From contig JAKBEL010000022.1 of the NCBI GenBank assembly GCA_021833825.1, forward strand, positions 1 to 44,804: 44,804 bases of DNA, read 5' to 3'. Shown one piece after another: positions 1 through 44,804 of this stretch. Below the pieces are notes generated by a model. The model saw only the letters and a program-made list of their open reading frames with translations, made no database searches and had not been told where the DNA came from. How positions within the stretch are numbered: the first letter of the stretch is position 1; the number at the start of each line of letters is the position of its first letter. The translations under genes were made by a program, and so were the position numbers. This stretch comes from a bacterium. Lineage in GTDB: Bacteria > Babelota > Babeliae > Babelales > Vermiphilaceae.

Positions 1-1
1 A

Positions 2-385
2 ACACACAATAAGTTTATCTCGGATATTTACGTCATTTCTCGTGAAGTACTCTCATTTCTAAATAATACAGTTTTTAAATATGCTTTTTGGGGCTTCACG
101 GCATCATGATAATGTGCGCACTATAAGTATGACACACAAACTATACTAGCGGGCCCCTTAAGCGGCACATTAACAAGTTATGGCATGTTTAAGCTAGCAC
201 ATGCAAAATATCCTGTTGCATTTCAAAATAGATGGTTTAAAGGAGCTTGCCTTACTTTACTCCTCTATAACGGCCTCCAAGATCTTAGTTCATCAGAACC
301 AGGCTCCGATGGTTATAAAATAAAGGATAACTTAAAACTAATACAAGAGCTCTCTGAAGTTAAAGAATCATTAATAAATGGATAA
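2..385 (+). pseudogene. 3' part of an interrupted gene of unknown function, cut by the window edge
   Basis: One reading frame is open from the window edge to position 106, meets two adjacent in-frame stops (TGA TAA, 107-112), and is then open again in the same frame from 113 to the stop at 383-385. The downstream part encodes a plausible globular tail with the motif SYGMFKLAHAKYPVAF and a hydrophobic stretch CLTLLLYNGL. An ATG at 185 has no good Shine-Dalgarno sequence, so an independent 66-residue gene is possible but less attractive than the tail of a gene disabled by nonsense codons. A GGGGCC-type terminator follows at 407. I do not recognise the family. Confidence 0.4.
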
Positions 386-406
386 AAATAGAAATTTGAT
401 AATTTT

Positions 407-434
407 ATAAGGGGTCAATGTGGCCCCTTATTAT
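407..434 (+). terminator. Rho-independent terminator
   Basis: A stem AAGGGG / CCCCTT is followed by a T-rich run. It is a diverged relative of the terminators after the three small secreted genes (1422, 2801, 5583), so the same terminator cassette occurs four times within 5.6 kb. Confidence 0.7.
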
Positions 435-445
435 TTGTTTATAAA

Positions 446-682
446 AACTTTTAATGCTTATAAATAACTTTTCCACGCAATGCCTTCGCGCAAAATATTA
501 TCCTTTAATGCTTGTGGAGCTCTATTAAAATCCACCACATCAATCTTCTGAGGAATATTAAGAGCATCGAGCATCGAATTGATCTGACCCTTTTTTAGTC
601 ATGGTCAATGGATTACCAGCATCAATGGCAATATCGATATCAGAGGTTCGTTGATAACTTCCTTTTGCCCGTGATCCAAAAG
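446..682 (-). pseudogene. Degraded second copy of the MNT nucleotidyltransferase gene
   Basis: Positions 466-682 are nearly identical to the 3' two thirds of the intact MNT gene at 1864-2151. The copy carries a one-base insertion in a T-run (six T plus A where the intact gene has four T plus CG, near 590-597), which shifts the frame. Similarity stops abruptly near 682, so the N-terminal quarter including the start codon is missing. Bases 446-466 still resemble the first codons of the neighbouring HEPN gene. It is a dead duplicate of the toxin-antitoxin locus about 1.4 kb away, with no intact HEPN partner. Confidence 0.85.
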
Positions 683-721
683 AACTCACTCTTACAAAAA
701 AACGTTTTCATCCATACCTAT

Positions 722-811
722 CCCCCCCCCATAAAATTAATTCATATTTGATATAAAATACTTAATAAATAGCCATTTTATTGACAATGCGGGGTGGGTA
801 TAGAGTAAACT
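722..811 (+). promoter_or_regulatory. Putative promoter region with C-tract and G-rich spacer, upstream of the 860 gene
   Basis: A run of nine C lies at 722-730. A consensus-like -35 TTGACA at 781-786 is followed by a G-rich 19-bp spacer and a weak -10 TAAACT at 806-811. The block from about 745 to the start codon is shared with the regions upstream of the paralogs at 2373 and 5147. A second -10 candidate TATAGT lies at 821-826. Which -10 is used cannot be decided from sequence. Confidence 0.4.
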
Positions 812-859
812 AAGCATTAGTATAGTAAAAATAACTATTTTTCATAACATGGAGAAATC

Positions 860-1396
860 ATGAAAAAGAGACTATTACTCTTAGTTTTAACCGTTTTGGG
901 CGGTGCTCCGATGCAGGCTGGAAGCTGGTTTGAAAGTTTCAGAAACTATTCACCATACCAATGGGGTTCATTTAAAAGATACGCACCTGAAAATGTTGCA
1001 TCCCGTTTAGCTACAATGCGATATCTATATGGAGATTCGGTTGATCAAAACCAAGAGCAACTCGTAAACAGTTATCAAACCTATCTAAAGAAAAAACTTA
1101 TAAACAAAAAAGCCCCCTATAATGCTCTTGTTAAAGAACAAAACAAAATTGCCGACGCAATTGCCTACGCCAAGAATTCACCAAGTATTACCCGCAGGAA
1201 TGATTTAATTAATGATTTAACTAAAGATCATGATTATGTGCAAAAAAGATTGTTTAAAAGAGAAGGACAACTTAACAGACTCAATGAGCTAACAGAACAG
1301 CTTCTACCAACAATACAAAGCACAAAAAACAAATTATTAAGACCAGGATCATACCACCAGTATCAACACCCTGATCAATACATTCTAAACTACTAA
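860..1396 (+). CDS. Small secreted protein, paralog 1 (variable-middle family)
   Basis: The 178-residue product has a Sec signal peptide (KKR, then a hydrophobic LLLLVLTVLGG core, predicted cut after MQA) and a mature N-terminus GSWFESFRNYSPYQWGSFKR. Residues 1-55 and the last 19 residues (LRPGSYHQYQHPDQYILNY) are almost identical to the paralogs at 2373 and 5147. The middle is different and longer here, lysine-rich and probably helical (QEQLVNSYQTYLKKKL). GGAG lies about 6 bases before the ATG. The promoter region and terminator are also shared with the paralogs. No known domain is recognised. Periplasmic or extracellular location is inferred from the signal peptide; a host-interaction role is only a guess. 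Confidence 0.85.
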   Translation: MKKRLLLLVLTVLGGAPMQAGSWFESFRNYSPYQWGSFKRYAPENVASRLATMRYLYGDSVDQNQEQLVNSYQTYLKKKLINKKAPYNALVKEQNKIADAIAYAKNSPSITRRNDLINDLTKDHDYVQKRLFKREGQLNRLNELTEQLLPTIQSTKNKLLRPGSYHQYQHPDQYILNY

Positions 1397-1421
1397 AATA
1401 TAAACTCTGTTTAATATTTTT

Positions 1422-1446
1422 AAGGGGCCAATTCGGCCCCTTTTTT
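1422..1446 (+). terminator. Rho-independent terminator of the 860 gene
   Basis: A GC-rich stem AAGGGGCC / GGCCCC with loop AATTC is followed by six T. It lies 26 bases past the stop codon. Confidence 0.85.
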
Positions 1447-1465
1447 ATTGATGTAGCAATCAAAA

Positions 1466-1876
1466 CTAAAAATCTATTGGTAAGTCCGCAATCTTTTTGA
1501 ATGTCGCAAAATAGTCATTTACGCGCCTGCAAATCTCGTGAGCATTTTCCTCATCATAATCATGAGTAGTCCCGTTTCTTGCTTCTGTTATGTCCAATAA
1601 CTCTTTAGTCGTTTCTTCACTGAGAAGACCAAGCGCAAAACATTGTCTAAACACTTTTTTGGGTGAATCAACCACTTCTGTATAACGAGCCTCTATATAG
1701 AATTTTAGAAACTTCCATGATGCCTCATAACACATCTCAAAATGTTTAATGAGTGATGCAACTAAACTCTCTCGTATGTCACTATCGATATCTGTTCGTG
1801 AAAATATTTTGATACTTCTTTCTAACGCCTGCAACGATTGAGTAAATTTTTGATGTTTATAGATTAACTTTTCCAC
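1466..1876 (-). CDS. HEPN-domain protein (HI0074-like) of a HEPN/MNT toxin-antitoxin pair
   Basis: This 136-residue all-helical protein matches the family once called nucleotidyltransferase substrate-binding protein (HI0074 type). The HEPN signature RX4HXY is intact as RNGTTHDY (R100, H105, Y107). In characterised pairs of this kind HEPN is an RNase toxin, and the partner MNT enzyme neutralises it by AMP-ylating the tyrosine of this motif. The gene starts inside the end of the MNT gene (13-bp overlap), so the two are translated from one message. All catalytic residues are present, so the toxin looks functional. Its start codon context GTGGAAAAGTTAATC is preserved as a relic near 446-480. Confidence 0.88.
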   Translation of the reverse strand: MEKLIYKHQKFTQSLQALERSIKIFSRTDIDSDIRESLVASLIKHFEMCYEASWKFLKFYIEARYTEVVDSPKKVFRQCFALGLLSEETTKELLDITEARNGTTHDYDEENAHEICRRVNDYFATFKKIADLPIDF

Positions 1877-2151
1877 GCAATGCCTTCGCGCAGAATATTA
1901 TCCTTTAATGCTTGTGGAGCTCTATTAAAATCCACCACATCAATCTTCTGAGGAATATTAAGAGCATCGAGCATCGAATTGATCTGACCCTTTTCGGTCA
2001 TGGTCAATGGATTACCAGCATCAATGGCAATATCAATATCAGAAGTTTGTTGATAACTTCCTTTTGCCCGTGATCCAAAAAGATAAATTTTGGCATCAGG
2101 AAAGAAGATCTCAATCACTTTGATTATCTTATCTTTTGGTATGTTACTCAT
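1864..2151 (-). CDS. MNT-domain nucleotidyltransferase, antitoxin of the HEPN/MNT pair
   Basis: This 95-residue minimal nucleotidyltransferase has the complete GSX10DXD motif (G26, S27, D38, D40) and a third acidic residue in KIDVVDF (D71), as expected for an active enzyme that transfers AMP to its HEPN partner. It is the first gene of the two-gene unit and overlaps the HEPN gene by 13 bp. Its ATG overlaps the stop of a short upstream open frame (ATGA at 2148-2151). A frameshifted, 5'-truncated duplicate lies at 446-682. Confidence 0.88.
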   Translation of the reverse strand: MSNIPKDKIIKVIEIFFPDAKIYLFGSRAKGSYQQTSDIDIAIDAGNPLTMTEKGQINSMLDALNIPQKIDVVDFNRAPQALKDNILREGIAWKS

Positions 2152-2249
2152 AATACTATTTTTCTTTCATTTAAAGCCTTTTTAAGTAGTTTAGCATATA
2201 GATTCATAGGATAAAAGAACTTGATTTCTTCACTCTCATCAATCTTAAA
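2148..2249 (-). pseudogene. Short gene remnant just upstream of the MNT gene
   Basis: A 33-codon open frame with no start codon ends in TGA overlapping the MNT ATG (ATGA). The encoded tail has a protein-like composition (IDESEEIKFFYPMNLYAKLL). It begins exactly where the conserved upstream block of the 2373 gene starts, so it may be the tail of an earlier operon member truncated when that cassette arrived. Family not recognised. Confidence 0.3.
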
Positions 2250-2293
2250 TCAATTCATATTTGACATAAATCCACAAATAAATAATGATTTTA

Positions 2294-2323
2294 TTGGCAA
2301 TAAGGGGGGGGATGGGGTAAACT
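2294..2323 (+). promoter_or_regulatory. Putative promoter with 8-G tract, upstream of the 2373 gene
   Basis: A -35 candidate TTGGCA (2294-2299) and a -10 candidate TAAACT (2318-2323) are separated by 18 bp that include eight consecutive G (2304-2311) and a further GGGG. The flanking sequence matches the other two paralog promoters, but the G-run length and interruptions differ. Confidence 0.4.
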
Positions 2324-2372
2324 AAGCATTAGTATAGTAAAAATAACCGTTTTTGCATAACATGGAGAAATC

Positions 2373-2774
2373 ATGAAAAAGAGACTATTACTCTTAGTTT
2401 TAAGCATTTTGGGCGGCGCTCAAATGCAGGCAGGAAGCTGGTGGGATCGTTTTAGAAACTATTCACCATACCAATGGGGTTCATTTAAAAGATACGCACC
2501 TGAAAGTGTTGCTTCTCGTTTAGCTACAATGCCATATCTATATGGCAAAGATGTTACTAAAGATCGGGACGATTTGATATATGATTATCACTCTGTGATA
2601 AATGATCGTATTAAATACCTCCGCAAGAACGGCCCGTACGATCTAAAATGGAGAAATGTGTATAGGCTATACAGCACACTTAAACCAACTGTAGAAGCAA
2701 TGGAAGCTGAATTGTTAAGACCAGGATCATACCACCAGTATCAACACCCTGATCAATACATTCTAAACTACTAA
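2373..2774 (+). CDS. Small secreted protein, paralog 2 (variable-middle family)
   Basis: The 133-residue product has the same signal peptide (cut predicted after AQMQA), the same mature start GSWWDRFRNYSPYQWGSFKR and the same C-terminus YHQYQHPDQYILNY as the genes at 860 and 5147. Its middle (about residues 57-113) is closer to the 5147 gene (DVTKDRDDL, HSVINDRIKYL, PTVEAMEAELL) and shares little with the 860 gene. One cassette-wide difference is P for R in ATMPYLYG. The start has GGAG about 6 bases upstream. Flanked by the shared promoter block and a strong terminator. Function unknown. Confidence 0.85.
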   Translation: MKKRLLLLVLSILGGAQMQAGSWWDRFRNYSPYQWGSFKRYAPESVASRLATMPYLYGKDVTKDRDDLIYDYHSVINDRIKYLRKNGPYDLKWRNVYRLYSTLKPTVEAMEAELLRPGSYHQYQHPDQYILNY

Positions 2775-2800
2775 AATATAAATTCTGTTTTAGATAAAAA

Positions 2801-2826
2801 AAGGGGCCAATTCGGCCCCTTTTTTA
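2801..2826 (+). terminator. Rho-independent terminator of the 2373 gene
   Basis: Stem AAGGGGCC / GGCCCC with loop AATTC, then six T. Same hairpin as at 1422. Confidence 0.85.
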
Positions 2827-2914
2827 TTCGCCAAAGCGTTACAATAGATATCTTTGCCATTTTTGTATAGACTGTAAATAATAAAATCATTTATAGTTCA
2901 AAAAGGTGAAACCT

Positions 2915-4468
2915 ATGCAAAGACTTCCTGTGGGCATTCAGTCTTTTGACATGATACGTGAACACAATCTGGTCTATGTTGATAAAACAGAACAGATATA
3001 TGATCTGGTGACTGGTAAAATGGGTTATTACTTTTTTTTGTCTCGCCCACGCCGCTTTGGCAAGTCTCTCTTGGTGTCAACCCTTAAAGAGCTCTTTCAT
3101 GGAAACAGACAACTTTTTGAATCATTATGGATTGCACAGAGTGATTATCATTGGCAAGAACACCAGGTAATTCATTTGGATTTTTCAACCATCTCAAGCC
3201 GATCATCAGAAGAGTTTCATAACAATTTTTCTTGGGAACTTGATCAAATAGCAACCCACTGGAATATTGATCTAAGCAAAGCGACAACAACTCAATCGAA
3301 ATTCAAAACTCTCGTTACTCAATTGGCCCAGAGCAAAAAGGTTGTTTTATTAATAGATGAATATGATCGGCCATTGTTGCAACATGTTACCAACATTGCT
3401 CTCATGAAGGAAATACAGGCAATCATGAGCGATTTTTATGCCACTGTCAAAGCGATGGGTAATAAAATATCATTTCTTTTCATGACCGGCGTTATTAAAT
3501 TCTCAAAAACATCAGTTTTTTCTGGCATGAATAATCTCATAGATTTAACCTTATCACCTGATGCAGCAACTCTACTCGGTTATACTGACACTGAGATTGA
3601 CCATTGTTTTCAACCACACATAGAGATGATTGCCAAAGAACAGGGAGTGAGTATTGCTAACGTAAAAGATAATATAAGGCATTGGTATAACGGCTATCAA
3701 TTTTCAAAAATACCTCAAACTGTATATAATCCATTTTCAGTGCTTATGTATTTGCAAACCAAAGATTTACGCAACTACTGGTTTGAAACAGGAACACCAA
3801 CATTTTTAGTCAATCTGATCAAGGCAAAACAGTATAACGTTGAAGATCTTGATCATGCTGAAATACACACCGATAGCCTAGCCGCATTTGAAATCGAGAC
3901 CATGAGGCTTATTCCACTATTATTGCAAACGGGTTATTTGACTATAAAAAGCTTTAATACTGAAACGAGTAATTATCAGCTTGGTTATCCAAATGAGGAG
4001 ACCAAAGCATCATTTTTACTCTACTTCATGGAGATGATTACCACCGCACAAACTGCTGATATAAGCAATGCTATTGCAAGACTCACCAAGGCCACTAATA
4101 GTGGTAACTTAGAAGAATTTTTCACAACGTTAAAGATTTTTTTTGCTTCAGTTCCTTATACCATGCAATTACCGCAAGAGAAATATTATCAGTCAATCTT
4201 CTATGTGATTCTCAGTTTAGTGGGCGCGTATGTTGATGCCGAGGTTGCAACTAACGATGGCCGCATCGATTGTACCATTACAACTCCAGAACATATCTAT
4301 ATCATTGAATTTAAACTTAATGATAATGAAGTTACAGCACTGAGACAGATTGAAGAGAAAAAATATTATCAAGAGTTCTTACATACAGGCAAAGCCATAA
4401 CATTAGTCGGTGTCTCCTTTGATATGGAGCAGCGCAATATTGGCAGATGGATTGCGAAAAAGATGTGA
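2915..4468 (+). CDS. AAA-ATPase-like / PD-(D/E)XK nuclease fusion protein (PF09820 type)
   Basis: The product (517 residues from the ATG at 2915) belongs to the ATPase family with an N-terminal PF09820-type AAA domain and a C-terminal PD-(D/E)XK nuclease-like domain. It opens with the family hallmark LPVGIQSFDMIRE..YVDKT. The Walker A-like motif is RPRRFGKSL (about residues 44-52) and Walker B is VVLLIDEYDRP (about 150). Near the C-terminus ID followed by IIEFKLN fits the D...ExK nuclease core. A GTG nine bases earlier (2906) is also in frame, but AAAAGGTGAA is well placed as Shine-Dalgarno for the ATG. The family is common in multiple copies in host-associated bacteria; its biological role is not established. 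Confidence 0.9.
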   Translation: MQRLPVGIQSFDMIREHNLVYVDKTEQIYDLVTGKMGYYFFLSRPRRFGKSLLVSTLKELFHGNRQLFESLWIAQSDYHWQEHQVIHLDFSTISSRSSEEFHNNFSWELDQIATHWNIDLSKATTTQSKFKTLVTQLAQSKKVVLLIDEYDRPLLQHVTNIALMKEIQAIMSDFYATVKAMGNKISFLFMTGVIKFSKTSVFSGMNNLIDLTLSPDAATLLGYTDTEIDHCFQPHIEMIAKEQGVSIANVKDNIRHWYNGYQFSKIPQTVYNPFSVLMYLQTKDLRNYWFETGTPTFLVNLIKAKQYNVEDLDHAEIHTDSLAAFEIETMRLIPLLLQTGYLTIKSFNTETSNYQLGYPNEETKASFLLYFMEMITTAQTADISNAIARLTKATNSGNLEEFFTTLKIFFASVPYTMQLPQEKYYQSIFYVILSLVGAYVDAEVATNDGRIDCTITTPEHIYIIEFKLNDNEVTALRQIEEKKYYQEFLHTGKAITLVGVSFDMEQRNIGRWIAKKM

Positions 4469-4567
4469 TAAGATTTAAGTTCTATTGATGATAATGCATG
4501 TAACACTTCTGGTCTATCTGAAAGTAGTGCTCTAAACATAATGCCTCTTTCTCTCTTGAGTTGTCTA

Positions 4568-4909
4568 CTAAATAGCACATCCAACACCCATAAATGTCAC
4601 ATATCTCTGGAGATCATATCTATAATGAAAATCACGCTGTCTAATAGCATCGGCTACAGCTTGTGGTTTCTCTTTCTGACAAGCAACTATCACATCAATA
4701 ATCGCTGCAGCATATGGCACATCAACTTTCTTCATATTAATATGATATAATCGAGGCTCTAGATCTTCTTTGGTCACATACTTCTTCCATCGACCATCAC
4801 ATCTGATTCATTGAGCTTTCTGTTTTTGTATAACAGAGAAAGAGCTTTCGCCAGCAAACATATATGATGATATAAATGATAACAGCAGTAGATATCTGAA
4901 GTTTTGCAT
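4568..4909 (-). pseudogene. Broken gene for a small secreted protein (in-frame TGA, then frameshift)
   Basis: A strong start (AAAGGAG, then ATG at 4909) begins a signal peptide MQNFRYLLLLSFISSYMFAG. Codon 34 is TGA (4808-4810), after which the same frame continues open for 80 codons to 4568 with clearly protein-like content (VDVPYAAAIIDVIVACQ). Past that stop, an overlapping frame continues as RQLKRERGIMFRALLSDRPEVLHAL and runs into the 3' end of the ATPase gene. CGA to TGA would explain the first lesion. Standard TGA stops at overlapping gene ends elsewhere (pheT, uppS) argue against recoding. Family not recognised. Confidence 0.6.
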
Positions 4910-5009
4910 AGAACTCCTTTTTTAGTATTTTGATGCCCATCATACAAATATGGTATGTGCTTGTAAAGATAATGGAGTCCTAAACGCCTAAAGTCTTTTC
5001 CCCTGTCTT

Positions 5010-5097
5010 CCCCCCCCTGAAAATCAATTCATATTTGATATAAAACTACAAATAAATAATGATTTTATTGACAATAAGGGAGGGGATGGGGTAAACT
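5010..5097 (+). promoter_or_regulatory. Putative promoter region with C-tract and G-rich spacer, upstream of the 5147 gene
   Basis: Eight C lie at 5010-5017. The -35 TTGACA (5068-5073) and weak -10 TAAACT (5092-5097) are 18 bp apart, with the spacer carrying GGG A GGGG AT GGGG. The block is nearly identical to the one upstream of 2373 apart from the broken G-run. Confidence 0.4.
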
Positions 5098-5146
5098 AAG
5101 CATTAGTATAGTAAAAATAACCGTTTTTGCATAACATGGAGAAATC

Positions 5147-5557
5147 ATGAAAAAGAGACTATTACTCTTAGTTTTAAGCATTTTGGGCGGCGCTCAAATG
5201 CAGGCAGGAAGCTGGTGGGATCGTTTTAGAAACTATTCACCATACCAATGGGGTTCATTTAAAAGATACGCACCTGAAAGTGTTGCATCTCGTTTAGCTA
5301 CAATGAGATATCTATATGGCAATGATGTTACTAAGAATCAGGACAATTTGACATATGATTATTACTCTGTGATAAGGGATCGTATTAAATACTTGCTCTC
5401 GAAGAACGACCCGGATAAAAACGATCTAAAATTGAGAAATGCGCATAGGCTATACGGCACACTAATTCCAACTGTAGAAGCAATGGAAGCTGAATTGTTA
5501 AGACCAGGATCATACCACCAGTATCAACACCCTGATCAATACATTCTAAACTACTAA
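5147..5557 (+). CDS. Small secreted protein, paralog 3 (variable-middle family)
   Basis: The 136-residue product has the family signal peptide, mature start GSWWDRFRNYSPYQWGSFKR and C-terminus YHQYQHPDQYILNY. The middle resembles the 2373 gene with substitutions and a 3-residue expansion (YLLSKNDPDKNDLKLRN against YLRKNGPYDLKWRN), so these two are the closest pair. The Shine-Dalgarno GGAG and the start codon context are identical in all three genes. Exported, function unknown. Confidence 0.85.
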   Translation: MKKRLLLLVLSILGGAQMQAGSWWDRFRNYSPYQWGSFKRYAPESVASRLATMRYLYGNDVTKNQDNLTYDYYSVIRDRIKYLLSKNDPDKNDLKLRNAHRLYGTLIPTVEAMEAELLRPGSYHQYQHPDQYILNY

Positions 5558-5582
5558 AATATAGACTCTGTTTAATATTTTT

Positions 5583-5608
5583 AAGGGGCCAATCTGGTCC
5601 CTTTTTTT
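5583..5608 (+). terminator. Rho-independent terminator of the 5147 gene
   Basis: Stem AAGGGGCC / GGTCCC with one G-T pair, then seven T. It is the third full copy of this hairpin and is slightly decayed. Confidence 0.8.
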
Positions 5609-5626
5609 ATTAGCTTTTTCATATAC

Positions 5627-5655
5627 TTGCAATTGTACCACGATTCTGGTACAAT
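5627..5655 (+). promoter_or_regulatory. Promoter and palindromic operator of the HigBA-like operon
   Basis: A -35 TTGCAA (5627-5632) and a -10 TACAAT (5650-5655) are exactly 17 bp apart. A perfect inverted repeat TTGTACC-N8-GGTACAA (5633-5654) fills the spacer and overlaps the -10. This is the expected layout for autorepression by the HTH antitoxin encoded second in the operon. A further 7-bp inverted repeat ATTGGTA / TACCAAT (5656-5662, 5695-5701) lies in the leader. Confidence 0.75.
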
Positions 5656-5724
5656 ATTGGTAATAGAGCATAATAATATCTATCTGGCGACCAATACCAA
5701 TGAAAAATAATTATATAGCATACG

Positions 5725-6084
5725 ATGGTAATGAACTTACAATCGAATGGTATTTTTACACATAAAGGAAAGAGTGAATCCCTCTCTTACTTTGAGGATT
5801 TACCAATAAGCCGCAAGAGAAAAGTTGCTTATATGTTTGAAGTTCTTGGAGACAGCGGAAAGATCTTCAATAAAGAAAAATTTCGCAACGAAGGTGATCA
5901 GATTTATGCAATAAAGGCTTCAGAGGATAGATTTCTCTGCTTTTTCTTCGATGGAGCAAAAATTATTGTCACTAATGCTTACACAAAGAAATCTGCAAAA
6001 ATGCCTCCACGAGAAAAAGAGAAAGCATTAAAAGCAAAACAAGATTATAATAATCGTGTAAAACAGGGAACGTATTATGAATAA
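5725..6084 (+). CDS. higB: HigB/Gp49-like toxin of the RelE superfamily
   Basis: The 119-residue product matches the phage-derived Gp49-like/HigB toxin family (PF05973): a strand pair around IYAIKASEDRFLCFFFDGAKIIVTNAY, then KKSAKMPPREKEKALKAKQDY, the usual tail with KxxxxPxxEIxxA. Such toxins cleave mRNA on the ribosome. It precedes and overlaps its HTH partner by 8 bp, the HigBA order. There is no clear Shine-Dalgarno before the ATG at 5725; an ATG two codons on (5731) is an alternative start. Transcription is probably controlled at the operator at 5633-5654. Confidence 0.82.
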   Translation: MVMNLQSNGIFTHKGKSESLSYFEDLPISRKRKVAYMFEVLGDSGKIFNKEKFRNEGDQIYAIKASEDRFLCFFFDGAKIIVTNAYTKKSAKMPPREKEKALKAKQDYNNRVKQGTYYE

Positions 6085-6406
6085 AAAAACAAAATCAACC
6101 ATTCAAGAATTCATAGACTCACTCAGTCCAAAAGAATTAAAAAAGTACAAAGAAGAACGCCAGGAATTTATTCTTTCTGAGCTTATTCTCGCTGCTATGG
6201 AAAAAGATAATATTTCTGTACGCAATCTTGCAAAGCTAGCTGGTGTTTCTCCTACTATTGTACAAGCAATGCGATCCGGCACGAAAAAAGATTTTACCCT
6301 ACAGAGTTTTTTGAAAGTGCTCAAGGGGCTAGGAAGTAAAGGACTCATGGTTGAACTTCATGGACAATATATACCATTGGATATACCTCTTTCAGCAAAG
6401 AGATGA
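6077..6406 (+). CDS. higA: HigA-like antitoxin, XRE-type helix-turn-helix protein
   Basis: The 109-residue product has a helix-turn-helix in the middle (about residues 42-85): ISVRNLAKLAGVSPTIVQAMRSG, then FTLQSFLKVLKGLGSKG, typical of XRE-family antitoxins. The start lies within the last codons of the toxin gene, so translation is coupled. It likely binds the 5633-5654 palindrome and neutralises the toxin. Length and order fit HigBA rather than RelBE. It ends 15 bases before the convergent gpsA gene, with no clear terminator between. Confidence 0.82.
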   Translation: MNKKTKSTIQEFIDSLSPKELKKYKEERQEFILSELILAAMEKDNISVRNLAKLAGVSPTIVQAMRSGTKKDFTLQSFLKVLKGLGSKGLMVELHGQYIPLDIPLSAKR

Positions 6407-6421
6407 GTATCATCTTTAATA

Positions 6422-7402
6422 TCAGACAGAGCAGCCAATTAATCTACTAACCATATACTGCAATGGTTTACTTTCAAAAATGACATCATAAATACCATTA
6501 CACACAGGCAGATCAACATCCACATCTTGCATCAACTGATGCAATGATTGCACCGTATTGACCCCTTCGGGGATATAGCCAGTCTCTTTTATGATCTGAT
6601 CAATAGATTTACCCTGCCCTAATTGACGACCAATAGCTAAATTCTTGCTAAACCTTCCCATTGCGGTCAGCACTAAATCACCAACACCAGAAAGGCCATA
6701 GAATGTCTCTTGTTTTGCACCAAGTTTAAGCCCCAACCGTGTCATTTCAGCAAGCCCTTGTGTTAATAAGAACGCTTTTGCATTATCGGCAAACCCTGCA
6801 CCATCTAACATTCCAATACCGAGCGTAATCACATTTTTCAACGCACCACCCAGTTGAACACCGATCATATCAGAAGATATCTCTGGACAGAAGTAGCCAT
6901 TGCGCATCAACGCTCTAAATTGCTCTGCAAGATGATGGTCATCTGATGCAATCACTATACCGGTTAACTTTTTTGCTACAACCTCTTGTGCAAAACTGGG
7001 ACCAGCCATAACAACTTTTTTTGTCTTGTGCCCAAATAGATCGTCAATAATCTGAGTAGGTAACATCAACGTATTCTGCTCAATGCCCTTGCTTGTGATC
7101 ACCCAGATCTGCTCCTTTGAAAAACAGTTAATCATCTGAGCAATAGTTGAACGCATATAACAGACAGGAAGCGACTCAATCACATATGCAGCATCGCAAA
7201 TAACTTTTGTAATATCATGAGTTGCTTGAATCGATTGATGCAATATAACATTTGGTAAATAACGGCTATTGCGGTGGCGTAGATTAATATCATTAACAAC
7301 ATCATCTTCATAAGCCCACAACAGCACATCATGACCATTATCAGCCAACACTGATGCCAATGCTGTACCCCATGCTCCTGCGCCTAATACTGCAATTTTC
7401 AT
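6422..7402 (-). CDS. gpsA: Glycerol-3-phosphate dehydrogenase [NAD(P)+]
   Basis: GpsA reduces dihydroxyacetone phosphate to sn-glycerol 3-phosphate, the backbone for phospholipid synthesis, in the cytosol. The 326-residue product has normal family length. It shows the N-terminal nucleotide-binding glycine motif GAGAWGTALA, the MAGPSFAQEV segment, the GGALKNV segment carrying the catalytic lysine and the C-terminal GLSGVGDLVLTA. It overlaps uppS by 4 bp (ATGA) with GGAG just upstream, so it is the last gene of a three-gene operon joining polyprenyl and phospholipid precursor synthesis. Confidence 0.96.
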   Translation of the reverse strand: MKIAVLGAGAWGTALASVLADNGHDVLLWAYEDDVVNDINLRHRNSRYLPNVILHQSIQATHDITKVICDAAYVIESLPVCYMRSTIAQMINCFSKEQIWVITSKGIEQNTLMLPTQIIDDLFGHKTKKVVMAGPSFAQEVVAKKLTGIVIASDDHHLAEQFRALMRNGYFCPEISSDMIGVQLGGALKNVITLGIGMLDGAGFADNAKAFLLTQGLAEMTRLGLKLGAKQETFYGLSGVGDLVLTAMGRFSKNLAIGRQLGQGKSIDQIIKETGYIPEGVNTVQSLHQLMQDVDVDLPVCNGIYDVIFESKPLQYMVSRLIGCSV

Positions 7403-8085
7403 GCTCCAAAATTCCTTTTACTTGCATTGAAAAACTCAAACGCTTTTTTAAAATCATTCAATGTTAATGCAGGCCAATACTGATCAGTAAAATAGTATTC
7501 GCTGTATGCTGATTGAAAAAGTAAAAAATTACTAATGCGTCGACTTCCGCCTGAACGAATAACCAATTCAGGAGCAGGAGTACCTGCTGTCCACATATGT
7601 TGGACAAACAATGCCTCATTTATCTCATTTTCATGCAATAGGCCATCCTTCACTTTACGCGCAATCTCTTTTGCAGCAGAGACGATCTCTTGCTGACTGC
7701 CATAACAGAAGAGAAAGTTCACCTGGAGCGAAGAGCAATTGACTGTTTGAAGCTCCACATCATCAAGCACTGGAATAACATGCTCAGGAAAAAGATCTCT
7801 ATTGCCAATAAATTTAACCTTGATATCTTTTTCAATTAATTCAGCAAGATGCTTCTTTGCCATCAATCCAATCAGATCAAATAAGAAGTTTTTCTCAACC
7901 TCTGAACGTTTAAAATTTTCAAGAGAGAATGTATAGAGCGAAAGATACGGAATCTTTTCAGTCAAACAGAATTCAAGAACAGTCCGAACCGTATCGACTC
8001 CCTTTTGATGCCCAATCCAAGGCTTCCATCCATGTGCTTGCGCATACCTTCTATTGCCATCCATAATGCATGCTAAATGCCGCAT
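7399..8085 (-). CDS. uppS: Isoprenyl transferase (undecaprenyl diphosphate synthase)
   Basis: UppS elongates farnesyl diphosphate to the C55 carrier used for peptidoglycan and other envelope glycans. The 228-residue product has IMDGNRRYA with the catalytic aspartate (D9), the YTFSLENFKRS substrate segment and the C-terminal RISNFLLFQSAYSEYYF block. The usual GGE of the last block reads GGS here, a small deviation. I prefer the ATG at 8085 because GAGGTG sits 5 bases before it; an in-frame ATG at 8100 would add MVRCA. It lies between a membrane protein gene and gpsA on one probable transcript. Confidence 0.95.
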   Translation of the reverse strand: MRHLACIMDGNRRYAQAHGWKPWIGHQKGVDTVRTVLEFCLTEKIPYLSLYTFSLENFKRSEVEKNFLFDLIGLMAKKHLAELIEKDIKVKFIGNRDLFPEHVIPVLDDVELQTVNCSSLQVNFLFCYGSQQEIVSAAKEIARKVKDGLLHENEINEALFVQHMWTAGTPAPELVIRSGGSRRISNFLLFQSAYSEYYFTDQYWPALTLNDFKKAFEFFNASKRNFGA

Positions 8086-8100
8086 TGCACACCTCACCAT

Positions 8101-8742
8101 CTATAAGTTATAAGAGCGCTCTCCATATCCATATTTATAAGCCAATGCTCTCAATTTTACCAGTAATCTATAAGCCACATACATGCTAAGTCCTAATGTC
8201 ATACGCTCAATCACAACAATAGGAATAAGTTTCAACCATGCCCAAGAACTCAATGTGCCAACCATATAAAGGTGCATTACAGACCCAACTGCATGTGCCA
8301 CAAAAGTACTTGCCATAGCGGTTAACAATCGACTATCTGTATAAAAATGAGCGGCTATAGGAATCAACCAAAAGAGAGTATATGGCGCTGCATAAAAACC
8401 TACCGGATGAACAATAAAGAGTATCATACAAAAGAATGGAACTGCAATGCGCAATAATCCTGATTCCGTTGACCAATAGAGTGATGCAAAAAGAGTGGGT
8501 AATCCAAAGAAAAGCTGCACTTTAAAACCGACTGCCATAGCAAACAGAAGAAGGATTGAACGAATAATCAAAAGATATGAACCTAAAGCCCCAAAAAGAG
8601 CCCCCATTAGAGGCAAAATTGCATGAGACCATGATAGAACAAAAGTATTCATTCCCTGCACAGGTGTAAACCTGTAAGCTGCCAATAGAGTTGATAGCAC
8701 TGCCATCAAAAACAACGCACTAAAACGCATTTTGGTGACCAT
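8101..8742 (-). CDS. Multi-pass inner-membrane protein of unknown function
   Basis: The 213-residue product is mostly hydrophobic with about six transmembrane segments. Notable segments are IVHPVGFYAAPYTLFWLIPI and FVAHAVGSVMHLY. It does not look like CdsA, which often sits next to uppS. The small size and the H-x-x-G-S patch are loosely like ECF-transporter substrate-binding components, but I would not assign it. It is the first gene of the operon with uppS and gpsA; uppS starts just after its stop. The start could be the ATG at 8742 or the one four codons in. Confidence 0.75.
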   Translation of the reverse strand: MVTKMRFSALFLMAVLSTLLAAYRFTPVQGMNTFVLSWSHAILPLMGALFGALGSYLLIIRSILLLFAMAVGFKVQLFFGLPTLFASLYWSTESGLLRIAVPFFCMILFIVHPVGFYAAPYTLFWLIPIAAHFYTDSRLLTAMASTFVAHAVGSVMHLYMVGTLSSWAWLKLIPIVVIERMTLGLSMYVAYRLLVKLRALAYKYGYGERSYNL

Positions 8743-8769
8743 AACCTATTTCCCTTTCTTTAAATCGGA

Positions 8770-8796
8770 TTTATACTGTAGTATAGAGTGTATCAA
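8770..8796. promoter_or_regulatory. Possible overlapping divergent promoter
   Basis: The 66-bp gap between the divergent membrane-protein and HAD genes holds a symmetric TATACT-GT-AGTATA (8772-8785), giving -10-like hexamers on both strands. On the minus strand TTGATA (8796-8791) and TATAAA (8775-8770) are 15 bp apart. -35 matches on the plus strand are poor. Confidence 0.3.
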
Positions 8797-8808
8797 AGGG
8801 AAAAAAAT

Positions 8809-9498
8809 ATGAAATACAAAGCTATAATTTTTGACATGGACGGAACAATTGTTGACAGCGAATGCATATGGCAAGAGGCTGGGCACGAGCTTATCAGACG
8901 TCGAAACATCATTCTCTCTGAAACTGAAATGTCTGAATTGAGTAGATTACTGCGCGGCGGTGCGATTAAAAATAGCTGCGCTATCATTAAAGAATTTGCA
9001 CAACTCCCTGAACCTCTTGAAGATCTTGTCAAAGAGAAAGTAACTATAGCCCACAATCTTTATGCACAAGGCATAACCTTTATAGATGGCTTTCTAGACT
9101 TTCACAGGCTTGCCTTGCAAAAACAACTAAAACTCGCACTAGCAACTAATGGCACCGCAGAATGCGTCTCAATAACCGATAGAGTGCTTAACCTCACAAA
9201 ACTATTTGGAGAACATCTTTATAATACATCTCACGTATCAGAGCCCAAGCCAAGCCCAGATATATACCTCTATACTGCCAAAAAGATCGATGTAGCACCT
9301 GAACAATGCATAGCTATAGAAGATTCTGCTCATGGCATCCAAGCTGCAAAAGATGCTGGCATGTTCTGCATTGGAATTAATACAAGTAAAAAACCTGAAC
9401 TACTACAACGGGCAGATCTTATTGTTAATGAATTTCATCAAATTCAATTAGAGAGCCTTTTATATCCACAAGAACAAGAGATTATATGCCCCTGTTGA
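8809..9498 (+). CDS. HAD-superfamily hydrolase, beta-phosphoglucomutase-like
   Basis: The 229-residue product has all four HAD motifs: DMDGT (D9, D11) with the family follow-on IVDSE, ALATNG (motif II), a lysine in SEPKPSPDIYLYTAKK (motif III) and AIEDSAHGIQAAKDAGM (motif IV). The helical cap between motifs I and II is type C1. Family members are phosphatases or phosphoglucomutases acting on small sugar phosphates; substrate cannot be called. ATG at 8809 has AAAGGGA upstream; the longer frame from a GTG at 8788 would swallow that site. A terminator hairpin starts at its stop codon. Confidence 0.9.
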   Translation: MKYKAIIFDMDGTIVDSECIWQEAGHELIRRRNIILSETEMSELSRLLRGGAIKNSCAIIKEFAQLPEPLEDLVKEKVTIAHNLYAQGITFIDGFLDFHRLALQKQLKLALATNGTAECVSITDRVLNLTKLFGEHLYNTSHVSEPKPSPDIYLYTAKKIDVAPEQCIAIEDSAHGIQAAKDAGMFCIGINTSKKPELLQRADLIVNEFHQIQLESLLYPQEQEIICPC

Positions 9499-9514
9499 AA
9501 AAACAGGGATTTTT
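9489..9514 (+). terminator. Rho-independent terminator after the HAD gene
   Basis: Stem CCCTGTT / AACAGGG with an A-rich loop, then ATTTTT. The stem overlaps the last codons and the stop of the 8809 gene. Confidence 0.75.
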
Positions 9515-9542
9515 AAATATTGATTTTTAGGGGGAATCAACC

Positions 9543-10280
9543 ATGTTTCTATTTTTTGTAACACCAATATTATCACTATATACGTTTTTTTTAGGCAAAA
9601 CATATATACGATCATATACAAAAAATAGAGATAATATTAAAAGAGCTCAGCCATTTGAACCGAACCAAACTATCATTCTATTTGATCTTCATGGAGTAAT
9701 ATTTAAGCATAATTATAAAAAAATGGTACAAACTTTATGGAAGAGCTCTTTAAAATGGCCACTCTTTTATAATCTATTCAATCCCTATCTTTTACGGGAT
9801 ATAATAAAACTATTACGCCACAGACCAATACCAGAATCTTTTTTTGTCCATCTGGCAAACAATTACAAACAATTTAGAGCAGCGTTTCCTCTCTTTGTTC
9901 AGATAGCAAACTGCCAAATTGTAAACAGGCCAATGATCTCATTAATCAAAAAATTAAAATCAAATGGCTATGAAATAGCAATCCTTTCTAACATTGGAGA
10001 GCTCATCTTTATTGACCTTGAATCACAACATCATGATATATTTCATCTATTTGATCATATTATGGTCTGCACACCAGAGACACACTATATCAGTAAACCG
10101 AATCCCGAAATATACAGACGCTTTATAAAAGAGGCAAATCCACAGAATAAGCATATTGTAATGATCGATGATAAAAAGAAAAATCTTTATGGAGCATCAT
10201 TTTTTGGCATTATTGGTTTACAATTTAGAAATTATAACCGATTACTTAAACAGTTGAACAGATTAGGAATTAAACTGTGA
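9543..10280 (+). CDS. Membrane-anchored HAD-fold protein with altered motif I
   Basis: The 245-residue product starts with a hydrophobic segment (residues 1-20), likely a membrane anchor or signal, followed by a HAD domain: ILFDLHGVIF (motif I), AILSNIG (motif II), SKPNPEIYRRF (motif III lysine) and IVMIDDKKKN (motif IV). Motif I reads D48-L-H50 rather than the usual DxD, so the acid/base aspartate is replaced by histidine and classical phosphatase activity may be lost or changed. GGGGGA precedes the ATG. Its last 18 bases overlap the convergent 10263 gene. Confidence 0.85.
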   Translation: MFLFFVTPILSLYTFFLGKTYIRSYTKNRDNIKRAQPFEPNQTIILFDLHGVIFKHNYKKMVQTLWKSSLKWPLFYNLFNPYLLRDIIKLLRHRPIPESFFVHLANNYKQFRAAFPLFVQIANCQIVNRPMISLIKKLKSNGYEIAILSNIGELIFIDLESQHHDIFHLFDHIMVCTPETHYISKPNPEIYRRFIKEANPQNKHIVMIDDKKKNLYGASFFGIIGLQFRNYNRLLKQLNRLGIKL

Positions 10281-11759
10281 GCCAAAAGAAGAAGAAGATG
10301 ATGATGATGATTGACAAGAAGTAGAGCCTAAATTCACCAACACATTATCTGCCTGCATTTGCGCTCGCGTTAAGAGAGATATCGCCTTTTGAGAAAGATC
10401 TTTTTTAGTCTGAAATCCCTCAAATGCACTATATATATCACCAACACTTGCAAGACCATTCTGAAAATAACGAATAGTATTTGTGGGGCCAAGCAGATGC
10501 TTTAAGGTCTCCATATGCTCTTTATATTTACACAATAGATCTACCAGTAAAAAATCTTTTTCTGGAGCAACATTCATGACAAGCCGCTGCTTTTGAAAAA
10601 GCTCCACATAACGCAATCTAAAGTCAATATAATTTGGTATCATCTCTTCTAAATATCCAACAAACAGCCCCTCTTTTAAAAGGTTCTCCTTTCTTATCAC
10701 AGAATTACTACATAATGCACATATATTACAGGCCCTATCATGCTTTAATTGCTGATAACACTCATATACAATTTCATTAAAAACTCTCTTTTTTTTTCTC
10801 AAAAATTGTTCACACATGCAACAGTCTGCCATTTTTTCACAATAATCTTTTTTATCTCGAAGATGACCGATAATATTCTGATATGCTGGATTTTTATTTT
10901 GAAAAATTTTTAATAATGCAATACACCAAGCGCATCGGTCAGCATCAACCTGCACTGCTACTAACCTATCAAATATAGTCAGTGGACAGGCATATGCAGT
11001 AGCAATAGAGAGTTCAACAAGCTCATCAAATTGATCAAACAACTCTTTAATCCCATCACTTGAAGAGAATGCTTGCAACTGATTTACATCAGCTCTCTGC
11101 TTATGAAAATCTTCTGACCAAATATCCCAAAGATTCTTTGCTTTTTTTAAAGAATCTATTTGCGCACAGACATCAGCCATCTCTTCTTCTAATTCAATTG
11201 CTCGCTTATGCAAGAGAGCTATTCTCTTTTTACAATGCTCCAATTGTCTTGCATCTGAATTCATGATAATGCCATAAAGCTCATCCTCACATTCAGCGTC
11301 ATCAGACCTTTTGACATCTTTTGCATATTCCTCTAACCGGCTTTCCAGCAGATCTTTATCAAACAATAATTTTTCCGCCTTGGCAATTAATTCATCTTTT
11401 GCATCATCAATCTTTAAAACCTTTGCATAATAAAATGCCAATTTGGCATCTACCAAAATCCTCTTCTCATAAATTTTCTGTATATTCTCATCAACTTCAT
11501 CAACCTGTTGCTGCAATAGAAATTGTGGATATTCTAATTCTGCTCTTTTTTGAAAGATTTCAAACTGTGTTTTTAACACCTGGTCATCTAATACATTAAG
11601 CAAAATATCAGCCAATCTACCGTTAAAGCGATTCGAAAGCAAAAAAAACTCTTTCTCATTAACTCTACCTAGATCACTGGGATATAGAGGAGCCACACAA
11701 GAAAAATAAAAAAGAACAAAAAAATATCTTGGCATAACCTGTAAACATTTTGGACTCAA
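10263..11759 (-). CDS. Secreted coiled-coil protein with CxxC motifs, unknown function
   Basis: The 498-residue product has an N-terminal signal (PRYFFVLFYFSCVAPLYPS) and long charged helical stretches (about residues 60-215, e.g. KRIALLHKRAIELEEEMADVCAQIDSLKK). It then has cysteine pairs CAWC, CCMC and CNICALC in the 270-355 region, suggesting metal binding or disulfides after export. It ends in a serine-rich tail (nine S in a row). The frame opens at TTG (11759) with GAGGGG 6-7 bases upstream; an ATG at 11735 gives a shorter, cleaner signal peptide but a poor ribosome site. Not recognised beyond this. Confidence 0.75.
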   Translation of the reverse strand: MSPKCLQVMPRYFFVLFYFSCVAPLYPSDLGRVNEKEFFLLSNRFNGRLADILLNVLDDQVLKTQFEIFQKRAELEYPQFLLQQQVDEVDENIQKIYEKRILVDAKLAFYYAKVLKIDDAKDELIAKAEKLLFDKDLLESRLEEYAKDVKRSDDAECEDELYGIIMNSDARQLEHCKKRIALLHKRAIELEEEMADVCAQIDSLKKAKNLWDIWSEDFHKQRADVNQLQAFSSSDGIKELFDQFDELVELSIATAYACPLTIFDRLVAVQVDADRCAWCIALLKIFQNKNPAYQNIIGHLRDKKDYCEKMADCCMCEQFLRKKKRVFNEIVYECYQQLKHDRACNICALCSNSVIRKENLLKEGLFVGYLEEMIPNYIDFRLRYVELFQKQRLVMNVAPEKDFLLVDLLCKYKEHMETLKHLLGPTNTIRYFQNGLASVGDIYSAFEGFQTKKDLSQKAISLLTRAQMQADNVLVNLGSTSCQSSSSSSSSFGSQFNS

Positions 11760-11774
11760 ATCATACCCCTCAAT

Positions 11775-12467
11775 TTAACGTTCGCCCCATTGATTTTCAG
11801 CTCCCACAAGAGAACATCCCGTAGTGATACATTTTTTTACAAGTTCAATAGTCTCTGAAATTTCATCGGTTATTACAAAGAGCTTTAAATCAGCCTCCGA
11901 AACAAGCCCATAATTTAAAGCTTCTGCTTTCAACCAATTCATAAAAGGCTCCCAATATTCTCTTCCAAAAAGGATAATTGGAACAGGCGCCAATTTTTTT
12001 GTCTGCATTAAGGTCAGCACCTCACCCAATTCATCTATTGTTCCAAAACCACCGGGAAAAAAAACAAATCCAACAGAATAATGGGTCATTAGCCACTTGC
12101 GAGCAAAAAAATAGTCAAGCTCCAAATGTTCATGAACACAGCTATGGCGACCTTCAGATAGACCTTTTACATTTATCCCAATCGATCTACCTTTGCCACT
12201 TTTTGATTCTATTGCGCCACAATTTGCCGCCTCCATAATTCCTCCACCACCACCCGTAATCACAGAAATATTATTCTCAATAAGTAATCTAGAGAGCTCT
12301 TCAGCTTTAAGAGCATATGTTGCACTTACAGAGATTCGAGCGCTACCAAAAATGGAGACTAATGGTTGTGGCAACCTCGACAAGCGCCAAAAACCGTATA
12401 TTATTTGATATGAACTGCGCATCAGTCTAGACCAAAGCAGAATTGTTGACCATAAGCCTTGAACCAT
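11775..12467 (-). CDS. LOG-family protein (TIGR00730; nucleotide 5'-monophosphate phosphoribohydrolase)
   Basis: The 230-residue product has the LOG/lysine-decarboxylase-like Rossmann fold: SIFGSARIS near the start, the glycine-rich VITGGGGGIMEAAN and the diagnostic PGGFGTIDEL. Characterised LOG proteins cleave ribose 5-phosphate from cytokinin or nucleoside monophosphates. The annotation lysine decarboxylase is a historical error for this family. ATG at 12467 has GAGGG upstream; the frame is also open from a GTG at 12485, but that codon lies at the ribosome site. It is divergent from the FKBP gene. Confidence 0.9.
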   Translation of the reverse strand: MVQGLWSTILLWSRLMRSSYQIIYGFWRLSRLPQPLVSIFGSARISVSATYALKAEELSRLLIENNISVITGGGGGIMEAANCGAIESKSGKGRSIGINVKGLSEGRHSCVHEHLELDYFFARKWLMTHYSVGFVFFPGGFGTIDELGEVLTLMQTKKLAPVPIILFGREYWEPFMNWLKAEALNYGLVSEADLKLFVITDEISETIELVKKCITTGCSLVGAENQWGER

Positions 12468-12564
12468 ATTTCCCTCTTTTTTCACACAACTTTTTTCTTC
12501 TTATAGCATACTCGAATAGAATTTAATTTTGCCATAATATACAAAAACAGGTTAAAAACTTGCA

Positions 12565-12582
12565 AAAAGAAGCACTTCTTTT
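12565..12582. repeat. Short perfect palindrome in the divergent region before the FKBP gene
   Basis: AAAAGAAG-CA-CTTCTTTT lies 40 bases before the FKBP start codon. With a 2-base centre it is more likely a protein-binding site than an RNA hairpin. No firm promoter can be placed around it. Confidence 0.3.
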
Positions 12583-12622
12583 ATTCTTAAATGATAAAAA
12601 TAGGTTAAAAAAAGGAGACACT

Positions 12623-13072
12623 ATGCCGTACAAATTAATCTGCACATGTATATTGCTGACAACTCTCAACGGTTGCATGTGTGTTGAAACCGTCAAGAAT
12701 AGACCGGAAGGACCAAAATCTGTGACACTCAATTCAGGATTGCGATATATCATTTTACAAGAGGCTAAAGATGAGAGCCCTATTGCACAAGAGGGCAGAG
12801 CTGTAACGGTACACTATACCGGTTGGCTTGATGAAAACGGACAGCAGGGCAAAAAATTTGATAGCAGTGTTGACCGCCAACAACCATTTAAATTTGTTCT
12901 TGGCATTGGCCAGGTCATTCAAGGTTGGGATAAAGGGGTCGTTGGCATGAAAGTTGGCGAAAAAAGACGCCTTTTCATTCCTTCAAATCTTGCATATGGC
13001 AGCCGCGGCGCAGGCAATATTATACCACCAAATGCTGCACTTATATTTGATGTTGAACTACTTGCAGTTTAA
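12623..13072 (+). CDS. FKBP-type peptidyl-prolyl cis-trans isomerase, lipoprotein
   Basis: The 149-residue product begins with a lipoprotein signal (LLTTLNGC, cysteine at about residue 18). A single FKBP domain follows: VTVHYTGWLDENGQQGKKFDSS, FVLGIGQVIQGWDKGVVGMKVGEKR, FIPSNLAYGSRGAG, IPPNAALIFDVELL. It should isomerise X-Pro bonds of exported proteins at the envelope. The long insertion-free N-terminus shows no dimerisation domain of the FkpA/Mip kind. AAAGGAG lies 6 bases before the ATG at 12623, which overrules the longer open frame starting at 12560. LspA at 27906 would process it. Confidence 0.93.
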   Translation: MPYKLICTCILLTTLNGCMCVETVKNRPEGPKSVTLNSGLRYIILQEAKDESPIAQEGRAVTVHYTGWLDENGQQGKKFDSSVDRQQPFKFVLGIGQVIQGWDKGVVGMKVGEKRRLFIPSNLAYGSRGAGNIIPPNAALIFDVELLAV

Positions 13073-13082
13073 AGAAACCTCC

Positions 13083-13140
13083 ATATTAGGTTATATGTTA
13101 AAATAGAATATTACACTTTTTTAATTTTATAACCTAATAT
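13083..13140. repeat. Inverted repeat downstream of the FKBP gene
   Basis: Perfect 13-bp arms ATATTAGGTTATA (13083-13095) and TATAACCTAATAT (13128-13140) enclose 32 AT-rich bases. It may fold as a terminator-like hairpin on the FKBP transcript or be a small palindromic repeat; no T-tract follows. Confidence 0.6.
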
Positions 13141-13309
13141 ATCCTATCTTTACAGTGGTTTACCCCAAAACCAAGAATCCTATTTGAAATTTTTAATATT
13201 TTTATATATACTGAAAGCAAGATGGCAAAGAGATTATTAATTCAGCATTTTAATATCTTTTTTGTTATATACATAAAGTAGAAAAATTAAGGGTTATCGG
13301 GGAATCATT

Positions 13310-14689
13310 GTGGACAAAATGAAATATATTCTGGTCTTTTCCATTCAGTTTTTCCTCTTTAATGCAGGCCTTGCTCAAAAAGAAGAGTCCGCAAAAAAGG
13401 TGAGGCTCACCTTTTTTGTCCATGGAATTATGAGCATAAAGCCGCATCTCTCTTTTGCCAATTTTATACGATTCATGACCGATAATGTTGAAAACACCGT
13501 ATACTCTCAGACCGTTCAACATATGAGAGATGATGAATTCTTCTTTAAAAATCAGGCTATGCAAGAACCTGGCCTTCATAAAATCGATCTTACCCGTATA
13601 GAAAAAGGGTATGCATCTGGGCTTGTCGCTCGTCTTTTCAATGAGGTTGAAGCATTAACTTATCCATCTTTGGATTATGAAAATCATTACTATAACTTTG
13701 GATGGCATGGCCTTTTAAGTGCAAGAATAAGATATCTTGAGGCAATTCCTCTTTATAAAAGCATTCTTACTGAAGTTGAACAGTTTCGAGCTCAAGGCAT
13801 AGAACCAGAAGTACGCCTCATTGGCTATAGCCATGGAGGTAACTTGTGCCTCAATTTAGGCGCAGTTCGCCAGAATGAAAACTTCAAGAATGACCTGGTT
13901 ATTAATGAACTGATACTTCTTGGCGTTCCAATTCAATGTGAAACAGATTTTTTAGTTAATGACCCTATATTTAAACGTGTTTATCAGATCTATTCACGTG
14001 GTGACCGTATACAAAAATTGGATTTTTTCTCCACCAAACGTTTTTTTTCTCGACGTGTATTTAAAGCCCGCAAATACTTCAATCTTCCAGAGAAATTGAC
14101 CCAAGTCCAGATCAGAATGACCCGCAACGTGAAGAGCAGATGCGGTAAAAAACTCCCCCATTATAACATCAATGAGATTCCAATTTTATCGGGCAAATCA
14201 TCTCGATTAAGAGACGCCTCTCCAGGGCATATAGAATTATGGTTTTTTGGATGGACTCCATCAAACTATAGACCAGATTTTATTATATCCCCCTTACCAC
14301 TCGTAATCTTTTTACCTCTCTTACTCAAAAATCTTAATGAAACGCTCACTCGAGCACAATGCCCAAATCACAAAAAACCTATCATTATTGATATAAGACC
14401 AGAGCATGAACATATCATTATTAAGAATCAGAAATCATGGAAAAATGTGACCATTGCAGAATTTTTTGATCAAAAAACAATGGACCAGTTTACCAAAATG
14501 ACAGAACCCTATAAACCTGATAATTATACTCTAGAAGATTATGAATATCATATTGAATTAGCTCTTGATAAAGCAAAGACTGAGTATGAAAAGACTCATA
14601 CTTGCCACAAAGGAAGACATCGACGGCGCACCAAAGAGCATCATACTCATAAAAATAAACCTTTTATCAAATCTGCTCTTGTTTCGTAA
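13310..14689 (+). CDS. Secreted alpha/beta-hydrolase-like protein
   Basis: The 459-residue product has a signal peptide (MKYILVFSIQFFLFNAGLAQ). An alpha/beta-hydrolase-like layout follows: FFVHGIM (about residues 36-41, HG oxyanion-type turn) and the nucleophile elbow GYSHGGN with Ser174. This suggests a lipase, esterase or peptidase acting outside the cytoplasm; the acid and histidine of the triad cannot be fixed by eye. The C-terminal 90 residues are charged and histidine-rich (HTCHKGRHRRRTKEHHTHK). Start is GTG at 13310 with GGGGA 7 bases upstream, or ATG at 13319. Substrate unknown. Confidence 0.75.
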   Translation: MDKMKYILVFSIQFFLFNAGLAQKEESAKKVRLTFFVHGIMSIKPHLSFANFIRFMTDNVENTVYSQTVQHMRDDEFFFKNQAMQEPGLHKIDLTRIEKGYASGLVARLFNEVEALTYPSLDYENHYYNFGWHGLLSARIRYLEAIPLYKSILTEVEQFRAQGIEPEVRLIGYSHGGNLCLNLGAVRQNENFKNDLVINELILLGVPIQCETDFLVNDPIFKRVYQIYSRGDRIQKLDFFSTKRFFSRRVFKARKYFNLPEKLTQVQIRMTRNVKSRCGKKLPHYNINEIPILSGKSSRLRDASPGHIELWFFGWTPSNYRPDFIISPLPLVIFLPLLLKNLNETLTRAQCPNHKKPIIIDIRPEHEHIIIKNQKSWKNVTIAEFFDQKTMDQFTKMTEPYKPDNYTLEDYEYHIELALDKAKTEYEKTHTCHKGRHRRRTKEHHTHKNKPFIKSALVS

Positions 14690-14766
14690 TGGTTGGATCT
14701 TACATTTGTCTTTCAATATTAAGTATCCACGCTAAAACCAACTAAAAATATTAGAATATAGATGAT

Positions 14767-14953
14767 TTCCGTTCGCGTTGAGTAACCATACAAGCTCAAA
14801 GAGCGCAGTAGGGTGTATCGAAACGTTGAGCAGAGTGCAGTAAGAATGATTAATGAGCTTGAAACAATCATGTACAACTCATTAATTTATTTGTTCGTAT
14901 ATATACACTCTTCGATACGCCTCATCAGATGACTCTACTCAGAGCGAACGGAA
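14767..14953. repeat. Nested palindromic element between convergent genes
   Basis: Three complementary pairs are nested around one centre: TTCCGTTCGC (14767-14776) with GCGAACGGAA (14944-14953), extended inwards by TGAGTA/TACTCA; GTATCGAA (14815-14822) with TTCGATAC (14911-14918); and ATTAATGAG (14849-14857) with CTCATTAAT (14878-14886). The base composition is more GC-rich than the flanks. No open frame of note lies inside. It could be a MITE-like or REP-like repeat, or a structured transcript end shared by the two convergent genes. Confidence 0.65.
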
Positions 14954-14973
14954 GGCATACTCTTTTAACTAAT

Positions 14974-15768
14974 TCAGACCTTCAGACATCTCACAAAGTC
15001 CCAAACTTCAAGGAGCTCCTGGATGGTAAGCTCTTGAGCTCTTTTTGAAAGAAGATCATCTGAAAAAGATGCCAAATCATAATGGCTCTGGCTTAGATTG
15101 TTGCGCAATGTCCTTCTTGGCTGCTTAAAACAGATCTTTATAAACTTCCAAAAAGCCTCCTCTTGAGGAATCTCTTTAACGTTTAGTTTTGGCCTGAAAT
15201 AAACTAATCGTGAATAGACTTTAGGTGGCGGATAAAAAGCACCAGGTGATATTTTGTCCATTAACTTAAGATCAAAATAGTATTGAAAAAAGAGTGATTG
15301 ATAACCATACCCCTTTCCCTTTGTCTTGACCAACTTTTGCGCAACCTCTTCTTGCATCATAAGTACACCCTCTTGCAATAATCCACGCGACCTATGCAGA
15401 AGATTCAAAATAGGAAAGGTTACTTGATAAGGCAAATTTGCAAGCACAACCCATGGCTGATGAGATTCAAGCTTTGTGACATCAATATCAAGAAAGTTTT
15501 CATGATATACTGTAAAACGATCATCTTTAATATGCTCTTTAAGATAGCCTACCCAATCGGCATCAATCTCAAATGACCATAAACGAGCTATCGATTGCGC
15601 TAAAATAGTCTTTGTTAAAAAACCATCTCCTGGACCAACCTCAAAGACTGAAACATCTTTTAGCGCAACAGCATCTACCATATGATCAACTATGCGCTGT
15701 TCTCTTAAAAAATGTTGCCCATATTGCTTTTTTAAAAAAATATCATGAGCTTTACCATGCGGTCTCAT
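14974..15768 (-). CDS. rsmA: 16S rRNA dimethyladenosine transferase
   Basis: RsmA/KsgA dimethylates two adjacent adenines in helix 45 of 16S rRNA during small-subunit maturation. The 264-residue product has QYGQHFL near the start, the S-adenosylmethionine motif EVGPGDGFLT, the adenine-site motif NLPYQVT and the C-terminal FKQPRRTLRNNL helix region. ATG at 15768 has AGGA upstream and gives a typical family start; a longer frame begins at 15810. Downstream is the palindromic element at 14767-14953. Confidence 0.95.
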   Translation of the reverse strand: MRPHGKAHDIFLKKQYGQHFLREQRIVDHMVDAVALKDVSVFEVGPGDGFLTKTILAQSIARLWSFEIDADWVGYLKEHIKDDRFTVYHENFLDIDVTKLESHQPWVVLANLPYQVTFPILNLLHRSRGLLQEGVLMMQEEVAQKLVKTKGKGYGYQSLFFQYYFDLKLMDKISPGAFYPPPKVYSRLVYFRPKLNVKEIPQEEAFWKFIKICFKQPRRTLRNNLSQSHYDLASFSDDLLSKRAQELTIQELLEVWDFVRCLKV

Positions 15769-15917
15769 AATGATCCTAATGCCTATCGAATCATTCCATT
15801 CTTTACACAATAAACAAACAGAAAATTGAAGGATTTTTATTATTACTTAAATATACGGATACCTCGATTTTATAGTAGCAAACAGAGCAAAAAAAATCAA
15901 TGCTACCTACTGATGAA

Positions 15918-16988
15918 TCATTTCATCAAAGCATCTCTAAATGTCTCAAGCTCTTCAAGAACTTTACCCGCACCTTTAACTACACATAACAGTGGATCAT
16001 TGGCAACCGCAACAGATAGGCCAGTCTCTTTAGATAATAATGTTGAAAGACCGCGCAATAAAGACCCCCCACCGGCCATAACAATACCCTTATCGACAAG
16101 ATCTGATGACAATTCTGGTGGCGTATTTTCTAATGCTACACGAACAACATCAACAATATTGGCAACTGTTTCAAGCAGTGCTTCATTGACCTCAGTAGCA
16201 TTTAATGTGATGGTCTTTGGCACTCCTGTTATTAAATCGCGCCCTTTAACTTCCATATGCTCTTTTTCTGAATCTTTTGGCAAGAGCGCAGAACCTATAG
16301 ACATCTTAACCTGCTCTGCTGTGCGCTCTCCTATAAGAAGATTATATTTGCGCTTTACATATTGCACAATTGCTCGGTCCATCTCATCTCCGCCAACGCG
16401 AACCGACCTACAAAAGACAACATCTTTTAATGTAATTACAGCAACTTCAGTAGTCCCTCCACCGATATCAACAATCATGCTAGCACATGGCTCTTGAATA
16501 GGAAGTCCCGCTCCAACTGCAGCTGCCATCGGTTCTGTAATAGTATAAACCTCTCGTGCACCCGCCTGCTTAGCTGAATCTTCAACAGCACGCCGTTCAA
16601 CTTGTGTAATTCCTGAAGGAACACCAATAATCATGCGTGGCTGCACCAAAGTGCGCCGATCATTGTGAACCATGCGAATAAATGATCTAAGCATGCTTTC
16701 GGCCAATTTAAAATCTGCAATAACACCATCACGCAATGGTCTACTTGCAACAATACTCTCTGGAGTTTTACCGAGCATCTCTTTAGCAGCTCTTCCAGCG
16801 GCTAACACTTGATAATTATCTGACCTGACAGCAACTACCGATGGTTCATTAAGAACAATGCCTTTATTGCGCACATACACAACAGTATTTGCTGTACCTA
16901 AATCTATCGCTAAATCGTTTGAAAATATCTGAAATAATTTTGTTGCAGGAAAAAACTTTTTTGTCTGCTTGCTCATGTTACTATTCAT
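15918..16988 (-). CDS. mreB: Rod-shape determining protein MreB
   Basis: MreB is the bacterial actin that organises lateral cell-wall synthesis under the inner membrane. The 356-residue product has phosphate 1 motif DLGTANTVVYV, IIGVPSGITQVERRAVEDSAKQAGAREV, phosphate 2 MIVDIGGGTTEVAVI and the adenosine motif GIVMAGGGSLLRGL. The start is fixed by AAAGGA 6 bases before ATG. No mreC or mreD follows; the upstream neighbour on the same strand is the outer-membrane barrel candidate. A 223-codon open frame on the opposite strand is a shadow. Confidence 0.97.
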   Translation of the reverse strand: MNSNMSKQTKKFFPATKLFQIFSNDLAIDLGTANTVVYVRNKGIVLNEPSVVAVRSDNYQVLAAGRAAKEMLGKTPESIVASRPLRDGVIADFKLAESMLRSFIRMVHNDRRTLVQPRMIIGVPSGITQVERRAVEDSAKQAGAREVYTITEPMAAAVGAGLPIQEPCASMIVDIGGGTTEVAVITLKDVVFCRSVRVGGDEMDRAIVQYVKRKYNLLIGERTAEQVKMSIGSALLPKDSEKEHMEVKGRDLITGVPKTITLNATEVNEALLETVANIVDVVRVALENTPPELSSDLVDKGIVMAGGGSLLRGLSTLLSKETGLSVAVANDPLLCVVKGAGKVLEELETFRDALMK

Positions 16989-17013
16989 TACTCATCCTTT
17001 TATATAAGACTAT

Positions 17014-18246
17014 CTAAAAGCCCAACTCTATTCCTAACATAACTTTATTTGTTTTAACAACATTCCAAGTTGCAAGCTGATTTGATGGAATATCCCAAGC
17101 AAAAAAAATAATTGGATCATGTTTGCAAGATGTTTTGATTTTACCAAAATCATAAAAAACATTGAGAGTAATATAGTCTGAACCCCATCCGGTCGACTCT
17201 TCTAAACTACAGAGATTTATACAGTTACAATTCTGTTGCGATCTATTTTTCCATTCATCTTGCCAATGCTTACGAACAGTGAGCAATAAACGTGCCCCTA
17301 AACCTTTATGAACATCTTCAAATCCTGCCCAAGCCATAAAGACTAACATTGCACCTGGATTAATATCAATCGGAGCAATAAGTGGCGCAAACTGAATAGG
17401 TTCACAATGCAATGGTATGCGCTCTAATTTAGTACGAGCAAAGCGCTTACTCAGACGACCGAAAATACCAGCTTTCCAATCCTCTTTTAATTCAAACTCA
17501 ACTTGCCCTGCCACATATGCACCCCAAAAACCATCTCCACCAAATGGAATTGATGTCGGCTTGTAAATATCACGCGCTTGCCCTACAGGAAACAGACCTC
17601 CAACACTCGCTTCTGCTCTAATGCTTCTAAATTTCAATACATAATCCCATGCGCGCTCCCATGCAATATAGGCATCTAAATCACCAAGCCCTATTTGCGC
17701 TGCATGATCACCCGTGACAAGCCCCGCGCGCACATTCATCTCTCTTCGTTTGCGATCAAGCAACAGAGCATCTGCTTCCGGAATTCCGGCAAGGCCAGAT
17801 TCTGTAAGATTAAGATAAAATATTGATGCAGTATTTACACGCATGAAATAGGAATAAAAACCCCAGTAATAATCTGATGCTAATCGTTTTCTTAAACTAA
17901 CCTCAAGACCTTGTGCCAATATCTTACCTGTTGAACTCCATATAATATTCTTATCTTGATAACGAGATGGTAATGGATTTTTACAACCCAATGTTACAAA
18001 CGATTTTGCAACTGCATTCTGATTATAAACACCACTTAATGCCGGAATGCTCACCTCAGTATCATTAAGCCCGAATGCCTGGCTTGCTGTTGCAAAAAAC
18101 ATATCAAATGTAACATGAGAAGACTTCTCTGGAACAACTATATAGGGTCTTTGCAAAAAGGGAATATAACGATTATCAAATATAGTAGCCTGCATAATAG
18201 AAGAGAACAGACTCACAATACACAAACTGACTGCTGTATAAAACAT
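17014..18246 (-). CDS. Predicted outer-membrane beta-barrel protein
   Basis: The 410-residue product has a signal peptide (MFYTAVSLCIVSLFSSIMQA). It has an alternating polar/aromatic composition, many stretches resembling amphipathic strands (VEFELKEDWKAGIFGRLSKRF, ITLNVFYDFGKI) and a C-terminal LGIELGF ending in phenylalanine. A terminal aromatic is the classical signal for BAM-mediated barrel insertion. This supports a diderm envelope. Specific porin family not recognised. ATG at 18246 has GGAGAAG 7 bases upstream, and that ribosome site lies inside a GC-rich palindromic segment. Confidence 0.75.
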   Translation of the reverse strand: MFYTAVSLCIVSLFSSIMQATIFDNRYIPFLQRPYIVVPEKSSHVTFDMFFATASQAFGLNDTEVSIPALSGVYNQNAVAKSFVTLGCKNPLPSRYQDKNIIWSSTGKILAQGLEVSLRKRLASDYYWGFYSYFMRVNTASIFYLNLTESGLAGIPEADALLLDRKRREMNVRAGLVTGDHAAQIGLGDLDAYIAWERAWDYVLKFRSIRAEASVGGLFPVGQARDIYKPTSIPFGGDGFWGAYVAGQVEFELKEDWKAGIFGRLSKRFARTKLERIPLHCEPIQFAPLIAPIDINPGAMLVFMAWAGFEDVHKGLGARLLLTVRKHWQDEWKNRSQQNCNCINLCSLEESTGWGSDYITLNVFYDFGKIKTSCKHDPIIFFAWDIPSNQLATWNVVKTNKVMLGIELGF

Positions 18247-18254
18247 AATTTTAA

Positions 18255-18313
18255 CTTCTCCGCCTACGTGTCTCACTTTGTTCGCTTACTTCGGCGGGAC
18301 AAGCGTCCGCCTT
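18255..18313. repeat. GC-rich palindrome-rich segment overlapping the 5' leader of the barrel gene
   Basis: The segment holds TCCGCCTACG, TTCGGCGGGACAAGCG and TCCGCCTTC, with GGCGG/CCGCC complementarity that stands out in an AT-rich context. A related piece, TGTCCGCCGTAGCCTTGTGC, occurs at 18533-18552. The leader of the 18246 start includes its right end. Probably a small interspersed palindromic repeat. Confidence 0.5.
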
Positions 18314-18345
18314 CACCTTTATTATTAAATATCCTACATTACTTC

Positions 18346-18370
18346 AAAGTGTACGTAAAACGTACACTTT
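18346..18370. repeat. Perfect hairpin at the 3' end of the tRNA-Ser gene
   Basis: AAAGTGTACGT and ACGTACACTTT (11-bp arms, 3-base loop) directly follow the encoded CCA of the minus-strand tRNA and share its last base. On the tRNA strand the second arm ends in TTT. Probably a transcript end or processing stem. Confidence 0.65.
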
Positions 18371-18462
18371 GGTGGAGAGGGAGGGATTTGAACCCTCGAT
18401 TCCACTTAACATGGAATAACCGCTTTCGAGACGGCCGCATTCGACCACTCTGCCACCTCTCC
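18370..18462 (-). tRNA. tRNA-Ser, anticodon CGA
   Basis: The 93-nt class II tRNA reads, on the minus strand, a 7-bp acceptor stem GGAGAGG/CCTCTCC, D-loop AGTGGTCGAATGC, anticodon stem GCCGT/GCGGT around the loop CTCGAAA (anticodon CGA, reading UCG), a long variable arm (TTCCATGTTAAGTGGAA) and the T-arm GAGGG-TTCAAAT-CCCTC. The discriminator A and CCA are encoded. The first 8 bases of the gene are repeated 107 bp upstream of its 5' end. Confidence 0.95.
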
Positions 18463-18583
18463 ACTAATCAATCAATTTCAAATCTTTATTTTAGGTTTCT
18501 TAACTAAATCAATTTCTTTCGAAAAGGCCCCTGTCCGCCGTAGCCTTGTGCGAAGGCTAGAACCTCTCCACTAATCAATCAAT
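18455..18583. repeat. 22-bp direct repeat containing the tRNA-Ser 5' end
   Basis: The 22-bp sequence beginning ACCTCTCCACTAATC occurs at 18455-18476 (covering the first 8 bases of tRNA-Ser and its upstream flank) and again at 18562-18583. The 85 bp between the copies carry a GC-rich palindromic piece (18530-18560) related to the one at 18255. The layout resembles an insertion flanked by a duplicated tRNA edge, or an att-like duplication. Confidence 0.8.
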
Positions 18584-18725
18584 GCATTTAATAATAACTG
18601 ATTTTGGTTTTTTTAAAAGACATAGATATTATTTAGCCCCATAGACTCTACACATAATACATGCTAAAATACTAGCGCATTTACGGTTTCATATCATTAA
18701 CATAAAACAAAAAAAGGGAGCCTGC

Positions 18726-20198
18726 ATGTTAAAAGAACGTATGCAAGCGATTATACTCGCAGCCGGAAAATCAACACGCTTAAAAACCGGACACAATAAA
18801 TTACTTGAAAACATCTGTGGCCAACCGATGATCATATTTTCAACCAAATTATTTCAATCATTAGAAGTTCCTACAACGGTCGTTATCGGTTATCAAAAAG
18901 ATCTTATCTCTGCTTGTATTACCAAATATCATCATAATGATAATATCTCTTTTGCAGTACAAGAGAATCCTCAGGGAACTGGTCATGCTTTAGAATGCAC
19001 TCGTGCATATTGGAATAAAGATAATATTCTTATTATGAATGGTGACATGCCCCTTGTAACTGCTGATATTATTGAAGCTCTTTACGCAAAGCATACTGAA
19101 TCTCATGCTACATTAAGCTTTGTCATGGCTCATTATACTGATCCAGAAAGCAGTTATGGTCGAGTTGTAAAAAATGAGAACAGCATTAAAATTGTTGAAG
19201 CGAAAGAATTTAAAAATAATAATACCGATGATCATTGCTGCATTAATGCAGGCATCTATATTGTAAAAAGAAGTTTTCTTGAACAACATATCCATGACCT
19301 TGAGCCTAATGCTTTAAGCAAAGAATTTCATATTACCGATCTGATAGAAAAAGCATCAACCGCAGGCGAGCCTATTGCAACCATTAGTGCCCCATTTGAT
19401 TATATTCGAGGTATCAACAACCAACATGAACTATGGGCCGCAGAACAGATCCAACGCTCAAATATTATCAAATATTGGATGGAACATGGCGTCCGTTTTT
19501 CAGTTGCACATAATGTGCATATCGATCTAGATGTTACCATAGGCGCTGGCAGTTATATCGGTTGTGGCGCACATCTTCTTTATGGCACAAAGGTTGGTGC
19601 TAACTGCAAAATTAATGAATATGCAGCTCTTGAAAATGCGGTAGTTGGTGATAATGTTATTATCTATCCATTTACCATCATCAAAGACTCGACCATTGGA
19701 GACCATGCACAGGTTGGACCATTTGCTCATGTCAGAACAAACACTGTTATTGCCAACCAAGTTATCATTGGAAACTTTATTGAGATTAAAAACAGTACAA
19801 TCGGGACCGCAAGCAGAGCAAAACATCTTGCCTATATTGGTGATACTACCATGGGCGCTGAGGTCAATGTAGGAGCTGGAACAATCACCTGTAATTATGA
19901 TGGTAAAAATAAATACAAAACAGTCATCGAAGACAACGCATTTATCGGCAGCAATAACACCATTATTGCACCGGTCACTATTGGCACGGGTGCATTTACT
20001 GCAGGTGGATCGACTATTACTAAAGATGTTCCGCCACAAGCTCTTGCCATCGGCCGATCTGAGCAGATCAACAAACTTGAATATCTTAATAAAAATAAGA
20101 TTGATGATATACTAGAAGATGAAGATAGCCAGATTATGGAAAGAGAGTTTATTGGAGCGACATTAACAACTCATGACATGATGGAAAACGACGCTTAA
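18726..20198 (+). CDS. glmU: Bifunctional UDP-N-acetylglucosamine pyrophosphorylase / glucosamine-1-phosphate N-acetyltransferase
   Basis: GlmU makes UDP-GlcNAc for peptidoglycan and lipopolysaccharide. The 490-residue product is somewhat longer than the usual 450-460. The N-terminal uridyltransferase half begins AIILAAGKSTRLKTGHNKLL and includes QENPQGTGHALE and MNGDMPLV. The C-terminal half (from about residue 250) is a left-handed beta-helix of hexapeptide repeats with the acetyltransferase signatures VGPFAHVRTNT, VGAGTITCNYDG and NNTIIAPVTIG. GGGAG lies 6 bases before the ATG. Its stop overlaps the sbcD start (TAATG), so the two are co-translated. Confidence 0.96.
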   Translation: MLKERMQAIILAAGKSTRLKTGHNKLLENICGQPMIIFSTKLFQSLEVPTTVVIGYQKDLISACITKYHHNDNISFAVQENPQGTGHALECTRAYWNKDNILIMNGDMPLVTADIIEALYAKHTESHATLSFVMAHYTDPESSYGRVVKNENSIKIVEAKEFKNNNTDDHCCINAGIYIVKRSFLEQHIHDLEPNALSKEFHITDLIEKASTAGEPIATISAPFDYIRGINNQHELWAAEQIQRSNIIKYWMEHGVRFSVAHNVHIDLDVTIGAGSYIGCGAHLLYGTKVGANCKINEYAALENAVVGDNVIIYPFTIIKDSTIGDHAQVGPFAHVRTNTVIANQVIIGNFIEIKNSTIGTASRAKHLAYIGDTTMGAEVNVGAGTITCNYDGKNKYKTVIEDNAFIGSNNTIIAPVTIGTGAFTAGGSTITKDVPPQALAIGRSEQINKLEYLNKNKIDDILEDEDSQIMEREFIGATLTTHDMMENDA

Positions 20199-21445
20199 TG
20201 ATACGATTTATTCATACTGCAGACATTCACTTTGGTGTTGAAAATTACGGAAAGATTGATAGCGCAACAGGCATTCATACACGCCTGCTTGACTTTGAGC
20301 GGGCGTTAAACTTTTGCATTGATGTTGCTATCAAAGAAGAGGTTGATTTTTTTCTATTTTCCGGAGACGCCTATAAAACGGCTCATCCAAGCCCAACACA
20401 ACAACAATTGCTTACAAAATGTTTCTTGCGCCTGCATAGAGCTGGAATACCTCTCATTATTGTAGTTGGCAATCATGATAATCCTTTAAGCTTTGGCAAG
20501 GCACACAGCCTTGACATCTTTGGCCAATTTCCTATTGATGGTTTTCATATCATAGCAAAACCGACATCTCTACTACTGCAAACAAAACATGGCCCTGTTC
20601 AGATTGTTGGCATTCCATGGCCAACACGCAATAGCATATCTGTCTCTAAAAAACATGCTCTTAAATCTGCCAATGAACTGACTGAATATATTGCACAAGC
20701 CGTGAGTAAACTGATTGTAAACTTTGCACAACAACTTGATATTACAGTTCCTGCAGTACTTTGTGGTCATCTGACGGTTAGCTCTGGCATATTCTCAGGA
20801 TCTGAAAAACGTGCAATCTATGGCACGGACCCTGTGCTTTTGCCATCACAACTTGCTATTGCGCCATTTGATTATGTTGCACTTGGGCATTTACACCGCT
20901 ATCAAGATCTCAATAAAAATGGATATCCATCGGTTGTCTATTCCGGTTCTATAGAACGTGTCGATTTTGGTGAGCGCAAAGAGGAAAAAGGATTCTGTTT
21001 AGTCACTATAGAGGAGAAAAACAGAACAACACATCAATTTATTAAAACTCCACAACGCACATTCATTCAGATTGAAGTACACATTAAAGATGGTGCACCA
21101 CAGACCGAACAGATTATCAACGCAATAAAAGAGCACGATATTAAAGATGCTGTGGTCAAAATTATCTATCATCTGCCTGAAAACAAAAAAGATACTGTCG
21201 ATCTTAATGTCATTCATCAAGCATGCTCTGCTGCACTCTTTGTTGTCGGCATTATCCCTGTGCGCAAACTGGTCTCCCGCGAGCGGCGCGCAGAAGTAAA
21301 AGTGGATATGGATATGGCCCTACTTCTGAACCGTTATTTCAGTTCCAAACCTGAACTGGCTGACCGCAAAGGGAAGCTGATTGAAAAAACTCTACAACTG
21401 GAAGAGAAACTATCAACGGTACAGATAGAAGCTGAATCCGAATAA
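20198..21445 (+). CDS. sbcD: SbcD/Mre11-type DNA exonuclease subunit
   Basis: The 415-residue product has the calcineurin-like metallophosphoesterase motifs of SbcD: D9-x-H11 (TADIHFG), SGD (D57), GNHD (92-94), CGHLTV and GHLHR. SbcD is the nuclease of the SbcCD complex that opens hairpins and blocked DNA ends, which is relevant in a region full of palindromes. No sbcC follows; it may lie elsewhere. The start overlaps the glmU stop (TAATG). The last 21 bases of this gene are copied at 22814 as the edge of the ankyrin-gene duplication. Confidence 0.92.
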   Translation: MIRFIHTADIHFGVENYGKIDSATGIHTRLLDFERALNFCIDVAIKEEVDFFLFSGDAYKTAHPSPTQQQLLTKCFLRLHRAGIPLIIVVGNHDNPLSFGKAHSLDIFGQFPIDGFHIIAKPTSLLLQTKHGPVQIVGIPWPTRNSISVSKKHALKSANELTEYIAQAVSKLIVNFAQQLDITVPAVLCGHLTVSSGIFSGSEKRAIYGTDPVLLPSQLAIAPFDYVALGHLHRYQDLNKNGYPSVVYSGSIERVDFGERKEEKGFCLVTIEEKNRTTHQFIKTPQRTFIQIEVHIKDGAPQTEQIINAIKEHDIKDAVVKIIYHLPENKKDTVDLNVIHQACSAALFVVGIIPVRKLVSRERRAEVKVDMDMALLLNRYFSSKPELADRKGKLIEKTLQLEEKLSTVQIEAESE

Positions 21446-21546
21446 CTCGTAATCCACTCAAACGAACATCTCACCACAACTCTTTACATAATAACTCTTT
21501 TCTCCAGGTTTAAACCAAAAACATTTCAATTTGAAAAGAAAATCCT

Positions 21547-21573
21547 TTGACGGGGGGGGGATTTTGCTATACT
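21547..21573 (+). promoter_or_regulatory. Putative promoter with a 9-G tract, first ankyrin gene
   Basis: TTGACG (21547-21552) and TATACT (21568-21573) are separated by 15 bp, eight of which belong to a nine-G run (21552-21560). A spacer of 15 is short, so gain of one or two G would bring it to the optimum, the classic design of a phase-variable promoter. A small leader hairpin TGAGG-CAAAA-CCTCA (21605-21619) sits just before the Shine-Dalgarno. Confidence 0.5.
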
Positions 21574-21632
21574 TAATATAGATTGTTTTCAATTATTAAA
21601 AATATGAGGCAAAACCTCAGAAAGGAAATATT

Positions 21633-22736
21633 ATGAAAAAACAGATATCTTTACTGCTCGTTGCGGTAGCACTTAACCTGAGCAATGGTGCGCAGGCTGG
21701 AAGCCTTTCAAGTACAAGAAGAGCCCTCAATACTTTATTCCGACAAGCTGGACAGGCCGTATCTCAATCCAAAAGCGGATTGTCACAAGATGTTATTAAC
21801 GCTGTTCGCAATTATGGAACTCAATCAAGAGCTGGATTGTTTAATAATGCTGTTCGTAATTATGTAACTCAGTCAGGCGCTGGCTTGTTGAATTATGCAA
21901 AACAGCCCATGGAAGAGCTTGCTATGACTACAATAAAAAGACCTTATACCCAAGCAAGCTCTTGGTGGCCCTTCTCTCTCTCTGCAATCTTACCCTTTCT
22001 TTCTCAAAAAGATGAAGAAGCTGCTGAGAATGATCGCCAAAGGTTGATAGATGAAATGTTTGAGAGCACCCCTGACTCTAATAGAGATAAGCAGAATAAA
22101 GGGATAGAAGCTATAAAGGCGGGAGCTAATCCTAATGCTCTCAGTGGACACTGCGGAGAGACACTATTAATGATCGCTGCACTGAAAGGCAATCTAGAAG
22201 CTCTTCATGCATTGATAAAGGCCGGTGCTGATCTAAATGCTAAAGACAATCATGGACAGACACCATTAATGTACGCTATAAACGGTCGTCATTTAGAAGC
22301 TCTTCATGCATTGATAAAGGCCGGTGCTGATCTGAATGCTAAAGACAATGATGGATACACACCATTACACATCGCTGAAATGTATCTCGACTCCCCAATA
22401 TTTATTGCATTGATAAAAGCTGGTCCTGATCTGAATGCTAAAAACAAGTATGGACAAACACCATTAATGACAGCTGTAGTTAGGGGACATAGCACAAAGC
22501 ATATTAATGTATTGATAGAAGCTGGTGCTGATCTGAATGCTAAAGACAATGATGGAGAAACACCATTAATGAAAGCTGCAATGGGGGGCCGTTTAGATGT
22601 TGTTAAGAAATTGATACAAGCTGGTGCTGATGTTAATGCTAAAGACAATGATGGACAAACACCATTAATGAAAGCTGCAAGGAAGGGCCGTTTAGATGTT
22701 GTTGATGCATTGAAACAAGCTGGTGCTCAAAAATAA
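21633..22736 (+). CDS. Secreted ankyrin-repeat protein 1
   Basis: The 367-residue product has a signal peptide (predicted cut after GAQA). An N-terminal region of about 125 residues follows with an internal repeat (NYGTQSRAGLFNNAVRNYVTQSGAGLLNYA), then a hydrophobic stretch WWPFSLSAILPFL. A half repeat and six ankyrin repeats of 33-34 residues follow from about residue 165 (consensus DNDGQTPLMKAA..G..D....LI.AGAD.NAK). The last two repeats are nearly identical to each other. Ankyrin proteins of intracellular bacteria often bind host proteins; here that is inference. Start: AAAGGA 7 bases before ATG. Terminator at 22761. Confidence 0.92.
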   Translation: MKKQISLLLVAVALNLSNGAQAGSLSSTRRALNTLFRQAGQAVSQSKSGLSQDVINAVRNYGTQSRAGLFNNAVRNYVTQSGAGLLNYAKQPMEELAMTTIKRPYTQASSWWPFSLSAILPFLSQKDEEAAENDRQRLIDEMFESTPDSNRDKQNKGIEAIKAGANPNALSGHCGETLLMIAALKGNLEALHALIKAGADLNAKDNHGQTPLMYAINGRHLEALHALIKAGADLNAKDNDGYTPLHIAEMYLDSPIFIALIKAGPDLNAKNKYGQTPLMTAVVRGHSTKHINVLIEAGADLNAKDNDGETPLMKAAMGGRLDVVKKLIQAGADVNAKDNDGQTPLMKAARKGRLDVVDALKQAGAQK

Positions 22737-22760
22737 TTGATCATTCATTAAGTTATAACA

Positions 22761-22800
22761 AGAGCCGCTACGATGTTCTCATAGCGGCTCTCTCTTTTTT
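22761..22800 (+). terminator. Rho-independent terminator after ankyrin gene 1
   Basis: Stem AGAGCCGCTA / TAGCGGCTCT with loop CGATGTTCTCA, then a T-rich run. The whole hairpin is the reverse complement of the one after ankyrin gene 2 (one mismatch). Confidence 0.88.
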
Positions 22801-22935
22801 AATAATGGTGGCCATAGAAGCTGAATCCGAATAACTCGTAATCCACTCAAACGAACATCTCACCACAACTCTTTACATAATAACTCTTTTCTCCAGGTTC
22901 AAACCAAAAACATTTCAATTTGAAAAGAAAATCCT

Positions 22936-22962
22936 TTGACGGGGGGGGGATTTTGCTATACT
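22936..22962 (+). promoter_or_regulatory. Putative promoter with a 9-G tract, second ankyrin gene
   Basis: Exact copy, 1389 bp on, of the element at 21547: TTGACG, nine G (22941-22949), ATTTTGC, TATACT, with the same 15-bp spacer. Confidence 0.5.
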
Positions 22963-23021
22963 TAATATAGATTGTTTTCAATTATTAAAAATATGAGGCA
23001 AAACCTCAGAAAGGAAATATT

Positions 23022-24062
23022 ATGAAAAAACAGATATCTTTACTGCTCGTTGCGGTAGCACTTAACCTGAGCAATGGTGCGCAGGCTGGAAGCCTTTCAA
23101 GTACAAGAAGAGCCCTCAATACTTTATTCCGACAAGCTGGACAGGCCGTATCTCAATCCAAAAGCGGATTGTCACAAGATGTTATTAACGCTGTTCGCAA
23201 TTATGGAACTCAATCAAGAGCTGGATTGTTTAATAATGCTGTTCGTAATTATGTAACTCAGTCAGGCGCTGGCTTGTTGAATTATGCAAAACAGCCCATG
23301 GAAGAGCTTGCTATGACTACAATAAAAAGACCTTATACCCAAGCAAGCCCTTGGTGGCCGTTTTCTCTCTCTGCAATCTTACCCTTTCTTTATCAAAAAG
23401 ATGACGAAGCTACTGAGAATGCTGACGATGAAACGTTTAGTTGGCTTAATTCAGAAGTAGAGAAAAGAGGGTTAGAAGCTATAAAAGAAGGGGGCAATCC
23501 TAATGTTCGCGATAAAAATGGAAGGACACTATTAATGGTGGCTTCATTGACAGGCGATTTAGAAAATCTTCATACCTTGATAAAGGCTGGCGCTGATCTG
23601 AATGCTAAAGATAGATCTGGAGATACAGCATTACACAAAGCTATAAATACTGATAAATTAGAATCTGTTCGTGCATTGATAAAGGCTGGCGCTGATCCGA
23701 ATATTAAAAGAAATACTGGAAGCACACCATTACACATAGCTACAAGGCTTGAAAATTTACCAATTCTTCATACATTGATAGAAGCTGGCGCTGATGTTAA
23801 TACTAAAGACAATAATGGACAAACACCATTAATGGTCGCTGTATTTAGAGGCTATAAAGATCATACTAATACATTAATACAGAGTGGTGCTGATGTTAAT
23901 GCTCAAGACAATAATGGGAACACCGTATTAAGCCTGGCTATTAAATCCCCCTTCTCCAGGAATGATATCATTAATGCACTGAGAGAAGCTGGTGCGAAAG
24001 AATATCCAGATAATGCACCAAAGTCATGGACAGAATGGGCATACAAACAACTTGGTTATTAA
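23022..24062 (+). CDS. Secreted ankyrin-repeat protein 2
   Basis: The 346-residue product is identical to protein 1 over about the first 110 residues (signal peptide and repeat-containing N-terminal region) with a few changes up to about residue 125 (QASP for QASS, LYQK for LSQK). The rest is strongly diverged: a half repeat and five ankyrin repeats (e.g. DKNGRTLLMVASLTGDLENL, RNTGSTPLHIATRLENLPIL) and an extra C-terminal tail PKSWTEWAYKQLGY. Promoter, leader hairpin and ribosome site are those of gene 1. Export with different ligand specificity is a reasonable inference. Confidence 0.92.
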   Translation: MKKQISLLLVAVALNLSNGAQAGSLSSTRRALNTLFRQAGQAVSQSKSGLSQDVINAVRNYGTQSRAGLFNNAVRNYVTQSGAGLLNYAKQPMEELAMTTIKRPYTQASPWWPFSLSAILPFLYQKDDEATENADDETFSWLNSEVEKRGLEAIKEGGNPNVRDKNGRTLLMVASLTGDLENLHTLIKAGADLNAKDRSGDTALHKAINTDKLESVRALIKAGADPNIKRNTGSTPLHIATRLENLPILHTLIEAGADVNTKDNNGQTPLMVAVFRGYKDHTNTLIQSGADVNAQDNNGNTVLSLAIKSPFSRNDIINALREAGAKEYPDNAPKSWTEWAYKQLGY

Positions 24063-24081
24063 ATTACAATAAAATCTAGCA

Positions 24082-24121
24082 AAAGAGCCGCTATGAGAAC
24101 ATCGTAGTGGCTCTTTCTTTT
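24082..24121 (+). terminator. Rho-independent terminator after ankyrin gene 2
   Basis: Stem AAAGAGCCGCTA / TAGTGGCTCTTT with loop TGAGAACATCG, followed by T-rich sequence. Loop sequence is the reverse complement of the loop after ankyrin gene 1. Confidence 0.85.
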
Positions 24122-24125
24122 TATA

Positions 24126-24971
24126 TCAATAATATATAACCGTCGCCTTGTCATATAACTCTTTTTTATATTGATCCAGCAGCTGTTCATATTTTGGTTT
24201 TTTAAGCAATGTTGCTATCTCATCATACCGCTCTTGCAACGGCACTAAGCATTGTGGTTTTTTGTCGATCAACTTAAACAGTTCAAAACCGTTGCTCAAT
24301 TCAAAAGGGAGTGATATTTGGCCGATTTTCATATCATAAATAAACTGTTTATCTTCTGCTATATAATCATGCTTAATCCAGAACGGTTCTGACCATGCAA
24401 AGCGCACTGCACCTCTTGCTGTAGTTACAAACTCTTCAAGACGTTGTTTCATCTGAAGCTTTGGCTCAAGGTCTGAAAATGGCACAATAGCACGAGAGAT
24501 ATAATATTCTGCTTGCCTGAACTCAGGATGTTCTTGATAATACGATTCGACTTCACGCTGAGTCACAAAAAGGTTTGAACGCACTTTAAAATCGAACATC
24601 TGACTAATTGCTGACATTTTACCCAGTTCAGCCTTTGCTTCTGCAACCGTTCTTCCTGTCTGCTCAACCATTCGTTGCATGTCTGCAAGAGTTAAATTAT
24701 TCTGCTTTTGAACCTCCTGCCAACGCCTGTCATTATCCTCATCGGTGGGAACAATACCGAGTCGCTGCGCATCAAGATAGACAAGATTTTCAAAGACCAT
24801 GCTATCTAAGTTTTTTGGTTGACCATCTAAACTTGGTCGCAACAGCTCTGACTCGGTGATTAAAATGGTCTCATTCTCTCCACAGATTTTGACTTTAATA
24901 CCATCAACTTTATACCGCTTTGCGTCGATGATTAAAAATGATAACAGCATCAAAAAAATATATCTCTTCAT
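24126..24971 (-). CDS. SurA-like periplasmic chaperone (SurA_N / PPIC-like)
   Basis: The 281-residue product has a short signal sequence (KRYIFLMLLSFLIIDA). A SurA-type N-terminal chaperone region follows: FENLVYLDAQRLGIVPTDEDNDRRWQEV, MQRMVEQTGRTVAEAKAELGKM, VTQREVESYYQEHPEF, and then a degenerate parvulin-like segment (AEYYISRAIVPF, IGQISLPFELSNGFELFKLIDKK). SurA escorts outer-membrane proteins across the periplasm, fitting the barrel candidate at 17014. It is downstream of a second folding factor on the same strand, but the terminator at 24993 separates them. Confidence 0.85.
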   Translation of the reverse strand: MKRYIFLMLLSFLIIDAKRYKVDGIKVKICGENETILITESELLRPSLDGQPKNLDSMVFENLVYLDAQRLGIVPTDEDNDRRWQEVQKQNNLTLADMQRMVEQTGRTVAEAKAELGKMSAISQMFDFKVRSNLFVTQREVESYYQEHPEFRQAEYYISRAIVPFSDLEPKLQMKQRLEEFVTTARGAVRFAWSEPFWIKHDYIAEDKQFIYDMKIGQISLPFELSNGFELFKLIDKKPQCLVPLQERYDEIATLLKKPKYEQLLDQYKKELYDKATVIYY

Positions 24972-24992
24972 ATTCTAGAACCCTCTAAATGT

Positions 24993-25024
24993 AAAAAAGG
25001 AACCTACACAAGTAAGTTCCTTTT
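24993..25024 (-). terminator. Rho-independent terminator between the two folding-factor genes
   Basis: Arms AAAAGGAAC and GTTCCTTTT around TTACTTGTGTAG end, on the minus strand, in TTTTTT. It terminates the 25058 lipoprotein gene. Confidence 0.8.
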
Positions 25025-25057
25025 AGTATATATCTTTTTAACAAAACAGATAAGAAT

Positions 25058-26089
25058 TTACGCTGTACGAGTTACCGGAACAACAGCCTCAGCTTCAACC
25101 TGCGCAAACTCTTCTGACTCTTCCATCATTTGAGGCATAGCTTTGCCTGAAGCGTCTGTCTTTAATGGTGAATCATCAATCTCAACACCATATGTATCTT
25201 TATAAGTATCAATCACTTTTTCAAAGGTTTCCATCTGCTTCTGTTTTTTAAGATGCTCTTGCAGCATAGGTTTTACTTGATCAAATGAGACATATGTTGG
25301 CTCCACTTTACTCTCTGCACGCACAACCCACCACTCATTACCAACATTAACCAGTTCAACTGATGGGAGTGAGGTAATTTTCATTAGTTTTGCTTTTAAT
25401 GCAGGATCAATCTGCATGCTCTGAGCATTTACTAACTTAAAATCATTATAATGTGATGCATATCCAGCATCAGCTGCAACTTTTTCAAATGAAGCAGAGG
25501 CCTCTTTTACTTTTGCCAAGAAAGCTTTTGCATCATCTTCATTATTAAATGAAACACCTTCGGCCTTTACACCACCTTGTGATTGGATAAGATCAGGAAT
25601 TTTATCCTTATTCTCATCATAGAACTTTCTCACTTCTGTTTCAGAAACTTCTGCAGGATGCCGTTCTGAGAAGTAGTTCATATTCATCATATGTTTAACT
25701 TGATCAACAGTCTTTGCAAATTCACGTTGATATTCAGGAGAGGTATCAATGCCATTGCGACGAATATATTCATCAATAATCTGCTGACTTACCATACCTT
25801 TAAAGAAATTCATCTTCGCATCAGGCATAAATGGCAATACTTGCTTAAATTGTGGATTCTCTTCTACCAATCTTTCAAAATCGGCATCAATACTTTTGAC
25901 TGTCAAAACAGGCCGACCATTAATCCTCATCAATACAGGAGAACCATCATCAACATTTCTTGCTGCTGAATCCATCTCACCACTCACAACGATATCTTCT
26001 TTTTTCTGATCTGTTGATAAGCAACCCGATAATAAAAGCAGAGGTGCCAACAAGAGAGTTATATGAAAATATTTTCTATCTTTGATCAT
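25058..26089 (-). CDS. PrsA/SurA-like foldase lipoprotein (peptidyl-prolyl isomerase family)
   Basis: The 343-residue product has a lipobox LLLLSGC (cysteine at about residue 23). A SurA-type N-terminal domain follows (PVLTVKSIDADFERLVEENP, FKGMVSQQIIDEYIRRNGID, VSETEVRKFYDENKDKI), then a parvulin-like region with DAKAFLAKVKEASASFEKVAADAG and LVNVGNEWWVVRAESK. A C-terminal acidic tail is present. It is anchored to the envelope after LspA processing and likely assists folding of exported proteins; isomerase activity is uncertain because the parvulin core is weak. AAAGGA precedes the ATG. Own terminator at 24993. Confidence 0.85.
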   Translation of the reverse strand: MIKDRKYFHITLLLAPLLLLSGCLSTDQKKEDIVVSGEMDSAARNVDDGSPVLMRINGRPVLTVKSIDADFERLVEENPQFKQVLPFMPDAKMNFFKGMVSQQIIDEYIRRNGIDTSPEYQREFAKTVDQVKHMMNMNYFSERHPAEVSETEVRKFYDENKDKIPDLIQSQGGVKAEGVSFNNEDDAKAFLAKVKEASASFEKVAADAGYASHYNDFKLVNAQSMQIDPALKAKLMKITSLPSVELVNVGNEWWVVRAESKVEPTYVSFDQVKPMLQEHLKKQKQMETFEKVIDTYKDTYGVEIDDSPLKTDASGKAMPQMMEESEEFAQVEAEAVVPVTRTA

Positions 26090-26337
26090 AACTGTTCCTT
26101 TATTTTTGATAAATTATTCTTCTTATTTTGCTAAATTTATATTACCAAAGAATAGGCATTTTACAATCATTAGTTATGTGAGAAACTAAAAAGCAACTTA
26201 TAAAGATCAAAAATCTGGAACCATCTCTAATATATTTTTTTTACCCTAACAAAAAGGATAGTTTTACCAACTATAGTCCATTGACAGATAATTACAAAAC
26301 TCTGTATTTTAAAGTAGAGCATAAAAATGGAGGAACT

Positions 26338-26724
26338 ATGCTATATATATTTTTGTTATTATTAATCTGTCCGCTATCTCTTGAAAGCATGGACGAACTT
26401 TCACTAAAAAAACGCTTCAGTAGTTCACAAAAAAATATCGATTACCAAGATCCAGTAAAAATTACTCAAGGAGAATTAATAGAGAGTTACCGCCAAGGAG
26501 GTGATGCACTATTTCAAGAAAAGAGCGATAAACTATCAATGATCTTACAAAAGAATGGTGTTACAGCCAATGCAATCGCAAGAATATCATTAAGAATTAA
26601 GGCCGATAGTTTTGAGATCTTTTCCCCTCGCAATAGAGAGTTGGAGACCATTCTTGAATCAGAAGATATTCATTCAGACACAATTTCTGAAGTCATAGAA
26701 GAGGTAAAAGATGAAAACGAATAA
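26338..26724 (+). CDS. Small secreted protein, unknown function
   Basis: The 128-residue product starts at an ATG with a strong GGAGGA site 4-5 bases upstream; the longer open frame from 26281 is not needed. A signal peptide (LYIFLLLLICPLSLES) is followed by a charged, helical mature part (KSDKLSMILQKNGVTANAIARISLRI) and an acidic C-terminus (EVIEEVKDENE). It lies alone between divergent and convergent genes and ends 6 bases from comF. No family recognised. Confidence 0.7.
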   Translation: MLYIFLLLLICPLSLESMDELSLKKRFSSSQKNIDYQDPVKITQGELIESYRQGGDALFQEKSDKLSMILQKNGVTANAIARISLRIKADSFEIFSPRNRELETILESEDIHSDTISEVIEEVKDENE

Positions 26725-26730
26725 TTCTTT

Positions 26731-27432
26731 TTAAACTGCTCGCGCCAGCACCACAGCCTTAAGTGACAATGGCTTTAGCTGTAATAGTTGACGCGCTGAT
26801 GCATGGAGCGTTGCCCCGGTCGTCATAACATCATCAACAAGCAATAGATGCTTATGCTTGGCAATTTGTTGCTCTTCTTCAGATAACATCAAGGTAAATG
26901 CATCCTCCACATTACTCTTTCGACCCTCTTTGTTAAATTGCATCTGAAACGGCGTCCGTTTAATTCGTTTAAGTGCATGTAATACTGGAATACCGGTCAA
27001 TTGTGAAAGATAATAAGCAATCTCATCAGATTGGTTGTAGCCCCGCTTTGCATATCGCGTCCAATGCAATGGAATAGGAACTAAATAATCAGCACTCAAT
27101 TGCTCACGCATAAGATGCTCATATATCAATTGGGCAATATAATAACATGCCAACCTATCCTGATATGATTTTGCTAAAACCAACTGGCGCAATGGATCTT
27201 GATACACCCCCACAGCATAGACCTCCATCTGATACTTTTGTGTAACAACCAATTTCTGAGAAACAAGAGGCTTTATATCGGCAATACATACAGAACAGAG
27301 CGCTTTACGCTCTTTTAATAAAGCATGACACGATGTGCAATAGGCAGGAAAAAGAATAAATAACGCCTCTTGCAATAGTCCAATTATAAGATCAGACAAA
27401 AACAGAACATATAACCTTAGACGAAATATCAT
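26731..27432 (-). CDS. comF: ComF family phosphoribosyltransferase-like protein
   Basis: The 234-residue product has a zinc-ribbon-like CTSC...CSVC (Cys 32, 35, 46, 49). The ComF phosphoribosyltransferase domain follows: LVPIPLHWTRYAKRGYNQSDEIA, KRIKRTPFQMQFNKEGRKSNVEDAF and the PRPP loop LLVDDVMTTGATL. ComF proteins support DNA uptake during natural transformation; the enzymatic substrate is unclear. The ATG at 27432 overlaps the pgpA stop (TGATG). It is the last gene of pheT-lspA-pgpA-comF. Confidence 0.92.
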   Translation of the reverse strand: MIFRLRLYVLFLSDLIIGLLQEALFILFPAYCTSCHALLKERKALCSVCIADIKPLVSQKLVVTQKYQMEVYAVGVYQDPLRQLVLAKSYQDRLACYYIAQLIYEHLMREQLSADYLVPIPLHWTRYAKRGYNQSDEIAYYLSQLTGIPVLHALKRIKRTPFQMQFNKEGRKSNVEDAFTLMLSEEEQQIAKHKHLLLVDDVMTTGATLHASARQLLQLKPLSLKAVVLARAV

Positions 27433-27905
27433 CAACAGAACCGATGCGCATAGAAGATTAACTGCAAAAAAAGATTGGTCAAAAGTCCGGCCGCAACATC
27501 ATCAAGCATAATACCCCAAGCACCATGCAACTGTTCAATATAGGATGTGCCAAACAATTTGAAAATGTCGATAAGGCGAAAGATTATAAATGCTGCTAAC
27601 AACAATGGCCAACTAAATGGCAACGCAATAAAAGCGCATAAAAACCCGATCATCTCATCTATTACAATCTCTGATGGATCTGCTTCAGTAAACAGGCACA
27701 ATGCTTTATGCACAATCAATAGACTTCCACAAAAAAATCCTATAACAATCAAAGCATATAACCATTCAAGTATATACAGCTGTTTTAAAAAATAGATCAA
27801 GGGAACGGTCATAATGGTCGCAACTGTTCCTGGAGCTTGACCATATCCAATGATGCCTTGTGTTGCAATCTGTTTGCATAACAATGATGTTTTATCAGGT
27901 TGCAT
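27432..27905 (-). CDS. pgpA: Phosphatidylglycerophosphatase A
   Basis: PgpA dephosphorylates phosphatidylglycerol phosphate to phosphatidylglycerol at the inner membrane. The 157-residue product has GYGQAPGTVAT, the acidic DPSEIVIDEMIGF, and RLIDIFKLFGTSYIEQL followed by GAWGIMLDDVAAG, all conserved in the family, with hydrophobic helices between. Its ATG follows the lspA stop directly (TAAATG). With gpsA at 6422 it covers two steps of phosphatidylglycerol synthesis in this window. Confidence 0.95.
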   Translation of the reverse strand: MQPDKTSLLCKQIATQGIIGYGQAPGTVATIMTVPLIYFLKQLYILEWLYALIVIGFFCGSLLIVHKALCLFTEADPSEIVIDEMIGFLCAFIALPFSWPLLLAAFIIFRLIDIFKLFGTSYIEQLHGAWGIMLDDVAAGLLTNLFLQLIFYAHRFC

Positions 27906-28367
27906 TTAAGCATCCTTATAATTAAATATGATCCATGCAATACCCAATACAATAGCTATATCAGCTATGTTAAATATTGGCCAGGACCAACCTTGATATG
28001 AAAAATGAATAAAATCGATCACTCCACCATACACATAACGATCTACAAGATTGGAGCATGCCCCTGCAAGCACTACAACCTCACCATAGACAAGCTGCTT
28101 ATTAATATAAGCAATAGTTGTATAGCAAAAAAGTGAAACAATGATAGCCAATATGACCATTGTTAGGATAAAGAAAATATCGGCTCGCTCAGAATGAAAC
28201 ATTCCCCAACTGACTCCACGATTGATTGCTAATTCTAAACTAAAAAAATCGGTCACTCGTAATGGATCACCAAAATAGGCTAATGCCACAAGCTTGCTCA
28301 ATCTATCAGCTAGAACAATCGCAATTGCGAGCATCAAATAATGTATATCAACATCTGGTCTTTTCAT
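27906..28367 (-). CDS. lspA: Lipoprotein signal peptidase (signal peptidase II)
   Basis: LspA cleaves prolipoproteins at the lipobox in the inner membrane. The 153-residue product has four membrane helices, the NRGVSWGMF segment, and the two catalytic aspartates in [15 protein letters not shown] (D118) and FNIADIAIV (D136). It overlaps the pheT stop by 4 bp (ATGA) and abuts pgpA. Clients seen here include the FKBP and PrsA-like lipoproteins. Confidence 0.96.
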
Positions 28368-30685
28368 CGAATTTCTGCTCCTAAAGACCTAACAGCATCA
28401 TTGACTTGTAGACCAATATGATCAATCTCTTGATGAGTAAGCGTCTTTGTTTGATCCTGCATAGTAAACCTAAATGCTACCGATCGTTCATTTTTCCATT
28501 CAGGCTTTTCAAAGAAATCGATCAACTGGACATCAACAATAAGATTGTTGGCTGATGCTATAGCCCTACTTAACTGCTCAACTGTTACTATTTGTGGAAT
28601 CATCATACTCACATCTCGTTCTACTGCAGGATATTTTGAGATCAAACTAAAATGTGATTGTTGTTTGAATTCATTTAAAAATGAACTATCGATAACAAAA
28701 AGAGCCATAGAACCGGGTATTAGATGATGCACAAATCCAATATCAACAATACCAACTGTTGCTATCACCTTATCATTATATTGCAGATGAGCTGTCTGGT
28801 ATGGCGCAAACCAAGGATCTTGAGGATTATTGACTTTATGCCAAGACAAAGGCAATTGAAGCATAGCAAATAGATGCTCTATATATCCTTTTATCTCATA
28901 AAAAGAGAGTTTCTCTTTTTTATCATAGAATATTCCAGCAAGCTCTGATCGTTCAACAATCTTAGCGCCCTCTCTGCTCCAACGGCGCGCCCATTCAAAG
29001 AAGCGAAGCTTGTCATGCTCTGCATGATTTTCATATACATTTGAGAGCAAACCTGGAACTAATGATGTTGCCAATGTTTTATATTGCTCAGAGACGGGGC
29101 TTTCTATAGTGACCGCACCCTCTGGCTGCCATTGTAATAGTTGTAAAAATGATTCATTAAAGAATGCATAGTTTTTTACCTCGCGCATTGCAACACCAAA
29201 ACTGAGAAACTCTTTAATAGCTCTCTGTTGCTGCAATGTTGTCAGATCAGCAGGCTTTGTCTCTTTGCGTGGTAACTCAAAAGGAATATTGGTGTAACCA
29301 TAAAGACGACCAATCTCCTCAAGCAGATCCTCTTTGATCTTAATATCTTTTGTCGATCTGAATGTGGGCACCGTCACATGGTAACTGAGCTTTTCATCTG
29401 AACCGTTCTGTTTGACTGCACAGCCAAGCAACTCTAAAATGGAGATGATTGTTTCTGAATCGATTTCTGAACCAAGACGCTCTTGAATATACGCATGTTC
29501 AATGGTCAATTCTAGTGGATGAGTTAGGGGCCCAACATTAATAATCGGTGATACATGATAAACAACATGTGCATTGTTAAGCAATGTTAAAAATCGCTCA
29601 ATGCCGATAATGGTCTGATTAGGATCTAATGTCTTTTCAAAACGTGCAGAACTCTCGGTTCTCTTTTTGTGATGAGCACCTGAAATACGGACCGTTGTTG
29701 CATCAAAGTTTGCAGCTTCAAGCAGAATCTCTTGAGTCGCCAATGAGACAGCACTCTCTTGCCCACCCATAATCCCAGCAAGTGCAAGCGGGCCTCTGCT
29801 ATCAGCTATCACAATATCGTTATTGGTCAATTCAATAGTCTCACCATCAAGCAATGCTAGTGATTCACTCGATCTTGCAAAACGTGATTCAATCTTATCA
29901 CTCTCTATTTTTTCTGCGTCGAATGCGTGTAACGGTTGGCCAACATCAAACATCGTATAATTGGTCATATCAACAATCATATCGATCGGTTTAGCATCAA
30001 TACGGCACAATCTATGTGCCATCCATAATAATGATGATCTATTTTCAATACCAGTAATATACGTGCATGCATAACGTTTTATCAGATGCGGCTCTTGGAT
30101 ATGAACTACAAAGGGCATTCCCTGCTGCGCCTGACTTGCATGTGCATAATGTTTAACATCAAGTGAAATTTGTTCCAAAGGTTTTAATGGCAACCCCAAC
30201 AAAATGGCAACTTCCCGCGCAAAACCATAATGTGACCAGAGATCGGGCCGATGTGTTATCGATTTATTATCAACCTCAATAATATAATCATCAACATCAA
30301 TACCATTTTTCCATCCACCACTTACAAGATCTTGATCAACCGAAACTGCTGGCAATAGATCAGCTTTACTGCCATTAAAATCTTTACACGTTGCCCAGCG
30401 CCATTGCGAGTCTTTACCTCTGACAATAAAAAGATCGTTCTCTTTGATCTTATCACGCTTTGGCAATTCTATAATCTGATCAGTCTGTTTGATCTGCAAC
30501 TCAACAGTCTCTTGAGCAATACCAATAACTGTGGCTAAAAAAAGATGTTCTACATCAAGACGTATAGGGTAAAACGCTTCAATTTCAGCAGTCTTTTGAT
30601 TAAACAGAGTGACTAACTGTGCAATCTCATAATCACGCCAATTGGCATCAATATGATCAAAAATCCAGGCTATGGACATTTTCAT
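28364..30685 (-). CDS. pheT: Phenylalanine--tRNA ligase beta subunit
   Basis: The 773-residue product is of normal length and shows the domain order of bacterial PheT. First comes a tRNA-binding OB-fold region (residues about 45-150). The B3/B4 editing region follows ([48 protein letters not shown]), then B5 and the catalytic-like core ([21 protein letters not shown]), and finally the C-terminal anticodon-binding FDX-ACB domain ([20 protein letters not shown]). AAAGG lies 6 bases before ATG. pheS is not adjacent upstream, where an unrelated secreted protein gene lies, so the usual pheST pair is split or pheS lies elsewhere. Confidence 0.96.
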
Positions 30686-30782
30686 GGGTAGGCCTTTATA
30701 TCGTTCTTTTCATGAAATCTATATGATCTACATCATACGAAAAAATATCAGATTTGACTAGAGCCGAATCAGATAACCTGAA

Positions 30783-32333
30783 TTAATCGAGATGAGACCC
30801 ACAATAATAAAAACCTTTTCTCGTCTCAACACACTCCTCTTGATCATTATATGTAAAGACCTCTTCTCTGCTTTTGCGCGGATCGCTTACAGTACGAATA
30901 AACTGACCCTTGCTGGTCACCATCTCCTCTTGCGTAAAATAACCAATAACTTCTTCTTTGACTACTTTCAATTCTTTTTCCACTTGCTTCTCTGTCACCC
31001 AACCCGTAATCTCTGCATCCTCGATTTTCACGCCCTGATGTTCAAAGTTCTTTGGCAATGTTACCTTATAGCGCACCTTCTTTTCAACTTCAAACTCAAC
31101 CTCTTTATACTCTTTTTTAACAATATCAATCTTTAATAACTCTTGACCATTGCCTTTATCATTAGAAGGACTTTCAGCCTCTTTTCCATACCTTTTTCCT
31201 GCTAAAAAATATCTCTCAATAAGAAAAGAGCAACCTCTGCCATTATGCCCCTTTTGTTTCTTATCGCAATACTCAATCTGTTCTCTTTCAGAATACTTTT
31301 TATTCAAAGTTAAAAATATAGTAGAAACTGTTTTTTGCAATCTTTGCATAATTAATAGAGCAAAGTCTGCCCGCACAGACTGCTCTTTGTACCAAATCCT
31401 AAAATTAACAACAGAATTATAATCTGCAAAACCTGCGCCACAGATTACATCTGGCTGATGATTGGATATCTCTTGAATATAAGCATCTTGCTCAATAAAA
31501 TCTTTCTTAATATGAAAACCCGATCGCATCTCAAAAGGATCATATGGGATGATTTGCACTCTACCTGGATAATGTTGACTCAAAAAATCTGTAAATATTG
31601 CAAATCTCTCTTTTTCCCTTTCTTCCTCTTGTTGAGGTCTAAAATTCTTGTCACGTGCAACATTACACATAATTATCTTTAAATTACTGTTTGATCCTGC
31701 AAGTATTTTACACGCATTGACCAGATCCGAAAGCAATGATTGTTTTCCAAATCCAACATAACAAATATCTTGATTCGAATTCATTTTTTCACGCACAAGC
31801 TCAAGAACTTTTTCTGAATATTGATTTTGAAAGTCAAAATAGTTCTCCTGTGTGGCATTACTAAAACGTTGAAATACTGGAGAGATTACATACAGCTTCT
31901 CAAGGGGGGAGGTGGCCGGCGCAACGAGCTTCATGCATGGATATACAATATAATTTTCACAACATTCTTGTAACTCGCTTTTATTATAAGACGATCTAAA
32001 AACCTCATGCGATCTGCCATTACCATCAGTAGCAACATCTTTATAGAATTGAACTGTATCGTCTACTATAGTTTTAAGTGGCTGAGAAATTCGCTTAGGA
32101 TGGCTCAGGTGTGTATGAAAAGCAACAGCTATAAGAGGAATTGTCACCTCTGGATTATCCCACATAAAAGATGCTGTGTTTTTTAACATAGATGATCCGG
32201 CCGACTTCAGCAATGATCCCATTGTAGGCAAACAAGAGATGCTCCTCTCATCCGATGAAAAGATTGATCCAACCTGCGCAAAAGATATCACTAGACAAAC
32301 AATAATACTTTTTTTAATTTTTAAATAAATCAT
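30783..32333 (-). CDS. Large secreted protein, unknown function
   Basis: The 516-residue product has an N-terminal signal (KKSIIVCLVISFAQVGSIFS). The middle has a Rossmann-like flavour (ICYVGFGKQSLLSDLVNACKIL, then LKIIMCNVARD at about 200-240, and QPDVICGAGFADYNSV at about 300), which could be a methyltransferase-like fold but lacks a definite motif. The C-terminal quarter is rich in K/E/V strands (KEYKEVEFEVEKKVRYKVTLP) and ends in several cysteines. The only upstream site is a weak GGAA. I cannot assign a family. Confidence 0.7.
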   Translation of the reverse strand: MIYLKIKKSIIVCLVISFAQVGSIFSSDERSISCLPTMGSLLKSAGSSMLKNTASFMWDNPEVTIPLIAVAFHTHLSHPKRISQPLKTIVDDTVQFYKDVATDGNGRSHEVFRSSYNKSELQECCENYIVYPCMKLVAPATSPLEKLYVISPVFQRFSNATQENYFDFQNQYSEKVLELVREKMNSNQDICYVGFGKQSLLSDLVNACKILAGSNSNLKIIMCNVARDKNFRPQQEEEREKERFAIFTDFLSQHYPGRVQIIPYDPFEMRSGFHIKKDFIEQDAYIQEISNHQPDVICGAGFADYNSVVNFRIWYKEQSVRADFALLIMQRLQKTVSTIFLTLNKKYSEREQIEYCDKKQKGHNGRGCSFLIERYFLAGKRYGKEAESPSNDKGNGQELLKIDIVKKEYKEVEFEVEKKVRYKVTLPKNFEHQGVKIEDAEITGWVTEKQVEKELKVVKEEVIGYFTQEEMVTSKGQFIRTVSDPRKSREEVFTYNDQEECVETRKGFYYCGSHLD

Positions 32334-32427
32334 CTATCAATTCCAAGCTATTGAATAATTTGAATAAAATATAAACACAATGATAATCAAGTATAAATAA
32401 AATTTTAACAAAAAATAGGATCTCTCT

Positions 32428-32787
32428 GTGAAAACTATTATATTATTGGGACTGATTATGATACAGATCAAAGCAATAGCAACTCTAGTCACCTCACCTT
32501 TACCCACCATTGACAGAGAGAATATGTTCAACGCGATATACAGTTTTCCTGAACAGATCGAACAAGCCTTGCAGATTGACAAACGCATTGCCTTGACACG
32601 CTCATATGATGAGATTGATCACATTCTATGTGCTGGCATGGGTGGATCTGCTATAGCTGCCGATATAACAAAAGCCTTAGTAAAAGATATATGCAAAAAA
32701 CCGATCACTATCATTAAAAGTTACAAATGGTTCGATACACTGCTGCGCAAAATCCTGACCATGGGCGAAAAGCCAATTCCAGCTTAA
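32428..32787 (+). pseudogene. N-terminal fragment of a bifunctional phosphoglucose/phosphomannose isomerase gene
   Basis: From about 32500 the frame matches the start of SIS-domain PGI/PMI enzymes: IDRENMFNAIYSFPEQIEQAL and HILCAGMGGSAIAADITKALV, then PITIIKSYKW. The similarity ends near 32735; the last 17 residues are not family-like and the frame stops at 32787. Only about a quarter of the usual length is present. The first codons (GTG at 32428, AGGA upstream) encode a signal-like leader MKTIILLGLIMIQIKAIAT, unusual for a cytosolic enzyme. Most likely a truncated relic. Confidence 0.75.
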
Positions 32788-32815
32788 TAACAAACAGATT
32801 GCCGAAATCTCTTTC

Positions 32816-34072
32816 TTAAAATAATTCTGCCCAGTTAAATCCACCAATCGCTGAAGTACCTCCAGCAACTGGCGCATACCCCGTTATAGTTAATGTTTCT
32901 CCAGGGTATACTATAATATTGGTGTCTGTAAGACTTATATATTCAGGTAGATTCCAAGCTCGTGGAGACATCCATTGAGAAAGAACCTTAGTCCCTGTTC
33001 CCGCACTATAAGTTCCAGCAGCTGTATAGGAAACAATAGAATTGCTGTTGACACTCGTAAATGAAGTTCCTGTTACTGTTGCATTTTTATAAATGTTTAT
33101 TAAAAATGTATAACGAGTAAGATTTGGAATCGGAAAGGCAAAATATCGTTGCAACTGAACATTCATCTTATTTATCTGCCCATTAAAATTGGTGCTATTT
33201 TGTATAGTCAAGAGATGCGTTTCAACACTTGTTGCTATTGAGACAGTATTATTAATGCCAAAAAATCTATTTGCAACGTTGCTCTGTATTCCCACAATAC
33301 CCATATTCCAACTTGCAGTTTTAAGCTGAAGGTTCCGCCCACCACTCGGGTCATAAACCTGCGCACTTATTGGCAATAAAGCATTTCGAATTGAAGGAGC
33401 ACCAGAACTATTAGGATACTTAATAGTATGGAAGGTAATCCAGTCGCCTGAACTGCTCATAATCTGAAATTGAATAATGGATGCCCCAAGCCATCCATAT
33501 GCTATGTGAAAAACATTGAAAAAGGTTGGATTATAGTTAAAACCAGAAGATCCAGCACCGTTGATTGTGTCACCATTAAAATTAGCTTGTGATATAAAGG
33601 TATCAACTCCATTGTTACGCGTTACAATACCAAAAGTGGTGCCATTATATCCAACACCAAAACCATTACTGCTATCAAGTACACCTATATATTGTTTTGC
33701 ATTAGCACCTACTGCTCCAGTGAATGCCACAGTGAAATAGGCATCAGCTTGATGGCCGGACCGATATTGCACATTTGTTTTTGATTGCAATCCTGCTACA
33801 GCACCGGCAGTGCCGCTCGTGGATAATACCGCTTGACTATTACTTGTAGTTGCCGTTCCCCCATTGAGTAAAGTAGTTGTAAGAATAGAGCTCGGTATGC
33901 CATACTGAAATTGTACGCTAAGAGCATCAAGACGTGGATCGACTTCTAAATCTTGATAGATTGAAATAAATGGACTACTTATACCGGCAACTTGTCCGGC
34001 ATAATTTAATTGACTAGCAAAAAGAGTATTACCTATAAATAACGATGACATTAATATTAGTATAATCTTCAT
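32816..34072 (-). CDS. Fibre-operon gene 5: secreted head-only paralog (no stalk)
   Basis: The 418-residue product (from ATG at 34072) has a signal peptide (KIILILMSSLFIGNTLFA) and a short linker, then the conserved head almost at once: LDALSVQFQYGIPSS, YRSGHQADAYFTVAFTGAVGANAKQYIGVLDSSNGFGVGYNG, FNVFHIAYGWLGASIIQFQIMSS, WITFHTIKYPNSSGAPS and a C-terminal FNWAELF. The repetitive stalk and the CC pair of the other four are absent. It is the last gene of the operon, 2 bp after the stop of gene 4 (TAAACATG), with the GGGAGGAG ribosome site inside gene 4. Its own end reads GGGCAGAA, so no ribosome site is kept where no gene follows. Confidence 0.85.
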   Translation of the reverse strand: MKIILILMSSLFIGNTLFASQLNYAGQVAGISSPFISIYQDLEVDPRLDALSVQFQYGIPSSILTTTLLNGGTATTSNSQAVLSTSGTAGAVAGLQSKTNVQYRSGHQADAYFTVAFTGAVGANAKQYIGVLDSSNGFGVGYNGTTFGIVTRNNGVDTFISQANFNGDTINGAGSSGFNYNPTFFNVFHIAYGWLGASIIQFQIMSSSGDWITFHTIKYPNSSGAPSIRNALLPISAQVYDPSGGRNLQLKTASWNMGIVGIQSNVANRFFGINNTVSIATSVETHLLTIQNSTNFNGQINKMNVQLQRYFAFPIPNLTRYTFLINIYKNATVTGTSFTSVNSNSIVSYTAAGTYSAGTGTKVLSQWMSPRAWNLPEYISLTDTNIIVYPGETLTITGYAPVAGGTSAIGGFNWAELF

Positions 34073-34074
34073 GT

Positions 34075-36681
34075 TTAAAATTGCTCCTCCCAAGTTATAC
34101 CCCCAATGCGCGCAAGGGAATTAGTAACATTGACAAGCAAAGTCAATGTTTCTCCCGGCATTATAGTAATGATATATGCATCTAATGGAATATTTTGTAG
34201 AGCTGTATTTGCACTCGAGTTAAATATTATGAATCCTACAACCGTCCCCGTGCCAGCAGAATAGGTTCCTGCCGTTGAGACCTCTACAACAGAATTGGTA
34301 ACATTAAAATTACTAAAAGAGGTTCCCGTAACTGTTGCATTTTTAATTAATGTAGCGGTACTCGTAGTTCCATCGACCGCACCTCCTCCAAAACTTGTAC
34401 ATCTTACTTTAATTTTATTAGGGGCATTATTAAAAATGGATGCATTTCTAATAACAAGGGCAACCTGTGTTCCCGCAACTGCTGCTGTTACTGTTGAAGC
34501 AGCTCCATATCGATATGAACTATTGTTTGATTGCCCAATAATGCCACCATTCCAACTGGCAGTTCGCAATGTTAAAACTGATGTTCCGGCAAGATTTTCA
34601 ACACGAGCTGTAATCGGTAAAAATGGCTGAAAAATGGAGGGTGTTGATGCGCTATTTGGATACTGTATAGTATGAAAAGTGATCCAGGCCCCATAAGTAC
34701 TCATAATTTGAAATTGGATTACCGTGCTACCAAGATAACCATATCTTATTCTAAATACATTAAGTAATGCAGGATTATAGGTGAATTGACTTGGACCAGT
34801 ACCATCAAGTTTATCCCCATTGAATTGCGATTGGGGTGTAAAACTATTGACAGTATTGGTACGATGAGTCACGCCAAAACTTGCGCCATCAAAACCAACA
34901 GCAAAACCATTTTGATAATCAATGGGCCCAATCAATTGAGATGATGTTGCAGCAAATGATCCAGTGAATGCAACTGTGAAAAGAGCATAAGCTTCATGAC
35001 CTGATCGATAAGTAATGGTACTATCTGTTTGAAGCTGCGCTATCGAACCAGCTGATGCAGTAGTACTCAAAACTGCCATACTGTTAGCAGTTGTTACTGT
35101 TCCGCCTCCTTGAGTATAAGATGTTGTAGTATAATTTGATATGCCATACTGAAACTGTATACTAATATCATCAAGTGTGTTTTCCATTACCTGTACACCA
35201 AAAATAGAGGTTGTTATCGGATTTGTGCTCGTAGTATTAGTACAGCAAAATGAAAGTGTAGCAAGTTTGCTGGCTATTGCAGTGTCAACACCAACAATAT
35301 TGTTACCATAAGACTGAATACCGCTTATATTGCTAGAAAGAGTATTAATGCTTGATTGTAATGGTGCATCCGTATCAATGTTAGATGATATTGTTTGACT
35401 TATATTGTATATATTGTTGAGATTGGACTGAATAGCAGATGTTCTAGTATCGATAACATTAAGGGTCGATAAAATAGATTGATCGATAGTAATAGCTTGA
35501 CTAACTGAACTACACAGAGGATTGCCTGTACGCACTTGTGTATCAATAAGGTTAACTAACGATTGAATAGTTTGATCGATTGCAATATTGACATCAAGTT
35601 TTGACGATGTGGAGGTATCTAAGCTAAACAGATTATTTACTTTAGACGAAATATTTTGATCAATACTATAAATATTATTTAAGTTTGATTGAATTGTTAA
35701 TGTTCTAAGGTCAATAACATTCACTTTTGATAATGTAGTTTGATCACTTACCAAAATCTCCGAAAGTTGACTACAGCTTATAGCCCCTAATCTAGAATCT
35801 ATATCCACGACCAATGATTGAGTTTGTTGATCAAACGCTATACTGCGATCAACCTGTGATGATATAATCTGATCAACACTATACATACTGTTTGTTCTAG
35901 CATCAATCACATTCACAACCGATTGTGTTGACAGGTTACTATTTTCAATCAGATCAAACTTACTGCCGACTGTAGTGTGTACAAATTGATCAAGAGTATT
36001 TAAAGTAGATTCAATCGTCAAGGTTCGTGCATTAATATCCTGGACATATGAGAAAATTGTTTGATCAAGATTATAAATACTGCTTGTTTTTGTATCAATC
36101 GCCTGTACAGCTGACAAAATAGACTGTTCATTATTTAAAATTTGAGATATTCCGCTACATGAAGCACTAATAGTACTTGCTTTAGAATCTATAATCATTA
36201 ATTTTGAAAGAATAGCCTGCTCTAAAGTTATGTCCACATCAACTTTAGATGAAGTAGATTGTTCAATATTATAGATACTGGCCGTTTTGATATCTATAAG
36301 ACTAACAACCGATGTTATTGAAAGATGATCATCTTCAATCAGATCAAGTTGACTATATATTGAACCACCAACAAAGTGGTTGAGAGAATTAGTCTTTGAT
36401 ATGACATTTTCAGTGTGGGCATTAATATCTTCAACATATGATGTAATCGTTGTCAAATCGTTTGCAATAGTCTCGATATCACTTAACTGTTGATCAATAA
36501 AATTTAAAAGGGATTCTGCAACACAAACTTTTGAAAGAATCGTGATATCAATAAGTAAATCTGTAAACACATTATTCCAAAGTCGTGTTCCATTATTGGG
36601 ACAACAGGACGTTGCAACTATAATCGGCATATAAACAGATAATATGATAAGAATAATGCAAGGCTTTTTTTTAAATATCAT
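34075..36681 (-). CDS. Fibre-operon gene 4: secreted stalk-and-head protein
   Basis: About 868 residues from the ATG at 36681, with a signal peptide (CIILIILSVYMPIIVATS) and the family start LWNNVFTDLLIDITILSKVC. A stalk of about 430 residues is built of repeats such as QTIQSLVNLIDTQV, QSILSTLNVIDTRTSAIQS and DQTISSNID, with hydrophobics spaced 3-4 apart as in coiled-coil fibres. Isolated cysteines recur, and CC lies near residue 480. The head follows (ISIQFQYGISN to WEEQF). The start overlaps the stop of gene 3 (TAATG). Its final TGG GAG GAG CAA TTT TAA supplies the ribosome site for gene 5. Function unknown. Confidence 0.88.
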   Translation of the reverse strand: MIFKKKPCIILIILSVYMPIIVATSCCPNNGTRLWNNVFTDLLIDITILSKVCVAESLLNFIDQQLSDIETIANDLTTITSYVEDINAHTENVISKTNSLNHFVGGSIYSQLDLIEDDHLSITSVVSLIDIKTASIYNIEQSTSSKVDVDITLEQAILSKLMIIDSKASTISASCSGISQILNNEQSILSAVQAIDTKTSSIYNLDQTIFSYVQDINARTLTIESTLNTLDQFVHTTVGSKFDLIENSNLSTQSVVNVIDARTNSMYSVDQIISSQVDRSIAFDQQTQSLVVDIDSRLGAISCSQLSEILVSDQTTLSKVNVIDLRTLTIQSNLNNIYSIDQNISSKVNNLFSLDTSTSSKLDVNIAIDQTIQSLVNLIDTQVRTGNPLCSSVSQAITIDQSILSTLNVIDTRTSAIQSNLNNIYNISQTISSNIDTDAPLQSSINTLSSNISGIQSYGNNIVGVDTAIASKLATLSFCCTNTTSTNPITTSIFGVQVMENTLDDISIQFQYGISNYTTTSYTQGGGTVTTANSMAVLSTTASAGSIAQLQTDSTITYRSGHEAYALFTVAFTGSFAATSSQLIGPIDYQNGFAVGFDGASFGVTHRTNTVNSFTPQSQFNGDKLDGTGPSQFTYNPALLNVFRIRYGYLGSTVIQFQIMSTYGAWITFHTIQYPNSASTPSIFQPFLPITARVENLAGTSVLTLRTASWNGGIIGQSNNSSYRYGAASTVTAAVAGTQVALVIRNASIFNNAPNKIKVRCTSFGGGAVDGTTSTATLIKNATVTGTSFSNFNVTNSVVEVSTAGTYSAGTGTVVGFIIFNSSANTALQNIPLDAYIITIMPGETLTLLVNVTNSLARIGGITWEEQF

Positions 36682-39296
36682 TAGAATTGCTCCTCCCACA
36701 TTAATAATCCTGTCTGGGAAGAAGCTGATCCTTGGGTCGTAAGAGTCAATGTTTCGCCTGGAAACAACAGAATTGAAAAAGGGTTATTGGTAAAAAAGAA
36801 TGGACCAAATCCAAGGGAAAGAGTCAATGTCGCATATACAAAAAGATCAGTTCCAGTTCCTACGCTAAATGTTCCTGCAGTGGAAACTTTTAAAACCGAA
36901 TCTCCTGCACTAACATCTACAAATGAAGTCCCTGAAACAGTGGCGTTTTTTATAACAGTATAATCCCCATTTATTATACCACCACCAATCCCTGTTAATC
37001 TAACAATTATTTTATTAGGTTGATTATTAAATATTAATGGATTTTGTAAAGTAAATACATGTGTTTCAGCAGTGCTGGCTGTAGTAACAGCACTATTAAA
37101 TTGAAAATATCTATATGAATTGCTGTTTGGTTCAGCAACAATCCCGGCTTTCCAGCTGGCAGTTTGTAATTTTAAAATCGATGTACCGCTTAAATTTTCA
37201 ACACGTGCTGTGACAGGCAAAAATGGTTGCAATATTAATGGCGTTGCTGATGTATTAGGATAGTTTATAGTATGAAAAGTTACCCAATTATTATAAGCAG
37301 TCAAAATTTGAAATTTGACAATAGATCCACCCAAATATCCATAGGCAATTCTAAAAAGGTTAAGGGCGGCAGGATTATAAGTAAATTGACTAGTTCCAGT
37401 GCCATCCAATTTGTCACCATTAAACTGTGATTGTGGAGTAAAGGTGTTAATTGTATTTGAACGACGAGTTACTCCAAAGGTGGGCCCATCAAAGCCGATT
37501 GCAAAACCGTTTTGATAATCAATAGGCCCGATGAACTGAGATGATGTTGCCGCAAATGATCCGGTGAATGCCACAGAGAAATAGGCGTAAGCCTCATGCC
37601 CTGAGCGATAGGTGATAACATTTTTTGTCTGAAGCTCTGCAATGGAAGAAGTTGAACCAGAAGTTAAAATGGCCATACTGTTTTGATTGGTAACAGTCGC
37701 CCCTCCTTGGGTGTAGGTATTCATAATCGTATTAGGAATGCCATATTGAAATGAGATATTAATATTGTCATTTGAGTAATCTGCGATCAATGAATTATAA
37801 AGAGAATTAAAAACAGTGTTAGAATTGGTTGTTCCTGTGCAACAGGTTGAAAGAGCATCAAGAATAGATTTATTCTCATTAGTAATGCTTGAGGTACTAG
37901 CGATACTTGATGAGATAATATTTGCCTTGCTATTTATAATGCTGACGGTTGATTGTGTTGCATCATCTATCCTTGTATCAACATCAATTTTAGATGAAAT
38001 TGATTGATCAATGGTATAGATGTTGCTCACATCTGATTGAATATTGCTTGTTCTGGTATCAATAACATTAACAGTAGATAATATTGATTGATTAATTTGT
38101 AAAAGCTGTATAATACTACTACATGAGGCAAGACTGTTAATAGTTGAGTTAATATTATTAAGAAGTGACGCAATGGTAACATCAAGCACAATAGAATCAT
38201 CAACTTTTGAACTTGTTGATTGTTGAACATTTAAAATAGTGCTTAAATTCGAACTGATTGTTTGATCAAGACTGAAAATATTATTAGTATTTGCTTGAAT
38301 AAGATTTGTTCTTGTATCTAAAAGCATAACGGTCGAAAGTATTGATTGATCAAGTGAGTCGAGTTGACTAGTAAGACTTGTTATACAGTTAAGATTACCA
38401 ACTTTTGAATCAATAATATTAATAGCTGATTGAACAGATGCTGCTAAAACTGTATAATTAGAGAGTTTAGACAAGATAGTTTGATCTATGTTATAGATGC
38501 TGCTTGTTCTAGTGTCAATAACACTTACCAATGATCCTATTGATTGATCAGTGGCTATAATAAGATCAAGCTTGCTATTAATCGTATTATCGACAAAACT
38601 ATTAATAGTATTTACTGTTGACTGTATAGTTGTCACCTGTTGATCAATATTTTGAGCATATGAATTTATATTCTGATCAACGTTATAAATAGAACCTGTT
38701 CGTGTATCAATCACATTAATTATTGATAAAATAGACTGTTCTGTTTGTAAAATTTCATCAACTCCACTGCATGCAAAATTTAGGTTACTTATGGCAGAAT
38801 CAATAACCATGATCTTTGAGAAAATACTCTGATCAGTTTCAATACCAAGATCAATAAACGATGCTATATTTTGGTCTATGCTATAGATACTGTTTGTTCT
38901 AGTCTCAACAACATTTACCAACGATAATATTGATGCATCAACTTTTTCAATAAGATTTATTTTACTTTCAAAAGGACCAGTAATAAAAGAACCAAGATCA
39001 TCTGTGGTTGATTCTATACTTATGATCTCTGCATCAATAATTTCAACATATGAGGTAATAGTTACAAGCTTTGTATTTAAAGAGCTATTAAAGTTGCTAA
39101 TATGTAATTCGATGTTGTCTATTATTGATTCAATAGTACATACTTTGGATAATACTGATATATCAACAATAAGATCATTTTCAACGTTATTCCATAACCG
39201 AGAAGTCATTTCTGGAAAAATGCAGCCTGCTTTCAACAGAGCAAAAGAGGATAAAAAACTTAATAAAAATATATATAATATTATTGTTTTTTTCAT
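36681..39296 (-). CDS. Fibre-operon gene 3: secreted stalk-and-head protein
   Basis: The 871-residue product has a signal peptide (KKTIILYIFLLSFLSSFALLKA) and the family start RLWNNVENDLIVDISVLSKVC. The stalk repeats (SILSIINVIDTRTGSIYNVD, SLVSVIDTRTSSIYNIDQTILSKL) are followed by CC and then the head: ISFQYGIPN, YRSGHEAYAYFSVAFTGSF, IGPIDYQNGFAIGFDGPTFGV, FNGDKLDGTGTSQF, TGLLMWEEQF. Head DNA is near-identical to gene 2 in places (for example around 37560-37610 and 40210-40260), a sign of recent duplication or gene conversion. ATG immediately follows the gene 2 stop. Function unknown. Confidence 0.88.
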   Translation of the reverse strand: MKKTIILYIFLLSFLSSFALLKAGCIFPEMTSRLWNNVENDLIVDISVLSKVCTIESIIDNIELHISNFNSSLNTKLVTITSYVEIIDAEIISIESTTDDLGSFITGPFESKINLIEKVDASILSLVNVVETRTNSIYSIDQNIASFIDLGIETDQSIFSKIMVIDSAISNLNFACSGVDEILQTEQSILSIINVIDTRTGSIYNVDQNINSYAQNIDQQVTTIQSTVNTINSFVDNTINSKLDLIIATDQSIGSLVSVIDTRTSSIYNIDQTILSKLSNYTVLAASVQSAINIIDSKVGNLNCITSLTSQLDSLDQSILSTVMLLDTRTNLIQANTNNIFSLDQTISSNLSTILNVQQSTSSKVDDSIVLDVTIASLLNNINSTINSLASCSSIIQLLQINQSILSTVNVIDTRTSNIQSDVSNIYTIDQSISSKIDVDTRIDDATQSTVSIINSKANIISSSIASTSSITNENKSILDALSTCCTGTTNSNTVFNSLYNSLIADYSNDNINISFQYGIPNTIMNTYTQGGATVTNQNSMAILTSGSTSSIAELQTKNVITYRSGHEAYAYFSVAFTGSFAATSSQFIGPIDYQNGFAIGFDGPTFGVTRRSNTINTFTPQSQFNGDKLDGTGTSQFTYNPAALNLFRIAYGYLGGSIVKFQILTAYNNWVTFHTINYPNTSATPLILQPFLPVTARVENLSGTSILKLQTASWKAGIVAEPNSNSYRYFQFNSAVTTASTAETHVFTLQNPLIFNNQPNKIIVRLTGIGGGIINGDYTVIKNATVSGTSFVDVSAGDSVLKVSTAGTFSVGTGTDLFVYATLTLSLGFGPFFFTNNPFSILLFPGETLTLTTQGSASSQTGLLMWEEQF

Positions 39297-41927
39297 TTAA
39301 AATCGCTCCTCCCATATAAGGCCACCAATTGCAGCTGTTGTCGTTCCGCTTATAAGTTGACCAGTAATTGTCAATGTATCCCCTGGTAATAATATAATGT
39401 CATAAGTTCCCTGAGGTATAAAAACGATTTGTGGTGATTGGGTCGTTCCTCCTAATTGCCTGATAAGCAACTCAGTACCTGTTCCAGCTGAATAGGTACC
39501 GCTTTTTGAAACCTCTACTACAGAACTTCCTGGAGAAACGTCAGAAAAAGATGTCCCTGTAATGGTAGCATTTAATTTAAGTCTTAAAGCTGTAATACTA
39601 TTCGCTACAGAACCAGTGAGAGCTCCCCCACCAAAAGCTGAAATTCTTACAGGAATCTTATTTGGTTGATTATTAAAAACGGTTTTATTGCGAATGATAA
39701 GTATAAAAGTCTCAGTCCCTGGCAATGAGCCTACGGTGTCATTGGACTGAAAATAACGATATGATGAGTTACTAAATTGTCCAACAATGCCCGCATTCCA
39801 GCTAGCGGTTTTTAGTTGTAAACTGGATGCACCTCCACTTAAATTTTCAACACGTGCCGTAATAGGTAAATAAGGTTGTAAAATGGATGGTGTTGATGAA
39901 CTATTAGGAAATGGAATAGTGTGAAAAGTGATCCAATTACCATTTTGATCCAAAATTTGAAATGTAATAATAGAGCTCCCAAGATAACCATATGCGATTC
40001 TAAAGACATTCAATAGCGCAGGATTGTAAGTGAATCCACTTGAACCAGTTCCGTCCAATTTGTCACCATTAAACTGGGATCGCGGAGTAAATGTGTTAAC
40101 TGTATTGGCACGACGAGTTACTCCAAAAGTTGGCCCATCAAACCCAATTGCAAAACCGTTTTGATAATCTATAGGTCCGATAAATTGTGATGAAGTGGCA
40201 GTAAACGATCCGGTGAATGCCACAGAGAAATAGGCGTAAGCCTCATGGCCAGATCGATAAACAATAGTATTATTTGTCTGTAATTGTGCAATCGATCCTG
40301 CAGATGTTGTTGCGGTTAGAACTGCCATACTGCTTGCGCTTGTTACGGTCCCACTATTTTGCGTATATGCTGTAACAGAATAGGTAGGAATACCATACTG
40401 AAATTGAATGGCAATATTATCAAGTCTATTGGCTACAAGTTGTTCTCCATAAAGAGTCGTTAATGCTTGGTTTCCTGTTGTGGTACAGCAGCTTGAAAAA
40501 GCAGAAACTGCAGAGTAGATGACACTTTCAAGGCTATAAATGGTATTAAGGCTTGATTGAACCGTATTAATGTTGGTGCTAATATTATTGACTATCGATT
40601 GAATAGATAGGTCACTGTTAGTTTCAATATCAACTTTTGATGATATGATTTGATCAAGGCTATAAATAAGATTACTATTTGATTGAATAGCCCCTGTTCT
40701 GGTGTCAATAACCTGTACCAATGAAGTAATTGATTGATCAAGGGAGGAAAGTTGCGTAATGTTGCTACATGCAAGAGCTCCCACATTTGAGGCAACATAA
40801 TTAAGAGTAGATTGCACTGATCTATCAATCGAAATAAGTGTATCCATTTTGGAAGAAATTGTCTGATCGAGAACAAAAATATTGTTTATATTAGAAGATA
40901 TTGTCTGATCAAGACTGAATATATTATTGGTAATGGATTGTATGTTACTACTGCGTGTATCGAGCACCATAACAGAAGATAAGATTGATTGATCTATAGG
41001 TGTTATACTATTAGCAAGACTAGAAACACAATTCAGAGAATCTAACCTTGAATTAATTACATTCACTAATGATTGTGTGGTTATATCGGCTTGAATATTA
41101 CCATCAACCTTAGATGTAATAATTTGATCAAGTTGATAGATGCTACTCGTTCTTGTATCTATAACATTAACAATCGATCCTACAGATGCATCACTGTTTT
41201 CAATCAATGCAACCTGACTTGAAATAGTAGTAGCAGTGTAGGCATTAAGATCATTAATAATGGATTGAACAGTCACATTTTGTTGATTAATATTCTGGAC
41301 ATAGGATAAGATTGTTCGATCAATGCTATAAATACTGCTTGTCCGAGTATCGATAACATTGACCAAAGATTGTATAGATTGACTGGTGATCAAAGCTGAA
41401 AGTAAATCTGTGCATGATAGATTGACATTAGTTATTTTTGAATCGACAACCATAACTTTTGAAAGAACCGATTGTTCTATTTCGCTATAAAAATCTATTT
41501 TAGATGATATTTTTTGATCCAAGCTATAGACTGAACTGGTTCGAGTGCCTATCACATTAACAACTGATTGAATCGAAATTCCACCAGTTTCAATGAGGTC
41601 AAGCTCACTATTTATAGGTCCGGTAATTAATGAATTAAGGTTATCAACAGATGATGCAAGAGTGATAGTCTGTTGGTTAATGCGTTGAACATATGATTCT
41701 ATGGTGCTCAATTCTTGGTTAAGCCCATCTAAAAAGCTTGTACCATACTGCACATTGCCCAAAGCTGATTCAATGATGGATACTTTGGAAAGAGTCGTAA
41801 TATCTATCATGAGATCTCTCACTACATTGTCCCAAAGGCGTGATCCATTCTCAGGAATATTAGCAGAAGAACATACATACAATAAATTGAAATAAAAAAA
41901 AGACAAGATAACTATTATTCTTTTCAT
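39297..41927 (-). CDS. Fibre-operon gene 2: secreted stalk-and-head protein
   Basis: About 876 residues from the ATG at 41927, which overlaps the stop of gene 1 (TAATG); the open frame reaches further upstream but those codons are the gene 1 tail. Signal peptide KRIIVILSFFYFNLLYVCSS, then RLWDNVVRDLMIDITTLSKV. V(I/L)DTR(T/S)-type motifs start at residues 131, 197, 261, 327 and 412 of the open frame, and single cysteines lie at 178, 306 and 393 with CC at 486-487. The head ends IGGLIWEERF. GGGAAGAG in the gene 1 tail is its probable ribosome site. Exported; role unknown. Confidence 0.88.
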   Translation of the reverse strand: MKRIIVILSFFYFNLLYVCSSANIPENGSRLWDNVVRDLMIDITTLSKVSIIESALGNVQYGTSFLDGLNQELSTIESYVQRINQQTITLASSVDNLNSLITGPINSELDLIETGGISIQSVVNVIGTRTSSVYSLDQKISSKIDFYSEIEQSVLSKVMVVDSKITNVNLSCTDLLSALITSQSIQSLVNVIDTRTSSIYSIDRTILSYVQNINQQNVTVQSIINDLNAYTATTISSQVALIENSDASVGSIVNVIDTRTSSIYQLDQIITSKVDGNIQADITTQSLVNVINSRLDSLNCVSSLANSITPIDQSILSSVMVLDTRSSNIQSITNNIFSLDQTISSNINNIFVLDQTISSKMDTLISIDRSVQSTLNYVASNVGALACSNITQLSSLDQSITSLVQVIDTRTGAIQSNSNLIYSLDQIISSKVDIETNSDLSIQSIVNNISTNINTVQSSLNTIYSLESVIYSAVSAFSSCCTTTGNQALTTLYGEQLVANRLDNIAIQFQYGIPTYSVTAYTQNSGTVTSASSMAVLTATTSAGSIAQLQTNNTIVYRSGHEAYAYFSVAFTGSFTATSSQFIGPIDYQNGFAIGFDGPTFGVTRRANTVNTFTPRSQFNGDKLDGTGSSGFTYNPALLNVFRIAYGYLGSSIITFQILDQNGNWITFHTIPFPNSSSTPSILQPYLPITARVENLSGGASSLQLKTASWNAGIVGQFSNSSYRYFQSNDTVGSLPGTETFILIIRNKTVFNNQPNKIPVRISAFGGGALTGSVANSITALRLKLNATITGTSFSDVSPGSSVVEVSKSGTYSAGTGTELLIRQLGGTTQSPQIVFIPQGTYDIILLPGDTLTITGQLISGTTTAAIGGLIWEERF

Positions 41928-44569
41928 TAAAATTGCTCTTCCCATAGAATATTAACATCTACTAAAGTACCATTTGCTTCTCCAACTCCACTAATAGTTA
42001 GAGTTTCACCTGGCAATAAAACAAGATTAAAAGTCTGATTAGGAAAAAGCTGTACAATAGAGCCATTACTTCTTCCAGAAGAAGGATTTATCAAGGCAGT
42101 TGTACCTCCTGAAAAGCTGCCTGTAGTTGAAACCTGCATTACTGAGTTAGTAGCATTAACATCAGTAAATGAAGTGCCAGTAAGTGTAGCATTTTTTATA
42201 AGCGAAATTATAGAGTACAGGTTATCAACGCTATTATTTCCTCCGCCAAAACCAACAATATTAACCTGAATTTTATTAGCTCGATTGTTAAATATTGTTT
42301 TATTTTTAAGAGCTAAAATAAAAGTAGGGGTTGTATTTATAGATTTTCCTTTAAGATTTTGCTTGAAGTATCTATAGGAACTATTATTAGGAGTTCCTAC
42401 AATGCCTCCATTCCAACTGACCGTCCTCATAGAAAGCACAGATGTTCCTGCTAAATTTTCCACTCGTGCTGTGATAGGCAAATAAGGCTGTGTTATTGCA
42501 GGAACTGACAATGTATTCAAAAAATTGAATGTATGAAATGTTATCCAAGCACCAAAACTGTTCATGATTTGAAACGTTATAATAGAAGCACCTGCACCCG
42601 CATAATTGATACGAAAAACATTAAGTAAGTTTGGACTATAATTAAATCCACTAGATCCTCTTCCATCAAGAGTGTCGCCATTGAATTGTGATTGAGGAAT
42701 AAAGGTATTAATAGTATTACTACGATAGGTTATGCCAAATGTTGCACCATCAAAGCCAACAGCAAAACCATCACTATAATCAATAGGTCCAATAAACTGT
42801 GACGAGGTAGAAGTAAATGAACCAGTGAATGCAACAGTAAAAAGGGCGTAAGCTTGATGTGCTGCGCGATATAAAATAGTATTGTTTGTCTGAAGCTGAG
42901 CAATAGAACCAGCCGATGGAGCTGTGCGCAATATAACCGAACTGTCTGATGTAGTGACGGTGCCCCCTCCTTGCGTATATGCAGTGGTTGTTGGAGGAAT
43001 ACCATATTGAAATTGGAGACTTATACTATCAATTCTATTATCAACTAATTGAGTTCCATATAAGGTGGTGAACGGTTGATTAGCAGTGGTTCCTGTACAG
43101 CATGCTGATAATGCAGAAAGTTTACTGTTTATAAGGCTGTTTAATGATGCTATGGGGCTAATGGTTGATTGCATAATATCAGTATTACTGTTAATAATAT
43201 TTACACTCGATTGTGTTGAACGATCAATGTTAAGATTTACATCAATTTTTGAAGATATAGTGGAGGTAATATTTGAAATATTAGTAATAGTTGATTGTAT
43301 AGTACTTGTTCTGGTATCAATTACATTAACAATGGATTGTACTCTTAAATCATTATTAGCTATTGAAGTAATTGCGCTACAAGGATTAATAGTATTAACA
43401 GCAGAATTAATAAAACTAACAGTTGAGAGTATAGTTTGATCAAGAGAAATATTAACATCAGCTTTTGATGATATTGCTTCATCAAGACTATAAATGTTAT
43501 TAACATTTGATGATATTATCTGATCAATGCTGTATATGTTATTGACTGTCGTTACAATGGTGCTTGTCCTGGTGTCAATAACCAAAAGCTTAGAAAGTGT
43601 TATTTGATCATTATTTACAATGTGTGAAAAAGAACTGCAATTCAAAGCAAGTTTATCAACTTTGGAATCAATTACTTGCACAATTGATTGAATAGTGCTC
43701 TCTATAGATGTATTAAGATCAATCTGAGAAGATATTCTTTGATCAATACTATATATACTGTCTGTTCTGGTATCAATAACATTGACCGTGGAAAGAATTG
43801 AAGTACTGCTATTGTCAATAACATCAAGATTGCTATTTAATGTTAAAACTAACTTATTTAAATTAGATACTGACGAATCAATACTTAACTCTTGACTATT
43901 GATATTTGAAATATAAGAAAGAATACTGATATCTGTGCTATAAATACTGTTTGTACGCGTATCAATTACCTGAACTGTTGATAAAATAGATTGATCATTT
44001 TGTGCAATTTGTGATAGCCCACTGCAGTTGGGGCTAAAATTAGCAATATCAGCGTTGAGGGCCATAACTTTTGAAAGGATTGTCTGATCGGTAGCAAAAT
44101 TGGCTTGCACTTTTGAAGATATCATTTGATCAAGGCTATACATGCTTGTTGTTCTTGTGTCTATCACTTCTACAGTTGAAAGAATCGAATTATCAGTATT
44201 TTCAATAAGATCAATGTTACTATTGATCGTGATATGAACAAACTGATCAAGGCCATTAAGCGTTGATTGAATAGTTGTATCGATTGAATTTATAAGATGT
44301 AGGTATGATTCTATACTTGCCAATAATGTAGAAATGTTTTCAATATCACTGATAATCGATAAAGATGGTAAAAAAGAATTGATAATGCATAGTTTTGAAA
44401 GAGTGGTTATATCAACCTCTAAGTCGGCAATAACATTATCCCAAACAGGAGTCCCATAATTTGGTAAAGTAGTAGCTTTCAATGGTAGTTGCAATGCTAA
44501 AGAAGATATATAGAAAATTACTATAAAAAATAATGTATAGATAGTTTTATAACTTTTCGGGGTTATCAT
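41927..44569 (-). CDS. Fibre-operon gene 1: secreted stalk-and-head protein
   Basis: The 880-residue product begins with a signal peptide (YTLFFIVIFYISSLA) and VWDNVIADLEVDITTLSKLC. In the stalk, VIDTRT starts at residues 136, 202, 265, 331 and 417 (numbered from the GTG at 44572), giving a 129-residue super-repeat (136/265, 202/331); cysteines at 183 and 312 keep the same step, a third is at 398, and CC at 491-492 precedes the head. The head (about 505-881) carries FQYGIPPTT, FTVAFTGSF, IGPIDYSDGFAVGFDG, ITARVENLAGTSVLSMRT and ends WEEQF. First gene of the operon; ATG at 44569 directly follows an in-frame GTG, with only a weak ribosome site. Confidence 0.88.
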   Translation of the reverse strand: MITPKSYKTIYTLFFIVIFYISSLALQLPLKATTLPNYGTPVWDNVIADLEVDITTLSKLCIINSFLPSLSIISDIENISTLLASIESYLHLINSIDTTIQSTLNGLDQFVHITINSNIDLIENTDNSILSTVEVIDTRTTSMYSLDQMISSKVQANFATDQTILSKVMALNADIANFSPNCSGLSQIAQNDQSILSTVQVIDTRTNSIYSTDISILSYISNINSQELSIDSSVSNLNKLVLTLNSNLDVIDNSSTSILSTVNVIDTRTDSIYSIDQRISSQIDLNTSIESTIQSIVQVIDSKVDKLALNCSSFSHIVNNDQITLSKLLVIDTRTSTIVTTVNNIYSIDQIISSNVNNIYSLDEAISSKADVNISLDQTILSTVSFINSAVNTINPCSAITSIANNDLRVQSIVNVIDTRTSTIQSTITNISNITSTISSKIDVNLNIDRSTQSSVNIINSNTDIMQSTISPIASLNSLINSKLSALSACCTGTTANQPFTTLYGTQLVDNRIDSISLQFQYGIPPTTTAYTQGGGTVTTSDSSVILRTAPSAGSIAQLQTNNTILYRAAHQAYALFTVAFTGSFTSTSSQFIGPIDYSDGFAVGFDGATFGITYRSNTINTFIPQSQFNGDTLDGRGSSGFNYSPNLLNVFRINYAGAGASIITFQIMNSFGAWITFHTFNFLNTLSVPAITQPYLPITARVENLAGTSVLSMRTVSWNGGIVGTPNNSSYRYFKQNLKGKSINTTPTFILALKNKTIFNNRANKIQVNIVGFGGGNNSVDNLYSIISLIKNATLTGTSFTDVNATNSVMQVSTTGSFSGGTTALINPSSGRSNGSIVQLFPNQTFNLVLLPGETLTISGVGEANGTLVDVNILWEEQF

Positions 44570-44689
44570 CACTTTACTTTATTACTCTCTATTTTTTTTG
44601 CTTTTTATCTTTTTTTCTTCGTGAGAAACCTACAATATTATTTTATAAAAAGCAAACTTCAAATAAATAATCATATTATAAAACAGTAG

Positions 44690-44804
44690 TTACGCAAATG
44701 CATGAAATATTCTCCAGCTCGAGTCATTGATTTTATAATCATTCCGATATTTTTTCCTAATCTCCCTAATGGCTTCATCAACAGTTTCATATGACTCTTG
44801 CATT
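44690..44804 (-). CDS. 3' end of a gene running off the window, unknown
   Basis: The minus-strand frame is open from the window edge to a TAA at 44690-44692 and encodes (from a possible ATG at 44803) MQESYETVDEAIREIRKKYR followed by NDYKINDSSWRIFHAFA. The composition is protein-like and charged-helical. It is probably the C-terminus of a longer gene upstream of the fibre operon, on the same strand. The 120 bp between it and gene 1 are very AT-rich and show no definite promoter or terminator. Confidence 0.4.
   Translation of the reverse strand, partial: MQESYETVDEAIREIRKKYRNDYKINDSSWRIFHAFA

Follow-up and report, generated by a model that had tools for sequence, protein, structure and literature searches.

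A five-gene array encoding candidate exported fibres with a virus-type head in a Dependentiae genome

The gene array and its chromosomal setting

The window, which is the whole stretch of 44,804 nucleotides analysed here, represents the entire contig C23 of a 1.23-Mb genome that is 96% complete. The host belongs to the order Babeliales (Dependentiae/TM6), a phylum of strictly intracellular bacteria with protists as the known hosts (PMC12172432). Positions 32816-44572 are filled by five adjacent minus-strand open reading frames (ORFs), as described in an earlier note on this DNA. There, all five were regarded as stalk-and-head paralogs with a shared N-terminal cap (N-cap). This description is valid for the four long proteins, whereas gene 5 encodes a head without stalk and N-cap and misses more than 400 columns, comprising both elements, in the alignment of the array proteins. 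The features are arranged as follows, with signal peptides assessed by eye from the sequence:

41927..44572, minus strand: gene 1, 881 aa; putative signal peptide, N-cap, coiled-coil stalk, head
43097..44440, minus strand: gene 1 stalk, residues ~45-492, heptad coiled coil, CC pair at the end
41930..43087, minus strand: gene 1 head, phrog_1645-like
39297..41927, minus strand: gene 2; putative signal peptide, N-cap, stalk, head (listed ORF start 41945)
40485..41828, minus strand: gene 2 stalk, heptad coiled coil
39300..40478, minus strand: gene 2 head
36681..39296, minus strand: gene 3, 871 aa; putative signal peptide, N-cap, stalk, head
37839..39179, minus strand: gene 3 stalk, heptad coiled coil
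36684..37838, minus strand: gene 3 head
34075..36681, minus strand: gene 4; putative signal peptide, N-cap, stalk, head (listed ORF start 36699)
35242..36576, minus strand: gene 4 stalk, heptad coiled coil
34078..35241, minus strand: gene 4 head
32816..34072, minus strand: gene 5; putative signal peptide and head, without stalk (listed ORF 32816-34093, 425 aa)
32819..33982, minus strand: gene 5 head, sequence used for modelling (pLDDT 85.7, pTM 0.78)

The hydrophobic N-terminal stretch expected of an export signal is present on 5/5 proteins, and the five heads align with 41-44% identity to gene 5, so that the signal peptides and the conserved head claimed earlier were both recovered. The listed ORF starts reading 'MGGAIL' or 'MGRAIL' are artefacts, in which the reading begins upstream of the true start. 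The true ATG of gene 2 lies at 41927 and overlaps the stop of gene 1, that of gene 4 at 36681 overlaps the stop of gene 3, and that of gene 5 lies at 34072.

The four junctions read, in order, TAATG, TAAATG, TAATG and TAAACATG, with the ATG overlapping or following the preceding stop. A Shine-Dalgarno-like GGGAGGAG precedes each downstream ATG (GGGAAGAG at the first junction) and sits within the codons for the terminal W-E-E of the upstream protein. Stop and start are joined in this way and the Shine-Dalgarno-like sequences are located in the preceding W-E-E codons, which suggests that all five genes form a single translationally coupled unit. Only 232 bases separate this unit from the contig end, so its promoter must be located within them or past the end of the contig. 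At the junctions (41927, 39297, 36681 and 34075) a protein motif and a translation signal thus use the same bases.

The neighbours of the array in the window are pheT, lspA, pgpA, mreB, gpsA, uppS and two genes for PPIC/SurA-like proteins, therefore the setting is chromosomal and not that of a prophage. No phage gene was found in the surroundings of the array, and the plasmid collection searched contained no match to the window. Close to the array and on the same strand, a 516-aa protein with a putative export signal and without Pfam match is encoded (30783-32333). Two adjoining ankyrin-repeat proteins, a common type in intracellular bacteria, are encoded at 21633-22736 and 23022-24062. The genome encodes Omp85 proteins as well as secretins, which makes an outer membrane likely. 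In total it contains nine heads at three loci.

Stalk and head of the array proteins

The I/V/L spacing of 3-4 residues noticed earlier is borne out by spectral analysis, where the window stalks peak at a period of 3.48-3.52 with a power of 1.0-1.17, while shuffled sequences reached at most 0.44-0.50. Across the head-bearing stalks of this genome (6/6), a single hydrophobic period dominates at 3.46-3.52, with a power approximately double that of the strongest shuffle. In the heptad register search, position a is occupied by I/V/L and position d mostly by I, while S/T/N/D/Q fill the other positions; phase breaks are few and the scores exceed those of every shuffle. Ile/Val at both a and d favours trimers, as known from GCN4 variants. 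The proposed trimeric fibre is hence retained with respect to the stalk-and-head layout and the Ile/Val heptad core, while the trimeric state itself is something we infer from this core and from the presence of the same head on collagen and phage-fibre stalks (see below).

At 0.1485 nm per residue, a stalk of ~450 residues would measure ~67 nm and the 585-residue stalk encoded on contig C19 of the same genome ~87 nm, giving an overall range of about 65-90 nm. Across the four window stalks, cysteines are found at equivalent positions, and a CC pair marks the junction to the head; disulfides between the chains outside the cytoplasm would fit this pattern. Modelling of the full-length monomer, with a shallow stalk alignment, failed to converge (pLDDT 33.8), and the long helices of this model were set aside as evidence. 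The PHROG search of the window proteins yielded no significant tail-fibre profile; with hits of E 0.037 and above, a viral origin of the coiled-coil stalk was rejected. The Pfam search of the same proteins revealed no Gly-X-Y collagen repeat, and the stalk hits COG4_N, ATG17_like and ING were below the cut-offs and represent typical coiled-coil noise.

For the head, the earlier note knew of no named family. A profile search has since assigned the heads to phrog_1645, a family of phage virion structural proteins, with E-values of 3.9e-27 to 5.6e-35 and a match spanning profile positions about 40-439 of 440. Among the array proteins the head falls into no Pfam family, and the PDB sequence search gave no relative of it. 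Using tblastn, 156 phage records were found, mostly of Synechococcus phages. In S-RIM2 the head homologue lies a few genes after the head-tail adaptor and head-closure genes, in phiGT1 it adjoins the portal gene, and on contig L028 it is located near a terminase match. The array genes are placed outside any virion gene cluster, with housekeeping neighbours and a putative signal peptide. A head copy without signal peptide is also encoded in Anaeromicropila populeti (L027:6311-10128), with no phage genes in view; its neighbours are a glycosyltransferase-like gene and the gene of a small protein whose N-terminus is similar (MNN.[IV]FN).

The head of gene 5 was modelled as an all-beta fold (pLDDT 85.7, pTM 0.78; 35 aligned relatives). 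The best fold matches of this model are predicted viral proteins, with E-values to 2.4e-30 and TMq to 0.88. They belong to uncultured phages, to the haloarchaeal tailed viruses HGTV-1, HHTV-1 and -2 and HFTV1, and to the giant viruses Bodo saltans virus, Mimivirus AB-566-O17 and Pyramimonas orientalis virus. For the giant viruses, this kinship is based on predicted folds with about 17-20% identity. For HFTV1, cryo-EM has described a deacetylase-like turret head protein with a galactose-binding-like domain, which may differ from the protein matched here by fold (PMC12494034).

In the PDB fold search, the receptor-binding domain of phage TM4 gp23 ranked first with low TM-scores of 0.33-0.35, followed by L-type lectins and staphylococcal adhesins that match the N-terminal half of the head. 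For this half of the predicted model, the L-type lectin match in Foldseek reached E-values to 5.8e-7 with a moderate TMt of about 0.5-0.64. The predicted N-terminal domain therefore resembles an L-type lectin, that is a concanavalin-like beta-sandwich. The C-terminal domain is more variable between the paralogs (mean identity 39% vs 62% for the N-terminal domain).

Other loci, stalk exchange and distribution of the head

The two further head loci of this genome encode a 1023-aa stalked protein with a 423-aa head-only protein (C19) and a 926-aa stalked protein with a 426-aa head-only protein (C1). In other Dependentiae the same head is mounted on different rods. The 2125-aa protein of genome G043 has a stalk matching five phage tail-fibre PHROGs (E to 6.9e-50), the 1523-aa protein of G033 matches phage head-decoration (2.7e-21) and tail-fibre (3e-11) profiles, and the heads of G072 and G075 are borne on collagen-like repeats (PF01391, 6.6e-16 in G072). 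Three kinds of stalk, namely coiled coil, collagen and tail-fibre repeats, are thus found beneath the head in Dependentiae; the collagen and tail-fibre kinds are known to form trimers. Directly downstream of the stalked gene, 7/7 stalked-head loci have one or two head-only genes.

The stalk is exchanged as well. On contig C15 (L155:3343-5757) the coiled-coil stalk repeat VIDTRTSSIYNVDQTILS ends in a right-handed beta-helix (PF13229, 2e-20), and on C7 (L154:4187-7574) a near-identical repeat VIDTRTSSIYNVDQTILS was read with no head seen; both readings are incomplete owing to the contig edge and, at C7, masked bases. In G001, a genome of the same genus, the N-cap is followed by a stalk and a beta-helix end, read across masked bases. 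Matches to the N-cap profile are confined to this genus.

Several genes next to these loci are of note in their own right. Directly downstream of the head-only genes of G072 and G075 (L158:481-4206 and L159:641-4366), a 1241-aa protein with a putative export signal combines beta-helix-like sequence with a WD40 propeller. On C19 (L108:3820-6265), two genes for leucine-rich-repeat proteins come directly after the head-only gene, the first of which overlaps it. In G079 (L161:107-4834), the genes following a head-only gene encode a beta-helix-like protein and a 660-aa protein of GNVTGDITGN repeats, the latter weakly matching a phage structural PHROG; this is another set of the same modules.

The head is present in 8/101 genomes of the phylum and is therefore not a general host-entry factor of Dependentiae. 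A single origin of all Dependentiae heads was rejected by the AU test (p 1.5e-5), in which the Dependentiae clade was set against the phage and Anaeromicropila heads. The heads on collagen stalks group with that of the Lachnospiraceae-type bacterium A. populeti (97/93). Because of both results, repeated transfer of the head appears likely, on a tree with some long branches. Within this genome, a single origin of the three head-only genes was rejected too (AU test, p 0.0008): two of them share a lineage, and the third descends from a stalked gene. The pairing of stalked and stalkless proteins has thus arisen repeatedly, an argument for its usefulness.

Interpretation and comparison with known fibres

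Taken together, the array probably encodes modular exported fibres, presumably trimeric, which carry a virus-type head and serve host attachment. Here, the signal peptide would lead each long protein out of the cytoplasm and the short N-cap would hold it at the cell envelope. A parallel, probably trimeric heptad coiled coil would extend the protein by about 65-70 nm, and the fibre would end in the predicted two-domain all-beta head common to phage virion proteins. The likely ligands are glycans on the surface of the protist host. Since the N-terminal domain is lectin-like and the C-terminal domain is the most variable part between paralogs, it is probable that the specificities of the heads differ. 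The head-only protein, whose gene closes the unit, would probably accompany the fibres, be it as a short peg, as a partner at the tip or as a lectin that is released.

The proteins could instead build a surface coat or matrix or make cells aggregate, in which case the heads would bind to one another or to polysaccharide of the cell itself and not to a host. The large number of paralogs in the operon and the nine heads of the genome would fit to this, a lectin-like fold suits self-polysaccharide too, and the head has its relatives among structural proteins of virions. However, the C-terminal head domains of the paralogs are strongly diverged, unlike those of a uniform coat protein, and the exchange of stalks and heads resembles adhesins, so that this explanation is considered unlikely. 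Somewhat less likely still is a role as secreted or periplasmic lectins with targets inside the host or on other microbes, such as decoys that are released or blockers of glycans; the stalk would then only multimerise the heads. The putative signal peptides, the head-only copies and the lack of a recognised outer-membrane anchor agree with this, but the conserved N-cap, which is common to the beta-helix fibre of the same genus, suggests anchoring, and a stalk of 65-90 nm suggests reach and not release.

Virion fibres of a prophage, a tailocin or an extracellular injection system would explain why the head belongs to a virion structural family and why stalks in sister genomes match phage tail fibres. 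On the contrary, the copies that were read have apparent signal peptides, the inspected neighbours include no gene for a capsid, portal, sheath or tube, and the loci lie among housekeeping genes (pheT, lepA, gatA and the zwf region). This makes such an origin very improbable, and a prophage or tailocin locus was ruled out by the signal peptides and the neighbours.

With host attachment as the preferred reading, the array provides concrete, expressible candidates for attachment proteins of Dependentiae. No attachment protein is named in the two Dependentiae papers covered by text search, though the phylum lives inside protists, and searches of open-access papers gave nothing relevant on fibres of Dependentiae or on secreted tail fibres that had been domesticated. 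The array further represents a virus-type particle module that is built into putatively exported bacterial proteins with interchangeable trimer-type stalks. Since protist giant viruses have the predicted head fold too, the idea that bacteria and viruses share receptors becomes testable. As a tentative wider view, a receptor-binding module might circulate among phages, archaeal tailed viruses, protist giant viruses and protist-dwelling bacteria. Dependentiae might have acquired it repeatedly, mounted it on available trimeric rods together with a stalkless partner, and use it to recognise the protist glycans that giant viruses recognise.

Among known systems, the phrog_1645 proteins, for example of Synechococcus myoviruses such as S-RIM2 and gene 4 of Sulfitobacter phage phiGT1, share a homologous head over 300+ residues. 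The phage versions are ~400 aa long and stalkless like the head-only proteins described here, whereas the array proteins have putative signal peptides and long stalks and are encoded in a paralog operon among housekeeping genes. The predicted N-terminal domain matches the beta-sandwich fold by which L-type lectins (ERGIC-53, legume lectins) and adhesins of lectin-like type (SraP, SasG) are characterised; compared to these proteins the identity is about 10-15% and the head has a second, C-terminal domain.

Trimeric autotransporter adhesins (type Vc, YadA type) are likewise exported and join a binding head to a long heptad coiled coil rich in S/T/N/D. Their head is N-terminal and their YadA membrane anchor C-terminal, in contrast to the C-terminal head and the lack of such an anchor here. 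No match to YadA_anchor (PF03895) was obtained in the genome and the array proteins, and with the head at the wrong end an identity as trimeric autotransporter was rejected. Lipoprotein anchoring was rejected as well, since the cysteines near the mature N-terminus of several copies are not part of a canonical L-[AS]-[GA]-C by eye.

Phage tail fibres (phrog_16641, phrog_24210, phrog_5668), whose repeats build the stalk of the relative in G043, consist of a rod followed by a C-terminal head, as do the window proteins. The latter differ in being cellular, in their putative signal peptide, in their position outside a phage gene cluster and in their coiled-coil stalk. Collagen-like adhesins (Scl1, Legionella Lcl, Pasteuria Pcl7) join a secreted trimer-type rod to a globular domain, and the relatives in G072 and G075, which combine a collagen stalk with this head, are akin to them. 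The window proteins are distinguished from these adhesins by a stalk without Gly-X-Y repeat and by a head that is a different, virus-type domain.
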